From assembly GCF_902500225.1 (NCBI RefSeq), contig NZ_LR722659.1, forward strand, positions 62,001 to 126,000: a DNA stretch of 64,000 nucleotides. Direction: 5' to 3'. The notes under the pieces were generated by a model that saw only the letters and a list, made by a program, of their open reading frames with translations, had not been told where the DNA came from and made no database searches. This stretch comes from Buttiauxella massiliensis (GTDB lineage: Bacteria > Pseudomonadota > Gammaproteobacteria > Enterobacterales > Enterobacteriaceae). Every line of letters begins with the position of its first letter. Within the stretch, counting starts at the first letter, position 1. Made by a program: the position numbers and the translations under genes. Below are positions 1-64,000 of this stretch, piece after piece.

Positions 1-63
1 CCGGAAGCGCCGCGTGAACCGATTGTGGTTCCGGCAGCGCCGGAAGAAGGTCACGAGGCCTGA
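1..63 (+). CDS. accD: Acetyl-CoA carboxylase carboxyltransferase subunit beta, C-terminal end only
   Basis: Only the last 20 codons and the TGA stop are in the window. They encode a Pro/Glu/Ala-rich tail ending in EEGHEA. AccD proteins of enterobacteria end in such an acidic, proline-rich tail, and accD lies directly upstream of folC in E. coli, so the identification rests mainly on position. AccD is half of the carboxyltransferase that makes malonyl-CoA for fatty acid synthesis. The catalytic part is outside the window. Confidence 0.8.
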   Translation, partial: PEAPREPIVVPAAPEEGHEA

Positions 64-71
64 TAGTCAAT

Positions 72-104
72 AAAGGCAGGGCCGCTCGCGGAACTGCCTT
101 TTTT
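72..104 (+). terminator. Rho-independent terminator after accD
   Basis: AAAGGCAG (72-79) pairs with CTGCCTTT (94-101) and is followed by a T run. It lies nine bases past the accD stop, so folC probably depends on read-through or on a promoter in the short gap before it. Confidence 0.8.
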
Positions 105-140
105 CTTGAACCGATCCTCTCGGTAAGTAGAACGGGCATC

Positions 141-1409
141 ATGGAAAAAATTCAAACTCCTCAAGCCACGTCGCCTCTGGCCACGTGGCTTTGTTATCTG
201 GAAAATCTCCACTCAAAAACTATCGAGCTTGGTCTTGACCGCGTAAAAAAAGTTGCAGCGACACTTGATGTCTTAAAACCTGCACCGACGGTGTTTACCG
301 TGGCTGGAACCAATGGCAAAGGCACGACTTGCCGCACCCTGGAAAAGGTGTTGATGGCGGCGGGATATAGTGTTGGTGTCTACAGCTCACCGCATCTGGT
401 GCGTTACACCGAGCGTGTCCGCGTGCAAAGCGAAGAGTTGGACGAGGTTTACCACACGGCGGCATTTGCTCAGATTGAAGCGGCACGCGGTGAGACATCG
501 CTGACCTATTTTGAATACAGCACCTTGTCAGCGCTATTGTTGTTTAAGCAACTGGCTGTGGACGTGGTGATTCTTGAAGTCGGCCTGGGTGGTCGCCTGG
601 ATGCGACCAATATTGTCGATGCCGATGTAGCGGTCGTGACCAGTATCGCGCTGGACCACACCGACTGGCTGGGGCCAGACCGTGAAAGTATCGGACGTGA
701 AAAAGCAGGAGTCTTCCGTGGTGGTAAACCTGCTGTGGTGGGCGAGCCAGATATGCCACACACTATTGCTGATGTGGCGGCTGAAAAGGGCGCTCATCTG
801 CTGCGCCGTGATGTCGACTGGTCTTATGAGGTTGGTGAGAACAGCTGGAGCTTTAAAGATGCTCAGGGTGAACTCAACGGCTTGCCGTTGCCACTAGTCC
901 CGCAGCCTAATGCTGCAACCGCGCTGGCTGCATTGCGCGCAAGCCAGCTAAATGTCAGTAATGAAGTTATTATTCAAGGGATTAAAGAGGCGACGTTACC
1001 GGGCCGTTTCCAGATTATTTCGCAGTCACCGTTGGTTATTCTCGATGTGGCGCATAATCCCCACGCGGCGGCCTATCTTGCCGGGCGCCTTGCACAGCTA
1101 CCCAAGCGTGGGCGCGTGTTGGCGGTAATTGGCATGCTGCACGACAAAGACATCGCCGGTACGCTGGCAAATTTGTCTCCTCAAGTTGATAGCTGGTATT
1201 GTGCTCCTCTGGAAGGGCCGCGAGGTGCGAGTGCTGAACAGTTGATTGAGCATCTGGGCCAGGGTGAAGTCTACGGCACAGTGGCGCAAGCCTGGAATGC
1301 TGCGATGAGTTCAGCAACAGGGGATGATACCGTGCTGGTGTGTGGTTCATTTCATACAGTAGCCCACGTAATGGAAGCGCTGGACGCGGAGAAAACAGGT
1401 GGCGAGTAA
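141..1409 (+). CDS. folC: Bifunctional dihydrofolate synthase / folylpolyglutamate synthase
   Basis: FolC adds L-glutamate to dihydropteroate to make dihydrofolate, then extends tetrahydrofolate with further glutamates, using ATP in the cytoplasm. The 422-residue protein has the E. coli length. It carries the Mur-ligase-type P-loop GTNGKGT at residues 56-62, followed by LGGRLDATN and the ALDHTDWLG metal/ATP motif. The ATG start gives an N-terminus that aligns with E. coli FolC; the ribosome binding site is weak. The 3' end overlaps dedD by 11 bases, so the two are probably co-transcribed. Confidence 0.97.
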   Translation: MEKIQTPQATSPLATWLCYLENLHSKTIELGLDRVKKVAATLDVLKPAPTVFTVAGTNGKGTTCRTLEKVLMAAGYSVGVYSSPHLVRYTERVRVQSEELDEVYHTAAFAQIEAARGETSLTYFEYSTLSALLLFKQLAVDVVILEVGLGGRLDATNIVDADVAVVTSIALDHTDWLGPDRESIGREKAGVFRGGKPAVVGEPDMPHTIADVAAEKGAHLLRRDVDWSYEVGENSWSFKDAQGELNGLPLPLVPQPNAATALAALRASQLNVSNEVIIQGIKEATLPGRFQIISQSPLVILDVAHNPHAAAYLAGRLAQLPKRGRVLAVIGMLHDKDIAGTLANLSPQVDSWYCAPLEGPRGASAEQLIEHLGQGEVYGTVAQAWNAAMSSATGDDTVLVCGSFHTVAHVMEALDAEKTGGE

Positions 1410-2127
1410 GTTTCAAAATCGATTAGTAGGGACCATCATTTTGGTCGCACTGGGGGTCATTATCCTGCCAGGGCTACTCGATGGTCAGAAAAAACATTAT
1501 CAGGATGAATTTGCAGCCATTCCTCTGGTTCCAAAACCTGGGGATACCGCTGAGCCGGATATGTTGCCTGTTGCAACTCAGGCACTCCCTTCTCAGCCAC
1601 CTGAAGGTGCCGCCGAAGAGGTGAGAGCGGGTACGGCAGCAGCACCAGGATTAGATATCGCCTCACTGCCGAGTGATGGTGGTGCGGGTATTGATGAAGT
1701 TCCGGTCGCCCGTGCTCAACCAAAACCGCAACCTGTCGTTGAGAAACCGAAACCTAAGCAGGTCGAAAAACCGCAGAGTAGGGCTGAGATTGATCAAACG
1801 GCAGAACGTCTGGCGATGATGAACGAAGAACCACCTGCGCCTGCAAAACCTGTGAAGCAAGAAGCGACCGAACAAGCGCCAACCGGCAAAGCTTACGTCG
1901 TGCAACTAGGTGCATTAAAGAATGCCGACAAAGTGAATGAAATTGTTGGTAAACTACGCGGCGCTGGGTTCCGTGCTTACACGTCACCGTCTACACCAGT
2001 GCAGGGGAAAGTTACCCGTATTTTGGTGGGGCCGGACGCTTCGAAAGACAAACTTAAGTCGTCTTTGGGCGAGCTGAATTCGCTTTCCGGGCTGAACGGT
2101 GTGGTGATGACTTACACGGCCAGATAA
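1399..2127 (+). CDS. dedD: Cell division protein DedD with C-terminal SPOR domain
   Basis: DedD is an inner-membrane septal-ring protein whose periplasmic SPOR domain binds denuded peptidoglycan at the division site. The protein has a short cytoplasmic start, one transmembrane segment (about residues 10-26), a long Pro/Lys/Glu-rich linker (about 45-160) and the SPOR domain (about 165-242, starting at GKAYVVQLGAL). It begins with GTG inside the end of folC. At 242 residues it is about 20 longer than my memory of E. coli DedD; the extra length is in the low-complexity linker, which tolerates such change. Confidence 0.96.
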   Translation: MASKFQNRLVGTIILVALGVIILPGLLDGQKKHYQDEFAAIPLVPKPGDTAEPDMLPVATQALPSQPPEGAAEEVRAGTAAAPGLDIASLPSDGGAGIDEVPVARAQPKPQPVVEKPKPKQVEKPQSRAEIDQTAERLAMMNEEPPAPAKPVKQEATEQAPTGKAYVVQLGALKNADKVNEIVGKLRGAGFRAYTSPSTPVQGKVTRILVGPDASKDKLKSSLGELNSLSGLNGVVMTYTAR

Positions 2128-2159
2128 ACCCGCAGAGGCGGGATTTAGGGCAAATTCTT

Positions 2160-2194
2160 AATGGCGTTGAGCATTTTTTCAACGCCATTATTTA
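2160..2194 (+). terminator. Terminator-like hairpin after dedD
   Basis: ATGGCGTTGA and its complement (arms about 2160-2170 and 2180-2189) enclose a T-rich loop and are followed by TTATTTATT. A smaller GC hairpin (CCCGC-aga-GGCGGG) sits just before it at about 2130-2143. Together they separate dedD from the cvpA-purF promoter. Confidence 0.65.
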
Positions 2195-2218
2195 TTTACG
2201 CGAGGGAAGGAAATCCCT

Positions 2219-2247
2219 ACGCAAACGTTTTCTTTTTCTGTTAGAAT
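2219..2247 (+). promoter_or_regulatory. PurR operator and -10 element of the cvpA-purF promoter
   Basis: ACGCAAACGTTTTCTT at 2219-2234 matches the PurR operator (ACGCAAACGTTTNCNT) and is the sequence I recall at the E. coli cvpA-purF operon. A -10-like TAGAAT follows at 2242-2247. Repression by PurR with hypoxanthine or guanine is therefore expected. I could not assign a convincing -35; the operator appears to overlap it. Confidence 0.9.
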
Positions 2248-2292
2248 GCGCCCCGAACTGGACGTCAGGGCGATTTGTCGTGAGATTTGTTC

Positions 2293-2781
2293 ATGGTCTG
2301 GATAGATTACGCCATTATTGCAGTCATCGGTTTTTCGGCTCTGATTAGTGTTATTCGTGGGTTTGTGCGTGAAGCGTTATCGCTGGTGACCTGGGGTTGT
2401 GCTTTCTTTGTCGCCAGTCATTACTACACTTACCTGTCAGTCTGGTTCACAGGCTTTGAAGACGAACTGGTACGTAATGGAATAGCTATCGCGATACTCT
2501 TTATCGCGACACTCATTGTCGGTGCGATAGTCAATTATGTGATTAGCGCACTGGTTGAGAAAACCGGCCTGTCGGGTACAGACAGGGTGTTGGGGATCTG
2601 TTTCGGTGCTTTACGTGGAGCATTGATCGTCGCCGCCATTCTGTTCTTTCTTGATACGTTTACTGGTTTTTCGAAGAGTGACGACTGGCAAAAGTCGCAG
2701 CTTATCCCGCAATTCAGTTTCATCATCAGATGGTTCTTTGACTATCTGCAAAGCTCGTCAAGTTTCTTGCCTCGGCCTTAG
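2293..2781 (+). CDS. cvpA: Colicin V production protein CvpA
   Basis: CvpA is a small inner-membrane protein first found as needed for colicin V export and also linked to bile-salt tolerance and envelope stability; its molecular role is not settled. The 162 residues match E. coli CvpA in length and hold four hydrophobic segments, including the conserved VIRGFVREALSL region near residues 22-33. I chose the ATG at 2293 over the TTG six bases upstream because it gives the MVWIDYAII start of the family. It is the first gene of the PurR-controlled cvpA-purF operon. Confidence 0.95.
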   Translation: MVWIDYAIIAVIGFSALISVIRGFVREALSLVTWGCAFFVASHYYTYLSVWFTGFEDELVRNGIAIAILFIATLIVGAIVNYVISALVEKTGLSGTDRVLGICFGALRGALIVAAILFFLDTFTGFSKSDDWQKSQLIPQFSFIIRWFFDYLQSSSSFLPRP

Positions 2782-2872
2782 GGCGGGGGTTATGGCTTAG
2801 AGTCTGATTTTTCTGGCTATTTTATTTTCAAATAACACCAGAAGAACAGACTCACGATGAGGAAAAGACAAC

Positions 2873-4390
2873 ATGTGCGGTATTGTCGGTATCGCCGGTT
2901 TCATGCCGGTAAACCAGTCTATCTATGATGCGTTAACGGTGCTTCAGCATCGTGGACAAGATGCCGCAGGCATCGTCACCATTGATGCTTTAAACTGTTT
3001 TCGTCTGCGTAAAGCTAATGGACTGGTGAGTGATGTATTTGGTGCCATTCACATGCAACGCCTACAAGGAAACATGGGCATTGGTCATGTGCGATACCCT
3101 ACAGCGGGTAGTTCCAGCGCTTCTGAAGCCCAGCCTTTCTATGTTAACTCTCCGTACGGCATTACCCTTGCACACAACGGTAACCTGACTAACGCCCACG
3201 AACTGCGCCAGAAGCTGTTCGAAGAAAAGCGTCGTCACATTAACACCACTTCCGATTCTGAAATCCTGCTGAATATTTTTGCCAGTGAGTTGGATAATTT
3301 CCGTAACTATCCGCTGGAAGCAGACAATATTTTTGCCGCCATTGCCGCGACTAACCGCCAGATTCGTGGTGCTTATGCTTGCGTTGCGATGATCATCGGC
3401 CACGGTATGGTTGCGTTCCGCGATCCAAACGGCATCCGCCCACTCGTAATGGGCAAGCGTGATTTGAACGACGGTCGCACTGAATATATGGTGGCTTCCG
3501 AAAGCGTTGCGCTTGATACCCTGGGCTTCGAATTCCTGCGTGATATCGCACCAGGTGAAGCGGTGTACATCACTGAGAAAGGGCAGTTGTTCACCCGCCA
3601 GTGTGCCGATAATCCAACCAGCAACCCTTGCCTATTCGAATACGTCTACTTCGCGCGTCCGGACTCCTTTATCGACAAGATTTCCGTTTACAGCGCACGC
3701 GTTGAGATGGGCAAAAAACTCGGTGAGAAAATTGCCCGCGAGTGGGAAGATCTGGATATCGATGTGGTTATCCCGATTCCAGAAACCTCCTGCGACATCG
3801 CGCTGGAAATCGCCCGTATTCTCGACAAGCCATATCGCCAGGGCTTCGTGAAGAACCGTTACGTTGGCCGTACATTTATCATGCCGGGCCAGCAACTGCG
3901 TCGTAAGTCTGTACGTCGTAAACTCAACGCCAACCGTGCAGAGTTCCGCGATAAGAATGTTCTGCTGGTGGATGACTCTATCGTTCGCGGCACTACTTCT
4001 GAGCAGATTATCGAGATGGCACGTGAAGCAGGTGCGAAAAAAGTGTATCTCGCTTCCGCAGCACCAGAGATTCGCTTCCCGAACGTATACGGCATCGACA
4101 TGCCAAGTGCTAACGAACTGATTGCTCACGGCCGTGAAGTTGACGAGATCCGTCAGCTGATTGGTGCCGATGGTCTGATTTTCCAGGATCTGAACGATCT
4201 GATTGAGGCTGTACGTGTTGAGAATCCCGATATTACGCAGTTTGAATGCTCGGTGTTCAACGGTATCTACGTGACCAAAGATGTGGATCACGAATACCTT
4301 GAATATCTTGAGTCGCTGCGTAATGACGATTCACAAGCGATTGCCCGTCAGAACGAAGTGGAAAACTTAGAGATGCACAACGAGGGTTAA
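2873..4390 (+). CDS. purF: Amidophosphoribosyltransferase
   Basis: PurF makes 5-phosphoribosylamine from PRPP and glutamine, the first committed step of purine synthesis. The protein has exactly the E. coli length, 505 residues. Cys2, the glutaminase nucleophile exposed after Met removal, heads the [10 protein letters not shown]-terminus. The PRPP loop [13 protein letters not shown] lies at about residues 363-375. An AGGAAA ribosome binding site precedes the ATG. It is 91 bases behind cvpA and shares its PurR-controlled promoter. Confidence 0.98.
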
Positions 4391-4405
4391 AGCCATCCTC
4401 ACCTT

Positions 4406-4430
4406 AACCCTCTCCCGGAAGGAGAGGGTT
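4406..4430. repeat. CCCTCTCC-type palindromic repeat after purF
   Basis: AACCCTCTCC (4406-4415) and GGAGAGGGTT (4421-4430) form a perfect 10-bp hairpin with a five-base loop, embedded in CCTCACCTTAACCC. The same motif family recurs in this window at 30717-30829, 37865-37890 and 51780-51800. This suggests a dispersed REP-like family rather than a gene-specific structure. It may also protect or end the purF mRNA. Confidence 0.75.
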
Positions 4431-4500
4431 ACCATTTCTTGCATCCCTGCCCATCTTGCGGCAAAGTCAGCCCAGATAAACTCCTCGGGCGAACTAAAAT

Positions 4501-5070
4501 ATGAAACGGTTAATTGTTGGGATTTCAGGGGCCAGTGGTGCAATCTACGGTGTGCGACTGCTTCAGGTGCTGCAACAATTACCCGATATCGAAACTCATC
4601 TCATTCTGAGTAACGCGGCTCGCCAGACCCTTGCATTAGAAACCGATATTTCCCTGCGCGAAGTTCAGGCTCTCGCCGATGTGGTTCACGACGCCCGTGA
4701 TATCGCCGCCAGCCTCTCTTCAGGCTCTTTTAAGACGCACGGCATGGTGATATTGCCTTGTTCTATTAAAACCCTTTCTGGCATTGTCCACAGCTATACC
4801 GATGGCCTGCTGACGCGTGCGGCGGATGTGGTGCTAAAAGAGCGTCGTCCATTGGTGCTTTGCGTGCGTGAAACGCCGCTGCATCTTGGCCATTTGCGTT
4901 TAATGACCCAGGCCGCCGAATTGGGTGCGGTGATTATGCCGCCAATGCCGGCGTTTTATCATCGTCCGCAAAGCGTGCAGGACATCATCGACCAGACGGT
5001 CAACCGGGTACTCGACCAGTTTGATATTGAGCTCCCGCAGGACTTGTTCACACGCTGGAAAGGCGCATAA
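4501..5070 (+). CDS. ubiX: Flavin prenyltransferase UbiX
   Basis: UbiX attaches a dimethylallyl group to FMN, giving the prenylated flavin that the UbiD decarboxylase needs in ubiquinone synthesis. The 189-residue protein has the family length and the flavoprotein Rossmann start with GISGASGAIYG at residues 8-18. Near residues 150-160 is the MPPMPAFY segment typical of the family. It sits alone between the purF repeat and the argT control region, as in E. coli. Confidence 0.97.
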   Translation: MKRLIVGISGASGAIYGVRLLQVLQQLPDIETHLILSNAARQTLALETDISLREVQALADVVHDARDIAASLSSGSFKTHGMVILPCSIKTLSGIVHSYTDGLLTRAADVVLKERRPLVLCVRETPLHLGHLRLMTQAAELGAVIMPPMPAFYHRPQSVQDIIDQTVNRVLDQFDIELPQDLFTRWKGA

Positions 5071-5074
5071 ATAT

Positions 5075-5091
5075 TGCGCCAGTGTGGTGCA
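5075..5091 (+). promoter_or_regulatory. NtrC (GlnG) enhancer box upstream of argT
   Basis: TGCGCCAGTGTGGTGCA differs by one base from the NtrC dyad TGCACCA-N3-TGGTGCA. It lies about 200 bases upstream of the sigma-54 promoter of argT and just past the ubiX stop, a normal enhancer distance. Confidence 0.8.
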
Positions 5092-5276
5092 TCACAAAAC
5101 GCTTCGCCTCAAAATGGGGCGATTTTGTAACCCCGATCACTTCCAGAACATTTATCCGCTATTTTCCACCGTTAATGCTTTTCCCTCATACCAGACCTGC
5201 TATCTTTCATTCTCGTGACAGAGTTGTAACTTTTATTTAACACAAAACCGCGCACTTTCTTTCACGCAAGAAAAAG

Positions 5277-5292
5277 TGGCATGGGAACTGCA
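5277..5292 (+). promoter_or_regulatory. Sigma-54 promoter of argT
   Basis: TGGCATGGGAACTGCA has the -24 GG (5278-5279) and -12 GC (5290-5291) of RpoN promoters at the required spacing, close to TGGCAC-N5-TTGCA. Transcription should begin near 5303, about 60 bases before argT. Salmonella argT is known to be nitrogen-controlled through NtrC, which supports this. Confidence 0.85.
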
Positions 5293-5365
5293 ACTCTGGT
5301 CTGCAACACAAAACAAACACAACACGACGTTACACATAATAAGATCAGCCACCTGAGGGTTATGT

Positions 5366-6148
5366 ATGAAAAAGCAAGTTCTCGCTCTGTCATTACTGCT
5401 TGGCCTGAGTGCCACCGCAAGCGTCTTCGCAGCCATTCCGCAGAGCATTCGTCTTGGTACGGACACCACATATGCACCGTTCTCATCTAAAGACGCGAAA
5501 GGGGATTTTGTTGGTTTCGATATCGATCTCGGCAATGAGCTGTGTAAACGCATCAATACTAAATGTACGTGGGTAGGAAGCGACTTTGATGCGCTGATCC
5601 CATCGCTTAAAGCGAAGAAAATCGACGGTATCATCTCCTCGCTTTCCATTACTGAAAAACGCCAGAAAGAGATTGCCTTCTCAGACAAACTTTACGCTGC
5701 TGATTCACGCCTGATTGCTGTTAAAGGCTCTCCGGTTCAGCCAACTCTTGAGTCACTCAAAGGCAAGCACATCGGTGTGTTGCAAGGCTCTACCCAAGAA
5801 GCATATGCCAACGCTGAATGGCGTAGCAAAGGTATCGATGTGGTGCCTTACGCAAACCAGGATCTGATCTATTCCGACCTGGCTGCTGGCCGCCTTGATG
5901 CGGCATTCCAGGATGAAACCGCTGCAAGCGAAGGCTTCCTGAAACTGCCTGCGGGTAAAGACTATCAGTTTGCTGGCCCATCTGTGAAAAACAAACTGTA
6001 CTTTGGTGACGGCACCGGCATTGGCTTGCGTAAAGACGACGTAGAGCTGAAAGCGGCGTTCGATAAAGCGCTGGCAGAAATGCGTAAAGACGGTACTTAC
6101 GACAAATTTGCTAAGAAGTACTTCGATTTTAATGTTTACGGTGAATAA
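5366..6148 (+). CDS. argT: Lysine/arginine/ornithine-binding periplasmic protein
   Basis: ArgT is the periplasmic receptor that delivers lysine, arginine and ornithine to the HisQMP permease. The 260 residues begin with a signal peptide (about 1-22, cleaved after VFA). The mature receptor carries [16 protein letters not shown], a Cys pair in LCKRINTKC likely to form a disulfide, and the family end [11 protein letters not shown]. The ATG at 5366 has a GAGGG ribosome binding site. It is a tandem paralogue of hisJ; the [11 protein letters not shown] form of the ligand loop favours ArgT over HisJ. Confidence 0.96.
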
Positions 6149-6166
6149 CCTTATCCCGTAGTCTGT

Positions 6167-6195
6167 AGCCCGGTTATGGCTTTCATGGCCGGGCT
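6167..6195 (+). terminator. Hairpin after argT
   Basis: AGCCCGG (6167-6173) pairs with CCGGGCT (6189-6195), 18 bases after the argT stop. No T run follows, so it may be an attenuator or mRNA end rather than a strong terminator. Confidence 0.5.
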
Positions 6196-6225
6196 GAATA
6201 GAATTGCAATCTAACCTGATTCTAC

Positions 6226-6294
6226 TTGCACTCCCTTAGTGCAAATTATTGCTGATGCACCAAAATGGTGTTTTACTTGCATCCTATTGGTGTG
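6226..6294 (+). promoter_or_regulatory. Cluster of three NtrC-type boxes upstream of hisJ
   Basis: Three dyads related to TGCACCA-N3-TGGTGCA lie in 70 bases: TTGCACT-N5-AGTGCAA (6226-6244), TGCACCA-AAA-TGGTGTT (6256-6272) and the weaker TGCATCC-TAT-TGGTGTG (6278-6294). The first is a perfect palindrome. They sit 80-150 bases upstream of the hisJ sigma-54 promoter, where an NtrC enhancer is expected. Confidence 0.8.
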
Positions 6295-6372
6295 ACGTGC
6301 TTTTCAAGTGAAAGTGCTCCTGAAACAGGGCGCGCCATCCGCTTGAAAAAACACTATATTGGTATGCATAAA

Positions 6373-6390
6373 TTGGCATGAAACATGCAA
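6373..6390 (+). promoter_or_regulatory. Sigma-54 promoter of hisJQMP
   Basis: TTGGCATGAAACATGCAA has the -24 GG at 6375-6376 and the -12 GC at 6387-6388, with the exact RpoN spacing. Transcription should begin near 6400, about 45 bases before hisJ. With the boxes at 6226-6294 this predicts induction of hisJQMP on nitrogen limitation. Confidence 0.85.
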
Positions 6391-6445
6391 TTTTATCCGG
6401 TTAAAAAGCAATCGCGCAAAATATACGGTCTACTCGAGGATAATT

Positions 6446-7228
6446 ATGAACAAGCAGATCATCGCTCTTTCTTTGGTACTGGCATTTTCCAGTGTTTCCA
6501 CAGCTTTCGCCGCAATTCCAAAAAATGTACGTATTGGTACTGACCCAACTTACGCGCCGTTTGAGTCGAAAAACGCTCAAGGGGAATTAGTCGGTTTTGA
6601 TATCGATTTGGCAAAAGAACTCTGCAAACGCATCGAAACTAATTGTACCTTCGTGGAAAACCCACTGGATGCGCTGATCCCCTCGTTGAAAGCGAAAAAA
6701 ATCGACGCGATTATGTCGTCGCTTTCTATTACTGAAAAACGCCAGCAAGAAATCGCCTTCACCGACAAACTGTACGCTGCAGACTCGCGTTTAGTGGTTG
6801 CGAAAGGCTCGCCGATTCAACCCACTCTTCAGTCTCTGAAAGGTAAGCGTGTCGGTGTGCTGCAAGGCACTACGCAAGAAACCTACGGTAATGAGCATTG
6901 GGCCCCGAAAGGCATCGAAATTGTCTCTTATCAAGGCCAGGACTCTATTTACGCTGACCTGACGGCAGGCCGTATTGACGCCGCATTCCAGGACGAAGTG
7001 GCTGCGAGCGAAGGCTTCCTGAAACAACCTGTTGGCGCAAATTACCAGTTCGGTGGCCCATCAGTTAAAGACGACAAACTGTTTGGTGTTGGCACCGGTA
7101 TGGGTCTGCGTAAAGACGATACCGAACTGCGTGAAGCACTGAACAAAGCATTTGCTGAAATGCGCAAAGACGGAACTTACGAGAAGTTAGCGAAGAAATA
7201 CTTCGACTTCGATGTTTACGGTGGTTAA
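6446..7228 (+). CDS. hisJ: Histidine-binding periplasmic protein
   Basis: HisJ is the periplasmic histidine receptor of the HisQMP ABC importer. The 260-residue protein has a signal peptide (about 1-22, ending AFA), the ligand loop [16 protein letters not shown], the Cys pair in LCKRIETNC, and ends [12 protein letters not shown] chose the ATG at 6446 because a GAGGA ribosome binding site precedes it and a signal peptide follows; an in-frame start 29 codons upstream would mask the signal and lies before the predicted transcription start. It is the first gene of hisJQMP. Confidence 0.96.
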
Positions 7229-7244
7229 CAGTCACCAGTGGTTC

Positions 7245-7267
7245 AACCTGCCCGCTGCGGGCAGGTT
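7245..7267 (+). repeat. Perfect hairpin between hisJ and hisQ
   Basis: AACCTGCCCGC (7245-7255) and GCGGGCAGGTT (7257-7267) are exact complements with almost no loop. No T run follows. It sits between the highly expressed receptor gene and the membrane genes, where E. coli and Salmonella carry a REP sequence. It plausibly stabilises the hisJ part of the transcript. Confidence 0.7.
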
Positions 7268-7302
7268 AGGTTTGTGCAAACACTGACGACAGGATACGCA
7301 CC

Positions 7303-7989
7303 ATGTTGTACGGTTTTTCAGAAGTCATTTTTAAAGGGGCTGTCGTCACGCTGGAACTGGCACTAAGCTCCGTTATCCTCGCCGTTATTATTGGCCTGGC
7401 GGGAGCTGGTGCTAAGTTATCCAAAAATCGCCCGTTAGCCATGCTGTTTGAAGGTTACACCACGCTGATTCGTGGCGTGCCCGATCTGGTGCTGATGCTG
7501 CTGATTTTCTATGGCCTGCAAATGGCGCTTAATGTGTTAACCGACTCGCTTGGCGTTGCCCAGTTTGATATCGACCCAATGGTTGCCGGTATCATTACGC
7601 TTGGTTTTATCTACGGTGCCTATTTTACCGAAACGTTCCGCGGTGCTTTTATGGCTGTTCCAAGAGGACACATTGAAGCGGCAACCGCCTTTGGTTTTAC
7701 AGGTTCGCAAACTTTCCGCCGCATTCTCTTCCCGGCCATGATGCGCTACGCGCTACCGGGCATAGGTAACAACTGGCAGGTCATTTTAAAAGCCACCGCA
7801 CTGGTCTCGTTGTTGGGGCTTGAAGATGTGGTGAAAGCGACACAGCTTGCCGGGAAAAGCACCTGGCAGCCATTCTACTTTGCGATTGTCGCCGGGATCA
7901 TTTATCTGTTCTTTACCACGGTATCGAATGGTGTGTTGCTCTGGCTTGAACGCCGTTACTCGGTTGGCGTGAAGAGGGCTGAGCTATGA
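7303..7989 (+). CDS. hisQ: Histidine/lysine/arginine/ornithine ABC transporter permease HisQ
   Basis: HisQ is one of two membrane subunits that form the pore of the HisQMP2 importer. The 228 residues match E. coli in length and contain about five hydrophobic segments. The cytoplasmic EAA loop, which docks on HisP, reads FMAVPRGHIEAATAFGFTG around residues 116-134. The last bases overlap hisM (ATGA-type), so translation is coupled. Confidence 0.97.
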   Translation: MLYGFSEVIFKGAVVTLELALSSVILAVIIGLAGAGAKLSKNRPLAMLFEGYTTLIRGVPDLVLMLLIFYGLQMALNVLTDSLGVAQFDIDPMVAGIITLGFIYGAYFTETFRGAFMAVPRGHIEAATAFGFTGSQTFRRILFPAMMRYALPGIGNNWQVILKATALVSLLGLEDVVKATQLAGKSTWQPFYFAIVAGIIYLFFTTVSNGVLLWLERRYSVGVKRAEL

Positions 7990-8702
7990 TGGATATTTTC
8001 CACGAATATTGGAAGGCGCTGCTGTGGACTGATGGCTATCGGTTTACCGGGGTTGCCATTACGCTGTGGTTGCTGATTTCATCGGTGGTGATGGGCGGGA
8101 TTCTGGCACTGTTTTTGGCCATCGGCCGCGTATCCAGCAACAAATTTATCGCGTTCCCTATCTGGCTGTTTACCTACATTTTCCGTGGCACACCGCTGTA
8201 TGTGCAGTTGCTGGTGTTTTACTCCGGCATGTATACGCTGGAAGTGGTGAAAGGCACGGTATTGCTCAATGAGTTTTTCCGCAGTGGCCTGAACTGTACG
8301 GTCCTCGCGCTGACACTCAATACTTGTGCGTACACCACCGAAATCTTTGCCGGGGCTATCCGTGCTGTACCGCATGGTGAAATTGAAGCCGGGCGCGCAT
8401 ATGGTTTCTCGCCATTCAAAATGTATCGCTGCATTATTCTGCCTTCAGCGCTGCGTATCGCACTGCCTGCGTACAGCAACGAAGTGATTTTGATGCTGCA
8501 CTCCACCGCACTGGCGTTTACCGCCACGGTGCCGGATCTCCTGAAGATCGCCCGCGATATCAACTCCGCAACTTACCAGCCGTTTACCGCTTTTGGGATT
8601 GCTGCGGTTCTGTACCTGTGCATTTCTTATGTGCTGATTAGATTGTTCCGCAAGGCGGAGCAACGCTGGTTGCAGCATATTAAACCAAGCTCAACACATT
8701 GA
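7986..8702 (+). CDS. hisM: Histidine/lysine/arginine/ornithine ABC transporter permease HisM
   Basis: HisM pairs with HisQ to form the membrane channel. The 238-residue protein has the E. coli length, five hydrophobic segments and an EAA loop ([15 protein letters not shown], about residues 127-141). The start overlaps the hisQ stop by four bases; a second ATG follows immediately at 7989 and could be used instead. The C-terminus ends KPSSTH as in E. coli. Confidence 0.97.
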
Positions 8703-8712
8703 GTGTTCAACG

Positions 8713-9486
8713 ATGACTGATAAAAAATTAAGCGTTACCGACCTGCACAAGCGCTACGGCCAACATGAAGTGCTCAAAGGTGTCTCTTTACAGGCTAATG
8801 CTGGTGATGTGATAAGCATCATTGGTTCATCGGGCTCAGGTAAAAGTACCTTTTTACGCTGCATTAACTTCCTCGAAAAACCGAGTGAAGGGACGATTGT
8901 TGTCAATAACCAGAACATTAATCTGGTGCGTGATACCGACGGACAGTTAAAAGTTGCCGATAAAAATCAGCTTCGTTTACTACGCACGCGTCTGACGATG
9001 GTATTCCAGCATTTCAACTTGTGGAGCCACATGACGGTGCTGGAAAACGTCATGGAAGCGCCGATTCAGGTGCTTGGCCTGAGCAAGCAAGAAGCGAAAG
9101 AGCGTGCAGTGAAGTATCTGGCGAAAGTTGGCATTGACGAGCGCCAGCAGATTAAGTACCCGGTACATCTTTCCGGCGGCCAGCAGCAGCGTGTCTCTAT
9201 CGCCCGTGCACTGGCGATGGAACCTGAAGTATTGCTGTTCGATGAACCGACCTCCGCGCTTGATCCTGAACTGGTAGGCGAAGTGTTACGTATCATGCAG
9301 AAACTGGCCGAAGAGGGGAAAACGATGGTAGTGGTAACGCATGAGATGGATTTTGCGCGCCACGTTTCAAACCATGTGATTTTCCTGCATCAGGGATTAA
9401 TCGAAGAAGAGGGGACGCCAGAAGAGTTATTTGGAAACCCGAAAAGCGCCCGTTTGCAGCAGTTCTTGTCGGGATCGTTGAAGTAA
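8713..9486 (+). CDS. hisP: Histidine/lysine/arginine/ornithine ABC transporter ATP-binding protein
   Basis: HisP is the ATPase that powers import of histidine (via HisJ) and of lysine, arginine and ornithine (via ArgT). In its 257 residues are the Walker A motif GSSGSGKST (38-46), the ABC signature LSGGQQQR, Walker B LLFDEP and the switch histidine in VVTHEMDFA. It starts ten bases behind hisM and closes the operon. Confidence 0.98.
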
Positions 9487-9492
9487 TATTGA

Positions 9493-9517
9493 AAGTCCCG
9501 CCGTTGCGGCGGGACTT
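9493..9517. terminator. Bidirectional terminator between hisP and yfcH
   Basis: AAGTCCCGCCG (9493-9503) and CGGCGGGACTT (9507-9517) are exact complements with a three-base loop. The hairpin lies between two convergent genes and can serve both. Confidence 0.8.
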
Positions 9518-9522
9518 GAATA

Positions 9523-10416
9523 TTAACGCACTACATCCCCCAGCGCCTCTTCCAGATCATACCAACGGAAGCCAAACCCGGACTCTTCAAGCCGCTTTGG
9601 CAACGCGCGTTGCCCGCCTAAAACTAACACCGAAGATTCACCCATCATCATCCTGACTGCGGTTGCCGGTGCGCGTATAAATGCCGGGCGATTCAGTACA
9701 TGGCCGAGAGCATGAGAGAACTGTTCATTGCGCACCGGATAGGGTGAAACCATGTTAAATGGCCCACGCAGGTCGTTATCCAACAGCCACAAAATACCGT
9801 TCACCATATCGTCGATATGAATCCACGCCAGATATTGCCGCCCATCACCCATTGGCCCACCCAGACCTAAACGGAATATCGGCAGCAGTTTTGCCAGAAT
9901 CCCGCCTTTGGGGGCTAACACTACGCCGGTACGCAGCAGGCAGACGCGCGTGTGCTCGCTCTGTGCCCCACAAGCAATTTGCTCCCAACGGGCGCACAGC
10001 TTATGGGTAAATTCATTGTGTGGCGGTTCATCTTCGTTGACGACCACTTCACCGAGGTCACCATAATATCCGGCGGCAGAACCAGAGATAAACACTGCAG
10101 GCGGCGTCTGGCTTGCTTTAAACATCTCAACCAGGCGTTCGGTGATTTGCCAGCGGCTTTGACACAAGCGCTGTTTTTGCGACTCGGTCCAGCGTTTGTC
10201 GGCAATCGGTTCACCTGCAAGATTGATCACCGCATCGAACCCATCAAGATTTTGATGGTCGTTCAACCCTTTCCAGAATGTGACTTTGGGGTCAAAAAGC
10301 GTACGCGCTTTGTCGGGGTTTCTGGTGACGATCGTGACACCGTGCCCTAATTCCAGCAAGCGCGGTACCAGATGGCTGCCAATCAGGCCGGTTCCGCCGG
10401 TAATCAGTATCTGCAT
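9523..10416 (-). CDS. yfcH: TIGR01777-family NAD(P)-binding epimerase YfcH
   Basis: YfcH belongs to the short-chain dehydrogenase-like sugar-epimerase family; its substrate is not known to me. The Rossmann motif [10 protein letters not shown] begins at residue 7, and the [10 protein letters not shown] stretch near residue 112 corresponds to the Ser/Tyr region of the family. I chose the start at 10416 over one two codons upstream because GGAG then lies six bases before the ATG; this also gives the 297 residues of E. coli YfcH. folX lies just upstream on the same strand. Confidence 0.93.
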
Positions 10417-10438
10417 GCTCATCTCCAGTTGTTTGCGC

Positions 10439-10804
10439 TTACTTTCGCCAACTCATGGTCATTGATACTGAGTCGGCATAGCGCAGCGCGTGAAGTTTAT
10501 CGATCTCTACTTCAGCATAAGATACCCACGGATGATCGCATGCGATGTCGAGCACATCCTGAGTTAATTTTTCCAATAATGAGAAGCGATGGTTCTCTAC
10601 CAACTGAATGATTTGTTTAGTGATAGTGCGGTAATTCAGTGCGTCGTTGATATCTTCGCTGGCGCGGGCTTTGTCCGCCGGGTAATGAATGGCGACGTTA
10701 ATGACTATATCCTGGCGATTGGCAATTTCTTCTTCCTTGATACCAATGAAGGTGCGCAGGCGTAAATTTTTGATTCGAATAATTGCGTCTGGTTGTGGGG
10801 ACAT
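10439..10804 (-). CDS. folX: Dihydroneopterin triphosphate 2'-epimerase
   Basis: FolX epimerises dihydroneopterin triphosphate at C2', giving dihydromonapterin triphosphate for tetrahydromonapterin synthesis. The 121-residue protein is a FolB-type tunnelling-fold protein: [13 protein letters not shown] near residues 14-26 and [12 protein letters not shown] near 77-88 are family hallmarks. E. coli FolX has 120 residues. It is followed by yfcH on the same strand with a 22-base gap, so the two are probably one transcript. Confidence 0.96.
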
Positions 10805-10861
10805 TGCAGGTGTGCTCCATGTAGTTATTTTCCATCGCAGACTATACCCAAATTAGATGAG

Positions 10862-10892
10862 GAAAAAAATTGCGCGCCTTGTCGGGCGCGCA
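10862..10892 (-). terminator. Rho-independent terminator of yfcG
   Basis: On the minus strand, TGCGCGCC pairs with GGCGCGCA (arms 10885-10892 and 10871-10878), followed by a run of seven T (10863-10869). It lies directly after the yfcG stop. Confidence 0.9.
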
Positions 10893-10896
10893 GGGT

Positions 10897-11526
10897 TCAG
10901 TTTTGCTGCGCTTTCTCATAGGCGCGTTCGGTTGCCGGGCGTGAGCGGATTCGCTCAAACCAGTTTTGAACGGCAGGGAAGTGCGCCAGATTGATGCGCT
11001 GGCGCTCATGGGAAACCGTCCACGGATAAGTGGCAATATCAGCGATGCTGTATTCGTTACCGCCCAGCCATGGAGTTTTCTCAAGCTGCTTATTCAGAAC
11101 GCCGTACAAGCGTTGGGTTTCAACCTGGTAACGCTCAATGGCATAGGGTACGGGCTGCGGTGCGAAGTGATTGAAGTGATGATTCTGACCAAGCATTGGG
11201 CCAAAGCCCCCCACTTGCCAGAATAGCCACTGCAATGTGTGGGTGCGTTCGCGCAAGTCTTTGCTTAATAGTTCGTTGGTTTTTTCTGCTAAATACAGCA
11301 GGATTTCACCGGATTCAAACAAGCTCAGTGGGCCGCCGCCGTCCAAAGGGTGGTTGTCGATAATCGCCGGAATTTTATTGTTCGGAGAAATCGCTAAAAA
11401 GGCAGGCTGAAACTGATCTCCCTTGCCAATATCAATACGATGAATGGCGTAGTCCAGGCCCGTCTCTTCCAGAAACAGCGTGATTTTGTGGCCGTTTGGT
11501 GTCGGTGCGTAGTAGAGGTCAATCAT
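10897..11526 (-). CDS. yfcG: GSH-dependent disulfide bond oxidoreductase YfcG
   Basis: YfcG is a glutathione-S-transferase-fold protein of the Nu class that binds two GSH/GSSG and reduces disulfides. The 209 residues carry an N-terminal thioredoxin-like domain with the TPNGHKI segment (9-15) that replaces the usual catalytic Ser/Cys, cis-Pro in NNKIPAI, and ESGEIL, which binds glutathione. The helical C-terminal domain has SIADIATYPW. E. coli YfcG is about six residues longer, at the C-terminus. Confidence 0.93.
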   Translation of the reverse strand: MIDLYYAPTPNGHKITLFLEETGLDYAIHRIDIGKGDQFQPAFLAISPNNKIPAIIDNHPLDGGGPLSLFESGEILLYLAEKTNELLSKDLRERTHTLQWLFWQVGGFGPMLGQNHHFNHFAPQPVPYAIERYQVETQRLYGVLNKQLEKTPWLGGNEYSIADIATYPWTVSHERQRINLAHFPAVQNWFERIRSRPATERAYEKAQQN

Positions 11527-11650
11527 GTCATTCCCATCCTGATATCAGTATTTTTCTTAAACCTATGGAGTATAGACTTTTTGAAAAAAGTGCTTCGTAG
11601 ATGATTTTTGCTCAAGTGACAGTTGCCATTTTCCGCTATATGTTCAATAG

Positions 11651-12322
<672 letters not shown>

Positions 12323-12378
12323 TTAGCCCCATAATTCGCTATGATAATTCCGCTTACCATTAACAGGAATAGGGCTTT

Positions 12379-12930
12379 ATGAAGCTGATGTTTGCCTCGG
12401 ATATTCACGGATCGTTACCCGCAACAGAGCAGGTGCTGGCACATTTTGAGCGCAGTTGTGCTAAATGGTTAATATTGCTGGGTGATGTGCTGAATCATGG
12501 GCCGCGAAATGCGCTACCGGTGGGCTACAATCCTGGCGCTGTTGCTGAGCGTTTCAACAGCATTGCGGACAGAATTATCGCGGTTCGTGGTAACTGTGAC
12601 AGTGAAGTTGACCAGATGCTGCTTCATTTTCCGATTACTGCACCCTGGCAACAAATATTGATGGAGGACCAGCGTTTATTTGTGACGCATGGTCATCTGT
12701 ATAACCCTGATAAATTGCCACCACTGGCAGAAAACGATGTTTTGGTTTTTGGTCATACTCATCTTCCACTGGCTGAGAAGCAAGACACGGTCTATCTCTT
12801 TAATCCGGGCTCGGTGAGTATCCCTAAAGGCGGCTTTGAAGCGAGTTACGGCATGCTAAACGACGGTGTTCTGAGCGTTCACGCACTGAATAACGCTGGG
12901 GTTATTGCACAGGTCGAGATTACCCCGTAA
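12379..12930 (+). CDS. yfcE: Metallophosphodiesterase YfcE
   Basis: YfcE is a manganese-dependent phosphodiesterase of the MJ0936/calcineurin-like family, shown in E. coli to cleave model phosphodiesters; the natural substrate is not known. All metal ligands are visible in the 183 residues: D8 and H10 (ASDIHG), D36 with H40 (GDVLNHG), N72 (RGNCD), H104 with H106 (THGHLY) and H126 with H128 (FGHTHLP). Confidence 0.95.
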   Translation: MKLMFASDIHGSLPATEQVLAHFERSCAKWLILLGDVLNHGPRNALPVGYNPGAVAERFNSIADRIIAVRGNCDSEVDQMLLHFPITAPWQQILMEDQRLFVTHGHLYNPDKLPPLAENDVLVFGHTHLPLAEKQDTVYLFNPGSVSIPKGGFEASYGMLNDGVLSVHALNNAGVIAQVEITP

Positions 12931-12946
12931 CTTACTTCAAAATTTA

Positions 12947-13070
12947 GACCTGTTAGCATTCGAGTTGCAGCCAGGCGGTAAGGGAACTTATCCCAATGAG
13001 CTTACTTGAGTAAGTGATTTGGGTAAGTGAGCGCAGCCAACGCCCCTGCGGCTTGAAGGATGACAGGTAT
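12947..13070 (-). repeat. ERIC element between yfcE and yfcD
   Basis: The sequence reads as an ERIC (enterobacterial repetitive intergenic consensus) in reverse orientation. It has the CGAGTTGCAG end, the central GAGCTTACTTGAGTAAGTGA dyad and the GAAGGATGACAGGTAT end. It fills most of the yfcE-yfcD gap and is nearly the mirror of the copy at 58190-58316. It ends about 40 bases before the yfcD start. Confidence 0.9.
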
Positions 13071-13113
13071 AACCGATTACGCGCCAAAGAGCGCCCTGAA
13101 TAAGGTTTCCCCA

Positions 13114-13659
13114 ATGGCGGAACAGAGTCATTTTGTTGGCATGGAATGGGTAGATATTGTCAATGAAGACAATGAAGTAATCGCGCAAGCAAGCCGCGAG
13201 CAAATGCGCGCGCAGCGTTTGCGCCATCGCGCGACTTATATCGTTGTGCATGATGGTATGGGGAAGATTTTGGTGCAGCGTCGTACCGAAACCAAAGATT
13301 TTATGCCGGGCATGCTGGATGCTACCGCTGGTGGCGTAGTCCAGGCTGATGAACAACTGCTGGACTCAGCACGTCGTGAAGCTGAGGAGGAGTTGGGTAT
13401 TGCCGGTGTGCCATTTGCCGAGCATGGTCAGTTCTACTTTGAGGACACCAACTGCCGCGTATGGGGAAGCCTGTTTAGCTGTGTTTCTCATGGCCCGTTT
13501 GCGTTGCAGGAAGAAGAAGTCAGCGAAGTACGCTGGATGTCGCCGGAAGAGATTACAGCCCGCTGTGACGACTTTACGCCGGACTCTCTTAAAGCACTGG
13601 CGTTGTGGATGACCCGCAATGCGAAAAATGAATCCCAGCACACGGCTGCTGCGGAGTAA
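13114..13659 (+). CDS. yfcD: Nudix hydrolase YfcD
   Basis: YfcD is a Nudix-family pyrophosphohydrolase related to isopentenyl-diphosphate isomerases; its substrate is unknown to me. The Nudix box [21 protein letters not shown] lies at about residues 73-93 with all Glu ligands intact. I chose the ATG at 13114 (AAGG eight bases before it, 181 residues, E. coli 180). The open frame continues upstream to 13060, but those 18 codons come partly from the ERIC element and are not family sequence. Confidence 0.93.
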
Positions 13660-13688
13660 TTTATTTAGTTTTACCTGGACATGCCAAT

Positions 13689-13718
13689 AAAAAAGGCCGC
13701 TAAATTAGCGGCCTTTTT
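13689..13718. terminator. Bidirectional terminator between yfcD and pta
   Basis: AAAAAGGCCGCTAA and TTAGCGGCCTTTTT form a near-perfect palindrome with A and T runs on either side. It serves the convergent yfcD and pta. Confidence 0.9.
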
Positions 13719-13733
13719 GCTTCTCAGAAGAAC

Positions 13734-15875
13734 TTAGTCTTGTTGAGAAGACTGAATCGCAGTCAGAGCGATGGTGTAAACGATATCGTCTACCAGTGCG
13801 CCACGAGACAGGTCGTTGACTGGTTTACGCATACCTTGCAGCATTGGCCCGATGGAGATCAGGTCTGCTGAGCGCTGTACCGCTTTATAGGTGGTGTTAC
13901 CGGTGTTCAGGTCTGGGAAGATGAACACGGTAGCGCGACCCGCAACCGGTGAGTTTGGCGCTTTGGATTTAGCAACGTCAGCCATAACTGCGGCGTCGTA
14001 CTGCAACGGACCATCGATGACCAGGTCAGGACGTTTTTCTTGAGCAATACGTGTAGCTTCACGTACTTTCTCAACGTCGCTACCTGCACCAGAAGTGCCG
14101 GTGGAGTAGGACAGCATTGCAACGCGTGGATCGATACCGAATGCAGCAGCGGAATCCGCAGACTGAATAGCGATTTCTGCCAGTTGCTCAGCAGTTGGGT
14201 CCGGGTTGATCGCGCAGTCGCCGTAAACGTAAACCTGTTCTGGCAGCAGCATGAAGAACACAGAAGAAACCAAAGAGCTGCCTGGTGCAGTTTTGATCAG
14301 CTGCAACGGTGGACGAATGGTGTTCGCGGTAGTGTGAACAGCACCGGAAACCAGACCGTCAACTTCGTCTTGCTCAAGCATCAAAGTACCCAGCACAACG
14401 TTGTCTTCCAGTTGCTCACGCGCAACGGCTTCGGTCATGCCTTTGCTCTTACGCAGCTCAACCAGACGTGCAACGTAGCTCTCGCGAACCACTTCCGGGT
14501 CAACGATTTCGATACCAGCACTCAGTTCAACGCCTTGCGCAGCAGCAACACGGGTGATTTCATCCGGGTTACCCAACAGTACGCAAGTTGCGATACCACG
14601 TTCAGCACAGATAGATGCCGCTTTCACGGTACGTGGCTCTTCGCCTTCTGGCAGAACAACACGTTTGCCGGCTTTACGCGCCAGCTCAGTCAGTTGGTAA
14701 CGGAAGGCTGGAGGAGACAGACGACGGCTACGCTCAGACGTTGCAGTCAGAGATTCGATCCAGTTTGCATCAATGTGGCTTGCCACATATTCCTGCACTT
14801 TCTCGATACGCTGATGGTCGTCAGTTGGGACTTCCAGGTTGAAGCTTTGCAGGCTCAGGGAAGTCTGCCAGGTGTTAGTGTCAACCATGAACAGCGGCAG
14901 GCCGGTAGCGAATGCACGCTCACACAGTTTGGTGACGCGTGGGTCCATTTCGTAACCGCCGGTCAGCAGAACTGCACCGATGTCTACACCGTTCATTGCA
15001 GCCAGGCACGCGGCAACCAGCACGTCTGGACGGTCTGCTGAAGTCACCAACAAAGAACCTGGACGGAAGTGTTCCAGCATGTGCGGAATGCTACGCGCAC
15101 AGAAGGTCACAGACTTCACGCGACGAGTTTTGATGTCGCCTTCGTTGATGATGGTTGCGTTCAGGTGACGCGCCATATCAATTGCACGAGTGGCGATCAG
15201 ATCAAAGCTCCATGGCACACAGCCCAGAACTGGCAGCGGGCTGTCAGCGAACAGCGCTTTAGGATCGATGTTAGCGATGCTCGCTTTAGTGGAGTCATCA
15301 AAAATTTCGGACAGATCAGGACGGGTACGACCCTGCTCATCAACTGGGGCATTCAGTTTGTTAATGATAACGCCAGTGATGTTGGTATTTTTGCTGCCGC
15401 CAAAGCTGCTACGTGCCAGTTCAATACGCTCTTTCATCTGCTCTGGGGAGTTGTTACCCAAAGACATAACGAAGACGATCTCAGCGTTCAGCGTTTTTGC
15501 GATTTCGTAGTTCAGAGATTGCGCAAACTGATGTTTACGAGTTGGAACCAGACCTTCAACCAGAACCACTTCAGCATCTTTGCTGCTGGCGTGGAAGTTG
15601 GCGATGATCTCTTCCATCAGCACGTCTTGTTGGTTGCTGGACAGCAGCGACTCAACGTGATTCATGTGCAGCGGTTCAGCCGTTGGGATGCTGGAGTTAG
15701 CACGCACAATGCTGGTGGTTTGATCTGGAGTATCGTCACCGGTACGCGGTTGGGCGATAGGTTTGAAAACGCTAAGGCGAACGCCTTTTTGTTCCATAGC
15801 ACGGATAACACCTAGGCTGACGCTGGTCAGGCCGACGCTGGTTCCGGTAGGGATCAACATAATAGTACGGGACAC
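13734..15875 (-). CDS. pta: Phosphate acetyltransferase
   Basis: Pta converts acetyl-CoA and phosphate to acetyl phosphate, the first step of acetate excretion, and works in reverse with AckA. The 713 residues (E. coli 714) have an N-terminal P-loop-like domain ([14 protein letters not shown], 9-22), a DRTGG regulatory domain (about 220-335) and the C-terminal catalytic PTA domain (about 390-710) with [15 protein letters not shown]. It is transcribed with ackA, 132 bases downstream of it. Confidence 0.98.
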
Positions 15876-15892
15876 GGTATAACCTCTTTGTA

Positions 15893-15951
15893 TATACCCG
15901 GCATATTTCGGGTCGCAGAGGATTGCAGCAACTCGAATTATTTTGGGTATT
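15893..15951. repeat. Internally deleted ERIC remnant between ackA and pta
   Basis: Both ends of an ERIC are present, TATACCCGGCATATTTCGGG and GCAACTCGAATTATTTTGGG, but the central GTAAG dyad is missing, leaving about 59 bases. It lies in the ackA-pta spacer, so it is part of that mRNA. Confidence 0.65.
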
Positions 15952-16007
15952 GCCCTTTACAGGACTCAGAAAACAACACCGCCAGCGAAGGCTGGCGGTA
16001 AGGAGAA

Positions 16008-17210
16008 TCAAGCGGTCAGGCGAGACGCATCCTGAGCGATAACCAGTTCTTCGTTGGTCGGAATGACCATCGCAGGAACGGTACCCTCTTTGTTGATGTA
16101 GCCTGATTTGCCGAAACGAGCAGCCAGGTTGCGTTCGTGGTCAACTTCAAAGCCCAGAACACCCAGTTTGCCCAGAGACAGCTCACGTACCATTGCAGCG
16201 TTTTCACCGATACCACCAGTGAACACAACGCCGTCCAGACGACCTTCCATCAGTGCAGTGTAAGAACCGATGTATTTCGCCAGACGATGGCAGAACACGT
16301 CCATTGCACGTTTAGCATCTTCTTTAGTGGTGTAGTTGTCTTCAACATAACGGCAGTCGCTAGTGACTTCAGTCAGACCCAACAGGCCAGACTCTTTAGT
16401 CAGCATTTTGTTGATATCGTCAACGCTCATGCCCAGGGAATCGTGCAGGTGGAAGATGATAGCTGGATCGATGTCACCAGAACGGGTGCCCATTACCAGA
16501 CCTTCCAGCGGAGTCAGACCCATAGAGGTGTCAACACACTTGCCGTTACGGATAGCAGAAACAGAACCGCCGTTGCCCAGGTGGCAAGTGATCAGGTTCA
16601 CTTCTTCCACTGGCTTGTTCAGCATTTTCGCGGCTTCTTGAGTCACATAGAAGTGGCTGGTGCCGTGTGCGCCGTAACGACGAACGCCATGCTCTCTGTA
16701 CAGGTTGTACGGCAGAGCATAGAGGTAAGATTCTTCTGGCATGGTCTGATGGAACGCGGTGTCAAACACAGCAACGTTTTTATCAGCCAGTTTAGGGAAA
16801 GATTTCAGTGCTTCAGCAATACCGATCAGGTGTGCCGGGTTATGCAGTGGTGCAAAAGAAGCAGTATCTTTGATACCCTGAATCACGGTCTCGTCGATAA
16901 CGACGGAGCTGGTGTACTTCTCGCCGCCGTGAACAACACGGTGGCCGATAGCAGTCAGCTGCTCGGACAATTCAGGTTTTTGTGCCAGAATGGTATTAAC
17001 CATAAAGTTAAGAGCTTCGCTGTGAGCGGCGCCTGCACCCAAAGCCGCTTCTTGTTTACCGCCATCCATTTTCCACTTGATACGTGCTTCAGGAAGATGG
17101 AAACATTCGGCTAAACCAGAAAGGTACTCATCACCGTTTACTGCATCAATGATTGCAAATTTCAGTGAAGAGCTACCGCAGTTCAGAACCAGTACTAACT
17201 TACTCGACAT
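16008..17210 (-). CDS. ackA: Acetate kinase
   Basis: AckA transfers the phosphate of acetyl phosphate to ADP, yielding acetate and ATP. The protein has the E. coli length of 400 residues. Visible ASKHA-family motifs are [11 protein letters not shown] (7-17), GHRVVHGGE (about 88-96), the HLGNGGS phosphate loop (about 210-216), and FTGGIGENA (about 330-338). A GGTACTTCC leader precedes the ATG. It heads the ackA-pta operon and is divergent from yfbV. Confidence 0.98.
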
Positions 17211-17546
17211 GGAAGTACCTACTATTAATATGTGGCTAAAAAAACGTCAGTTAGTCTCTCAGCGTAGCGCATGATGAGCCTGACATTTATGATTAACGTC
17301 ATGCCAGAAGCGTTTTTTTGGCATGAAGATTAAATACTCTAGAGTTTACGCCATGTTGCGCGATTTTTCGGCAACGGCTGACTGAGCAAAAAATTGACAA
17401 CCTGCGGTTTCCCTTCTACGGCCATCAAGGCCGGCACAGGATACCCGATTGCAGCAGCTAAAGACAAAAGATTTTGAACCATGTAATTTAGAGTTGTTGT
17501 TTTGCACAAAAATTTTATTTTTTATATGTGAAGTTGAGGTAATGCC
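17211..17546. promoter_or_regulatory. Divergent ackA / yfbV control region
   Basis: This 336-base region must hold the promoters of ackA (leftward) and yfbV (rightward). A hairpin CATGCCA / TGGCATG (17300-17306 and 17319-17325) and an AT-rich stretch before yfbV are visible. I could not assign -10/-35 pairs or operators with confidence. No open frame of note is present. Confidence 0.5.
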
Positions 17547-18002
17547 ATGTCGACACCCCTAAATAGCCACGCCAGCTGGTTTAGCATGTTCAGCCGTGGG
17601 CAACACTATTCTAAGACCTGGCCTGTCGATAAACGCCTCGCGCCAGTCTTTGTAGAAAATCGTGTTATCCGCGCCACACGTTTTGCCATCCGCTTTATGC
17701 CCCCACTTGCTGTGTTTACGCTGACCTGGCAGATTGCCCTTGGCGGCCAACTTGGCCCCGCAGTCGCAACCGCATTATTCGCCTGTAGCTTACCAATGCA
17801 GGGTTTATGGTGGCTAGGTAAGCGCTCAGTTACGCCACTACCGCCGACCATTTTGAGCTGGTTCTACGAAGTGCGTGGCAAATTACAGGAAGCAGGGCAG
17901 GCGCTAACACCGATTGAAGGCAAGCCAGATTACCAGGCGCTCGCTGAAGTACTGAAACGTGCGTTTAAGCAGTTGGATAAAACTTTTCTTGATGATTTGT
18001 AA
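17547..18002 (+). CDS. yfbV: UPF0208 inner-membrane protein YfbV
   Basis: YfbV is a conserved inner-membrane protein of gammaproteobacteria. In E. coli its loss affects folding of the Ter macrodomain, but no biochemical role is known to me. The 151 residues match in length. Two hydrophobic segments lie at about 45-62 and 68-88, followed by a soluble C-terminal half ([17 protein letters not shown]). Confidence 0.92.
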
Positions 18003-18071
18003 AATCCCTGCCGTTACGCATATATAGAAGGATATTTTTTCGCAGGAGTAATTCTGCGCAACAGGAGCTAA

Positions 18072-18569
<498 letters not shown>

Positions 18570-18582
18570 GGGGAGACGCGTC

Positions 18583-19242
18583 GTGAAGTGCAAAGGTTTC
18601 TTGTTTGATTTGGATGGGACCCTGGTTGACTCCCTGCCAGCGGTTGAGCGTGCATGGATTAACTGGGCTAAACGTTTCGATATTTCGCCGCAAGAAGTAT
18701 TAGGCTTCATTCATGGTAAGCAGGCGATAACTTCGCTGCGTCATTTTATGGCGGGTGCGTCTGAAGAAGAGATCCAGCAGGAGTTTTTCCGTCTTGAGAA
18801 AATCGAGTCTGAAGATACCGACGGTATTGTGGCATTGCCAGGAGCTGTTGAGTTATTGACTCATCTGAGCGAAGCGGGCATTCCATGGGCTATCGTGACC
18901 TCTGGTTCATTACCTGTGGCTTCAGCTCGTCGTGCGGCTGGTGGACTGCCAGAGCCTGAAGTGCTTGTTACTGCTGAACGTGTTGCTCGAGGCAAACCTG
19001 AGCCGGATGCCTACTTACTCGGTGCGCAATTATTAGGTTTAGAGCCTGAAGAATGCGCTGTCGTAGAAGATGCGCCAGCAGGTGTACTTTCTGGCCTGGC
19101 TGCAGGTTGCCATGTTATTGCGGTCAATGCACCGGCCGATACGCCACGGCTTGAGCATGTCGACTATGCTTTGCATTCGTTGACTGAGCTTCTGGTTCAG
19201 AAGCTGCCAGATGGCACAGTCGAAGTGTTGAGAAAACACTAA
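18583..19242 (+). CDS. hxpA: HAD-superfamily hexitol phosphatase HxpA (YfbT)
   Basis: HxpA is a HAD-type sugar-phosphate phosphatase; the E. coli enzyme acts on sorbitol-6-phosphate, mannitol-1-phosphate and similar substrates. Motif I, DLDGT with nucleophile Asp9 and Asp11, is followed by VTSGS (motif II), GKPEPD with the motif III Lys, and VEDAPAG (motif IV). I chose the GTG at 18583: GAGGGGAG lies seven bases upstream and the protein then starts MKCKGFLFDLDG like E. coli. An ATG 14 codons earlier lies inside yfbU. Confidence 0.93.
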   Translation: MKCKGFLFDLDGTLVDSLPAVERAWINWAKRFDISPQEVLGFIHGKQAITSLRHFMAGASEEEIQQEFFRLEKIESEDTDGIVALPGAVELLTHLSEAGIPWAIVTSGSLPVASARRAAGGLPEPEVLVTAERVARGKPEPDAYLLGAQLLGLEPEECAVVEDAPAGVLSGLAAGCHVIAVNAPADTPRLEHVDYALHSLTELLVQKLPDGTVEVLRKH

Positions 19243-19253
19243 ACACATGATTT

Positions 19254-19278
19254 AGCCCCGCGATAGCGGGGCTTTTTT
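19254..19278 (+). terminator. Rho-independent terminator after hxpA
   Basis: AGCCCCGC (19254-19261) and GCGGGGCT (19266-19273) with a four-base loop, followed by six T. Confidence 0.93.
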
Positions 19279-19322
19279 ATGGCATGATTTTTACCCTCAG
19301 AGACAACTCATAAGGACTTGTT

Positions 19323-21155
19323 TTGAACTCCGAACTCATTTGGGTTTTATCGCTGTTAGCGATAGCGGTGGTGCTTTTTGCCACTGGCAAAGTACGTATG
19401 GATGCGGTTGCACTTCTTGTCATTATTGCGTTTGTCCTCAGCGGCACACTCACTCTCAGCGAGGCCTTCTCAGGCTTTAGCGATCCCAACGTTATCCTGA
19501 TTGCAGCACTCTTTATCATTGGCGACGGCCTGGTACGAACCGGCGTTGCTACCAAAATGGGTGCCTGGCTTGTGGATGTTGCAGGCAGTAGTGAAACCAA
19601 AATGCTGGTTTTGCTGATGCTCACCGTTGCGGGGCTTGGCGCATTTATGAGTTCAACGGGTGTGGTCGCAATATTTATCCCCGTGGTACTCAGTGTTTCA
19701 ATGCGCATGAAAACCTCGCCATCGCGCTTAATGATGCCGCTCAGTTTTGCCGGGTTGATTAGCGGCATGATGACGCTGGTCGCAACACCACCCAATCTGG
19801 TTGTAAACAGCGAATTGCTGCGCGAAGGGTTGCAGGGGTTCCACTTCTTTAGCGTTACGCCTATTGGTTTGGTCATTTTATTGCTGGGTATCGGCTATAT
19901 GCTGATTGCGCGTTTTGCACTGAAAGGGCAGAACAAAGACGATGGCAAGCAGGACTGGCGTCGCCGTACTTTTCGTGACCTGATTAAAGATTACCGCCTG
20001 ACTGGCCGTGCGCGTCGTCTCGCAATTCGCCTGGGTTCACCGATGGTGGGCCGACGTTTGGATGATTTAAAACTGCGTGAGCGTTATGGCGCCAATGTCA
20101 TCGGCCTTGAGCGCTGGCGCAAATTCCGCCGGGTTATCGTCAATGTCACTGGCGTCACTGAATTTCGCGCGCGCGACGTGCTGTTGATTGATATGTCTGC
20201 TTCTGAAGTCGATCTGCGTGAGTTTTGTAGCGAGCAGATGCTTGAGCCAATGGTTCTGCGCGGCGAGTATTTCTCGGACCAGGCGCTGGATGTTGGCATG
20301 GCCGAAGTGTCGTTGATCCCTGAGTCCGAACTGATAGGGCAGACACTGCGCGAGATAGGCTTCCGTACTCGCTACGGCCTGAACGTTGTTGGGTTACGTC
20401 GCAATGGCGATGCAATGGAAGGGCTGTTGGTCGATGAGGCGTTACAGCTTGGTGATATCTTGCTGGTTGTCGGTGACTGGAAACTGATTAGTCAGTTGCA
20501 GCAAAAAGGCCGCGATTTCCTGGTACTCAATTTGCCGGTGGAAGAGGGCGAGGCGTCTCCAGCGCATAGCCAGGCACCCCATGCGATTTTCTGCCTGGCG
20601 TTGATGGTCGCCCTGATGCTCACGGACGAAATTCCTAACCCAATTGCTGCAATTATTGCCTGTTTGTTGATGGGTAAGTTCCGTTGTATCGACATGGAAA
20701 GTGCCTATAAAGCGGTGCACTGGCCAAGTATTATTTTGATTGTCGGTATGATGCCATTCGCGCTTGCACTGCAAAAAACGGGCGGTGTGGATTTGATTGT
20801 AAACGGGTTGATGAGTCTCGGCGGTGGCTATGGTCCACACATGATGTTGATTTGCCTGTTCGTGATGTGTGCCGCGATTGGCTTGTTTATTTCAAATACG
20901 GCGACTGCGGTGTTAATGGCACCTATTGCGTTAGCTGCGGCAAAATCGATGGGCGTTTCCCCTTATCCATTTGCCATGATTGTGGCACTTGCTGCCTCTG
21001 CTGCGTTTATGACTCCTGTATCTTCACCTGTTAATACGCTCGTTCTGGGGCCAGGAAATTATAAGTTCAGCGATTTTGTGAAGATGGGCGTGCCATTTAC
21101 GGTGATTGTGATGGTGGTGAGTGTAGTGATGGTGCCGATGTTATTTCCGTTTTAA
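19323..21155 (+). CDS. yfbS: SLC13/DASS-type anion permease with two RCK_C (TrkA-C) domains, YfbS
   Basis: YfbS is a multi-pass inner-membrane protein of the citrate/sulfate (CitMHS/DASS-like) permease type; its substrate is not known. In 610 residues, about five hydrophobic segments come first, then two cytoplasmic TrkA-C/RCK_C domains (about 205-290 and 300-385), then a second membrane half with [19 protein letters not shown] and the family motif [17 protein letters not shown]. Translation appears to start at a TTG (19323). No ATG nearby gives the family N-terminus, which reads [13 protein letters not shown]. Confidence 0.93.
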
Positions 21156-21164
21156 CATCAGAGT

Positions 21165-21234
21165 GCCGGATGACGCTTCGCTTATCCGGCCTACGAAAGA
21201 GGGGGTAGGGCGGATAAGCGAAGCGTCATCGGCC
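21165..21234. repeat. BIME: two inverted REP units between yfbS and yfbR
   Basis: GCCGGATGACGCTTCGCTTA with its CCGGCCTAC end (21165-21194) is followed by the inverted copy starting GTAGGGCGGATAAG (21205-21234). This is the REP pair that forms a bacterial interspersed mosaic element. It fills the space between the convergent yfbS and yfbR and probably ends both transcripts. Confidence 0.93.
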
Positions 21235-21238
21235 AGAG

Positions 21239-21838
21239 TCAGAGCGGCGAGTCCTGGCTAATCTCATCGAGCGACAGCTGGAAGCTCGCTACAAAGACAT
21301 TCATAAAATAGTCCATCTCTTCGCTGTGGCGGTCAGCCAGCGTTTTCTCGAGCCTGCCTTTTGCCAGTAAAAATTCATTGTTACCGGCAGAGAGCTCTTC
21401 CAGACATTTTAGATAGGCACATAACGCATCGGCTTGCTTGACGATGGCTCGCTCCTCGTCGCTACTGCGATGTTCATCAATCAGTGGTGCCCAGATATCA
21501 CGTAACTCTTCTGGTACCATATCAATCAGTTTCTGTTGGGCGATTTTCTCGATAGCTTTGTATTCATGAGCAATTTGCGTGTTGAAATACTTCACCGGTG
21601 TTGGTAAATCCCCCGTAAGCACCTCACTGACATCGTGATACATCGCAAGCAGGGCGACATGTTCGGCGTTAATTTGGCCGTTGAATTTACGATTTTTAAT
21701 CACGGCTAATGCATGAGCGACCATTGCAACTTGCAGGCTATGCTCCGACACATTTTCGGTACGCACATTACGCATCAGCGGCCAACGATTGATTAATTTC
21801 AGGCGTGAAAGGTGGGCAAAGAAATGGCTTTGGCTCAT
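21239..21838 (-). CDS. yfbR: 5'-deoxynucleotidase YfbR
   Basis: YfbR dephosphorylates deoxyribonucleoside 5'-monophosphates and is specific for the deoxy sugar. It is an HD-domain metal enzyme: H33 (SEHS), H68-D69 (MYHD), E72 and D137 are all present. I chose the ATG at 21838 because it gives the 199 residues and [13 protein letters not shown] start of E. coli; the frame remains open 20 codons further upstream without family sequence. Confidence 0.95.
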
Positions 21839-21916
21839 AGATACACTCGGTACGTAAGCAAAGAAAACCATTGTGCGGGGAGTCGGGGGAAGATGCAAAC
21901 ATCTCCCCCGAGAGAA

Positions 21917-23131
21917 TTATTGGTGGTAATGGCCGAGGAAACGACCAAATTTATTGATAGCCATTTCCAGTTCATCAACACGCGGTAAAGTCACGATACG
22001 TACGTGATCCGGCCACGGCCAGTTAAATGCCGTTCCTTGAACCAAAAGCACTTTTTCTTGTAATAAGAAATCCAGCACCATTTTTTGGTCGTCGTGGATA
22101 TTAAAGCGTTTAGCGTCGATTTTAGGGAACATATAGAGCGCGCCCTGCGGCTTCACACAGGAAACACCAGGAATATCGTTAATCAGTTCCCACGCACGGT
22201 TACGCTGTTCATACAGACGCCCGCCTGGTGCAATAAATTCGCTAATACTCTGATAACCGCCTAAAGCCGTCTGAATCGCATGCTGAGCAGGTACGTTCGC
22301 GCACAAACGCATCGACGCGAGCATCTCCAGCCCTTCGATGTAACCTTTTGCGTGTTTCTTCGGCCCATTCAGAACCATCCAACCCTGGCGGAACCCGGCA
22401 ACACGATAAGTTTTGGACAGCCCATTAAAGGTCACTGTCAGCAGGTCCGGAGCCAGTGCCGCAATTGAATGGTGTTGTGCCGCGTCGTACAGAATCTTGT
22501 CGTAGATTTCATCAGCAAAAATAATCAAATTATGCTGACGCGCAATTTCTACAACTTCCAGCAGCAGTTCTTTAGAGTAAACCGCACCGGTTGGGTTGTT
22601 CGGGTTAATAATCACAATGCCGCGAGTACGAGGTGTGATTTTAGCCCGAATATCGTCAAGGTCCGGGAACCAGCCTGCCGACTCATCACATAAATAGTGA
22701 ACGGCTTTGCCACTAGAAAGCGAAACTGCTGCAGTCCACAAAGGGTAATCAGGCGCTGGTACCAGCATCTCATCACCACTGTTCAACAATGCTTGCATCG
22801 ATTGAACAATTAGCTCAGAAACACCGTTGCCGATGTAAATATCTTCAACTGTCACGTCCCGCATTTCACGAGCCTGATAATGCTGCATGATGGCTTTACG
22901 TGCGGAGTAGAGTCCTTTCGAGTCGCAGTAACCCTGAGCAGTAGGCATATTACGAATCACATCGACAAGAATTTCATCCGGGGCATCAAAGCCAAATGGC
23001 GCAGGGTTGCCAATATTCAACTTGAGGACTTTATTCCCTTCTTCTTCAAGACGCTTAGCCTCCTTGAGCACTGGGCCACGGATGTCATAACAGACGTTAT
23101 CAAGTTTGCTGGATTTTTCGATAGGGGACAT
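21917..23131 (-). CDS. alaA: Glutamate-pyruvate aminotransferase AlaA
   Basis: AlaA makes alanine from pyruvate and glutamate and is the main alanine-forming transaminase in E. coli. The 404 residues belong to fold-type I PLP aminotransferases. NPNNPTGAVY, DEIYDKILYD and the PLP-lysine motif SKTYRVAGFRQGW (Lys about 240) are all present. The start at 23131 follows AGGTCAGG and gives MSPIEKSSKL as in E. coli; an open frame continues 78 codons upstream but is not family sequence. It is divergent from lrhA. Confidence 0.96.
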   Translation of the reverse strand: MSPIEKSSKLDNVCYDIRGPVLKEAKRLEEEGNKVLKLNIGNPAPFGFDAPDEILVDVIRNMPTAQGYCDSKGLYSARKAIMQHYQAREMRDVTVEDIYIGNGVSELIVQSMQALLNSGDEMLVPAPDYPLWTAAVSLSSGKAVHYLCDESAGWFPDLDDIRAKITPRTRGIVIINPNNPTGAVYSKELLLEVVEIARQHNLIIFADEIYDKILYDAAQHHSIAALAPDLLTVTFNGLSKTYRVAGFRQGWMVLNGPKKHAKGYIEGLEMLASMRLCANVPAQHAIQTALGGYQSISEFIAPGGRLYEQRNRAWELINDIPGVSCVKPQGALYMFPKIDAKRFNIHDDQKMVLDFLLQEKVLLVQGTAFNWPWPDHVRIVTLPRVDELEMAINKFGRFLGHYHQ

Positions 23132-24143
23132 GAACCTGACCTTTAATGTTAACGCCACTTCCTGCCGTGGAAGCGACCAGGCAACAAATGTACTCCTGCC
23201 ACGCCCAGATTTGAAGGCAGTCGAGGCGCCAGACTGCAATTTATCTTTCAAGTTAGGCACAAGCAGAAAAACCAATTGAATATCTAATGATTGGTATAAA
23301 ATACTGATTACTTTACATAAGATAGATGTATGTATAAATATTAAGCCATTTGGTGATTTCATCAACTGGTGTGGCGCTGGTGTTGTAGTGGGTAATGCTG
23401 AGTGGTTTGAAAATTAAATTGAGTGATAGTTAAGGAAAATTGAATGTTTATGCTTGAGGTTAAAAGAAGTTCACTAATGTGAGTTAATAATATGTATATA
23501 AAAATAACTCTGAGTGTCATTAATATAACCGAAGAATAGAGTTAAGTTACTTCTCTTTTGCCTCGTATAGCTTCAGGGGTTTTTATGAATAACCTATTGA
23601 AGAGTGAAATGAAAAAGGAGAATGAGATCAGATAATTCGCAACAAAACTTATGGAATGGCATGATTTGCGGTAAGATATGTCACGGAAAATGACGAGTGT
23701 CTATTTTTGGACATAATGAAACTCTATGTTTTACTGTGGGTTAGTATATAACCATAGTACTTTGGTAATTGCTCGTGCAGCAAAAATGACATAGAGAAAC
23801 TTTCATCCCACTTACCCTCGTAGCCGCAAAAAGTTGAATAAATAAAACTCAGTACTGAAGTAGGCTTACAATAATTACTCAGTTTTAATTTAAGTGACTA
23901 GAACAATAAGACGAATGTTTGTATGTTGGTTATGGCGGTATAATATTTACTGGAATATGTGAGCTACATTATTGGCCCGCATACACCGGAATGCATGAAA
24001 AATAAAAAGTCAGAACGACTGTCAGGATGACGGTATGGCCCCTCGGGAGACGTTCTGTAAAAGGGAATTGCTTTATCTTTTTGATAAATCACAGCAATAA
24101 AACTAAGGCAGACTCGTAAGAGCAACCTACTAGTGAAAAAATT
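23132..24143. promoter_or_regulatory. One-kilobase AT-rich region between alaA and lrhA
   Basis: This 1012-base stretch has no credible gene. It must carry the alaA promoter at its left end and the lrhA promoter and long leader at its right end. Near lrhA, CAGAACG (24011-24017) and CGTTCTG (24051-24057) could close a stem in the leader. A 16-codon frame starting at 23585 is the only short peptide I noticed and has no support. The AT content suggests H-NS binding, which I cannot test here. Confidence 0.5.
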
Positions 24144-25079
24144 ATGATTAACGCAAATCGTCCGATACTCAATCTCGACCTCGATCTGCTAAGGACTTTT
24201 GTTGCCGTAGCGGATTTGAATACTTTTGCTGCGGCGGCAGTTGCGGTTTGCCGTACGCAATCGGCTGTAAGCCAGCAGATGCAGCGTCTTGAACAGTTAG
24301 TAGGAAAAGAGCTCTTTGCCCGCCATGGTCGTAATAAGCTGCTGACCGAGCATGGTATTCAGCTTCTGGGTTATGCGCGAAAAATTCTACGTTTTAATGA
24401 TGAAGCATGTACATCACTGATGTTTAGTAATTTGCAGGGTGTGCTCACGATTGGTGCATCTGATGAAACCGCGGATACCATTCTGCCTTTCTTGCTTAAC
24501 CGAATAAGCTCGGTTTACCCAAAGCTGGCGTTGGATGTCCGAGTTAAACGTAATCCATTTATGGTTGAAATGCTTAATCAGCAGGAAGTTGATTTGGTTG
24601 TCACCACATCAAAACCCGCGCATTTTGAATCCATTGTGTTACGTACCTCACCAACTTTATGGTATTGCGCATCGGATTACGTCTTCCAGAAAGGTGAAAC
24701 CGTACCTTTAGTCATGCTCGACGATCCGAGTCCTTACCGGGATATGATGCTTGAGCATTTGAATGCAGCGCGCATTCCCTGGCGTATTGCGTATGTTGCT
24801 TCCACTCTTTCGGCTGTGCGTGCCGCGGTGAAAGCCGGCCTGGGTGTGACTGCGCGACCTGTTGAAATGATGAGCCCTGAATTACGTGTACTGGGTAATG
24901 CTGATGGCTTACCAGTTATGCCAGATACTCAATATTTGTTGTGCCGTAATTTGCAAACCAGTAATGATTTGGCTCAGGCTATCTTTAGTGCTCTGGAATC
25001 AAACCCTAACCCATACCGCTACATGGCTTCGTCAGATGAAGATGATGATACCGTGCTGATGGAACGTGATTTCGAGTAA
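24144..25079 (+). CDS. lrhA: LysR-family regulator LrhA
   Basis: LrhA represses flhDC (motility), type 1 fimbriae and rpoS translation in E. coli. The 311 residues have an N-terminal winged helix-turn-helix (about 12-71) with [16 protein letters not shown] as recognition region, then a LysR substrate-binding domain. The first 115 residues are almost identical to E. coli by memory; the ligand-binding half is more divergent. It has a long leader and lies directly upstream of nuo, as in E. coli. Confidence 0.96.
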
Positions 25080-25707
25080 CACCTGCGGTTTGTTAGTAAC
25101 AAAATATGAAATTCGAAAACAGGTCATTGAGGTCATTTATTGACTCAGTGGCCTATTTTTTAATCACTGCAAGATGTCTTTATTACTAATTTGTAAAAAC
25201 ATGTTTTAAAACAATCTGCTTCATAGCGCCCTAGAAACCTACCTTCTACGTACTTCCTTCGACTCAACACTCGTTTAAATGTTAAAAAATACGCTGCAAT
25301 GTTGTTGGTTTCTGAGATGGATTAACAGAAGCGTGTCTCAGATCAAGAAAATACTCCCTATAGGGGGGATGAATAGTTGAGAATTCCTGCCAAAATAGAA
25401 CAGTAGTTATTTTTTCCCACCTTAACGGACACGATTCACCTTCACTAATACCGAGTTAATCACTCGGCGGAACTAACGTTTAGGGCACTAAATGTTAATG
25501 AAAGTGGAGTCATGTAAATTAATGTGTGGATACTTTTGTTAAAGTTGACAAAAGGTTATAGAAAGGAGTAAAAAACCCCATCAATTTGCAGGAAAAGTTT
25601 TGATTCCGGCAGAAATTGTAAGGTTAATTGTTCCTCCCCATGAATCGATGTGGTGTTCATCTGCCAGCAAGAGCAGAGACTTTGACGCCACTTTTGATGA
25701 GTAAGCA
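25080..25707. promoter_or_regulatory. nuo operon control region
   Basis: The 628 bases between lrhA and nuoA hold no credible gene. In E. coli this region carries the nuo promoters, controlled by ArcA, NarL, FNR and IHF. Here I see NarL-heptamer-like sequences (TACTCCC around 25352 and several TAC-starting heptamers near 25240-25256) and a small hairpin CCGAGT / ACTCGG (25451-25467). Assignments of individual sites are tentative. Confidence 0.5.
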
Positions 25708-26196
25708 ATGAGTATGTCAACATCCACTGAAGTTATCGCTCACCATTGGGCGTTCGCAGTTTTTCTTATTGTTGCCATAGGCCTGTGTTGCGTAATGCTT
25801 CTCGGGGCCTGGTTCCTTGGCGGGAGAGCTAAGGGTCGGCACAAAAACACTCCCTTCGAGTCAGGTATCGACTCAGTTGGTACAGCGCGCTTACGTCTAT
25901 CCGCCAAGTTTTACCTGGTTGCCATGTTCTTCGTTATCTTCGACGTGGAAGCCTTGTATCTCTATGCGTGGTCAGTTTCCATCCGTGAAAGTGGATGGGT
26001 AGGCTTCGTCGAGGCCGCAATTTTCATTTTAGTGCTACTGGCAGGCCTGGTGTATCTGGTGCGTATTGGCGCGCTTGACTGGACACCTGCGCGTTCGCGC
26101 CGTGCCCAAATCAACCCGGAAACCGACAGTATCACTAACCGTCATACGCAAGATGCTCTAAAGAATTCGGATTACAGCAAGGCGGCAAGCGAGTAA
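25708..26196 (+). CDS. nuoA: NADH-quinone oxidoreductase subunit A with an ERIC-encoded C-terminus
   Basis: NuoA is a three-helix membrane subunit of complex I, at the junction of the membrane arm and the quinone site. Hydrophobic segments lie at about 14-35, 66-86 and 96-118; the FESGID loop (about 50-55) is conserved. The protein is 162 residues, against 147 in E. coli. The match ends at [13 protein letters not shown], and the remaining [14 protein letters not shown] is read from an ERIC element that begins near 26158 and also contains the stop codon. The change is at a cytoplasmic tail and probably harmless. Confidence 0.95.
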
Positions 26197-26274
26197 ATCC
26201 CATGAGCTTACTTAGGTAAGTGATTGGGGTTTATGAACGCAGCCAACACCGCTGTAAATTGAATTATAACGAGC
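26158..26274 (-). repeat. ERIC element overlapping the nuoA 3' end and the nuoA-nuoB spacer
   Basis: Aligned with the reverse ERIC consensus, TAAAGAATTCGGATTACAG, AAGGCGGCAAGCGAGT, GAGCTTAC-T-TAGGTAAGTGA and CGCAGCCAAC all match, and the far end reads GAATTATAACG. The first 39 bases are nuoA codons; the rest lengthens the nuoA-nuoB gap to 96 bases. It is more diverged from consensus than the other copies, so probably older. Confidence 0.88.
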
Positions 26275-26292
26275 ATAAAATGAGGCAATAAG

Positions 26293-26967
26293 ATGGACTA
26301 TACGCTCACCCGCATAGACCCCGACGGTGAGAACGACCGTTACCCCCTGCAAAAACAGGAGATCGTGACCGATCCTCTTGACCAAGAAATCAACCGTAGC
26401 GTGTACATGGGCAAGCTCGAACATGCCATGCACGATATGGTGAACTGGGGTCGTAAAAACTCAATTTGGCCTTATAACTTTGGCCTTTCTTGCTGCTACG
26501 TTGAGATGGTGACCTCGTTTACCGCCGTGCACGACGTGGCACGTTTTGGTGCCGAAGTATTGCGTGCTTCTCCGCGTCAGGCTGACTTAATGGTAATTGC
26601 AGGAACCTGCTTTACCAAAATGGCTCCGGTCATTCAGCGTCTGTATGACCAAATGCTCGAGCCAAAATGGGTTATTTCGATGGGTGCTTGCGCCAACTCC
26701 GGCGGCATGTACGACATCTATTCCGTGGTGCAGGGCGTGGATAAATTCCTGCCGGTTGATGTTTACATCCCAGGCTGCCCGCCGCGTCCGGAAGCTTACA
26801 TGCAGGCTCTGATGCTGCTGCAAGAATCTATCGGTAAAGAACGTCGTCCGCTCTCGTGGGTAGTTGGCGATCAAGGTGTGTATCGCGCCAATATGCAATC
26901 CGAGCGCGAGCGTAAACGTGGTGAGCGTATTGCTGTCACCAACTTGCGCACACCAGACGAGATTTAA
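26293..26967 (+). CDS. nuoB: NADH-quinone oxidoreductase subunit B
   Basis: NuoB holds the last iron-sulfur cluster, N2, which passes electrons to quinone. The four ligands are visible: the tandem C67-C68 (GLSCCYVEM), C133 (GACANS) and C162 (GCPPRP). The 224-residue protein is four longer than E. coli because of an insertion in [14 protein letters not shown] (about 39-52). A TGAGG ribosome binding site lies seven bases before the ATG, just past the ERIC element. Confidence 0.97.
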
Positions 26968-27069
26968 TTTGCGCCTGTGGTCGGCGTGAGTTTACTTCGC
27001 ATATCAATAATATTAGCGCGAAGCCGCTGACCAACAGTCACCACAGTACCATTTGCAATGGTGAGAATT

Positions 27070-28869
27070 ATGACCGATTTAACTGCGCATGATGCCAACC
27101 AGCCAGCCTGGCAAACCCGTGACCATCTTGATGATCCGGTTATTGGCGAACTGCGTAACCGTTTTGGGCCGGATGCCTTTACCGTTCAGCCAACCCGCAC
27201 TGGTGTTCCAGTGGCCTGGGTTAAGCGTGAACAATTACTGGAAGTTGTCGATTTCCTGAAAAGACTGCCAAAACCTTACGTCATGCTATTTGATCTGCAT
27301 GGTATGGATGAGCGTCTTCGTACCCACCGCGACGGTTTACCGGCCGCGGATTTTTCCGTTTTCTACCACCTGATTTCTATCGATCGCAACCGCGATGTCA
27401 TGCTCAAGGTGGCGCTGTCCGAAAACGACCTGAACGTACCAACGATCACCAAACTGTTCCCGAACGCAAACTGGTATGAGCGTGAAACCTGGGAAATGTT
27501 CGGCATCACCTTTAATGGTCACCCGCACCTGACGCGCATCATGATGCCGCCAACGTGGGAAGGCCACCCGCTACGTAAAGATTATCCGGCGCGTGCCACC
27601 GAGTTCGATCCGTTTGAATTGACCAAACAGAAAGAAGACCTCGAGATGGAAGCGCTGACCTTCAAGCCTGAAGATTGGGGCATGAAGCGCAGCAGCGAGC
27701 ATGAAGATTTCATGTTCCTGAACCTCGGTCCAAACCACCCATCCGCGCACGGTGCATTCCGTATTGTTCTGCAACTCGACGGTGAAGAAATTGTCGATTG
27801 CGTACCGGACATCGGTTACCACCACCGTGGCGCTGAGAAAATGGGCGAGCGTCAGTCCTGGCACAGCTACATTCCGTATACCGACCGTATCGAGTACCTC
27901 GGCGGCTGCGTGAACGAAATGCCATACGTGCTAGCGGTTGAAAAACTGGCGGGTATCAAGGTTCCTGAACGCGTTGACGTGATTCGCGTCATGCTCTCTG
28001 AACTGTTCCGTATCAACAGCCACTTGCTGTACATCTCCACGTTTATTCAGGACGTGGGTGCCATGACTCCGGTGTTCTTCGCCTTTACCGACCGTCAGAA
28101 AATCTATGACCTCGTCGAAGCGATTACCGGTTTCCGTATGCACCCGGCTTGGTTCCGTATCGGCGGTGTGGCGCACGACCTGCCAAACGGTTGGGAACGT
28201 CTGCTTAAAGAATTCCTCGACTGGATGCCGAAACGTCTGGATTCCTACGAGAAAGCGGCACTGCGCAACACCATCCTGAAAGGTCGTTCTCAGGGTGTTG
28301 CCGCTTACGGTAAGAAAGAAGCGCTGGAGTGGGGCACGACCGGTGCTGGCTTGCGTGCTACCGGTGTTGATTTCGATATCCGTAAAGCTCGCCCTTACTC
28401 TGGTTATGAAAACTTTGACTTCGAAATCCCGGTTGGCGGTGGCATCAGTGACTGCTACACCCGCGTGATGCTGAAAGTTGAAGAGCTTCGCCAGAGCTTG
28501 CGCATTCTTGATCAGTGCCTGAAAAACATGCCTGCTGGCCCGTTCAAAGCTGACCACCCGCTGACAACGCCGCCGCCGAAAGAGCGCACGCTGCAACATA
28601 TCGAAACCCTGATCACTCACTTCCTGCAAGTTTCGTGGGGCCCGGTGATGCCGGCTAACGAATCCTTCCAGATGATTGAAGCGACGAAAGGGATTAACAG
28701 TTACTACCTGACCAGCGACGGCAGCACCATGAGCTACCGTACCCGTATTCGTACTCCCAGCTTTGCGCACTTGCAGCAAATCCCGGCAGCGATTCGTGGC
28801 AGCCTGGTTTCTGACCTGATTGTCTATCTGGGTAGTATCGATTTTGTAATGTCTGATGTGGATCGCTAA
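27070..28869 (+). CDS. nuoC: NADH-quinone oxidoreductase fused subunit C/D
   Basis: The gene encodes the fused NuoC and NuoD subunits typical of enterobacteria, in the connecting arm at the quinone cavity. Residues about 1-185 are the 30-kDa NuoC part (HPLRKDYP near its end); residues about 205-599 are the 49-kDa NuoD part, with [20 protein letters not shown] and EIPVGGG. I chose the ATG at 27070, which follows GGTGAG; a start at 27058 adds MVRI, as annotated in some relatives, but lacks a good ribosome binding site. Confidence 0.96.
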
Positions 28870-28871
28870 CT

Positions 28872-29372
28872 ATGCACGATAAACAACAACCCCAGGCAGA
28901 AGCCTTTGAGCTGAGTCAATTCGAGCGTGATGCGATTGAGCACGAAAAACATCATTACGAAGATGCTCGCGCAGCGTCTATCGAAGCGCTGAAAATCGTA
29001 CAGAAACAGCGTGGCTGGGTGCCAGACGGCGCTATTTACGCCATCTCTGAGGTGCTGGGTATTCCGGCCAGTGACGTCGAAGGCGTTGCCACATTCTATA
29101 GCCAGATTTTCCGCCAGCCGGTTGGCCGCCACGTAATTCGCTACTGCGATAGCGTGGTTTGCCACATTACAGGCTACCAGGGCATTCAATCGGCTATCGA
29201 AGCAAAACTGAACATCAAACCGGGTCAAACCACGTTTGATGGTCGCTTTACCCTGCTGCCAACTTGCTGTCTGGGCAACTGCGACAAAGGGCCGACCATG
29301 ATGATTGATGAGGACACTCACAGCCATCTGACGCCGGAAGCGATCCCTGATTTGCTGGAGCAGTACAAATGA
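28872..29372 (+). CDS. nuoE: NADH-quinone oxidoreductase subunit E
   Basis: NuoE is the 24-kDa thioredoxin-fold subunit of the NADH-oxidising module and binds the [2Fe-2S] cluster N1a. The ligands C92, C97 (YCDSVVC) and C133, C137 (CCLGNC) are present. The 166 residues match E. coli. It starts two bases after nuoC and overlaps nuoF by four. Confidence 0.97.
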
Positions 29373-30709
29373 AAACCATTATTCGTACTGCCGAAACTCA
29401 TCCGCTGACCTGGCGGTTGCGTGATGACAAACAGCCGGTCTGGCTGGATGAATATCGCAGCAAAAACGGCTACGAAGGTGCACGTCTGGCGTTGACTGGC
29501 CTTGCACCAGATGAAGTCGTTAACCGTGTTAAAGACGCTGGCCTGAAAGGGCGCGGCGGTGCGGGCTTCTCCACGGGTTTGAAGTGGAGCCTGATGCCAA
29601 AAGACGAGTCCATGAACATCCGTTACCTGCTGTGTAACGCTGATGAAATGGAACCGGGTACCTATAAAGACCGTTTGCTGATGGAGCAACTGCCGCACCT
29701 TTTGGTGGAAGGCATGTTGATTTCTGCGTTCGCGCTCAAAGCGTATCGCGGCTACATCTTCCTGCGTGGCGAGTACATCGAAGCGGCTGTGCATCTGCGT
29801 CGTGCGATTGCTGAAGCCACCGAAGCGGGGCTGCTTGGCAAAAACATTCTCGGTTCTGGTTTTGATTTTGAACTGATCGTGCACACCGGTGCCGGGCGTT
29901 ATATCTGTGGTGAAGAAACCGCGCTGATTAACTCCCTCGAAGGCCGCCGTGCGAACCCACGTTCAAAACCGCCATTCCCTGCATCAAGCGGTGTCTGGGG
30001 TAAACCGACCTGCGTTAACAACGTCGAAACGCTGTGTAACGTCCCGGCGATTCTGGCCGATGGCGTGGAGTGGTATCAAGGCATTTCTACCAGCAAAGAT
30101 GCCGGTACTAAGCTGATGGGCTTCTCCGGTCGTGTGAAAAACCCTGGCGTTTGGGAATTACCGTTCGGCACCACCGCACGCGAAATTCTCGAAGATTACG
30201 CGGGCGGTATGCGCGATGGCCTGAAATTCAAAGCCTGGCAGCCGGGTGGGGCAGGGACTGACTTCCTGACCGAATCGCACCTCGATTTACCGATGGAATT
30301 TGAAAGCATCGGCAAAGCAGGCAGCCGTTTAGGCACCGCACTGGCGATGGCCGTAGACCACGAGATTGGTATGGTCCCGCTAGTTCGCAACCTGGAAGAG
30401 TTCTTTGCCCGTGAATCTTGCGGCTGGTGTACACCGTGCCGTGATGGTTTGCCGTGGAGCGTGAAAATTCTGCGTGCGCTGGAACGTGGCGAAGGCCAAC
30501 CTGGGGATATCGAGACACTTGAGCAACTGTGTCGTTTCCTCGGTCCAGGTAAAACCTTCTGTGCGCATGCGCCAGGTGCGGTTGAGCCATTGCAGAGTGC
30601 GATTAAGTATTTCCGCGAAGAATTCGAAGCAGGCATTGCCAAACAAGATTTCGGTAACACCCGCGCGATTAGCGGTATTCAGCCGAACTTGTTAAAAGCA
30701 CGCTGGTGA
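29369..30709 (+). CDS. nuoF: NADH-quinone oxidoreductase subunit F
   Basis: NuoF oxidises NADH: it binds NADH and FMN in the [13 protein letters not shown] loop (about 64-76) and holds [4Fe-4S] cluster N3, with ligands in [11 protein letters not shown] (about 351-361) and a later Cys in KTFCAHAPG. The 446-residue length is normal. It overlaps nuoE. Downstream, a 113-base palindromic repeat separates it from nuoG. Confidence 0.97.
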
Positions 30710-30716
30710 TTTGACT

Positions 30717-30829
30717 CCCTCACCCCGGCCCTCTCCCCAAGGAGAGGGGGAAAAACTGACGGTCCCCTCACCAAGGAGAGGGAAAACCTGAAGGTCCCCT
30801 CTCCCTCAGGGAGAGGGTTAGGGTGAGGG
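30717..30829. repeat. Composite CCCTCACC/CCCTCTCC palindromic repeat between nuoF and nuoG
   Basis: The outer arms CCCTCACCCCGGCCCTCTCC (from 30717) and GGGAGAGGGTTAGGGTGAGG (from 30809) are inverted copies with two mismatches. Between them, CTGACGGTCCCCTC and CTGAAGGTCCCCTC are direct repeats, each tied to a further GGAGAGGG unit, so up to three hairpins can form. It is inside the nuo operon and must be transcribed. Confidence 0.85.
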
Positions 30830-30895
30830 TAGTTTCGCACAAGAATTTTTGATTAATGCCTGGGATAACTCAGGCCAACTGGAAGCATGCTGACT

Positions 30896-33619
30896 ATGGC
30901 TACGATTCATGTAGACGGCAAAGAATATGAGGTAAACGGGTCAGACAACCTGCTGCAAGCATGTCTGTCACTCGGCCTCGATATTCCTTATTTTTGCTGG
31001 CACCCGGCGCTAGGCAGCGTCGGTGCTTGCCGCCAGTGCGCGGTGAAGCAATATCAAAACGCAGAAGATCTTCGTGGCCGCCTGGTGATGTCTTGTATGA
31101 CACCGGCCGCTGACGGCACGTTCATCTCTATTGATGACGGTGAAGCAAAAGAATTCCGCGAAAGCGTTGTGGAATGGTTAATGACTAACCACCCGCACGA
31201 CTGCCCGGTGTGTGAAGAAGGTGGCAACTGCCACCTGCAGGATATGACTGTTATGACCGGTCATAGCTTCCGCCGTTACCGCTTCACAAAACGTACCCAC
31301 CGTAATCAGGATCTCGGCCCGTTCATCTCTCACGAAATGAACCGCTGTATCGCCTGTTACCGCTGCGTGCGTTACTACAAAGATTATGCCGATGGCACCG
31401 ATCTGGGCGTCTATGGCGCTCATGACAACGTCTACTTCGGCCGTCCTGAAGACGGTACGCTTGAGAGCGAATTCTCCGGTAACCTGGTAGAGATCTGCCC
31501 GACCGGTGTATTCACTGATAAAACTCACTCCGAGCGTTATAACCGTAAGTGGGACATGCAGTTTGCACCAAGCATTTGCCAGCAGTGCAGCATCGGCTGT
31601 AACACCAGCCCAGGCGAGCGCTACGGCGAATTGCGTCGTATCGAAAACCGCTACAACGGCACCGTGAACCACTACTTCTTGTGTGACCGTGGCCGCTTCG
31701 GTTATGGCTACGTGAACCTGAAGGATCGTCCACGCCAGCCGGTCCAACGCCGTGGCGACGATCTGATCACACTGAACGCTGAACAAGCGATGCAGGGCGC
31801 GGCAGATATTCTGCGCCAGTCGAAGAAAGTGATCGGCATCGGCTCCCCACGCGCCAGCGTTGAAAGCAACTTCGCGCTGCGTGAACTGGTGGGTGCGGAT
31901 AACTTCTACACTGGTATCGCAACCGGTGAGCAAGCACGTCTGCAACTGATGCTCAAAGTGCTGCAAGAAAGCGGCGTTCACACTCCGGCGCTGCGTGAAA
32001 TCGAATCTTACGATGCGGTTCTGGTGCTCGGCGAAGACATTACTCAGACCGGCGCGCGCGTTGCGCTGTCTGTGCGTCAGGCCGTGAAAGGTAAAGCACG
32101 TGAAATGGCAGCAGCGCAGAAAGTGGCTGACTGGCAGATTGCGGCCATCCTGAACATCGGCCAGCACGCTAAACATCCGCTGTTTGTCACTAACATCGAC
32201 AGCACTCGTCTGGACGACATCGCCGCATGGACTTACCGTGCGCCGGTTGAAGATCAGGCGCGTCTGGGCTTCGCGATTGCCAATGCGCTGGACAGCAATT
32301 CCCCAGCCGTTGAATTAGATCGCGACCTGAAAAACAAAGTCGACGTGATCGTTCAAGCCCTGGCGGGTGCGAAAAAACCATTGATCGTTTCCGGGACTAA
32401 CGCCGGTAGCGAAGCGGTGATTCAGGCGGCTGCCAACGTGGCGAAAGCGCTGAAAGGCCGTGGTGCCGATGTCGGTATCACGATGGTGGCTCGCGCCGTT
32501 AACAGCGTTGGCCTCGGCCTGATTGGCGGCGGCTCGCTGGAAGAAGCGTTAAGTGAACTGGAAAGCGGTGCTGCCGATGCGGTAGTGGTGCTGGAAAACG
32601 ATCTGCATCGTCATGCCTCCGCAGCGCGCGTTGACGCGGCACTTTCTAAAGCTCCGCTGGTGATGGTGATTGACCATCAGCGCACCGCGATTATGGACAA
32701 AGCCCATCTGGTGCTGTCCACCGCAAGCTTTGCTGAAAGCGACGGTACGGTTATTAACAACGAAGGCCGCGCACAGCGTTTCTTCCAGGTTTATGACCCG
32801 GCGTATTACGACCATTCCGTTGTGATGCTCGAAAGCTGGCGCTGGTTGCATTCCCTGCACAGCACGGTTCAAAGCCGTGAAGTGGACTGGACGCAGCTTG
32901 ACCATGTTATCGACGCGTGTGTGAAAGCGCTGCCACAACTGGCCGGAATTAAAGATGCGGCACCTGATGCCAGCTTCCGTATTCGTGGTCAGAAACTGTC
33001 GCGTTCTCCAATCCGCTCCAGTGGTCGTACGGCAATGCGTGCCAACATCAGCGTGCACGAACCGCGTCAGCCGCAGGATAAAGACACCATGTTCGCCTTC
33101 TCTATGGAAGGGAACAACAGCCCGTCGGCAAACCGTCAGCAAATTCCATTTGCATGGGCGCCAGGTTGGAACTCACCGCAGGCATGGAACAAATTCCAGG
33201 CTGAAGTGGGTGGCAAACTGCGTCACGGCGACCCTGGCGTGCGTCTGATTGAAGCCTCCGAAACGGGTATTGATTACTTCACCGAGGTGCCGGAAATCTT
33301 CCATGCCGAAGAAGGGAAATGGCGTATTGCGCCTTACTACCATCTGTTTGGCAGCGATGAAATGTCCCAGCGTTCACCAATCTTCCAGAGCCGCATGGCA
33401 GAACCGTATATCAAGCTGAATCCGGCAGACGCTGCAAAACTGGGCGTGAATGCAGGAAGCCTGATTTCGTTTAGTTACGAAGGCCAGACGCTGAGTTTGC
33501 CACTGCAACTTTCTGAAGGTCTGGCAGCAGGGCAGGTCGGTTTACCTATGGGTATGCCTGGCATTGCTCCGGTGCTGGCGGGTGCGCGTCTTGAAAATCT
33601 CCAGGAGGCTGGCCAATGA
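30896..33619 (+). CDS. nuoG: NADH-quinone oxidoreductase subunit G
   Basis: NuoG is the large iron-sulfur subunit of the NADH module. The first 220 residues carry clusters N1b ([15 protein letters not shown]), N4 ([10 protein letters not shown], with the upstream His) and N5 (CIACYRC region); C228-type Cys in [10 protein letters not shown] bind N7, present in enterobacteria. The rest is a molybdopterin-oxidoreductase-like domain without cofactor. Start: the ATG at 30896 has GGAAG ten bases upstream and gives [13 protein letters not shown]; an ATG at 30887 is in frame but too close to that site. It overlaps nuoH by four bases. Confidence 0.97.
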
Positions 33620-34593
33620 GTTGGTTAACACCGGATGTTATCGACATTCTGCTGAGCATTCTCAAAGCGGTCGTGATCCTGTTGGTCGTGGTGACTTGCG
33701 GCGCGTTCATGAGTTTTGGTGAGCGCCGTTTGCTGGGCCTGTTCCAGAACCGTTACGGGCCTAACCGTGTTGGCTGGGGCGGTTCGCTCCAGTTAGTCGC
33801 GGACATGATCAAGATGTTCTTTAAAGAAGACTGGACGCCGCGCTTTGCGGACCGCGTCATCTTTACCCTGGCACCGATGATTGCCTTCACCTCGATGCTG
33901 CTGGCCTTTGCGATTGTGCCAGTCAGTCCGAGCTGGGTGGTTGCTGATCTGAACATTGGTATCTTGTTCTTCCTGATGCTGGCGGGTCTGGCGGTGTACG
34001 CCGTGCTGTTCGCTGGCTGGTCAAGTAACAACAAATACTCACTGTTGGGCGCAATGCGTGCTTCGGCACAAACGCTGAGCTATGAAGTGTTCCTCGGTCT
34101 GTCGCTGATGGGCGTTGTGGCGCAAGCAGGTTCGTTCAACATGGGCGATATCGTCGATAACCAGGCGAACCTGTGGAACGTGATTCCGCAGTTCTTTGGC
34201 TTTGTGACCTTCGCTATCGCAGGCGTTGCGGTTTGTCACCGTCACCCGTTTGACCAACCGGAAGCAGAGCAAGAACTGGCCGATGGTTACCACATCGAAT
34301 ACTCAGGCATGAAATTCGGCCTGTTCTTCGTCGGTGAATACATCGGTATCGTCACCGTTTCAGCGATGATCGTGACCCTGTTCTTTGGTGGCTGGCATGG
34401 CCCGTGGTTACCGCCGTTCATCTGGTTCGCACTGAAAACTGCGTTCTTCATGATGATGTTCATTTTGATTCGTGCTTCATTGCCTCGTCCGCGTTATGAC
34501 CAGGTGATGTCCTTCGGCTGGAAAATTTGCCTGCCGTTGACACTGGTCAATCTGCTGGTGACCGCCGCGGTCATTCTGTATCAGGCACCATAA
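33616..34593 (+). CDS. nuoH: NADH-quinone oxidoreductase subunit H
   Basis: NuoH is the eight-helix membrane subunit that forms the quinone chamber with NuoB and NuoD and links it to the proton channels. The 325 residues match E. coli. Hallmarks are [19 protein letters not shown] (about 35-53), [14 protein letters not shown] and the acidic loop [20 protein letters not shown] (about 214-233). The start codon overlaps the nuoG stop. Confidence 0.97.
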
Positions 34594-34607
34594 GGGGTGA
34601 AAAAACC

Positions 34608-35150
34608 ATGACATTGAAAGAGTTAGCGGTTGGTTTCGGCACCCAGGTACGCAGTATCTGGATGATCGGTCTGCATGCGTTTGCCAAACGCGAAACGCAG
34701 ATGTATCCGGAAGAGCCAGTCTATTTACCGCCGCGCTACCGTGGCCGCATCGTGTTAACGCGCGATCCGGACGGCTCCGAGCGCTGCGTAGCCTGTAACC
34801 TGTGTGCGGTAGCCTGCCCGGTGGCCTGTATCTCTTTGCAAAAAGCAGAAACAAAAGATGGCCGCTGGTATCCAGAATTCTTCCGCATTAACTTCTCGCG
34901 CTGCATCTTCTGTGGCCTGTGCGAAGAAGCGTGCCCAACCACGGCAATTCAGCTGACTCCAGACTTCGAGCTGGGTGAGTTTAAGCGCCAGGATTTGGTG
35001 TACGAAAAAGAGGACCTGTTGATCTCCGGTCCGGGCAAATACCCGGAATATAACTTCTACCGGATGGCAGGTATGGCAATCGACGGCAAAGATAAGGGCG
35101 AAGCGGAAAACGAAGCCAAGCCTATCGACGTCAAAGGCCTATTACCTTAA
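34608..35150 (+). CDS. nuoI: NADH-quinone oxidoreductase subunit I
   Basis: NuoI carries two [4Fe-4S] clusters, N6a and N6b, between NuoG and NuoB. The ligands form two ferredoxin motifs: C60, C63, C66, C70 and C99, C102, C105, C109. The ATG at 34608 follows AAGGGGTG and gives the 180 residues of E. coli; an upstream in-frame ATG lies within nuoH and is not used. Confidence 0.97.
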
Positions 35151-35162
35151 AGGAGCAAGGCA

Positions 35163-35720
35163 ATGGAATTCGCTTTTTATATTTGCGCAATCATCGCGGT
35201 CGGGACCACTCTTCGAGTGATCACCCATACCAATCCGGTGCATGCCTTGCTGTATCTGATCATCTCGCTGCTGGCAATTTCCGGGGTGTTCTTCTCCCTG
35301 GGGGCGTACTTCGCCGCAGCGCTTGAGATTATCGTTTACGCCGGTGCCATCATGGTGCTGTTCGTCTTCGTGGTCATGATGCTTAACCTTGGTGGCTCGG
35401 TTGTTGAACAAGAGCGCCAATGGCTGAAACCACAACTGTGGATTGGCCCTGGCGTTCTGTCTGCTGTCCTGCTGGCGGTGCTGGTTTACGCGATTCTGGG
35501 TCTGAATGACCAGGGAATCGACGGCACTTCCGTCAGTGCTAAACAAGTGGGTATCGCGCTGTTCGGACCGTACGTTCTGGCAGTGGAATTAGCCTCAATG
35601 CTGCTGTTGGCGGGTCTGGTTGTGGCCTTCCACCTGGGCCGTGAAGACCGTCCGGGTGAAGTGCTGAGCAATCGCCAGGCTGACCAGGCTGCGAAAAGAA
35701 AAACGGAGGAGCACGTATGA
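35163..35720 (+). CDS. nuoJ: NADH-quinone oxidoreductase subunit J
   Basis: NuoJ is a five-helix membrane subunit next to NuoA, NuoH and NuoK. It has 185 residues (E. coli 184). The conserved third helix, with its pi-bulge region, reads [20 protein letters not shown] (about 54-73). The C-terminus is charged ([13 protein letters not shown]). An AAGGAG ribosome binding site precedes it; it overlaps nuoK by four bases. Confidence 0.97.
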
Positions 35721-36019
35721 TTCCGCTGCAACATGGACTAATCCTTGCTGCCATTTTGTTCGTCCTCGGGCTGACCGGGCTGGTGATTCGTCGCAACCTG
35801 CTTTTCATGCTGATTAGCCTGGAAGTGATGATCAACGCCGCGGCGCTCGCGTTCGTGGTCGCCGGGAGTTATTGGGGCCAGGCTGACGGCCAGGTGATGT
35901 ATATTCTCGCGATTAGCTTAGCTGCCGCCGAAGCCAGTATTGGCCTCGCGCTGTTATTGCAGCTCCATCGTCGTCGCCAGAGCCTGAATATCGATTCAGT
36001 AAGTGAGATGCGTGGATGA
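35717..36019 (+). CDS. nuoK: NADH-quinone oxidoreductase subunit K
   Basis: NuoK is the MrpC-like three-helix membrane subunit. The 100 residues match E. coli. Glu36 (ISLEVMINA) and Glu72 ([13 protein letters not shown]) are the membrane glutamates needed for proton pumping. It overlaps nuoJ and nuoL by four bases each. Confidence 0.97.
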
Positions 36020-37857
36020 ACCTTCTCTGGTTAACCATTCTTTTGCCGTTTATTGGCTTTTTATTGTTGGCGTTCTCTCGTGGCCGTTGGTCAGAAAACC
36101 TTTCTGCCACGGTTGGCGTGGGCTCGATTGGCCTTACCGCGTTAGTGACGGCGATTGTCGGCGTTGATTTCTTCAACAACGGGCAACAAGCGTTCACTCA
36201 ACCGCTGTGGACGTGGATGTCGGTTGGCGATTTTAATATCGGCTTCAACCTGATCCTCGACGGCTTGTCACTGACCATGCTGTCAGTGGTGACCGGCGTT
36301 GGCTTCTTGATCCACATGTACGCGTCCTGGTATATGCGTGGGGAAGAGGGCTATTCGCGCTTCTTTGCCTACACCAACCTGTTTATCGCCAGCATGGTGG
36401 TTCTGGTGCTCGGCGACAACTTGTTGCTGATGTATCTCGGTTGGGAAGGCGTAGGTCTGTGCTCGTATCTGCTGATTGGTTTCTACTACACCGATCCGAA
36501 GAACGGCGCGGCTGCCATGAAAGCCTTCGTGGTAACCCGCGTGGGCGACGTGTTCCTCGCTTTCGCACTGTTCATTCTTTACAACGAACTGGGCACGCTG
36601 AACTTCCGCGAAATGGTTGAACTGGCTCCGCAGCACTTTGCGGCGGGCAACCAGATGCTGATGTGGGCAACTCTGATGCTGTTGGGCGGTGCGGTCGGTA
36701 AATCTGCGCAGTTGCCTTTGCAGACCTGGCTTGCAGATGCGATGGCAGGCCCAACGCCAGTTTCAGCACTGATCCACGCAGCCACCATGGTTACTGCGGG
36801 TGTCTACCTGATTGCTCGTACTCACGGTCTGTTCCTGTTAACGCCGGAAGTGCTGCATTTAGTCGGCATCGTGGGTGCGGTTACGCTGGTGATGGCAGGC
36901 TTTGCGGCACTGGTGCAAACCGATATCAAACGTGTACTCGCGTACTCGACCATGAGCCAGATTGGCTACATGTTCCTGGCACTCGGCGTGCAAGCGTGGG
37001 ATGCGGCAATCTTCCACCTGATGACACACGCGTTCTTCAAAGCGCTGCTGTTCCTGTCGTCCGGTTCGGTGATTCTTGCCTGCCACCACGAACAAAACAT
37101 CTTCAAAATGGGTGGCCTGCGTAAGTCCATACCGCTGGTGTACATCTGCTTCCTGGTCGGCGGTGCCGCGTTGTCTGCACTGCCACTCATTACTGCGGGC
37201 TTCTTCAGTAAGGATGAGATTCTGGCCGGTGCGATGGCGAATGGTCATGTGAACTTGATGGTTGCAGGTCTGGTTGGTGCGTTTATGACCTCGCTGTATA
37301 CCTTCCGTATGATCTTCATCGTCTTCCACGGTAAAGAGCAGATTCACGCCCATGCGCTGAAAGGCATTACTCACCACTTACCGTTGATTGTGCTGCTGGT
37401 GCTGTCCACCTTCGTGGGCGCAATGATTGTTCCGCCATTAGCGGGCGTTCTGCCAGCCACCACTGAGCTTGCGTACGGTAGCGTGTTGGCACTTGAGATT
37501 ACCTCTGGTGTTGTCGCCATCGCCGGTATCCTGATTGCCGCATGGCTGTGGCTGGGTAAACGTACTCTGGTAACAGCGATTGCCAACAGCGCACCGGGTC
37601 GCTTCTTCGGTACCTGGTGGTTCCATGCCTGGGGCTTCGATTGGCTTTACGACAAAGTCTTCGTTAAGCCATTCCTGGGTATCGCCTGGCTTATCAAGAG
37701 CGATCCGCTGAATTCACTGATGAACATTCCGGCAGTGCTTTCCCGCTTCGCAGGTCGCGGCCTGTTGGTGAGCGAGAACGGTTATCTGCGCTGGTATGTG
37801 GCATCAATGAGCATCGGTGCGGTGGTGGTTCTGGGCTTGCTGCTGGTCTTGCGCTAA
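36016..37857 (+). CDS. nuoL: NADH-quinone oxidoreductase subunit L
   Basis: NuoL is the distal antiporter-like proton-pumping subunit with the long lateral helix. The 613 residues match E. coli. Key residues are Glu144 in [16 protein letters not shown] and the first pump lysine in [19 protein letters not shown] (about 225-243). The C-terminal part forms the lateral helix and anchor. A small GGAGGG palindrome follows the stop. Confidence 0.97.
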
Positions 37858-37864
37858 TTCAACG

Positions 37865-37890
37865 TTCCCTCCTCTGAAAAGGGGAGGGAA
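37865..37890. repeat. CCCTCC-type palindrome between nuoL and nuoM
   Basis: TTCCCTCC (37865-37872) and GGAGGGAA (37883-37890) form a short hairpin in the 78-base nuoL-nuoM gap. It resembles the units at 4406, 30717 and 51780 but is shorter. Confidence 0.6.
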
Positions 37891-37935
37891 AGTGAGTGAT
37901 GTTTTGGTTTATTTTGACTTAGGGACACAAATGCC

Positions 37936-39465
37936 ATGCTATTACCCTGGCTGATACTTATCCCCTTTATTGGCGGCTTCTTCTGCTGGCAGACTGAACG
38001 CTTCGGCGTAAAAGTGCCACGTTGGATTGCGCTGGTAACGATGGGACTGACACTGGCTCTCTCGCTGCAACTGTGGTTAGCCGGTGGCTATTCACTGACG
38101 CAATCCGCCGGTTTGCCGCAGTGGCAGTCTGAATTTATCCTGCCGTGGATCCCACGCTTTGGGATAACCATCCACCTTGCGCTGGACGGCTTATCTTTAC
38201 TGATGGTAGTGCTCACCGGTCTGCTCGGTGTGCTGGCGGTACTCTGTTCCTGGAATGAAATCGAAAAATATCAGGGCTTCTTCCACCTCAACCTGATGTG
38301 GATCCTCGGTGGCGTTATCGGCGTGTTCCTTGCCATCGACATGTTCCTGTTCTTCTTCTTCTGGGAAATGATGTTGGTGCCGATGTACTTCCTGATCGCA
38401 CTGTGGGGCCATAAAGCCTCCGACGGGAAGACACGTATCACCGCTGCCACCAAGTTCTTCATCTACACCCAGGCAAGCGGCCTGGTGATGTTGATTGCGA
38501 TTCTTGGCCTGGTGTTCGTGCATTACAACTCAACCGGCGTCTGGACGTTTAACTACGAGCAACTGCTGCACACTGAAATGTCGAGCAGCGTTCAATGGCT
38601 GTTGATGCTGGGCTTCTTCATTGCGTTTGCGGTGAAAATGCCAGTGGTTCCATTGCATGGTTGGTTGCCAGATGCGCACTCCCAGGCGCCAACGGCAGGT
38701 TCTGTTGACCTCGCAGGTATCTTGCTGAAAACCGCAGCCTACGGTCTGTTGCGTTTTGCACTGCCGCTGTTCCCGGAAGCGTCCGCTGAATTTGCACCAA
38801 TCGCCATGTGGCTGGGTGTCATCGGTATCTTCTACGGTGCGTGGATGGCCTTCGCACAAACCGATATCAAACGTCTGATTGCTTACACTTCCGTTTCCCA
38901 CATGGGCTTCGTGTTGATTGCCATTTATACCGGCAGCCAGTTGGCTTACCAGGGCGCGGTGATTCAGATGATTGCTCACGGCCTTTCTGCTGCCGGTATG
39001 TTCATCATCTGTGGTCAGATTTACGAGCGTTTGCACACTCGTGATATGCGCCTGATGGGCGGTCTGTGGAATAAAATCAAATGGCTGCCAGGTCTGTCGT
39101 TATTCTTTGCAGTGGCAACGCTGGGTATGCCAGGCACCGGTAACTTCGTTGGCGAATTCATGATTCTGTTCGGCAGCTACCATGTCGTGCCAATGATTAC
39201 CATTATCTCGACCTTCGGTCTGGTCTTTGCCTCAGTTTATTCTCTGGCGATGATTCATCGTGCTTACTTCGGGAAAGCGAAAAGCGAAATCAGTGATAAA
39301 CAACTGGCAGGCATGTCGCTGCGTGAGTTCTTTATCATCCTGTTGCTGGTGGTGTTGTTAGTCCTGTTGGGCTTCTACCCGCAGCCAATTCTGGATACTT
39401 CGCATGCCGCGATGAGCAATATTCAGCAGTGGTTTACCAGTTCAATTCCAACTACAAGGCCGTAA
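37936..39465 (+). CDS. nuoM: NADH-quinone oxidoreductase subunit M
   Basis: NuoM is the central antiporter-like proton-pumping subunit. The 509 residues match E. coli. The conserved Glu is in FFFWEMMLVPMYFLI (about 140-154), and the pump lysine and channel region in VKMPVVPLHGWLPDAHSQAPT (about 233-253). A TAGGGA site lies upstream of the ATG, and the gene stands 78 bases after nuoL. Confidence 0.97.
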   Translation: MLLPWLILIPFIGGFFCWQTERFGVKVPRWIALVTMGLTLALSLQLWLAGGYSLTQSAGLPQWQSEFILPWIPRFGITIHLALDGLSLLMVVLTGLLGVLAVLCSWNEIEKYQGFFHLNLMWILGGVIGVFLAIDMFLFFFFWEMMLVPMYFLIALWGHKASDGKTRITAATKFFIYTQASGLVMLIAILGLVFVHYNSTGVWTFNYEQLLHTEMSSSVQWLLMLGFFIAFAVKMPVVPLHGWLPDAHSQAPTAGSVDLAGILLKTAAYGLLRFALPLFPEASAEFAPIAMWLGVIGIFYGAWMAFAQTDIKRLIAYTSVSHMGFVLIAIYTGSQLAYQGAVIQMIAHGLSAAGMFIICGQIYERLHTRDMRLMGGLWNKIKWLPGLSLFFAVATLGMPGTGNFVGEFMILFGSYHVVPMITIISTFGLVFASVYSLAMIHRAYFGKAKSEISDKQLAGMSLREFFIILLLVVLLVLLGFYPQPILDTSHAAMSNIQQWFTSSIPTTRP

Positions 39466-39471
39466 TTCGCC

Positions 39472-40929
39472 ATGACTATAACTCCTCAACAATTGATCGC
39501 GCTGCTACCGCTGCTCGTCGTCGGATTGACGGTGGTGGTTGTGATGCTCTCCATAGCGTGGCGACGCGACCATTTTGTCAATGCAACACTAGCAGTAATT
39601 GGCCTTAACGCCGCACTCGTTTCACTGTGGTTTGTGGGTCAGGCTGGCGCGATGGATGTCACGCCGCTGATGCGCGTTGATGGCTATGCGATGCTCTACA
39701 CAGGACTGGTTCTGCTAGCGAGCCTTGCCACTTGTACGTTTGCTTACCCGTGGCTTCAGGGTTACACCGACAACCGCGAAGAGTTTTACCTGCTGGTGTT
39801 GATTGCAGCACTGGGCGGTATTCTGCTGGCAAACGCCAATCACCTGGCAGCATTGTTCCTGGGTATTGAGCTGATCTCGCTGCCGTTATTCGGTTTGATT
39901 GGCTACGCTTTCCGCCAGAAAAGGTCGCTTGAAGCGAGTATCAAATACACTATTTTGTCTGCTGCAGCGTCTTCATTCCTGCTGTTCGGTATGGCGCTGG
40001 TGTATGCGGAATCTGGCGACCTGTCGTTTGTTAGCCTCGGTAAGAGCCTGGCAGACAACATGCTGCATGAGCCTCTGCTGCTTGCGGGTCTGGGGCTGAT
40101 GATTGTTGGCCTTGGCTTTAAACTGTCACTGGTTCCATTCCACTTGTGGACACCTGATGTTTACCAGGGCGCACCGGCCCCTGTTTCCACTTTCCTGGCT
40201 ACCGCCAGCAAAATCGCCATCTTTGGTGTGGTGATGCGTCTGTTCCTCTACGCGCCAGTTGGCGATAGCGAAGCAGTTCGTGTGGTACTGGGGATTATCG
40301 CCTTTATCTCCATCATCTTCGGTAACCTGATGGCATTGAGCCAGACCAATATCAAGCGTCTGCTGGGTTACTCGTCTATCTCACACCTTGGTTATTTGAT
40401 GGTGGCGTTGATTGCACTGCAAAGCGGTAACATGTCGATGGAAGCGGTCGGCGTCTATCTTGCAGGTTATCTGTTCAGCAGCCTCGGCGCATTCGGCGTG
40501 GTGAGCCTGATGTCCAGCCCGTACCGTGGCCCGGATGCAGACTCGCTGTACTCCTACCGTGGCCTATTCTGGCACAAGCCAATTTTGTCTGCGGTCATGA
40601 CGGTGATGATGTTGTCGCTGGCGGGTATCCCAATGACCCTGGGCTTCATCGGTAAGTTCTACATCATTGCGGTAGGTGTGCAGTCTCACCTGTGGTGGCT
40701 GACCGGTGCTGTGGTGCTGGGTAGTGCGATTGGTTTGTACTACTACCTGCGTGTAACGGTGAGTTTGTACCTGAACGCACCGCAACAGCCAGGCCGTGAT
40801 GCGCCAACTAACTGGGCGTTTACAGCTGGCGGTGTAGTGGTTCTGATCTCCGCCGTGCTGGTGCTGTTGCTGGGTGTTTACCCGCAGCCGCTGATTACGC
40901 TGGTGCGCATGGCAACACCGATGATGTAA
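39472..40929 (+). CDS. nuoN: NADH-quinone oxidoreductase subunit N
   Basis: NuoN is the antiporter-like proton-pumping subunit nearest to NuoK. The 485 residues match E. coli. Conserved parts are [16 protein letters not shown] with the membrane Glu (about 131-146) and [20 protein letters not shown] with the pump lysine (about 216-235). It is the last gene of nuo and is followed by a strong terminator, then phrB rather than the elaB/elaA neighbours of E. coli. Confidence 0.97.
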
Positions 40930-40948
40930 GCCGTATTGGCATGAAATG

Positions 40949-40978
40949 AAAAGGCTACCTTTCGCGGTAGCCTTTTTT
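40949..40978 (+). terminator. Rho-independent terminator of the nuo operon
   Basis: AAAAGGCTACC (40949-40959) and GGTAGCC (40966-40972) with a six-base loop, followed by six T. Confidence 0.95.
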
Positions 40979-41039
40979 ATTTCAATGAATTGCTACACTT
41001 AAGTACACTTTTAGCTTCGGCAAATAAAAATGGAGTTGT

Positions 41040-42476
41040 ATGACCACGCATCTGGTCTGGTTTCGTAATGATCTACGTATCAATGACAATCTGGCGCTGG
41101 CGGCAGCCTGCCGTGACCCTAACGCTCGCGTGGTGGGGCTGTTTATTGCCACACCTGAACAATGGCGACAACATGGTATGTCGCCACGCCAGGCGCAGTT
41201 TCTTCATGGTCATTTAAATGCGTTACAAGCGTCACTTGCGGAGCGTGGCATCGAACTTTGTATCAGGCAAGTGCCTGATTTTGCCGCTTCGATAGAGTGC
41301 CTTGCACAGTTTTGTGAAAGCGAAAATATCGACGCGCTGTTTTACAATTATCAATACGAACTGAATGAGCGCCAGCGCGATCTGGCGGTTGAACGTGGCC
41401 TCGGTAAAAAAGTGATTTGCCAGGGTTTTGATGACAGCGTTTTGCTGGCGCCCGGAAGCCTCATGACCGGCAATCACGAGATGTACAAAGTGTTCACCCC
41501 GTTCAGCAAAGCGTTTATTAAAAGGCTGCGCGAAGGGTTGCCCGAATGCGTTGTGGCTCCGCGACCACGTGGTGAGGCGCTTTCAGTGACGCCAACAGAG
41601 CCGTTTGATTATCCATGTGCGGAAATCGACTCCTCACTGTTTCCCATCGGCGAACGGGCCGCTATCGCGAAATTACGTGAGTTTTGTCAGCATCCTGCGG
41701 CACATTATCCCGAACAGCGTGATTTCCCGGCTATCGAAGGTACCAGCCGCTTGTCGCCGTATCTGGCGCTTGGCGTGCTTTCGCCGCGCCAGTGTTTGCA
41801 CCGATTATTGAAAGAACATCCGCAGGTACTGGACGGTGGGAGCGGGAGCATGTGGTTAAACGAGCTGATCTGGCGCGAGTTCTATCGTCATTTGCTGGTG
41901 GCGTATCCGAAACTTTGCCGCCATCAGCCGTTTATCCTATGGACAGACAACGTGCGCTGGCAACAAGATGAAGCGTTATTGGCTGCATGGCAGCAAGGCA
42001 AAACGGGGTTCCCGATTGTCGATGCCGCAATGCGCCAACTGAATACCACGGGCTGGATGCACAACCGCTTGCGTATGGTTGTCGCCAGTTTTCTGGTAAA
42101 AGATCTGCTTATCGACTGGCGATGCGGCGAACGCTACTTTATGTCACAACTGATTGATGGTGACCTGGCTGCTAACAATGGCGGCTGGCAATGGGCGGCC
42201 TCAACCGGCACTGATGCAGCACCTTATTTTAGAATCTTTAACCCAACCACCCAGGGCGAGCGATTTGATGGAAAAGGTGAATTTATCCACCAGTGGCTGC
42301 CTGAATTGAGTGATATACCGGATAAATATATCCACACCCCTTGGGTCTGGGCGGACAAACAACAACTGAAACTGGACTATCCGCGCCCAATTGTTGACCA
42401 TAAACAAGCACGTATCGTGACACTCGCCGCTTATGAAGCGGCCCGTAAATCTGAAGAGAAAGATAATGAAAAATAG
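41040..42476 (+). CDS. phrB: Deoxyribodipyrimidine photolyase
   Basis: PhrB repairs cyclobutane pyrimidine dimers with blue light, using FADH- and a methenyltetrahydrofolate antenna. The N-terminal alpha/beta domain starts TTHLVWFRNDLRINDNLAL. The FAD domain carries WLNELIWREFYRHLL, the TGWMHNRLRM signature (about 344-353) and NNGGWQWAASTGTDAAPYFR. It has 478 residues against 472 in E. coli, and many scattered substitutions in the N-terminal half. In E. coli it follows ybgA; here it follows nuoN. Its end overlaps ybgI by 11 bases. Confidence 0.96.
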   Translation: MTTHLVWFRNDLRINDNLALAAACRDPNARVVGLFIATPEQWRQHGMSPRQAQFLHGHLNALQASLAERGIELCIRQVPDFAASIECLAQFCESENIDALFYNYQYELNERQRDLAVERGLGKKVICQGFDDSVLLAPGSLMTGNHEMYKVFTPFSKAFIKRLREGLPECVVAPRPRGEALSVTPTEPFDYPCAEIDSSLFPIGERAAIAKLREFCQHPAAHYPEQRDFPAIEGTSRLSPYLALGVLSPRQCLHRLLKEHPQVLDGGSGSMWLNELIWREFYRHLLVAYPKLCRHQPFILWTDNVRWQQDEALLAAWQQGKTGFPIVDAAMRQLNTTGWMHNRLRMVVASFLVKDLLIDWRCGERYFMSQLIDGDLAANNGGWQWAASTGTDAAPYFRIFNPTTQGERFDGKGEFIHQWLPELSDIPDKYIHTPWVWADKQQLKLDYPRPIVDHKQARIVTLAAYEAARKSEEKDNEK

Positions 42477-43209
42477 CGAACTGGAACGCCTGATTAACGA
42501 AAAACTCAACAGCGCTGCTATCAGCGATTACGCGCCGAATGGTTTACAGGTCGAAGGGCGTGAAGAAGTCCGCAAAATCGTTACCGGTGTGACAGCAAGC
42601 CAGGCGCTGATTGACGAAGCGGTGCGCCAACAGGCCGATGCGGTGATTGTTCACCACGGGTATTTCTGGAAAGGTGAGTCTCCAGTGATTCGTGGTATGA
42701 AACGCAATCGCCTGAAAGCGCTGCTCAGCAATGACATCAATTTATACGGCTGGCATTTGCCACTCGATGCGCATCCGCAGCTTGGTAATAATGCGCAATT
42801 AGGCGCGTTGCTGGGGATAGAAACCAAAGGTGAGATTGAACCTCTGGTGCCGTGGGGGGAGTTTCCAACTCCGCTTTCGGGGGTAGAGCTGGCTTCATGG
42901 ATTGAGATGCGTCTTGGTCGTACACCGCTGTGGAGCGGTGATACTGGTCCTGAACAAATTCGCCGTGTCGCCTGGTGTACTGGCGGTGGGCAAAGTTTTA
43001 TTGATAGCGCGGCACGTTTTGGCGTTGATGCGTTTATTACAGGCGAAGTTTCAGAGCAAACGATCCATTCTGCACGTGAACAAGGTCTACATTTCTATGC
43101 GGCCGGGCATCACGCCACCGAGCGCGGCGGTATTCAGGCATTGAGTGATTGGCTGAATAGTGAGACAGATTTGGAAGTCACCTTTATCGATATCCCGAAC
43201 CCGGCATAA
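42466..43209 (+). CDS. ybgI: NIF3-family dinuclear metal protein YbgI
   Basis: YbgI is a hexameric toroid protein with a two-metal site, annotated as a GTP cyclohydrolase 1 type 2 homologue; its reaction is not established. The metal-binding blocks HHGYFWKG (about 63-70), DAHPQLGNN and the C-terminal [11 protein letters not shown] (about 213-223) are intact. The ATG at 42466 gives the 247 residues of E. coli; an in-frame ATG 11 codons earlier lies within phrB. In E. coli dtpD separates phrB and ybgI; it is absent here. Confidence 0.94.
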
Positions 43210-43229
43210 CGTCAGACCGAGGAGTAAAA

Positions 43230-43886
43230 GTGCAAAGAGCGCGGTGTTATCTGTTAGGCGAAAGTGCAGTAGTTCTTGAATTGGAACCACCTTTATCGCT
43301 GGAAAGCCAGCAACGAATCTGGGGATTAACCCAGCGTCTACTGGAATCTCCCGCTGTTTCAGAAGTCATTCCGGGGATGAACAACATCACTGTGGTGCTA
43401 CGTGAACCGCAAAGCCTGGCGCTGGATGGTATTGAGCGGCTCCAGCGCTGGTGGGAAGAGAGCGAGGCAATGGTGGTTGAATCCCGCTGCATTGATATTC
43501 CGGTAATTTATGGTGGCAGTTTTGGCCCTGATTTAGCCGAAGTCGCAGGGCATTGCGGTTTATCGGCAAGCCAGGTTGTGGAGCTGCACTCATCCGTTGA
43601 TTACATTGTCTATTTTCTCGGTTTTCAACCAGGCTTTGCCTATCTAGCAGGCCTTGCTCCCACTCTTTCTATGCCGCGTCGGGCTGAGCCACGCCTGATG
43701 GTTCCTGCAGGCTCGGTAGGTATTGGCGGCAGTCAGACGGGTATTTATCCGCTGGCAACGCCTGGTGGCTGGCAGCTTATCGGCCAGACGCCCGTGAGGC
43801 TCTTTAATCCGGCTGATGACGTGCCAACACTACTGGCGCCGGGAGATACCGTCCGCTTTGTGCCTCAAAAGGAGGGCGTGTGCTGA
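43230..43886 (+). CDS. pxpB: 5-oxoprolinase subunit PxpB
   Basis: PxpB (YbgJ) is one part of the ATP-dependent bacterial 5-oxoprolinase, which opens pyroglutamate to glutamate; with PxpC it resembles the two halves of an allophanate-hydrolase-type cyclophilin-like module. The 218 residues include [12 protein letters not shown] (about 131-142), [19 protein letters not shown] and the conserved end [11 protein letters not shown]. It starts with GTG behind a GAGGAG site and overlaps pxpC by seven bases. Confidence 0.95.
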
Positions 43887-44812
43887 AAATAATTCGTGCT
43901 GGAATGCATATGTCGATACAAGACGCAGGGCGTTTTGGTTATCGGCAGTTGGGCGTTAGCCGCTGCGGTGCTCTTGATACTCCAGCGTTGAAAATTGCTA
44001 ATTTGCTGGTGGGTAATGCCCCAGATAGTGCCGCGCTGGAAATCACGCTTGGCCATTGTGTTGTTGAATTCACCAGCGATGGCTGGTTTGCGTTAACTGG
44101 CGCAGGGAGTCACGCTGAACTGGATGGGCACGCAGTCTGGACTGGCTGGCGGCTACCGGTGAAAGCGGGCCAGCAATTAAGGCTAAAAGTGCCTGAGCGC
44201 GGGATGCGTAGCTATCTTGCTGTTGCCGGCGGGTTGGATGTCCCAGAAATCCTGGGTTCTTATAGTACCGATCTCAAAGCGCAAATTGGCGGCATCGAAG
44301 GGCGTTTGCTCAAAGATGGCGATGAAATACCGCTATTACCGGCAACTCGACGGTTCCGGGAGTCGCGCGGTGTAAAGCAGCTCTTGTGGGGGAACCGCAT
44401 TCGTGCGCTGGCGGGCCCGGAATATCAGGAGTTTACACATACTTCGCAAGATGCATTCTGGCGTTTACCATGGCAGTTAAGCCCGCAAAGTAACCGCATG
44501 GGTTATCGCATGCAGGGGCAACGGCTTGAGCGCACTACCGATCGCGAGTTGTTGTCGCATGGGCTACTGCCGGGAGTAGTACAGGTGCCACATAATGGGC
44601 AACCTATTGTGCTTATGAACGATGCGCAGACAACCGGTGGGTATCCAAGGATTGCCTGCATTATCGAAGCGGACATGTTTAACCTTGCGCAATTACGCTT
44701 AGGGGAGCCGGTTCATTTCGTGCAATGCACGTTGGAAGAAGCCCTGAAAGCACGTCGTGAGCAGCAAATTTATCTTGAGCAACTGGCCTGGCGGCTGAAT
44801 AACGAAGACTAA
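43880..44812 (+). CDS. pxpC: 5-oxoprolinase subunit PxpC
   Basis: PxpC (YbgK) is the second ATP-dependent oxoprolinase subunit, of the biotin-dependent-carboxylase-like cyclophilin family. The 310 residues contain [20 protein letters not shown] (about 14-33), [11 protein letters not shown] and [12 protein letters not shown] (about 252-263). Translation starts at GTG inside the end of pxpB. In E. coli the third subunit gene, pxpA, follows at once; here nei begins 18 bases after the stop. Confidence 0.95.
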
Positions 44813-44829
44813 TTTTCAAGGGCAAAGAG

Positions 44830-45621
44830 ATGCCAGAAGGTCCGGAAATAAGGCGAGCGGCGGATAAACTTGAAGCCGCCGTTTTAAATAAAGCGCTAAC
44901 CGAAGTCTGGTTTGCATTTCCCGAGTTGAAGCCGTTTGAGCAAGCATTAGTCGGTCAAAACATTGAGCGTATCGAAACGCGTGGAAAAGCATTGCTGTTG
45001 CATTTTTCTAATGCGTTAACCTTGTACAGCCACAACCAACTTTATGGTGTGTGGCGTGTGGTTAATGCAGGTGAGATGCCAGACACGACACGTGTTTTAC
45101 GCGTCAAATTGCAGACTGCTGATAAAGCCATTTTGCTCTACAGCGCTTCAGATATCGAAATACTCAATGGCGATCAACTGTTGAAGCACCCGTTTTTATT
45201 ACGTGTCGGGCCGGATGTCCTTGATATAACGCTAACGGCAGAACAGGTGAAAGCGCGCTTGTTGTCGGCAAGGTTTCGCAGGCGCCAGTTCAGCAGTTTG
45301 CTGCTGGATCAGGCTTTCCTGGCGGGATTGGGAAATTATCTGCGCGTTGAGATTCTCTGGGCAGTTGGGCTATTAGCGCACCATAAAGCACAGAGCTTAA
45401 CTCCCGAGCAACTCGATAAACTGTCTCATGCACTGCTGGATATCCCACGTTTTTCATACAATACGCGTGGCACTGTGGATGAAAACAAACACCATGGGGC
45501 TATTTTTAGCTTTAAGGTGTTTCATCGTGCAGGGGAGAAATGCGAACGCTGCGGTGCCATTATTGAGAAAACAATGCTTTCATCCAGGCCATTTTATTGG
45601 TGCTCTGGTTGCCAGCATTAA
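44830..45621 (+). CDS. nei: Endonuclease VIII (DNA glycosylase/AP lyase Nei)
   Basis: Nei removes oxidised pyrimidines such as thymine glycol and nicks the abasic site. The 263 residues match E. coli. After Met removal the catalytic Pro and Glu of [11 protein letters not shown] are at positions 1 and 2; Lys of the [10 protein letters not shown] loop (about 53) is present. The helix-two-turn-helix contains [12 protein letters not shown]. The C-terminal zinc finger is CERCG...YWCSGCQH. Confidence 0.97.
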
Positions 45622-45713
45622 ATAATCCTGAAGATAGCGTTTATCGCATGGCGCGGAGATCGGGTATATTGGGACGTAGATCACAAAAAAAATTTAAAGG
45701 AAGACGTTGCACT

Positions 45714-46409
45714 ATGAGTTCTCGTTTCGCCCTGGCTGCCATAGCAGCCGTTTTAGCCCTGACAGGATGCACAAAATCGAAAACCGCTGATCCGACATCG
45801 GCTTTCGATTTCGGCTCCTCGCGCGTGACCGTGACGCATATCCCAACGAAAACCGACGACGGCACCACAATATACGTGACCGTGGATAGCAAGGATGCCG
45901 GTGCGCTGGGGACGGGTAAGAGTCTTGAGCTACAACTGCCAGAGGGCAAACATACAGTCGGCGGCTATGCCCGTACGTTAATTGGTCGCGTAACCATATC
46001 GCCTGTCGAAGTGTCGACATCGAGCGATGTTGTCAGCCACGTGACATATACCATTGCGAATAGTAAACCGACATTTACCGTCCGCGCGTCAACTCCGGTT
46101 CCGAAACCTAAGTCAGAAACGATTCCGGTAGAATCTGTTCCGGTTATACAACAGCAAATTGAAGCGCCTGCCGCGACTGAACAAACGCAGGTTACACCAC
46201 CTGCCACGGTCGAACAGACGCAGGTTACACCACCTGCCACGACCGAACAGACGCAAGTGACAACACCTGCCGCGCCAGCAACGACGCAGGAAACTCAGTC
46301 GCCGAAAGTCACCGTACTGACGCCAACAACCCAGTCGCAGACCGAAACGCAAACATCGGCACCGCAGGGCGTGGACATCACCAATCTGACGGATAACCCG
46401 CAGGCATAA
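45714..46409 (+). CDS. Unrecognised outer-membrane-type lipoprotein with three 11-residue repeats
   Basis: I do not recognise this 231-residue protein. The ATG at 45714 follows AAAGGAAG and opens a lipoprotein signal with lipobox LTGC (Cys19); residue +2 is Thr, which favours the outer membrane. Residues about 36-125 look like a beta-rich domain (FGSSRVTVTHIPT ... TYTIANSKPTFTVRAS). The C-terminal part is Thr/Pro/Gln-rich, with three tandem units EQTQVTPPATV, EQTQVTPPATT and EQTQVTTPAAP (156-188). An open frame runs 39 codons further upstream without a signal. E. coli has abrB and fimbrial genes in this position. Confidence 0.8.
   Translation: MSSRFALAAIAAVLALTGCTKSKTADPTSAFDFGSSRVTVTHIPTKTDDGTTIYVTVDSKDAGALGTGKSLELQLPEGKHTVGGYARTLIGRVTISPVEVSTSSDVVSHVTYTIANSKPTFTVRASTPVPKPKSETIPVESVPVIQQQIEAPAATEQTQVTPPATVEQTQVTPPATTEQTQVTTPAAPATTQETQSPKVTVLTPTTQSQTETQTSAPQGVDITNLTDNPQA
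46179..46277 (+). repeat. Three 33-bp tandem repeats in the lipoprotein gene
   Basis: Three consecutive 33-base units (46179, 46212, 46245) begin GAACAAACGCAGGTTACACC, GAACAGACGCAGGTTACACC and GAACAGACGCAAGTGACAAC. They keep the frame, so copy number can change without frameshift. Confidence 0.85.
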
Positions 46410-46423
46410 CGCTGACCAAAAAA

Positions 46424-46443
46424 AACGCGCCTTTCGGCGCGTT
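46424..46443. terminator. Bidirectional terminator between the lipoprotein gene and gltA
   Basis: AACGCGCC and GGCGCGTT with loop TTTC. An A run precedes it (T run for gltA on the minus strand) and CTTT follows. Confidence 0.85.
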
Positions 46444-46464
46444 CTTTAATTTCCAGAAACGAAC

Positions 46465-47751
46465 TTATTTTTTCAAATCAGATTTGAAATCACGCTGTTC
46501 GTAGCCAGTATACAACTGACGTGGACGGGCAATTTTAATGCCGTCGTCGTGCATTTCATTCCAGTGTGCAATCCAGCCAACAGTACGCGCCATCGCGAAG
46601 ATAACGGTAAACATGGAAGATGGAATACCCATTGCTTTCAGGATGATGCCTGAGTAGAAGTCCACGTTCGGGTAGAGTTTTTTCTCGATGAAGTACGGGT
46701 CGTTAAGCGCGATATGCTCAAGTTCCATCGCCACTTCAAGCAGGTTGTTATCTTTCAGATTCAGCTCTTTGAGAACTTCATGGCAGGTTTCACGCATTAC
46801 TGTGGCACGCGGGTCGTAGTTTTTGTACACACGGTGGCCAAAGCCCATCAGGCGGAAAGAGTCATTCTTATCTTTCGCACGACGAACGAATTCAGGAATG
46901 TGTTCAACACTGCTGATCTCTTCAAGCATCTTCAGTGCTGCTTCGTTAGCACCACCGTGTGCAGGTCCCCACAGGGATGCGATACCGGCTGCGATACACG
47001 CGAATGGGTTAGCGCCACTTGAGCCAGCAGTACGAACGGTTGATGTGGAAGCGTTTTGCTCGTGGTCTGCGTGCAGGATCAGAATTCGGTCCATTGCGCG
47101 TTCCAGAATTGGGTTAACTTCGTATTTCTCGCACGGCGTGGAGAACATCATGTTCAGGAAGTTACCGGCATAAGACAGGTCGTTGCGTGGATATACGAAC
47201 GGTTGCCCTATTGAATATTTGTAGCACATTGCTGCCATGGTTGGCATTTTGGACAACAGGCGGAACGCGGCAATCTCACGGTGGCGTGGGTTATTCACGT
47301 CCATGGAGTCATGATAAAACGCCGCCAGTGCGCCGGTCACACCACACATCACAGCCATCGGGTGGGAGTCACGACGGAAACCGTGGAACAAACGTGTAAT
47401 TTGTTCGTGGATCATGGTGTGACGGGTGACGGTGGTTTTAAATTCTTCGTATTGTTCCTGGGTCGGTTTTTCGCCGTTCAGCAGGATATAGCAGACTTCA
47501 AGATAATTGGAGTGTGTTGCCAGTTGATCTATCGGGAAACCACGGTGCAGCAAGATGCCTTCATCACCGTCGATAAAGGTGATTTTTGATTCGCATGATG
47601 CGGTAGAGGTAAAACCCGGGTCAAAAGTAAATACACCTTTAGAACCAAGACTACGGATATCAATTACATCCTGACCGAGAGTGCCTTTTAGCACATTCAG
47701 TTCCAGAGCATCATCACCGTTATAGGTGAGAGTTGCTTTTTTATCAGACAT
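46465..47751 (-). CDS. gltA: Citrate synthase (type II, NADH-sensitive)
   Basis: GltA condenses acetyl-CoA and oxaloacetate to citrate, the entry step of the TCA cycle. It is 428 residues (E. coli 427) with the N-terminal extension of the hexameric, NADH-inhibited type. Catalytic regions are visible as [23 protein letters not shown] and [15 protein letters not shown], carrying the active-site His residues. A consensus TAAGGAG lies before the ATG. It is divergent from sdhC; an ERIC element lies in its leader. Confidence 0.98.
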
Positions 47752-47803
47752 TTACGGTCTCCTTAGCGCCTTATTCATCAGACTGCGGGATGCCCGACTT
47801 GCC

Positions 47804-47926
47804 TATTCCCGTCATACTTCAAGTTGCATCTTTGTTGGCTTTCCGCGCTCACCCCAGTCACTTACTTATGTAAGCTCCTGTGGATTCGCTGCGTTGCCGC
47901 CTCGATGCCACTCGAATTATTTAGGA
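47804..47926 (+). repeat. ERIC element in the gltA leader
   Basis: This copy is close to the ERIC consensus: TATTCCCGTCATACTTCAAG, CGCTCACCCCAGTCACTTAC, TTATGTAAGCTCCTG and CACTCGAATTATTTAGG. It ends 53 bases upstream of the gltA start codon (minus strand), between gltA and where its promoters should be. Confidence 0.95.
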
Positions 47927-48281
47927 AATACATTCAAACCAACCGTGACGCATACCAGTTTTTTATTTGGCTCTCAGCTCTGTTTTGATATCAGTGTAAC
48001 GCAGGGTACAGAGCAATGGGCGCTTGCAGGTAACACGAGCCACGCAGGCGAAAAAACAGCAAATCAGGGTGTTAGCAGTCCATATCATTCAAATCTGTGT
48101 ACCACTAATAACGGTCCTGATTGATTGGGTCAATACCGATACACTGTTACATAACTTATTCTCAGGTGAAAGGCTGACCCTATAACTTTTGCGAATTATA
48201 CGGCTTTTCTGGCATCATTTGTAACAAGAATGTTTAACTTTTGTCAAATCAGATGATTAAAATTTAAAATAATGTTGTTAT

Positions 48282-48297
48282 CGTGATCCTGCTCACT
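48282..48297 (+). promoter_or_regulatory. CRP-type site upstream of sdhC
   Basis: CGTGA-TCCTGC-TCACT matches TGTGA-N6-TCACA in eight of ten positions. It is centred about 80 bases upstream of the predicted sdhC transcription start, as I recall for E. coli, where CRP activates sdh. Confidence 0.75.
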
Positions 48298-48335
48298 GTT
48301 CAGACCAAAAGCCCTTCAAACTATATGTAGGTTAA

Positions 48336-48364
48336 TTGTAATGAATTTGTGAAGCGCCTATACT
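48336..48364 (+). promoter_or_regulatory. sdhCDAB-sucABCD promoter
   Basis: TTGTAA (48336-48341) and TATACT (48359-48364) are separated by 17 bases, giving a start near 48371. A GTTAATTGTAATGAA stretch overlapping the -35 resembles an ArcA box, in line with anaerobic repression of sdh in E. coli. Confidence 0.85.
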
Positions 48365-48541
48365 GCCGCCAGGTCTCCGGAATACCCTGCCACCGGGCGC
48401 CACCCAGCGTTGTAGCCAGCTTTTTGGCATCTGGATGTAGCTGTTTTTGCATGACGCACAGTTATAGAAAGTTCACGCTGTCTGACCCCGCCTGCAGATC
48501 CGGAGGAAGGAAACTATAAGAACAGCATGTGGGCGCTATTC

Positions 48542-48931
48542 ATGATAAAAAATGCGAAAAAACAAAGACCTGTAAATCTCGATCTCACAACGATGAGGTT
48601 CCCCGTCACTGCAATCGCTTCCATCCTCCATCGTGTATCCGGCGTGATCACCTTTGTGGCTGTAGGCATCCTACTGTGGTTGTTAGGCCAGTCACTCTCG
48701 TCTCCAGAAGGCTTCCTTGTTGCGTCAGCAATAATGAGTAGCTTCTTTGTTAAATTCATTATGTGGGGCATCCTCACAGCACTGGCTTATCACGTTGTTG
48801 TGGGCATCCGCCACATCATGATGGACGCCGGTTTGCTGGAAGAAACCCTGATAGCGGGCAAACGATCCGCGATGATTTCATTTGTTATTACTGTCGTGCT
48901 TTCAATTCTCGCAGGAGTCCTCGTATGGTAA
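48542..48931 (+). CDS. sdhC: Succinate dehydrogenase cytochrome b556 subunit
   Basis: SdhC is one of two membrane anchors that bind heme b and ubiquinone in complex II. The 129 residues have three hydrophobic helices (about 27-48, 65-88, 106-128). The heme ligand is the His of [10 protein letters not shown] or, by homology, His84 in GIRHIMMD. I chose the ATG at 48542, as in E. coli; an ATG five codons upstream is nearer to the GGAGGAAGGAAA site and is a possible alternative. It overlaps sdhD by seven bases. Confidence 0.93.
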
Positions 48932-49272
48932 GCAATGCCTCCGCATTAGGTCGCAATGGTGTGCATGACTATATATTGGTCCGTGCCTCCGCCATCGTCA
49001 TCACCCTGTACATCATTTATATGATCGGGTTCTTCGCTGTTACTGGCGATTTAACCTACGAGGTCTGGAGTGGTTTCTTCGGCTCCGCCTTCACCAAAGT
49101 CTTCACCCTGCTGACATTGTTCTCAATTTTGATCCATGCCTGGATTGGCATGTGGCAGGTGTTGACCGACTACGTTAAACCAGTGGCGATTCGTCTTGGC
49201 CTGCAACTTGTTATTGTTGTTGCACTGCTGGTTTACGTCATTTATGGATTCGTTGTGGTGTGGGGTGTGTAA
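48925..49272 (+). CDS. sdhD: Succinate dehydrogenase hydrophobic membrane anchor subunit
   Basis: SdhD is the second membrane anchor of complex II. The 115 residues match E. coli with three helices; His71 (ILIHAWIG) is the usual heme ligand, and Asp82-Tyr83 (LTDYVKP) lie at the quinone site. The start is inside the end of sdhC, so translation is coupled. In E. coli the sRNA RyhB pairs near this start. Confidence 0.96.
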
Positions 49273-51038
49273 TGAGTTTACCAGTCAGAGAGTTTGATGC
49301 AGTCGTGATCGGTGCTGGTGGTGCAGGTATGCGCGCCGCACTGCAAATTTCACAAGGCGGCCAGACTTGTGCCTTGTTATCTAAAGTTTTCCCAACCCGT
49401 TCCCATACCGTGTCTGCGCAAGGTGGTATCACCGTTGCGCTGGGTAATACCCACGAAGACAACTGGGAATGGCATATGTATGACACGGTAAAAGGTTCCG
49501 ACTACATTGGTGACCAGGACGCCATTGAATATATGTGCAAAACTGGCCCGGAAGCGATTCTGGAACTGGAGCACATGGGGTTGCCGTTCTCCCGTCTTGA
49601 AGATGGCACTATTTATCAGCGTCCATTTGGCGGCCAGTCGAAGAACTTCGGCGGCGAGCAAGCGGCACGTACTGCGGCAGCGGCTGACCGTACCGGTCAC
49701 GCATTACTGCACACGCTTTATCAGCAAAACCTGAAAAACAAAACCACGATCTTCTCCGAATGGTATGCGCTTGATCTGGTGAAAAATGCCGATGGTGCCG
49801 TAGTCGGTACCACCGCGCTGTGTATCGAAACCGGCGAAGTGGTTTACTTCAAAGCGAAAGCCACCATTCTGGCAACCGGCGGTGCAGGCCGTATTTATCA
49901 GTCCACCACTAACGCGCACATTAATACCGGCGACGGTGTAGGCATGGCGTTGCGTGCAGGTGTGCCAGTACAAGATATGGAAATGTGGCAGTTCCACCCA
50001 ACCGGCATTGCTGGCGCGGGTGTACTGGTCACTGAAGGTTGTCGTGGTGAAGGCGGCTATCTGCTGAACAAACATGGCGAGCGTTTCATGGAGCGCTATG
50101 CGCCAAACGCTAAAGACCTTGCTGGACGCGATGTTGTTGCTCGCTCCATCATGATTGAAATCCGTGAAGGTCGCGGTTGCGATGGCCCATGGGGTCCACA
50201 CGCCAAACTGAAACTTGATCACTTAGGTAAAGAAGTTCTGGAATCCCGTCTGCCGGGTATTCTTGAGCTGTCTCGTACCTTTGCCCATGTTGACCCGATT
50301 AAAGAGCCAATTCCGGTTATCCCAACTTGCCACTACATGATGGGCGGTATTCCGACCAAAGTGACCGGGCAAGCGCTGACAGTGAATGAGCAGGGCGAAG
50401 ACGTTCTGATTCCTGGCCTGTTTGCCGTCGGTGAAATCGCCTGTGTATCTGTTCACGGAGCCAACCGCCTGGGCGGCAACTCACTTTTGGATTTGGTGGT
50501 GTTTGGCCGTGCTGCGGGCATGCATTTGCTGGAGTCTATCCAGGAACAAGGCGAGCTGCGTGACGCAACTGAAGACGAAATTAATGCCGCTCTGGAGCGC
50601 CTGAACCGTTGGAATGGCAACCGCAACGGCGAAGATCCGGTGCAAATCCGTAAAGCGCTTCAGGAATGTATGCAGCACAACTTCTCGGTATTCCGTGAAG
50701 GTGATGCGATGGCGAAAGGCCTTGAGCAGCTGAAGCAAATCCGCGAACGCCTGAAAAACGCCCGGCTGGATGACACTTCAAGCGAGTTCAACACCCAGCG
50801 TGTTGAGTGCCTGGAGCTTGATAACCTGATGGAAACTGCTTACGCAACTGCTGTATCCGCTAACTTCCGCACCGAAAGCCGTGGCGCGCATAGCCGCTTC
50901 GACTATCCGGAACGTGACGATGCAAACTGGCTGTGCCATAGCCTGTATCTGCCTGAGTCGGAAAGCATGACGCGCCGTGAGGTGAACATGCAGCCGAAAC
51001 TGCGTCCGGCATTCCCGCCGAAAGTGCGTTCTTATTAA
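49272..51038 (+). CDS. sdhA: Succinate dehydrogenase flavoprotein subunit
   Basis: SdhA oxidises succinate to fumarate with covalently bound FAD. The 588 residues match E. coli. The Rossmann motif is [13 protein letters not shown] (about 10-22), the FAD-linking His is in SHTVSAQGG (His45 region), and the active-site Arg and His lie in HPTGIAGAG and HYMMGGI. The ATG shares one base with the sdhD stop (TAATG). Confidence 0.98.
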
Positions 51039-51053
51039 TAGCGGAGCAAAGTG

Positions 51054-51770
51054 ATGAAACTCGAATTCTCTATTTATCGCTACAACCCGGACGTTGACGA
51101 TGCTCCGCGTATGCAGGAGTACACCCTGGAAGGGGAAGAAGGGCGCGACATGATGTTGCTTGACGCGCTGATGCAACTGAAAGAAAAAGACCCGACGCTG
51201 TCGTTCCGTCGTTCTTGCCGTGAAGGGGTTTGTGGCTCCGACGGTGTGAACATGAATGGCAAGAACGGCCTGGCTTGCATCACGCCAATCTCCGCGTTGG
51301 GTAACGGAAAGCAGAAGATTGTGATCCGTCCACTGCCTGGATTGCCGGTTGTGCGGGATCTGGTGGTAGACATGGGACAATTCTATGCCCAATATGAGAA
51401 GATTAAGCCTTACCTGTTGAATAATGGGCAAAATCCACCGGCTCGCGAGCATTTACAATCTCCTGAGCAGCGTGAGAAATTGGATGGTCTGTACGAGTGC
51501 ATTCTTTGTGCGTGTTGCTCGACCTCCTGCCCGTCGTTCTGGTGGAACCCGGACAAATTCATCGGCCCGGCAGGTTTACTGGCGGCGTATCGCTTCCTGA
51601 TTGACAGCCGTGATACCGAAACGGCAAGTCGTCTGGATGGTATGAGTGACGCTTTCAGCGTATTCCGCTGCCATAGCATCATGAATTGCGTCAGTGTTTG
51701 TCCTAAGGGATTGAACCCGACGAAAGCCATCGGCCACATTAAGTCGATGCTGCTGCAAAAGAGTGCCTAG
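51054..51770 (+). CDS. sdhB: Succinate dehydrogenase iron-sulfur subunit
   Basis: SdhB passes electrons from FAD to quinone through three clusters. The [2Fe-2S] ligands are in SCREGVCGSDG and the following Cys (about 55-75). The [4Fe-4S] and [3Fe-4S] ligands are in CILCACCSTSCP (about 149-160) and CHSIMNCVSVCPKG. The ATG at 51054 gives the 238 residues of E. coli; a GTG directly before it could add one residue. Confidence 0.97.
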   Translation: MKLEFSIYRYNPDVDDAPRMQEYTLEGEEGRDMMLLDALMQLKEKDPTLSFRRSCREGVCGSDGVNMNGKNGLACITPISALGNGKQKIVIRPLPGLPVVRDLVVDMGQFYAQYEKIKPYLLNNGQNPPAREHLQSPEQREKLDGLYECILCACCSTSCPSFWWNPDKFIGPAGLLAAYRFLIDSRDTETASRLDGMSDAFSVFRCHSIMNCVSVCPKGLNPTKAIGHIKSMLLQKSA

Positions 51771-51779
51771 CTTTTCGTT

Positions 51780-51800
51780 CCCTCTCCCGATGGGAGAGGG
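51780..51800. repeat. CCCTCTCCC palindrome after sdhB
   Basis: CCCTCTCCC (51780-51788) and GGGAGAGGG (51792-51800) with loop GAT, flanked by TTC and GAA. It belongs to the same family as the units at 4406 and 30717. Confidence 0.75.
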
Positions 51801-51815
51801 GAATAAATTGCAGGA

Positions 51816-51856
51816 AACCTTTAAAAACTGCCCTGTTGCGACAGTTTTTAAAGGTT
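51816..51856 (+). repeat. 15-bp perfect inverted repeat in the sdhB-sucA spacer
   Basis: AACCTTTAAAAACTG (51816-51830) and CAGTTTTTAAAGGTT (51842-51856) are exact complements around an 11-base loop. It lies between sdhB and sucA in the operon and could act as an internal attenuator, an mRNA-processing site or part of the internal suc promoter region. Confidence 0.75.
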
Positions 51857-51984
51857 CCTTCTCGAGTCGCCTGGAAAGGAAAAAGGCTCGTAGTTGTGAA
51901 CCCCGGTAATGCGTACAACTTCTGTATTTTGTACGTAATAGTTATTCACGGCGAAATAAGCATAAAAATGCTTAAGGGATCACG

Positions 51985-54792
51985 ATGCAGAACGGCGAAA
52001 TGAAAGCCTGGCTGGATTCCTCTTACCTGGCAGGTGCAAACCAGTCCTGGATAGAGCAGCTCTATGAAGACTTCTTAACCGATCCTGACTCTGTTGATGC
52101 GCACTGGCGCTCAATGTTCCAGCAATTACCTGGAACCGGGGCCAGACCGGATCAATTCCATTCCAAAACACGTGATTATTTCCGTCGTCTGGCGAAGGAT
52201 GCCTCACGTTATTCCACCGCAATCACCGACCCTGACACCGACGTCAAGCAAGTCAAAGTGTTGCAGCTGATCAACGCCTGGCGTTTCCGTGGGCATCAGG
52301 CTGCAAACCTTGATCCACTTGGTTTGTGGAAACAGGACGCGGTTCCAGATCTTGACCCAGCATTCCACAATCTGACTGATGCCGATCTTCAGGAAACCTT
52401 CAATGTAGGTTCTTTTGCCAGCGGCAAAGAGACCATGAAGCTTGCTGACTTGATTGATGCGCTCAAGCAGACGTATGGCGGTTCGATCGGTGCGGAATAT
52501 ATGCACATCACCAACACTGAAGAGAAACGCTGGATTCAGCAGCGCATTGAATCTGTGGTTGGGCACTCAACGTTTACCGTTGAAGAAAAGAAACGCTTCT
52601 TGAGCGAGCTGACCGCAGCAGAAGGCCTTGAGCGTTACCTGGGTGCGAAATTCCCAGGCGCGAAACGCTTCTCGCTGGAAGGTGGTGACGCACTGGTGCC
52701 AATGCTCAAAGAGATGATCCGCCATGCGGGCAAGAGCGGCACACGTGAAGTGGTTCTGGGCATGGCACACCGTGGACGCCTGAACGTACTGATCAACGTA
52801 CTGGGTAAAAAGCCGCAGGAGTTGTTCGACGAATTTGCTGGTAAACATAAAGAGCACCTCGGCACTGGCGATGTGAAGTACCACATGGGCTTCTCATCTG
52901 ACGTTGAAACCGAAGGCGGCCTGGTTCACCTGGCGCTGGCGTTTAACCCATCGCACCTTGAAATCGTCAGCCCGGTGGTTATCGGTTCTGTGCGTGCACG
53001 TCTGGATCGTTTAGATAAACCAGGCAGCAACCAGGTTCTGCCAATCACCATTCACGGTGACGCAGCGGTTGCCGGGCAGGGTGTGGTTCAGGAAACTCTG
53101 AACATGTCCAAAGCGCGTGGTTACGAAGTGGGCGGTACCGTTCGCATCGTTATCAACAACCAGATTGGTTTCACCACCTCCAACCCACTGGATGCGCGCT
53201 CCACGCCGTACTGTACCGATATCGGTAAGATGGTGATGGCACCGATTTTCCACGTGAATGCGGATGACCCGGAAGCAGTGGCGTTTGTCACTCGTCTGGC
53301 GCTGGATTTCCGTAATACCTTTAAGCGCGACGTGTTTATCGACCTGGTTTGCTACCGTCGCCATGGTCACAACGAAGCTGATGAGCCAAGTGCAACGCAG
53401 CCTGTGATGTACCAGAAAATCAAGAAACACCCGACGCCGCGTAAGATTTACGCAGACCGTCTGGAGCAGCAAAAGCTGGCGACGCTTGAAGATGCCACCG
53501 AAATGGTGAATCTCTACCGTGACGCACTGGATGCTGGCGAGTGTGTGGTGGAAGAATACCGCCCGATGAACATGCATTCATTTACCTGGTCGCCATACCT
53601 CAACCACGAGTGGGATGAGAGCTATCCGAACAAGGTAGAGATGAAGCGTTTGCAGGAGCTGGCTAAGCGTATTAGCAGCGCACCAGAAACCGTTGAGATG
53701 CAGTCACGTGTGGCGAAAATCTACAGTGACCGTATGGAAATGGCGAACGGCGCGAAGAAATTCGATTGGGGCGCGGCTGAAAACCTGGCGTACGCAACCC
53801 TGGTTGATGAAGGCGTTTCTGTACGTTTGTCCGGTGAAGATGTGGGTCGTGGAACGTTCTTCCACCGTCACGCCGTTATTCACAACCAGACTAACGGTTC
53901 GACTTACACACCGCTGCAACACGTTCACAACAGCCAGGGCGAGTTCAAAGTCTGGGACTCCGTGCTGTCTGAAGAAGCGGTATTGGCGTTCGAATACGGT
54001 TATGCCACTGCGGAACCTCGTACACTGACCATCTGGGAAGCCCAGTTCGGCGACTTCGCTAACGGCGCTCAGGTTGTGATTGACCAGTTCATCAGTTCCG
54101 GCGAGCAGAAGTGGGGCCGTATGTGTGGCCTGGTGATGTTGCTGCCACACGGTTACGAAGGCCAGGGCCCGGAGCACTCCTCTGCACGTCTGGAACGTTA
54201 TCTCCAGCTGTGTGCGGAACAGAACATGCAGGTTTGCGTCCCTTCGACTCCAGCACAGGTTTACCACATGCTGCGTCGTCAGGCGCTGCGCGGTATGCGC
54301 CGTCCGCTGGTAGTTATGTCACCGAAATCTTTACTGCGTCACCCACTGGCGGTTTCCACTATGGATGAACTGGCTAACGGCACCTTCTTGCCTGCAATCG
54401 GCGAAGTTGACGAGCTGGATCCTGCTGGCGTGAAACGCGTGGTAATGTGTTCTGGTAAGGTTTATTACGATTTGCTGGAACAGCGTCGTAAGAACGGCCA
54501 GAAAGATGTGGCAATTGTGCGCATCGAACAGTTATATCCATTCCCGCATCAGGCGATGCAGGAAGTGTTGAAACCATTTGCTCACGTACATGATTTTGTC
54601 TGGTGCCAGGAAGAGCCGCTTAACCAGGGCGCCTGGTACTGCAGCCAGCACCATTTCCGTGAAGTAGTTCCATTTGGATCAGGTCTGCGTTACGCAGGTC
54701 GCCCAGCCTCCGCATCACCTGCGGTAGGGTACTTGTCCGTTCACCAGAAGCAGCAGCAAGATCTGGTTAATGACGCGCTGAACGTCGATTAA
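51985..54792 (+). CDS. sucA: 2-Oxoglutarate dehydrogenase E1 component
   Basis: SucA is the thiamine-diphosphate-dependent decarboxylase of the 2-oxoglutarate dehydrogenase complex. The 935 residues (E. coli 933) show the short N-terminal E1 helix (MQNGEMKAWLDSSYLAGANQ) that binds E2, the MAHRGRLNVL active-site segment (about 258-267), the ThDP/Mg motif in HGDAAVAGQG...NNQIGFTTS, and the transketolase-like C-terminal half with GHNEADEPSATQP. Two extra residues lie near residue 190. Confidence 0.97.
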   Translation: MQNGEMKAWLDSSYLAGANQSWIEQLYEDFLTDPDSVDAHWRSMFQQLPGTGARPDQFHSKTRDYFRRLAKDASRYSTAITDPDTDVKQVKVLQLINAWRFRGHQAANLDPLGLWKQDAVPDLDPAFHNLTDADLQETFNVGSFASGKETMKLADLIDALKQTYGGSIGAEYMHITNTEEKRWIQQRIESVVGHSTFTVEEKKRFLSELTAAEGLERYLGAKFPGAKRFSLEGGDALVPMLKEMIRHAGKSGTREVVLGMAHRGRLNVLINVLGKKPQELFDEFAGKHKEHLGTGDVKYHMGFSSDVETEGGLVHLALAFNPSHLEIVSPVVIGSVRARLDRLDKPGSNQVLPITIHGDAAVAGQGVVQETLNMSKARGYEVGGTVRIVINNQIGFTTSNPLDARSTPYCTDIGKMVMAPIFHVNADDPEAVAFVTRLALDFRNTFKRDVFIDLVCYRRHGHNEADEPSATQPVMYQKIKKHPTPRKIYADRLEQQKLATLEDATEMVNLYRDALDAGECVVEEYRPMNMHSFTWSPYLNHEWDESYPNKVEMKRLQELAKRISSAPETVEMQSRVAKIYSDRMEMANGAKKFDWGAAENLAYATLVDEGVSVRLSGEDVGRGTFFHRHAVIHNQTNGSTYTPLQHVHNSQGEFKVWDSVLSEEAVLAFEYGYATAEPRTLTIWEAQFGDFANGAQVVIDQFISSGEQKWGRMCGLVMLLPHGYEGQGPEHSSARLERYLQLCAEQNMQVCVPSTPAQVYHMLRRQALRGMRRPLVVMSPKSLLRHPLAVSTMDELANGTFLPAIGEVDELDPAGVKRVVMCSGKVYYDLLEQRRKNGQKDVAIVRIEQLYPFPHQAMQEVLKPFAHVHDFVWCQEEPLNQGAWYCSQHHFREVVPFGSGLRYAGRPASASPAVGYLSVHQKQQQDLVNDALNVD

Positions 54793-54806
54793 TTAAAGGA
54801 TAAAAA

Positions 54807-56033
54807 ATGAGTAGCGTAGATATTCTAGTTCCTGACCTGCCTGAGTCCGTTGCCGATGCAACCGTTGCTACCTGGCATAAAAAACCGGGTGACACCGTTA
54901 CCCGTGACGAAGTGCTGGTGGAAATCGAAACTGACAAAGTGGTACTGGAAGTACCGGCGTCTGCAGATGGTGTTCTGGATGCTGTACTGGAAGATGAAGG
55001 TACAACCGTAACTTCTCGTCAAATTTTGGGCCGCCTGCGTGAAGGTAACAGCGCCGGTAAAGAGACTTCTGCGAAAACAGAAAGCAAAGAGTCTACCCCG
55101 GCACAGCGCCAGCAGGCTTCTCTGGAAGAGCAGAGCAATGACGCACTCAGCCCGGCTATTCGGCGCCTGATTGCAGAGCATTCTCTGGATGCTAACGCCA
55201 TTAAAGGTAGCGGCGTCGGTGGCCGTATCACCCGTGAGGATGTTGATAAGCATCTGACCCAGGCGAAAGCGGCTCAACCTGCGGCAGCTAAAGCGGCTGT
55301 TGAAACTAAAGCTCCGGTTGCACCAATTGCTGGCCGTAGCGAGAAACGCGTTCCAATGACTCGCCTGCGCAAACGCGTTGCTGAGCGTCTGCTGGAGGCG
55401 AAAAACTCTACCGCCATGCTCACCACGTTTAACGAAGTGAACATGAAGCCAATCATGGATCTGCGTAAGCAGTACGGTGACTCTTTCGAAAAACGCCACG
55501 GTGTGCGTCTGGGCTTTATGTCCTTCTACATCAAAGCGGTGGTTGAAGCGCTGAAACGCTATCCAGAAGTGAATGCTTCTATCGACGGCGAAGACGTGGT
55601 TTACCACAACTACTTCGACGTTAGCATCGCGGTTTCAACTCCACGTGGTCTGGTGACTCCGGTACTGCGTGATGTTGATACCTTGGGTATGGCTGACATC
55701 GAAAAACGCATCAAAGAGCTGGCAGTGAAAGGCCGTGACGGCAAACTGACCGTTGAAGATTTGACTGGCGGTAACTTCACCATCACCAACGGTGGTGTGT
55801 TCGGTTCCCTGATGTCGACTCCGATCATCAACCCGCCGCAGAGCGCGATCCTCGGTATGCACGCTATCAAAGATCGCCCGATGGCGGTTGACGGTAAAGT
55901 TGAGATCCTGCCGATGATGTATCTGGCGCTGTCTTACGATCACCGTTTGATCGATGGCCGTGAATCAGTGGGTTATCTGGTAGCAATCAAAGAATTGCTC
56001 GAAGATCCGACTCGTCTGCTGCTGGACGTTTAG
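54807..56033 (+). CDS. sucB: Dihydrolipoyllysine-residue succinyltransferase (2-oxoglutarate dehydrogenase E2)
   Basis: SucB forms the core of the complex and transfers the succinyl group from lipoamide to CoA. Domains in order: one lipoyl domain (1-80) with lipoyl-lysine K44 in [10 protein letters not shown], a linker, the peripheral-subunit-binding domain (about 114-150, [11 protein letters not shown]), an Ala/Lys-rich linker and the catalytic domain (about 178-408) ending with the [13 protein letters not shown] active site. It has 408 residues, E. coli 405; the difference is in the linkers. Confidence 0.97.
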
Positions 56034-56052
56034 TTTTAAAGCATCACCTGCA

Positions 56053-56105
56053 CTGTAGGCCGAAAGCTGCGCGCCATCTGGTATGAATAGCGCACCGGCC
56101 TACAG
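56053..56105. repeat. REP-like palindrome between sucB and sucC
   Basis: CTGTAGGCCG (56053-56062) and CGGCCTACAG (56096-56105) are exact complements, with a further GCGC pair inside. The GCCTAC end is typical of REP units. In this spacer it probably affects the stability of the suc message. Confidence 0.8.
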
Positions 56106-56140
56106 GTTTATAACGATTACCCTGAAGGATGATAGAACTC

Positions 56141-57307
56141 ATGAACTTACACGAGTATCAGGCGAAACAGTTGTTTGCTCGATATGGCCTGCCGGCTCCA
56201 GTCGGTTACGCCTGTAATACACCGCGTGAAGCGGAAGAAGCGGCATCAAAAATTGGTGCAGGTCCGTGGGTGGTGAAATGTCAGGTTCATGCTGGTGGCC
56301 GCGGTAAAGCGGGCGGCGTGAAAGTGGTTAACAGTAAAGAAGACATCCGTGCTTTTGCTGAACACTGGCTGGGCAAACGCCTGGTTACCTACCAGACAGA
56401 TGCCAATGGCCAGCCGGTTCATCAGATTCTGGTTGAAGCTGCGACTGACATTGATAAAGAACTGTATCTTGGCGCGGTGGTTGATCGTAGCTCCCGTCGC
56501 GTAGTGTTTATGGCGTCTACCGAAGGTGGCGTTGAAATTGAGAAAGTTGCGGAAGAAACCCCGCACCTGATCCACAAAGTTGCACTGGATCCGCTGGCAG
56601 GCCCAATGCCTTACCAGGGCCGTGAACTGGCATTCAAACTGGGTCTGGAAGGTAAACAAGTTCAGCAGTTCACCAAGATCTTTATGGGTCTGGCGAACAT
56701 CTTCCTTGAGCGCGACCTGGCGCTTATCGAAATCAACCCGCTGGTTATCACTAAGCAGGGCGATCTGGTGTGCCTTGATGGCAAACTGGGCGCTGATGGC
56801 AACGCATTGTTCCGCCAGCCAGAGCTGCGTGAAATGCGTGACCCAAGCCAGGAAGATGCGCGTGAATCTCAGGCTGCACAGTGGGAACTGAACTACGTTG
56901 CCCTTGATGGCAACATCGGTTGCATGGTTAACGGTGCGGGCCTGGCAATGGGCACCATGGACATCGTTAAACTGCACGGCGGCGAACCGGCTAACTTCCT
57001 CGACGTTGGCGGCGGCGCAACCAAAGAGCGCGTGACTGAAGCATTCAAAATCATTCTGTCTGACGACAAAGTGAAAGCGGTTCTGGTGAACATCTTCGGC
57101 GGCATCGTGCGTTGCGACCTGATTGCAGACGGTATCATCGGCGCGGTTGCCGAAGTCGGTGTTAACGTTCCAGTGGTTGTTCGTCTGGAAGGTAACAACG
57201 CGGAACTGGGTGCGAAGAAACTGGCTGATAGCGGCCTGAATATTATTGCAGCGAAAAGTCTGACGGATGCAGCACAGCAGGTTGTTGCTGCCGTGGAGGG
57301 GAAATAA
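56141..57307 (+). CDS. sucC: Succinyl-CoA synthetase subunit beta
   Basis: SucC binds ADP and succinate in succinyl-CoA synthetase, which makes ATP from succinyl-CoA. The 388 residues match E. coli: an ATP-grasp N-terminal part ([31 protein letters not shown] at about 45-55) and a C-terminal domain with the power helix and [10 protein letters not shown] (about 321-330). The ATG at 56141 follows GAAGGA; an in-frame ATG four codons earlier is not family sequence. It overlaps sucD by one base. Confidence 0.97.
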
Positions 57308-58179
57308 TGTCCATTTTGATCGATAAAAATACCAAGGTTATTTGCCAGGGCTTTACCGGCAGCCAGGGGACTTTCCACTCCGAGCAGGCGATTGCATACG
57401 GTACGCAAATGGTTGGCGGTGTTACGCCAGGCAAAGGCGGCACCGAGCATCTCGGCCTGCCAGTGTTTAACACTGTGCGTGAAGCAGTAGAAGCAACTGG
57501 TGCGACCGCATCTGTAATCTACGTTCCGGCACCGTTCTGCAAAGACTCCATTCTGGAAGCAATCGACGCAGGCATTAAGCTGATTATCACCATCACCGAA
57601 GGCATCCCGACCCTGGATATGCTGACTGTGAAAGTGAAACTGGACGAAGCTGGCGTGCGCATGATTGGGCCAAACTGCCCTGGCGTTATCACCCCAGGCG
57701 AGTGCAAAATCGGCATTATGCCGGGTCATATTCATCTGCCAGGCAAAGTGGGTATCGTTTCCCGTTCTGGTACGTTGACGTATGAAGCGGTTAAACAGAC
57801 TACCGATATCGGTTTGGGCCAGTCGACTTGTGTCGGCATCGGTGGTGACCCGATCCCGGGTTCTAACTTCATCGACATTCTGAAGATGTTCCAGGAAGAT
57901 CCGAAGACTGAAGCTATCGTGATGATCGGTGAGATCGGCGGTAGCGCTGAAGAAGAAGCAGCCGCTTACATCAAAGAGCATGTCACCAAGCCAGTTGTTG
58001 GTTACATCGCGGGTGTCACTGCGCCGAAAGGCAAGCGTATGGGCCACGCAGGTGCCATCATCGCGGGTGGTAAAGGCACAGCGGATGAGAAATTCGCAGC
58101 ACTGGAAGCCGCAGGCGTGAAAACCGTTCGCAGCCTGGCTGACATCGGTGACGCACTGAAAGCTATTTTGCCTCAGTAA
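57307..58179 (+). CDS. sucD: Succinyl-CoA synthetase subunit alpha
   Basis: SucD binds CoA and carries the phosphohistidine intermediate. In 290 residues (E. coli 289) the CoA-binding [14 protein letters not shown] (15-28) is followed by the phosphorylated H247 in [10 protein letters not shown]. The start shares one base with the sucC stop. It is the last gene of sdhCDAB-sucABCD; an ERIC element and then a strong terminator follow. Confidence 0.98.
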
Positions 58180-58189
58180 GCAGAACTAA

Positions 58190-58316
58190 TATACCCGTCA
58201 TCCTTCAAGCTGCAGGGGTGTTGGCTGCACTCACTTACCCGAATCACTTACTCAAGTAAGCTCATCGGGATAAGCTCCCTGGCCGCCTACCTGCAACTCG
58301 AATGCTAACGGGTATC
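58190..58316 (+). repeat. ERIC element in the sucD 3' UTR
   Basis: A full ERIC with ends TATACCCGTCATCC and CGGGTATCA, CACTTACTCAAGTAAGCTCA at the centre and CTGCAACTCGAATGCTAAC near the end. It begins 11 bases after the sucD stop and ends before the operon terminator, so it is transcribed with sucD. The copy at 12947-13070 is its near-mirror, implying recent shared ancestry. Confidence 0.95.
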
Positions 58317-58334
58317 ATAATTGTTCGACATGGT

Positions 58335-58360
58335 TGGCCGCTCAATGAGCGGCCTTTTTT
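58335..58360 (+). terminator. Terminator of the sdh-suc operon
   Basis: GGCCGCTC (58336-58343) and GAGCGGCC (58347-58354) with a three-base loop, then six T. Confidence 0.95.
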
Positions 58361-58791
58361 ATGGCCAAAATTCACGGTCATTGATGACAGTATTCCCTTA
58401 ACAGCCACTTATAGCGCCTTGAGTGATTTGGCTGCCTGAGCAGCTTAAAAAGCAGAAACCCTCTGACTTCGACTTCTATCATCGCTCTTGGAGCATGATT
58501 ACTGGTGTGTTGAATATCACAAAGGGAGAATGGGTGAAAATTCACTGAAACAACAATCAGCAAGGGGAGTGGAGTCCAAACCTTTCCGCTCTCACATGCC
58601 GTAAGAATCGTATCTGGTAATGGCTCATTGAGCGGAATCCTGCCGTTTTTTAAGGTCGGGTTTTTAAGTGGTTTGTGTTTTTAAGGACTACACTACTGAC
58701 TACTAACCTCATCAAAAACAGTATCTTGTTAAATAATGAAACTTTAAAAGTAAATCAATTGTTAATTTTAGGTAATGAAAGAAACGGTCCG
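58361..58791. other. Non-coding stretch between sucD terminator and a small ORF
   Basis: E. coli carries mngRAB in this interval; nothing of those genes is visible. Short frames on both strands lack ribosome binding sites and known similarity. I see no IS ends or tRNA. The GC content drops from left to right. Confidence 0.4.
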
Positions 58792-58932
58792 ATGAAAATA
58801 GCGGGTGAAGATAAAAAACCATGGCTGTTAACGTTAGGAATTTATTTTTTAACTTATCTGCAATTAATAGTTTTTGTTTATGGATGTCATTTTTCCATTA
58901 ACCTTAGTGATACCTTCAAAACATATCATTAA
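58792..58932 (+). CDS. Candidate 46-residue small membrane protein
   Basis: An ATG at 58792 opens a 46-codon frame. A charged start (MKIAGEDKKP) precedes one strongly hydrophobic segment (about residues 11-35, WLLTLGIYFLTYLQLIVFVYG), then a polar tail ending KTYH. The pattern fits a single-pass small membrane protein. The ribosome binding site is weak, the region is AT-rich (which favours chance hydrophobic frames), and I recognise no homologue. The frame stays open upstream to a GTG at 58675. Confidence 0.3.
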   Translation: MKIAGEDKKPWLLTLGIYFLTYLQLIVFVYGCHFSINLSDTFKTYH

Positions 58933-59340
58933 CATCAAATTTACTATTAATTTAAGCGAGAAACTAAATTAACAATCAGGGAATAAATTGCGCTAGATCA
59001 ATATCTAAAACTGGCTAGTAGTATGCAAAACAGCGTAAATTGTTGCAGATCAAACTGGCTGTTAAGGGACATTTTCGCTATAAATTGATCACTGTCGAGA
59101 AACGTAAATAACACTAAGCAATTACCTATTTATTGTAGGGAAATTGCAGGGTAATATATTTGCGGATTATTTTGGTTTTTATTAACGTGTTTGTAACCTT
59201 TCATCTTTCTTCGTTACATGCAAATAAAATGGCGAAGGGATGAAGTCTGGAAGCTAATGTTTTTGTATTAGGGCATGCGTTGTGGTTTTCCTTACGGTGA
59301 GCCACGGTCGAAGTCTTCATGCGAAGAGCAAGGAGTCAAG
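58933..59340 (+). promoter_or_regulatory. cydA control region and leader
   Basis: In E. coli cydAB is transcribed from several promoters under ArcA activation and FNR repression. Here the AT-rich region includes an FNR-like half (AAATTGATCACTGTCGA near 59082-59098) and GTTA/GTAA-type repeats (TTAACGTGTTTGTAACC near 59183-59199) of the kind ArcA binds. The leader ends with an AAGGAG site before cydA. Individual sites are tentative. Confidence 0.5.
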
Positions 59341-60909
59341 ATGTTGGATATTGTCGAACTGTCGCGCTTACAGTTTGCCTTGACCGCGATGTACCACTTT
59401 CTTTTTGTGCCACTAACGCTCGGTATGGCGTTTTTGTTGGCCATCATGGAAACAGTGTACGTTCTGTCAGGTAAGCAAATTTATAAAGATATGACCAAGT
59501 TCTGGGGCAAGTTGTTTGGTATCAACTTTGCTTTGGGCGTGGCTACCGGTTTAACCATGGAGTTCCAGTTCGGTACAAACTGGTCTTACTATTCACACTA
59601 TGTGGGTGACATTTTTGGTGCCCCACTGGCCATCGAAGGCCTGATGGCATTCTTCCTTGAATCCACCTTTGTAGGTCTATTCTTCTTCGGTTGGGATCGC
59701 CTCGGCAAAGTCCAACACATGGCGGTAACCTGGCTGGTGGCACTTGGCTCCAACCTTTCCGCGCTGTGGATTCTGGTCGCAAACGGCTGGATGCAGAACC
59801 CAATTGCTTCCGACTTCAACTTCGAAACCATGCGTATGGAGATGGTCAGTTTCTCCGAACTGGTCCTTAACCCAGTTGCGCAGGTGAAATTCGTTCACAC
59901 CGTGGCTTCTGGTTACGTGTGCGGTGCGATGTTCATCCTCGGTGTGAGTTCTTACTACTTGCTTAAAGGCCGTGACGTTGCATTTGCGAAGCGTTCTTTT
60001 GCAATCGCTGCAAGCTTCGGTATGGCGGCAATCCTGTCTGTAATCGTGCTGGGTGATGAATCCGGTTACGAAATGGGTGACGTGCAGAAAACCAAATTGG
60101 CTGCTATTGAAGCTGAGTGGGAAACTCAACCGGCTCCAGCATCATTTACGCTGTTTGGTATCCCGGACCAGGACAAGCAGGAAAATAGCTATGCGATTCA
60201 GATCCCATACGCGCTTGGCATCATCGCCACCCGCTCTGTGGATAAGCAAGTTATTGGTCTGAAAGACCTGATGGTGCAACACGAAGAACGTATTCGTAAC
60301 GGTATGAAGGCTTATAGCCTTCTGGAACAGTTACGTGCAGGTTCTAAAGACCAGGCGGTTCGCGATAACTTTGAGTCAGTCAAGAAAGACCTGGGTTATG
60401 GTTTGCTGCTCAAACGCTATACCCCGAACGTCTCTGACGCGACGGAAGAGCAGATTCAGAAAGCAACTAAGGATTCTATTCCTCGTGTAGCTCCGCTGTA
60501 CTTTGCATTCCGTATCATGGTTGGCTGTGGCTTCCTGATGCTGTTCATCATCGCGGCTTCGTTCTGGACTGTGACGCGTAATGCAATCGGCTCGAAAAAA
60601 TGGCTGTTGCGTGCGGCGCTCTATGGTATCCCGTTGCCGTGGATTGCGATTGAATCTGGTTGGTTTGTTGCCGAATACGGTCGTCAACCATGGGCTGTTG
60701 GTGAGGTATTGCCAACTGCGGTTGCTAACTCCTCTCTGACTGTGGGCGATCTGATCTTCTCCATGGTACTGATTTGCGGCCTTTACACGCTGTTTATGGT
60801 GGCGGAACTGTTCCTGATGTTCAAATTTGCTCGCCTTGGGCCGAGCAGTCTGAAAACAGGTCGCTATCACTTTGAGCAGTCCAATGTGACCTCTCAGCCG
60901 GCACGCTAA
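59341..60909 (+). CDS. cydA: Cytochrome bd-I ubiquinol oxidase subunit I
   Basis: CydA oxidises ubiquinol and holds all three hemes of cytochrome bd, the high-affinity oxidase of low-oxygen growth. The 522 residues match E. coli. His19 (AMYHFLF) is the heme b595-side ligand, His186 ([10 protein letters not shown]) and a Met near 393 (FRIMVGCGF) bind heme b558, and the Q loop (about 250-330) carries [15 protein letters not shown]. The ATG at 59341 is chosen for its AAGGAG site and family start; the frame is open 22 codons upstream. Confidence 0.98.
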
Positions 60910-60924
60910 GACAGGAGTCGTCAA

Positions 60925-62064
60925 ATGATCGATTATGAAGTATTGCGTTTTATCTGGTGGCTGCTGGTTGGCATTCTGCTGATTGGTTTTGCAGTCACCG
61001 ACGGCTTTGACATGGGTGTGGGCATGTTGTCTCGCATCATTGGCAAATCTGACGTTGAACGCCGCATTATGGTGAACTCCATCGCCCCTCACTGGGATGG
61101 TAACCAGGTATGGCTCATCACCGCTGGTGGCGCATTGTTCGCTGCCTGGCCGATGGTTTATGCAGCTGCGTTCTCTGGTTTCTATGTGGCAATGATTCTG
61201 GTACTGGCTTCATTATTCTTCCGTCCGGTAGGTTTTGACTACCGTTCGAAGATTGAAGACATGCGCTGGCGTGGCATGTGGGACTGGGGCATTTTCATTG
61301 GTAGTTTTGTGCCGCCGTTGGTTATCGGTGTGGCGTTCGGCAACTTGCTGCAAGGCGTGCCGTTCCACGTTGATGAGTATCTGCGTCTGTACTACACCGG
61401 TAACTTCTTCCAGTTGCTGAATCCGTTTGGCCTGTTGGCTGGTGTCGTGAGCGTTTCCATGATCCTTGCTCAGGGTGCAACTTACCTGCAAATGCGTACT
61501 GTGGGTGAACTGCATCTGCGTGCTAAAGCCGCTGCGCAAATTTCAGCGCTGGTGATGATGGTGTGCTTCGCACTTGCTGGTGTTTGGGTGATTTACGGCA
61601 TCGATGGTTACGTTGTGACTTCAGAGCTGAACCACCATGCAGCATCGAATCCGCTGACTAAAGAAGTCGCTCGTCAGGCTGGTGCCTGGATGGTGAACTT
61701 CAATAATATGCCGATTCTATGGCTCATCCCTGCTCTGGGTGTGGTTCTGCCACTGTTGACTGTGCTGATGTCTCGTCTTGAGAAAGGCGCGATGGCATTC
61801 GTGTTCTCCTCACTGACTCTGGCTTGTGTCATTCTGACTGCCGGTGTGGCGATGTTCCCGTTCGTGATGCCTTCGAGCACCATGTTGAACGCTAGCCTCA
61901 CCATGTGGGATGCAACATCCAGCCAGTTAACTCTGAATGTGATGACCTATGTTGCTGCGGTATTTGTACCGATCATTCTTATCTACACCACCTGGTGTTA
62001 CTGGAAAATGTTCGGTCGAATCACCAAAGAGCATATCGAAAGCAACACCCACTCTCTGTACTAA
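60925..62064 (+). CDS. cydB: Cytochrome bd-I ubiquinol oxidase subunit II
   Basis: CydB is the second large membrane subunit of cytochrome bd, structurally related to CydA but without heme ligands. The 379 residues match E. coli, with about nine helices. Conserved parts include TDGFDMGVGML (about 24-34) and the SIAPHWDGNQVWLITAGGALFAAWP region compressed near residues 51-75. It follows cydA by 15 bases and precedes cydX. Confidence 0.98.
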   Translation: MIDYEVLRFIWWLLVGILLIGFAVTDGFDMGVGMLSRIIGKSDVERRIMVNSIAPHWDGNQVWLITAGGALFAAWPMVYAAAFSGFYVAMILVLASLFFRPVGFDYRSKIEDMRWRGMWDWGIFIGSFVPPLVIGVAFGNLLQGVPFHVDEYLRLYYTGNFFQLLNPFGLLAGVVSVSMILAQGATYLQMRTVGELHLRAKAAAQISALVMMVCFALAGVWVIYGIDGYVVTSELNHHAASNPLTKEVARQAGAWMVNFNNMPILWLIPALGVVLPLLTVLMSRLEKGAMAFVFSSLTLACVILTAGVAMFPFVMPSSTMLNASLTMWDATSSQLTLNVMTYVAAVFVPIILIYTTWCYWKMFGRITKEHIESNTHSLY

Positions 62065-62078
62065 GTAAGGAGCTGATT

Positions 62079-62192
62079 ATGTGGTACTTTGCATGGATTC
62101 TGGGGACGCTTCTTGCCTGTGCTTTTGGCATCATTACCGCCCTGGCACTTGAGCATGTTGAAGCTGCTAAAGCCGGTAAAGAAGAAATTTGA
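62079..62192 (+). CDS. cydX: Cytochrome bd-I accessory subunit CydX
   Basis: CydX is a single-helix small subunit needed for stable cytochrome bd activity. The 37-residue product begins MWYFAWILGTLLACAFGII, one membrane helix, and ends with a charged tail (HVEAAKAGKEEI). A TAAGGAG site lies eight bases before the ATG. It is 14 bases after cydB and shares one base with ybgE. Confidence 0.96.
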   Translation: MWYFAWILGTLLACAFGIITALALEHVEAAKAGKEEI

Positions 62193-62485
62193 TGGAAGCA
62201 ATTATCGCGAAGCTTTATGCGGTAATGGATAAGAGCCCTCTAAGGGCTCTTTCCTTGATAATGGCATTAGTTCTTGCCGTGTGTATATTTTGGGACCCGT
62301 CCCGCTTTGCGGCGAAAACCAGTAGTCTTGAAATCTGGCATGGTTTTTTGCTGATGTGGGCTGTATGCACCGGCGTGATTCATGGCGTGGGTTTTCGCCC
62401 TCGTAAAGTGCTGTGGCAGGGGATTTTTAGCCCATTACCCGCACAATTAGTCTTGCTGGCAGGACTGGCTATTTTCTTCTTCTGA
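62192..62485 (+). CDS. ybgE: Cyd operon protein YbgE
   Basis: YbgE is a conserved inner-membrane protein of the cyd operon with no settled role. The 97 residues match E. coli and hold three hydrophobic segments (about 17-35, 45-65, 78-97). The MDKSPLRALSL and IWHGFLLMWAVCTGVIHGVG blocks are conserved. The ATG overlaps the cydX stop (TGATG); a TTG just upstream is less likely. Confidence 0.95.
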   Translation: MEAIIAKLYAVMDKSPLRALSLIMALVLAVCIFWDPSRFAAKTSSLEIWHGFLLMWAVCTGVIHGVGFRPRKVLWQGIFSPLPAQLVLLAGLAIFFF

Positions 62486-62514
62486 TGCTTCTTTAACCTC
62501 AGCGCATTTCACTT

Positions 62515-62548
62515 AATATTTATGGGCTTTAACAAGCCCATAAATATT
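62515..62548 (+). terminator. Terminator-like hairpin after ybgE
   Basis: AATATTTATGGGCTT (62515-62529) and AAGCCCATAAATATT (62534-62548) are exact 15-bp complements with loop TAAC. The trailing T run is short. It separates the cyd operon from ybgC-tol. Confidence 0.8.
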
Positions 62549-62632
62549 TACCTAACGTTTAATGCTACCCATTCCCAACCCCCATCCTCTTGCGTATAGT
62601 AGCAACGTTAAATTGCATTACCGGGATGTATT

Positions 62633-63720
<1,088 letters not shown>

Positions 63721-63730
63721 GGGGTAAGTC

Positions 63731-64000
63731 ATGGCCAGACGTGGACGTGGGCGTGGTCGTCGGGAATTAAAGTCCGAAATTAACATCGTTCCTCTGCTGG
63801 ACGTACTGTTGGTATTGTTGCTTATTTTTATGGCAACTGCTCCAATCATTACACAAAGCGTTGAGGTAGATTTGCCGGATGCGACAGATTCGCAGACGGT
63901 GAGCAGTAACGATGAACCGCCGGTCATTATTGAAGTGTCCGGGGTAGGGCAGTACAGCGTGGTGGTAGAGAAAGATCGTATGGATCAGTTGCCGTCAGAA
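63731..64000 (+). CDS. tolR: Tol-Pal system subunit TolR, N-terminal 90 residues
   Basis: TolR is the ExbD-type partner of TolQ. The window ends after 90 codons. Visible are the basic cytoplasmic start (MARRGRGRGRRELKSEINIV), one membrane helix (about 22-40) with the proton-carrying Asp in VPLLDVLLVLLLIFM (Asp24), and the start of the periplasmic domain. A GGGGTAAG site precedes the ATG. Confidence 0.97.
   Translation, partial: MARRGRGRGRRELKSEINIVPLLDVLLVLLLIFMATAPIITQSVEVDLPDATDSQTVSSNDEPPVIIEVSGVGQYSVVVEKDRMDQLPSE

Follow-up and report, generated by a model that had tools for sequence, protein, structure and literature searches.

ERIC DNA supplies the predicted C-terminal tail and stop codon of nuoA in a subset of Buttiauxella genomes

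The predicted C-terminal tail of NuoA in Buttiauxella massiliensis, together with the stop codon of its gene, is ERIC DNA, and sequence comparison makes it very probable that, in a Buttiauxella ancestor, an ERIC entered nuoA at the TA of its stop codon, supplying a tolerated tail and a stop of its own. In the window, the 64,000-nucleotide stretch of contig NZ_LR722659.1 analysed here, the nuoA open reading frame (25708–26196, + strand; 162 aa) consists of an ancestral portion, residues 1–148, ending at NRHTQ, and of residues 149–162, encoded by a full-length ERIC of 126 bp including the target-site positions (26152–26277, +; delimited by covariance model and nhmmer). The 14 ERIC codons that form the new C-terminus occupy 26152–26193 (+), of which the first two bases, in codon 149 (26152–26153, +), correspond to the left target-site position; they now read GA and were putatively the TA with which the TAA stop of nuoA began. 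The TAA stop within the element follows at 26194–26196 (+), and the non-coding remainder, which carries the second arm of the predicted hairpin, lies in the nuoA–nuoB gap (26197–26275, +), ending at the right target-site copy TA (26276–26277, +), placed from the sequence and from the target rule derived at other loci. The open reading frame of nuoB (26293–26967, +) is preceded by its GAGG ribosome-binding site (26282–26285, +), at −11 as in alleles that lack the element. An earlier note made from the sequence alone had proposed that an ERIC provides the last 14 or so codons and the stop of nuoA; the number is exactly 14, the stop lies inside the element, and the element extends slightly beyond the interval 26158–26274 then given.

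The assignment to ERIC was examined with a covariance model and a profile HMM, both built from 29 other ERIC copies of the B. massiliensis genome with the nuoA copy left out. The interval 26152–26277 matches the covariance model over its full length (model positions 1–127 of 127; 120.4 bits, E 7.3e-31), bearing out the alignment-based identification in the earlier note, and scores 102.9 bits (E 7.6e-30) with the profile HMM in nhmmer; the covariance model is a custom one, and Rfam at gathering thresholds gave no ERIC match in the window. The element is predicted to fold as a single long hairpin (−49.3 kcal/mol, z −6.8 relative to 200 shuffles), the strong hairpin that had been proposed for the nuoA–nuoB gap, in which the UGCUC and GAGCA ends pair as terminal inverted repeats. 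ERIC is multicopy in all 12 Buttiauxella genomes compared, with at least 150 matches in that of B. massiliensis and from 18 to at least 150 per genome overall. The Pfam NuoA domain (PF00507) spans residues 28–125, and E. coli NuoA (3rko_A, 147 aa) aligns to residues 1–146, beyond which the Buttiauxella protein is predicted to run 16 residues further.

Filled and empty alleles of nuoA coexist within the genus. The element is present in five of the 12 Buttiauxella genomes (B. massiliensis, G006, G007, G010 and G011), all with a 162-aa reading frame and a gap to nuoB of 96 or 97 bases (96 in B. massiliensis); the seven empty alleles encode 147–148 aa, end at NRHTQ or NRQQ and leave a 15-base gap, confirming both the ancestral endpoint and the widening of the gap that had been read from the single sequence. 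Among named species, B. brennerae (ATCC 51605) and B. gaviniae (ATCC 51604) carry the same tail, and B. agrestis and B. warmboldiae are without it. A tail common to ERIC-free relatives, which would have spoken against an ERIC origin, was sought and rejected, the tail occurring only with the ERIC among these 12 genomes. The same picture is obtained from the best 80 of 552 confirmed loci in GTDB, where 78 of 80 have NuoA of 146–148 aa and a 15-base interval from the nuoA stop to the nuoB ATG, the remaining two being filled species. The 15-base gap is not a family-wide constant: in a wider-family set of 30 loci, with L027 left out for its position near a contig end, it is found in 18 of 24 readable ERIC-free loci, with 17–31 bases in the other six, and NuoA is 142–154 aa long in the other readable loci.

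The junctions indicate where the element entered. In most empty alleles the junction is CAG-TAA, with the nuoB ribosome-binding site after it (the stop being CAG-TAA in 6/7 and CAG-TGA in 1/7, G003), and filled alleles read CAA-GA-TGCTC...GAG(C/T)A-TA. The left junction CAA-GA-TGCTC has the same length as CAG-TA plus the element, which puts the target at positions 1 and 2 of the stop codon, with TA as the right copy and GA as the left; the left TA is absent from all five filled alleles. The TA rule itself comes from two clean filled/empty pairs and from D-lyxose isomerase (below). At the two loci for which a clean empty site is available, the duplicated TA immediately flanks TACCC...GGGTA, the empty partner of the window copy at 58190–58316 reading ...AACTAA-TA-ATAA... 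in G001, G002 and G005, and that of a copy in G008 reading ...TAACGC-TA-TAGCC... in G010 and G011 (...TAGCG). The TA that adjoins CCC was considered as the nuoA duplication and rejected, as it implies a pre-insertion nuoA with no stop and three bases too long; its length is also wrong at two other loci, although at locus L277 it fits as well or better. The right flank of the nuoA element is one base short, so that the insertion model needs a one-base deletion. Because the left copy now reads GA, we infer, rather than observe, that the exact target was the TA of the nuoA stop codon, and confidence in this placement is slightly lowered because G003, an empty genome that is sister to G006 plus G007 in the nuo tree, has a TGA stop and because L277 fits the other placement. 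By eye, and uncounted, the outermost two bases of ERIC copies often change together, as inverted complements of each other rather than as independent TA copies (CTTACCC...GGGTAAG, ATTACCC...GGGTAAT, AATCCTC...GAGGATT), as though one end of the hairpin had been templated on the other.

The proposed sequence of events follows from these positions. Insertion of ERIC, a small TA-duplicating mobile repeat, into the TA of the nuoA TAA stop would have converted the stop into a sense codon (TAT), with ribosomes continuing into the element; since a hit on the TA of TAA or TAG places the duplicated TA at codon positions 1–2, the frame in which the ERIC is read would be fixed. The orientation found at nuoA would then give about YTLNNSSCSKAASE followed by the ERIC stop, 14 residues that now read as in B. 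massiliensis or as DALNPSASSKAISE. While nuoB would keep its own ribosome-binding site, any transfer of ribosomes over the former 15-base gap should cease, the stop now lying 96 bases from nuoB with a stable hairpin in between; the filled allele would since have been kept or moved by homologous recombination. Such a mechanism would explain the same frame and similar length of ERIC tails of this kind, as the stop codon supplies the TA. When 139 ERICs of the B. massiliensis genome are read in the stop-TA frame, the commonest tail lengths are 14 (32 copies), 22 (31), 9 (30) and 3 residues (18); this census covers 139 of 150 listed copies, omitting the 11 weakest, and 119 gene ends (57 plus 62 in the two orientations), with genes called by codon score and not from annotation.

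Parallel cases occur in the same genome. D-lyxose isomerase (PF07385) is, from its junctions, a repeat of the nuoA event: three of 11 orthologues are filled (B. massiliensis, G006 and G007; L316:1413-2138, L318, L319) with a 14-residue ERIC tail, FTQNSSSCRKAASE, and in the eight empty orthologues a TAA starts exactly at the junction (the twelfth genome gave no match). In flgM (PF04316, anti-sigma-28 factor) the ERIC lies five codons ahead of the stop and is read in the nuoA frame, with three of 12 orthologues filled (B. massiliensis, G007 and G009) and nine empty, which have TAT (7) or TCT (2) at the junction. The last five flgM codons are replaced by ERIC codons in B. massiliensis and G007, and the G009 element sits at the same point (L299:925-1242, L327, L328, L337). 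Across the 119 gene ends, six stop at least 10 bases inside an ERIC, four in the stop-TA frame and two in another, which limits the fixed frame to stop-TA hits. The earlier description of such a coding role as unusual holds only in part: ERIC-coded C-termini have already been published (PMC2759123), and this genome itself has these six ends among 119.

Orientation beside stop codons is biased in the B. massiliensis genome. In one orientation the stop of the upstream gene starts at −5 to +2 of the ERIC in 40 of 62 genes (−4 to −1 in 34/62), compared with 3 of 57 (−4 to −1 in 2/57) in the other, rarer orientation, to which the nuoA copy belongs. Many ERICs of this genome show TAA followed directly by TACCC, with the stop kept. 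A broader proposal, to our minds distinctly doubtful, would make ERIC a stop-codon-seeking element whose insertion at gene ends is either harmless or adds a brief stereotyped tail together with a stop, giving enterobacteria a recurrent way of acquiring new C-termini. If true, it would rest on the TA target, the orientation preference and the two frames opened from a hit TAA or TAG: in the harmless orientation the ERIC would come to lie 0–3 bases after the stop, NuoA and lyxose isomerase would each exemplify the other outcome, and FlgM would represent a hit five codons before the stop.

The present distribution of the nuoA element bears the marks of recombination. The filled genomes are not monophyletic in a tree built from about 12.5 kb from nuoB onward, which requires recombination or loss, and B. 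massiliensis groups there with the empty G004, not with the filled G007 (B. gaviniae). The B. massiliensis flanks are mostly closest to G007 (about 94–98% in most 3-kb windows, lower in some), and within this region about 25360–38000 forms a G004-like tract (97–99% in 3-kb windows). At 25360–26131 the sequence agrees with G004 at 50 of 51 informative sites, including a G004-type run of 10 sites (25932–26131) to the left of the ERIC patch, and at 26367–27378 with G004 at 86 of 86, beyond which some sites are G007-like. Between them, at 26145–26281 (+), all 131 columns that separate G004 from G007 match G007; most of these columns lie in the ERIC, which is identical to that of G007 over all 126 bases. 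The nuoA ERIC thus stands out within a G004-like tract as an island of G007 type that measures 137 bases or slightly more. The mosaic suggests that a resident ERIC either survived the import of G004-type DNA or was put back, and the patchy spread of the filled allele fits recombination.

Whether the element arrived more than once can be weighed on the same evidence. Two independent insertions at the same stop, one in the brennerae/gaviniae/B. massiliensis group and one in the G010/G011 group, would account for the divergence of the allele types (33 of 126 compared bases, together with a gap of one base) and for groups that are not sisters in the nuo tree, and the flgM element likewise occupies one site in B. 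massiliensis, G007 and G009, non-sisters in that tree. Against this, eleven bases that span the left junction, CAAGATGCTCT (where empty alleles have CAG-TA), are the same in both allele types and match neither the empty site nor the ERIC consensus, and in both types the right flank is equally one base short. Double insertion is therefore judged unlikely, and a single original insertion is favoured because these junction letters are common to both types. That nuoA simply lost its stop by chance and read into unrelated intergenic DNA resembling an ERIC is scarcely conceivable, given the full-length leave-one-out match (E 7e-31) and the clean empty sites, on which chance resemblance was rejected.

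Insertion at the stop does not of itself say whether tail or hairpin is used. Selective retention of the 14 residues for complex I assembly or NuoA stability, the coding exaptation proposed in the earlier note, could draw on the intact frame and stop in both allele types, on the DAL, SKA and SE common to their tails and on the survival of the ERIC patch within the recombined tract; both frames stayed intact by chance in 17% of trials of a crude neutral simulation, so that intactness is weak evidence for constraint. Between G007 and G010, however, 14 of 45 tail bases and 5 of 14 tail residues differ (K/N, N/P, D/A, Y/S, A/I), a rate like that of the non-coding ERIC (19/81 bases plus one gap) and of nuoB fourfold sites (33/109), with 24 of 444 bases differing in the nuoA body. 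No purifying selection on the ERIC codons is seen in this comparison, and the tail seems to evolve about like unconstrained DNA, two allele types affording low power. Seven of the 12 Buttiauxella genomes do without the tail, and NuoA length already varies in the wider family. Exaptation is thus not supported by the sequences and is thought very improbable; the extension, if translated, appears to be tolerated rather than used on a variable C-terminus, and would be close to neutral in the cell. Retention of the ERIC as an mRNA element, its hairpin altering the stability of the upstream transcript or uncoupling nuoB translation, is judged unlikely. In Yersinia, ERICs beside stop codons reportedly prefer one orientation, to which the mRNA effect is said to belong, and the nuoA copy has the other. 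Nor is the nuoB start region predicted to be sequestered: mean unpaired probability at its ribosome-binding site is 0.63–0.68 in B. massiliensis, G006 and G007, 0.38 in G010 and G011, and 0.24–0.47 in the seven empty alleles, so that the site is predicted to be more open than in the empty alleles in three of five filled alleles and within their range in two, and concealment of the nuoB start by the ERIC was rejected. A shift in the NuoA:NuoB ratio, as the earlier note suggested, would be a hypothetical consequence of the insertion. The gap also varies among ERIC-free loci of the family. In favour of a role in the mRNA stand the very stable hairpin, the near-constant 15-base gap in close loci (78 of the best 80) and the orientation-dependent effect of Yersinia ERICs on upstream mRNA (De Gregorio 2005, as cited in PMC2229807 and PMC10969869).

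ERIC-coded C-termini are of a kind already known. Fusions of open reading frames with ERIC (RU-1) sequences were described by Delihas 2007 (PMC2759123), including ERIC-coded C-termini and loss of the normal stop in the amidase ECA3499; like nuoA, ECA3499 and the threonine dehydrogenase ECA0168 have an ERIC at the 3′ end, with the old stop gone and the C-terminus and stop within the element. The features of such fusions are found at nuoA, whose frame continues into and ends within the ERIC and whose ERIC-free relatives are shorter, predicting a fusion protein. The RU-1 peptides of Table 1a of that paper are read from the other strand of ERIC (YTRHISSC... plus a frame-shifted variant), and the 14-residue nuoA frame is absent there; comparison with empty sites and a frame rule from the stop TA belong to the present analysis, neither being found in the part of Delihas 2007 drawn on here (PMC2759123). 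The Yersinia ERICs, as described in the sources cited above, resemble the nuoA copy in element, in a TA duplication that is putative at nuoA, and in a hairpin between co-transcribed genes; they differ in having a demonstrated regulatory effect, the nuoA copy being known from its sequence and lying in an orientation rare beside stops of its own genome. In Coxiella, the QMITE element, of a different MITE family, supplies C-terminal residues or the stop of the functional genes pntAA, enhC and ubiB (PMC5896051), tails similar to that of nuoA, and this was the only paper on point among the matches listed, by title and abstract opening, in a literature search on C-terminal extension by ERICs or MITEs at stop codons. 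The Photorhabdus ERIC relative MITEPlu5 (PMC6267812) is 123 bp long with a TA duplication, CCC near its ends and a strong hairpin; its stated length counts the terminal TA, that adjoining CCC, as the duplication, unlike the position two bases further out given here by the two clean empty sites. The present analysis adds the stop-codon mechanism with its empty sites, the lyxose isomerase repeat, the flgM case and the recombination island.

At nuoA a mobile repeat has taken the place of the stop of a core respiratory gene, and empty sites, two allele types and a parallel case elsewhere in the genome make the comparison a clean one. For annotators, NuoA length differs among Buttiauxella species owing to a mobile element, and the filled and empty alleles offer a natural pair for testing nuoA–nuoB coupling and the effects of the ERIC hairpin. 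Three further full-length ERICs lie in the window, at 12945–13071 (+, 118.2 bits), 47804–47930 (−, 116.6 bits) and 58190–58316 (−, 135.5 bits), and the sole Rfam match there at gathering threshold is the nuoG RNA motif (RF01748) at 30843–30885, with 48.4 bits.
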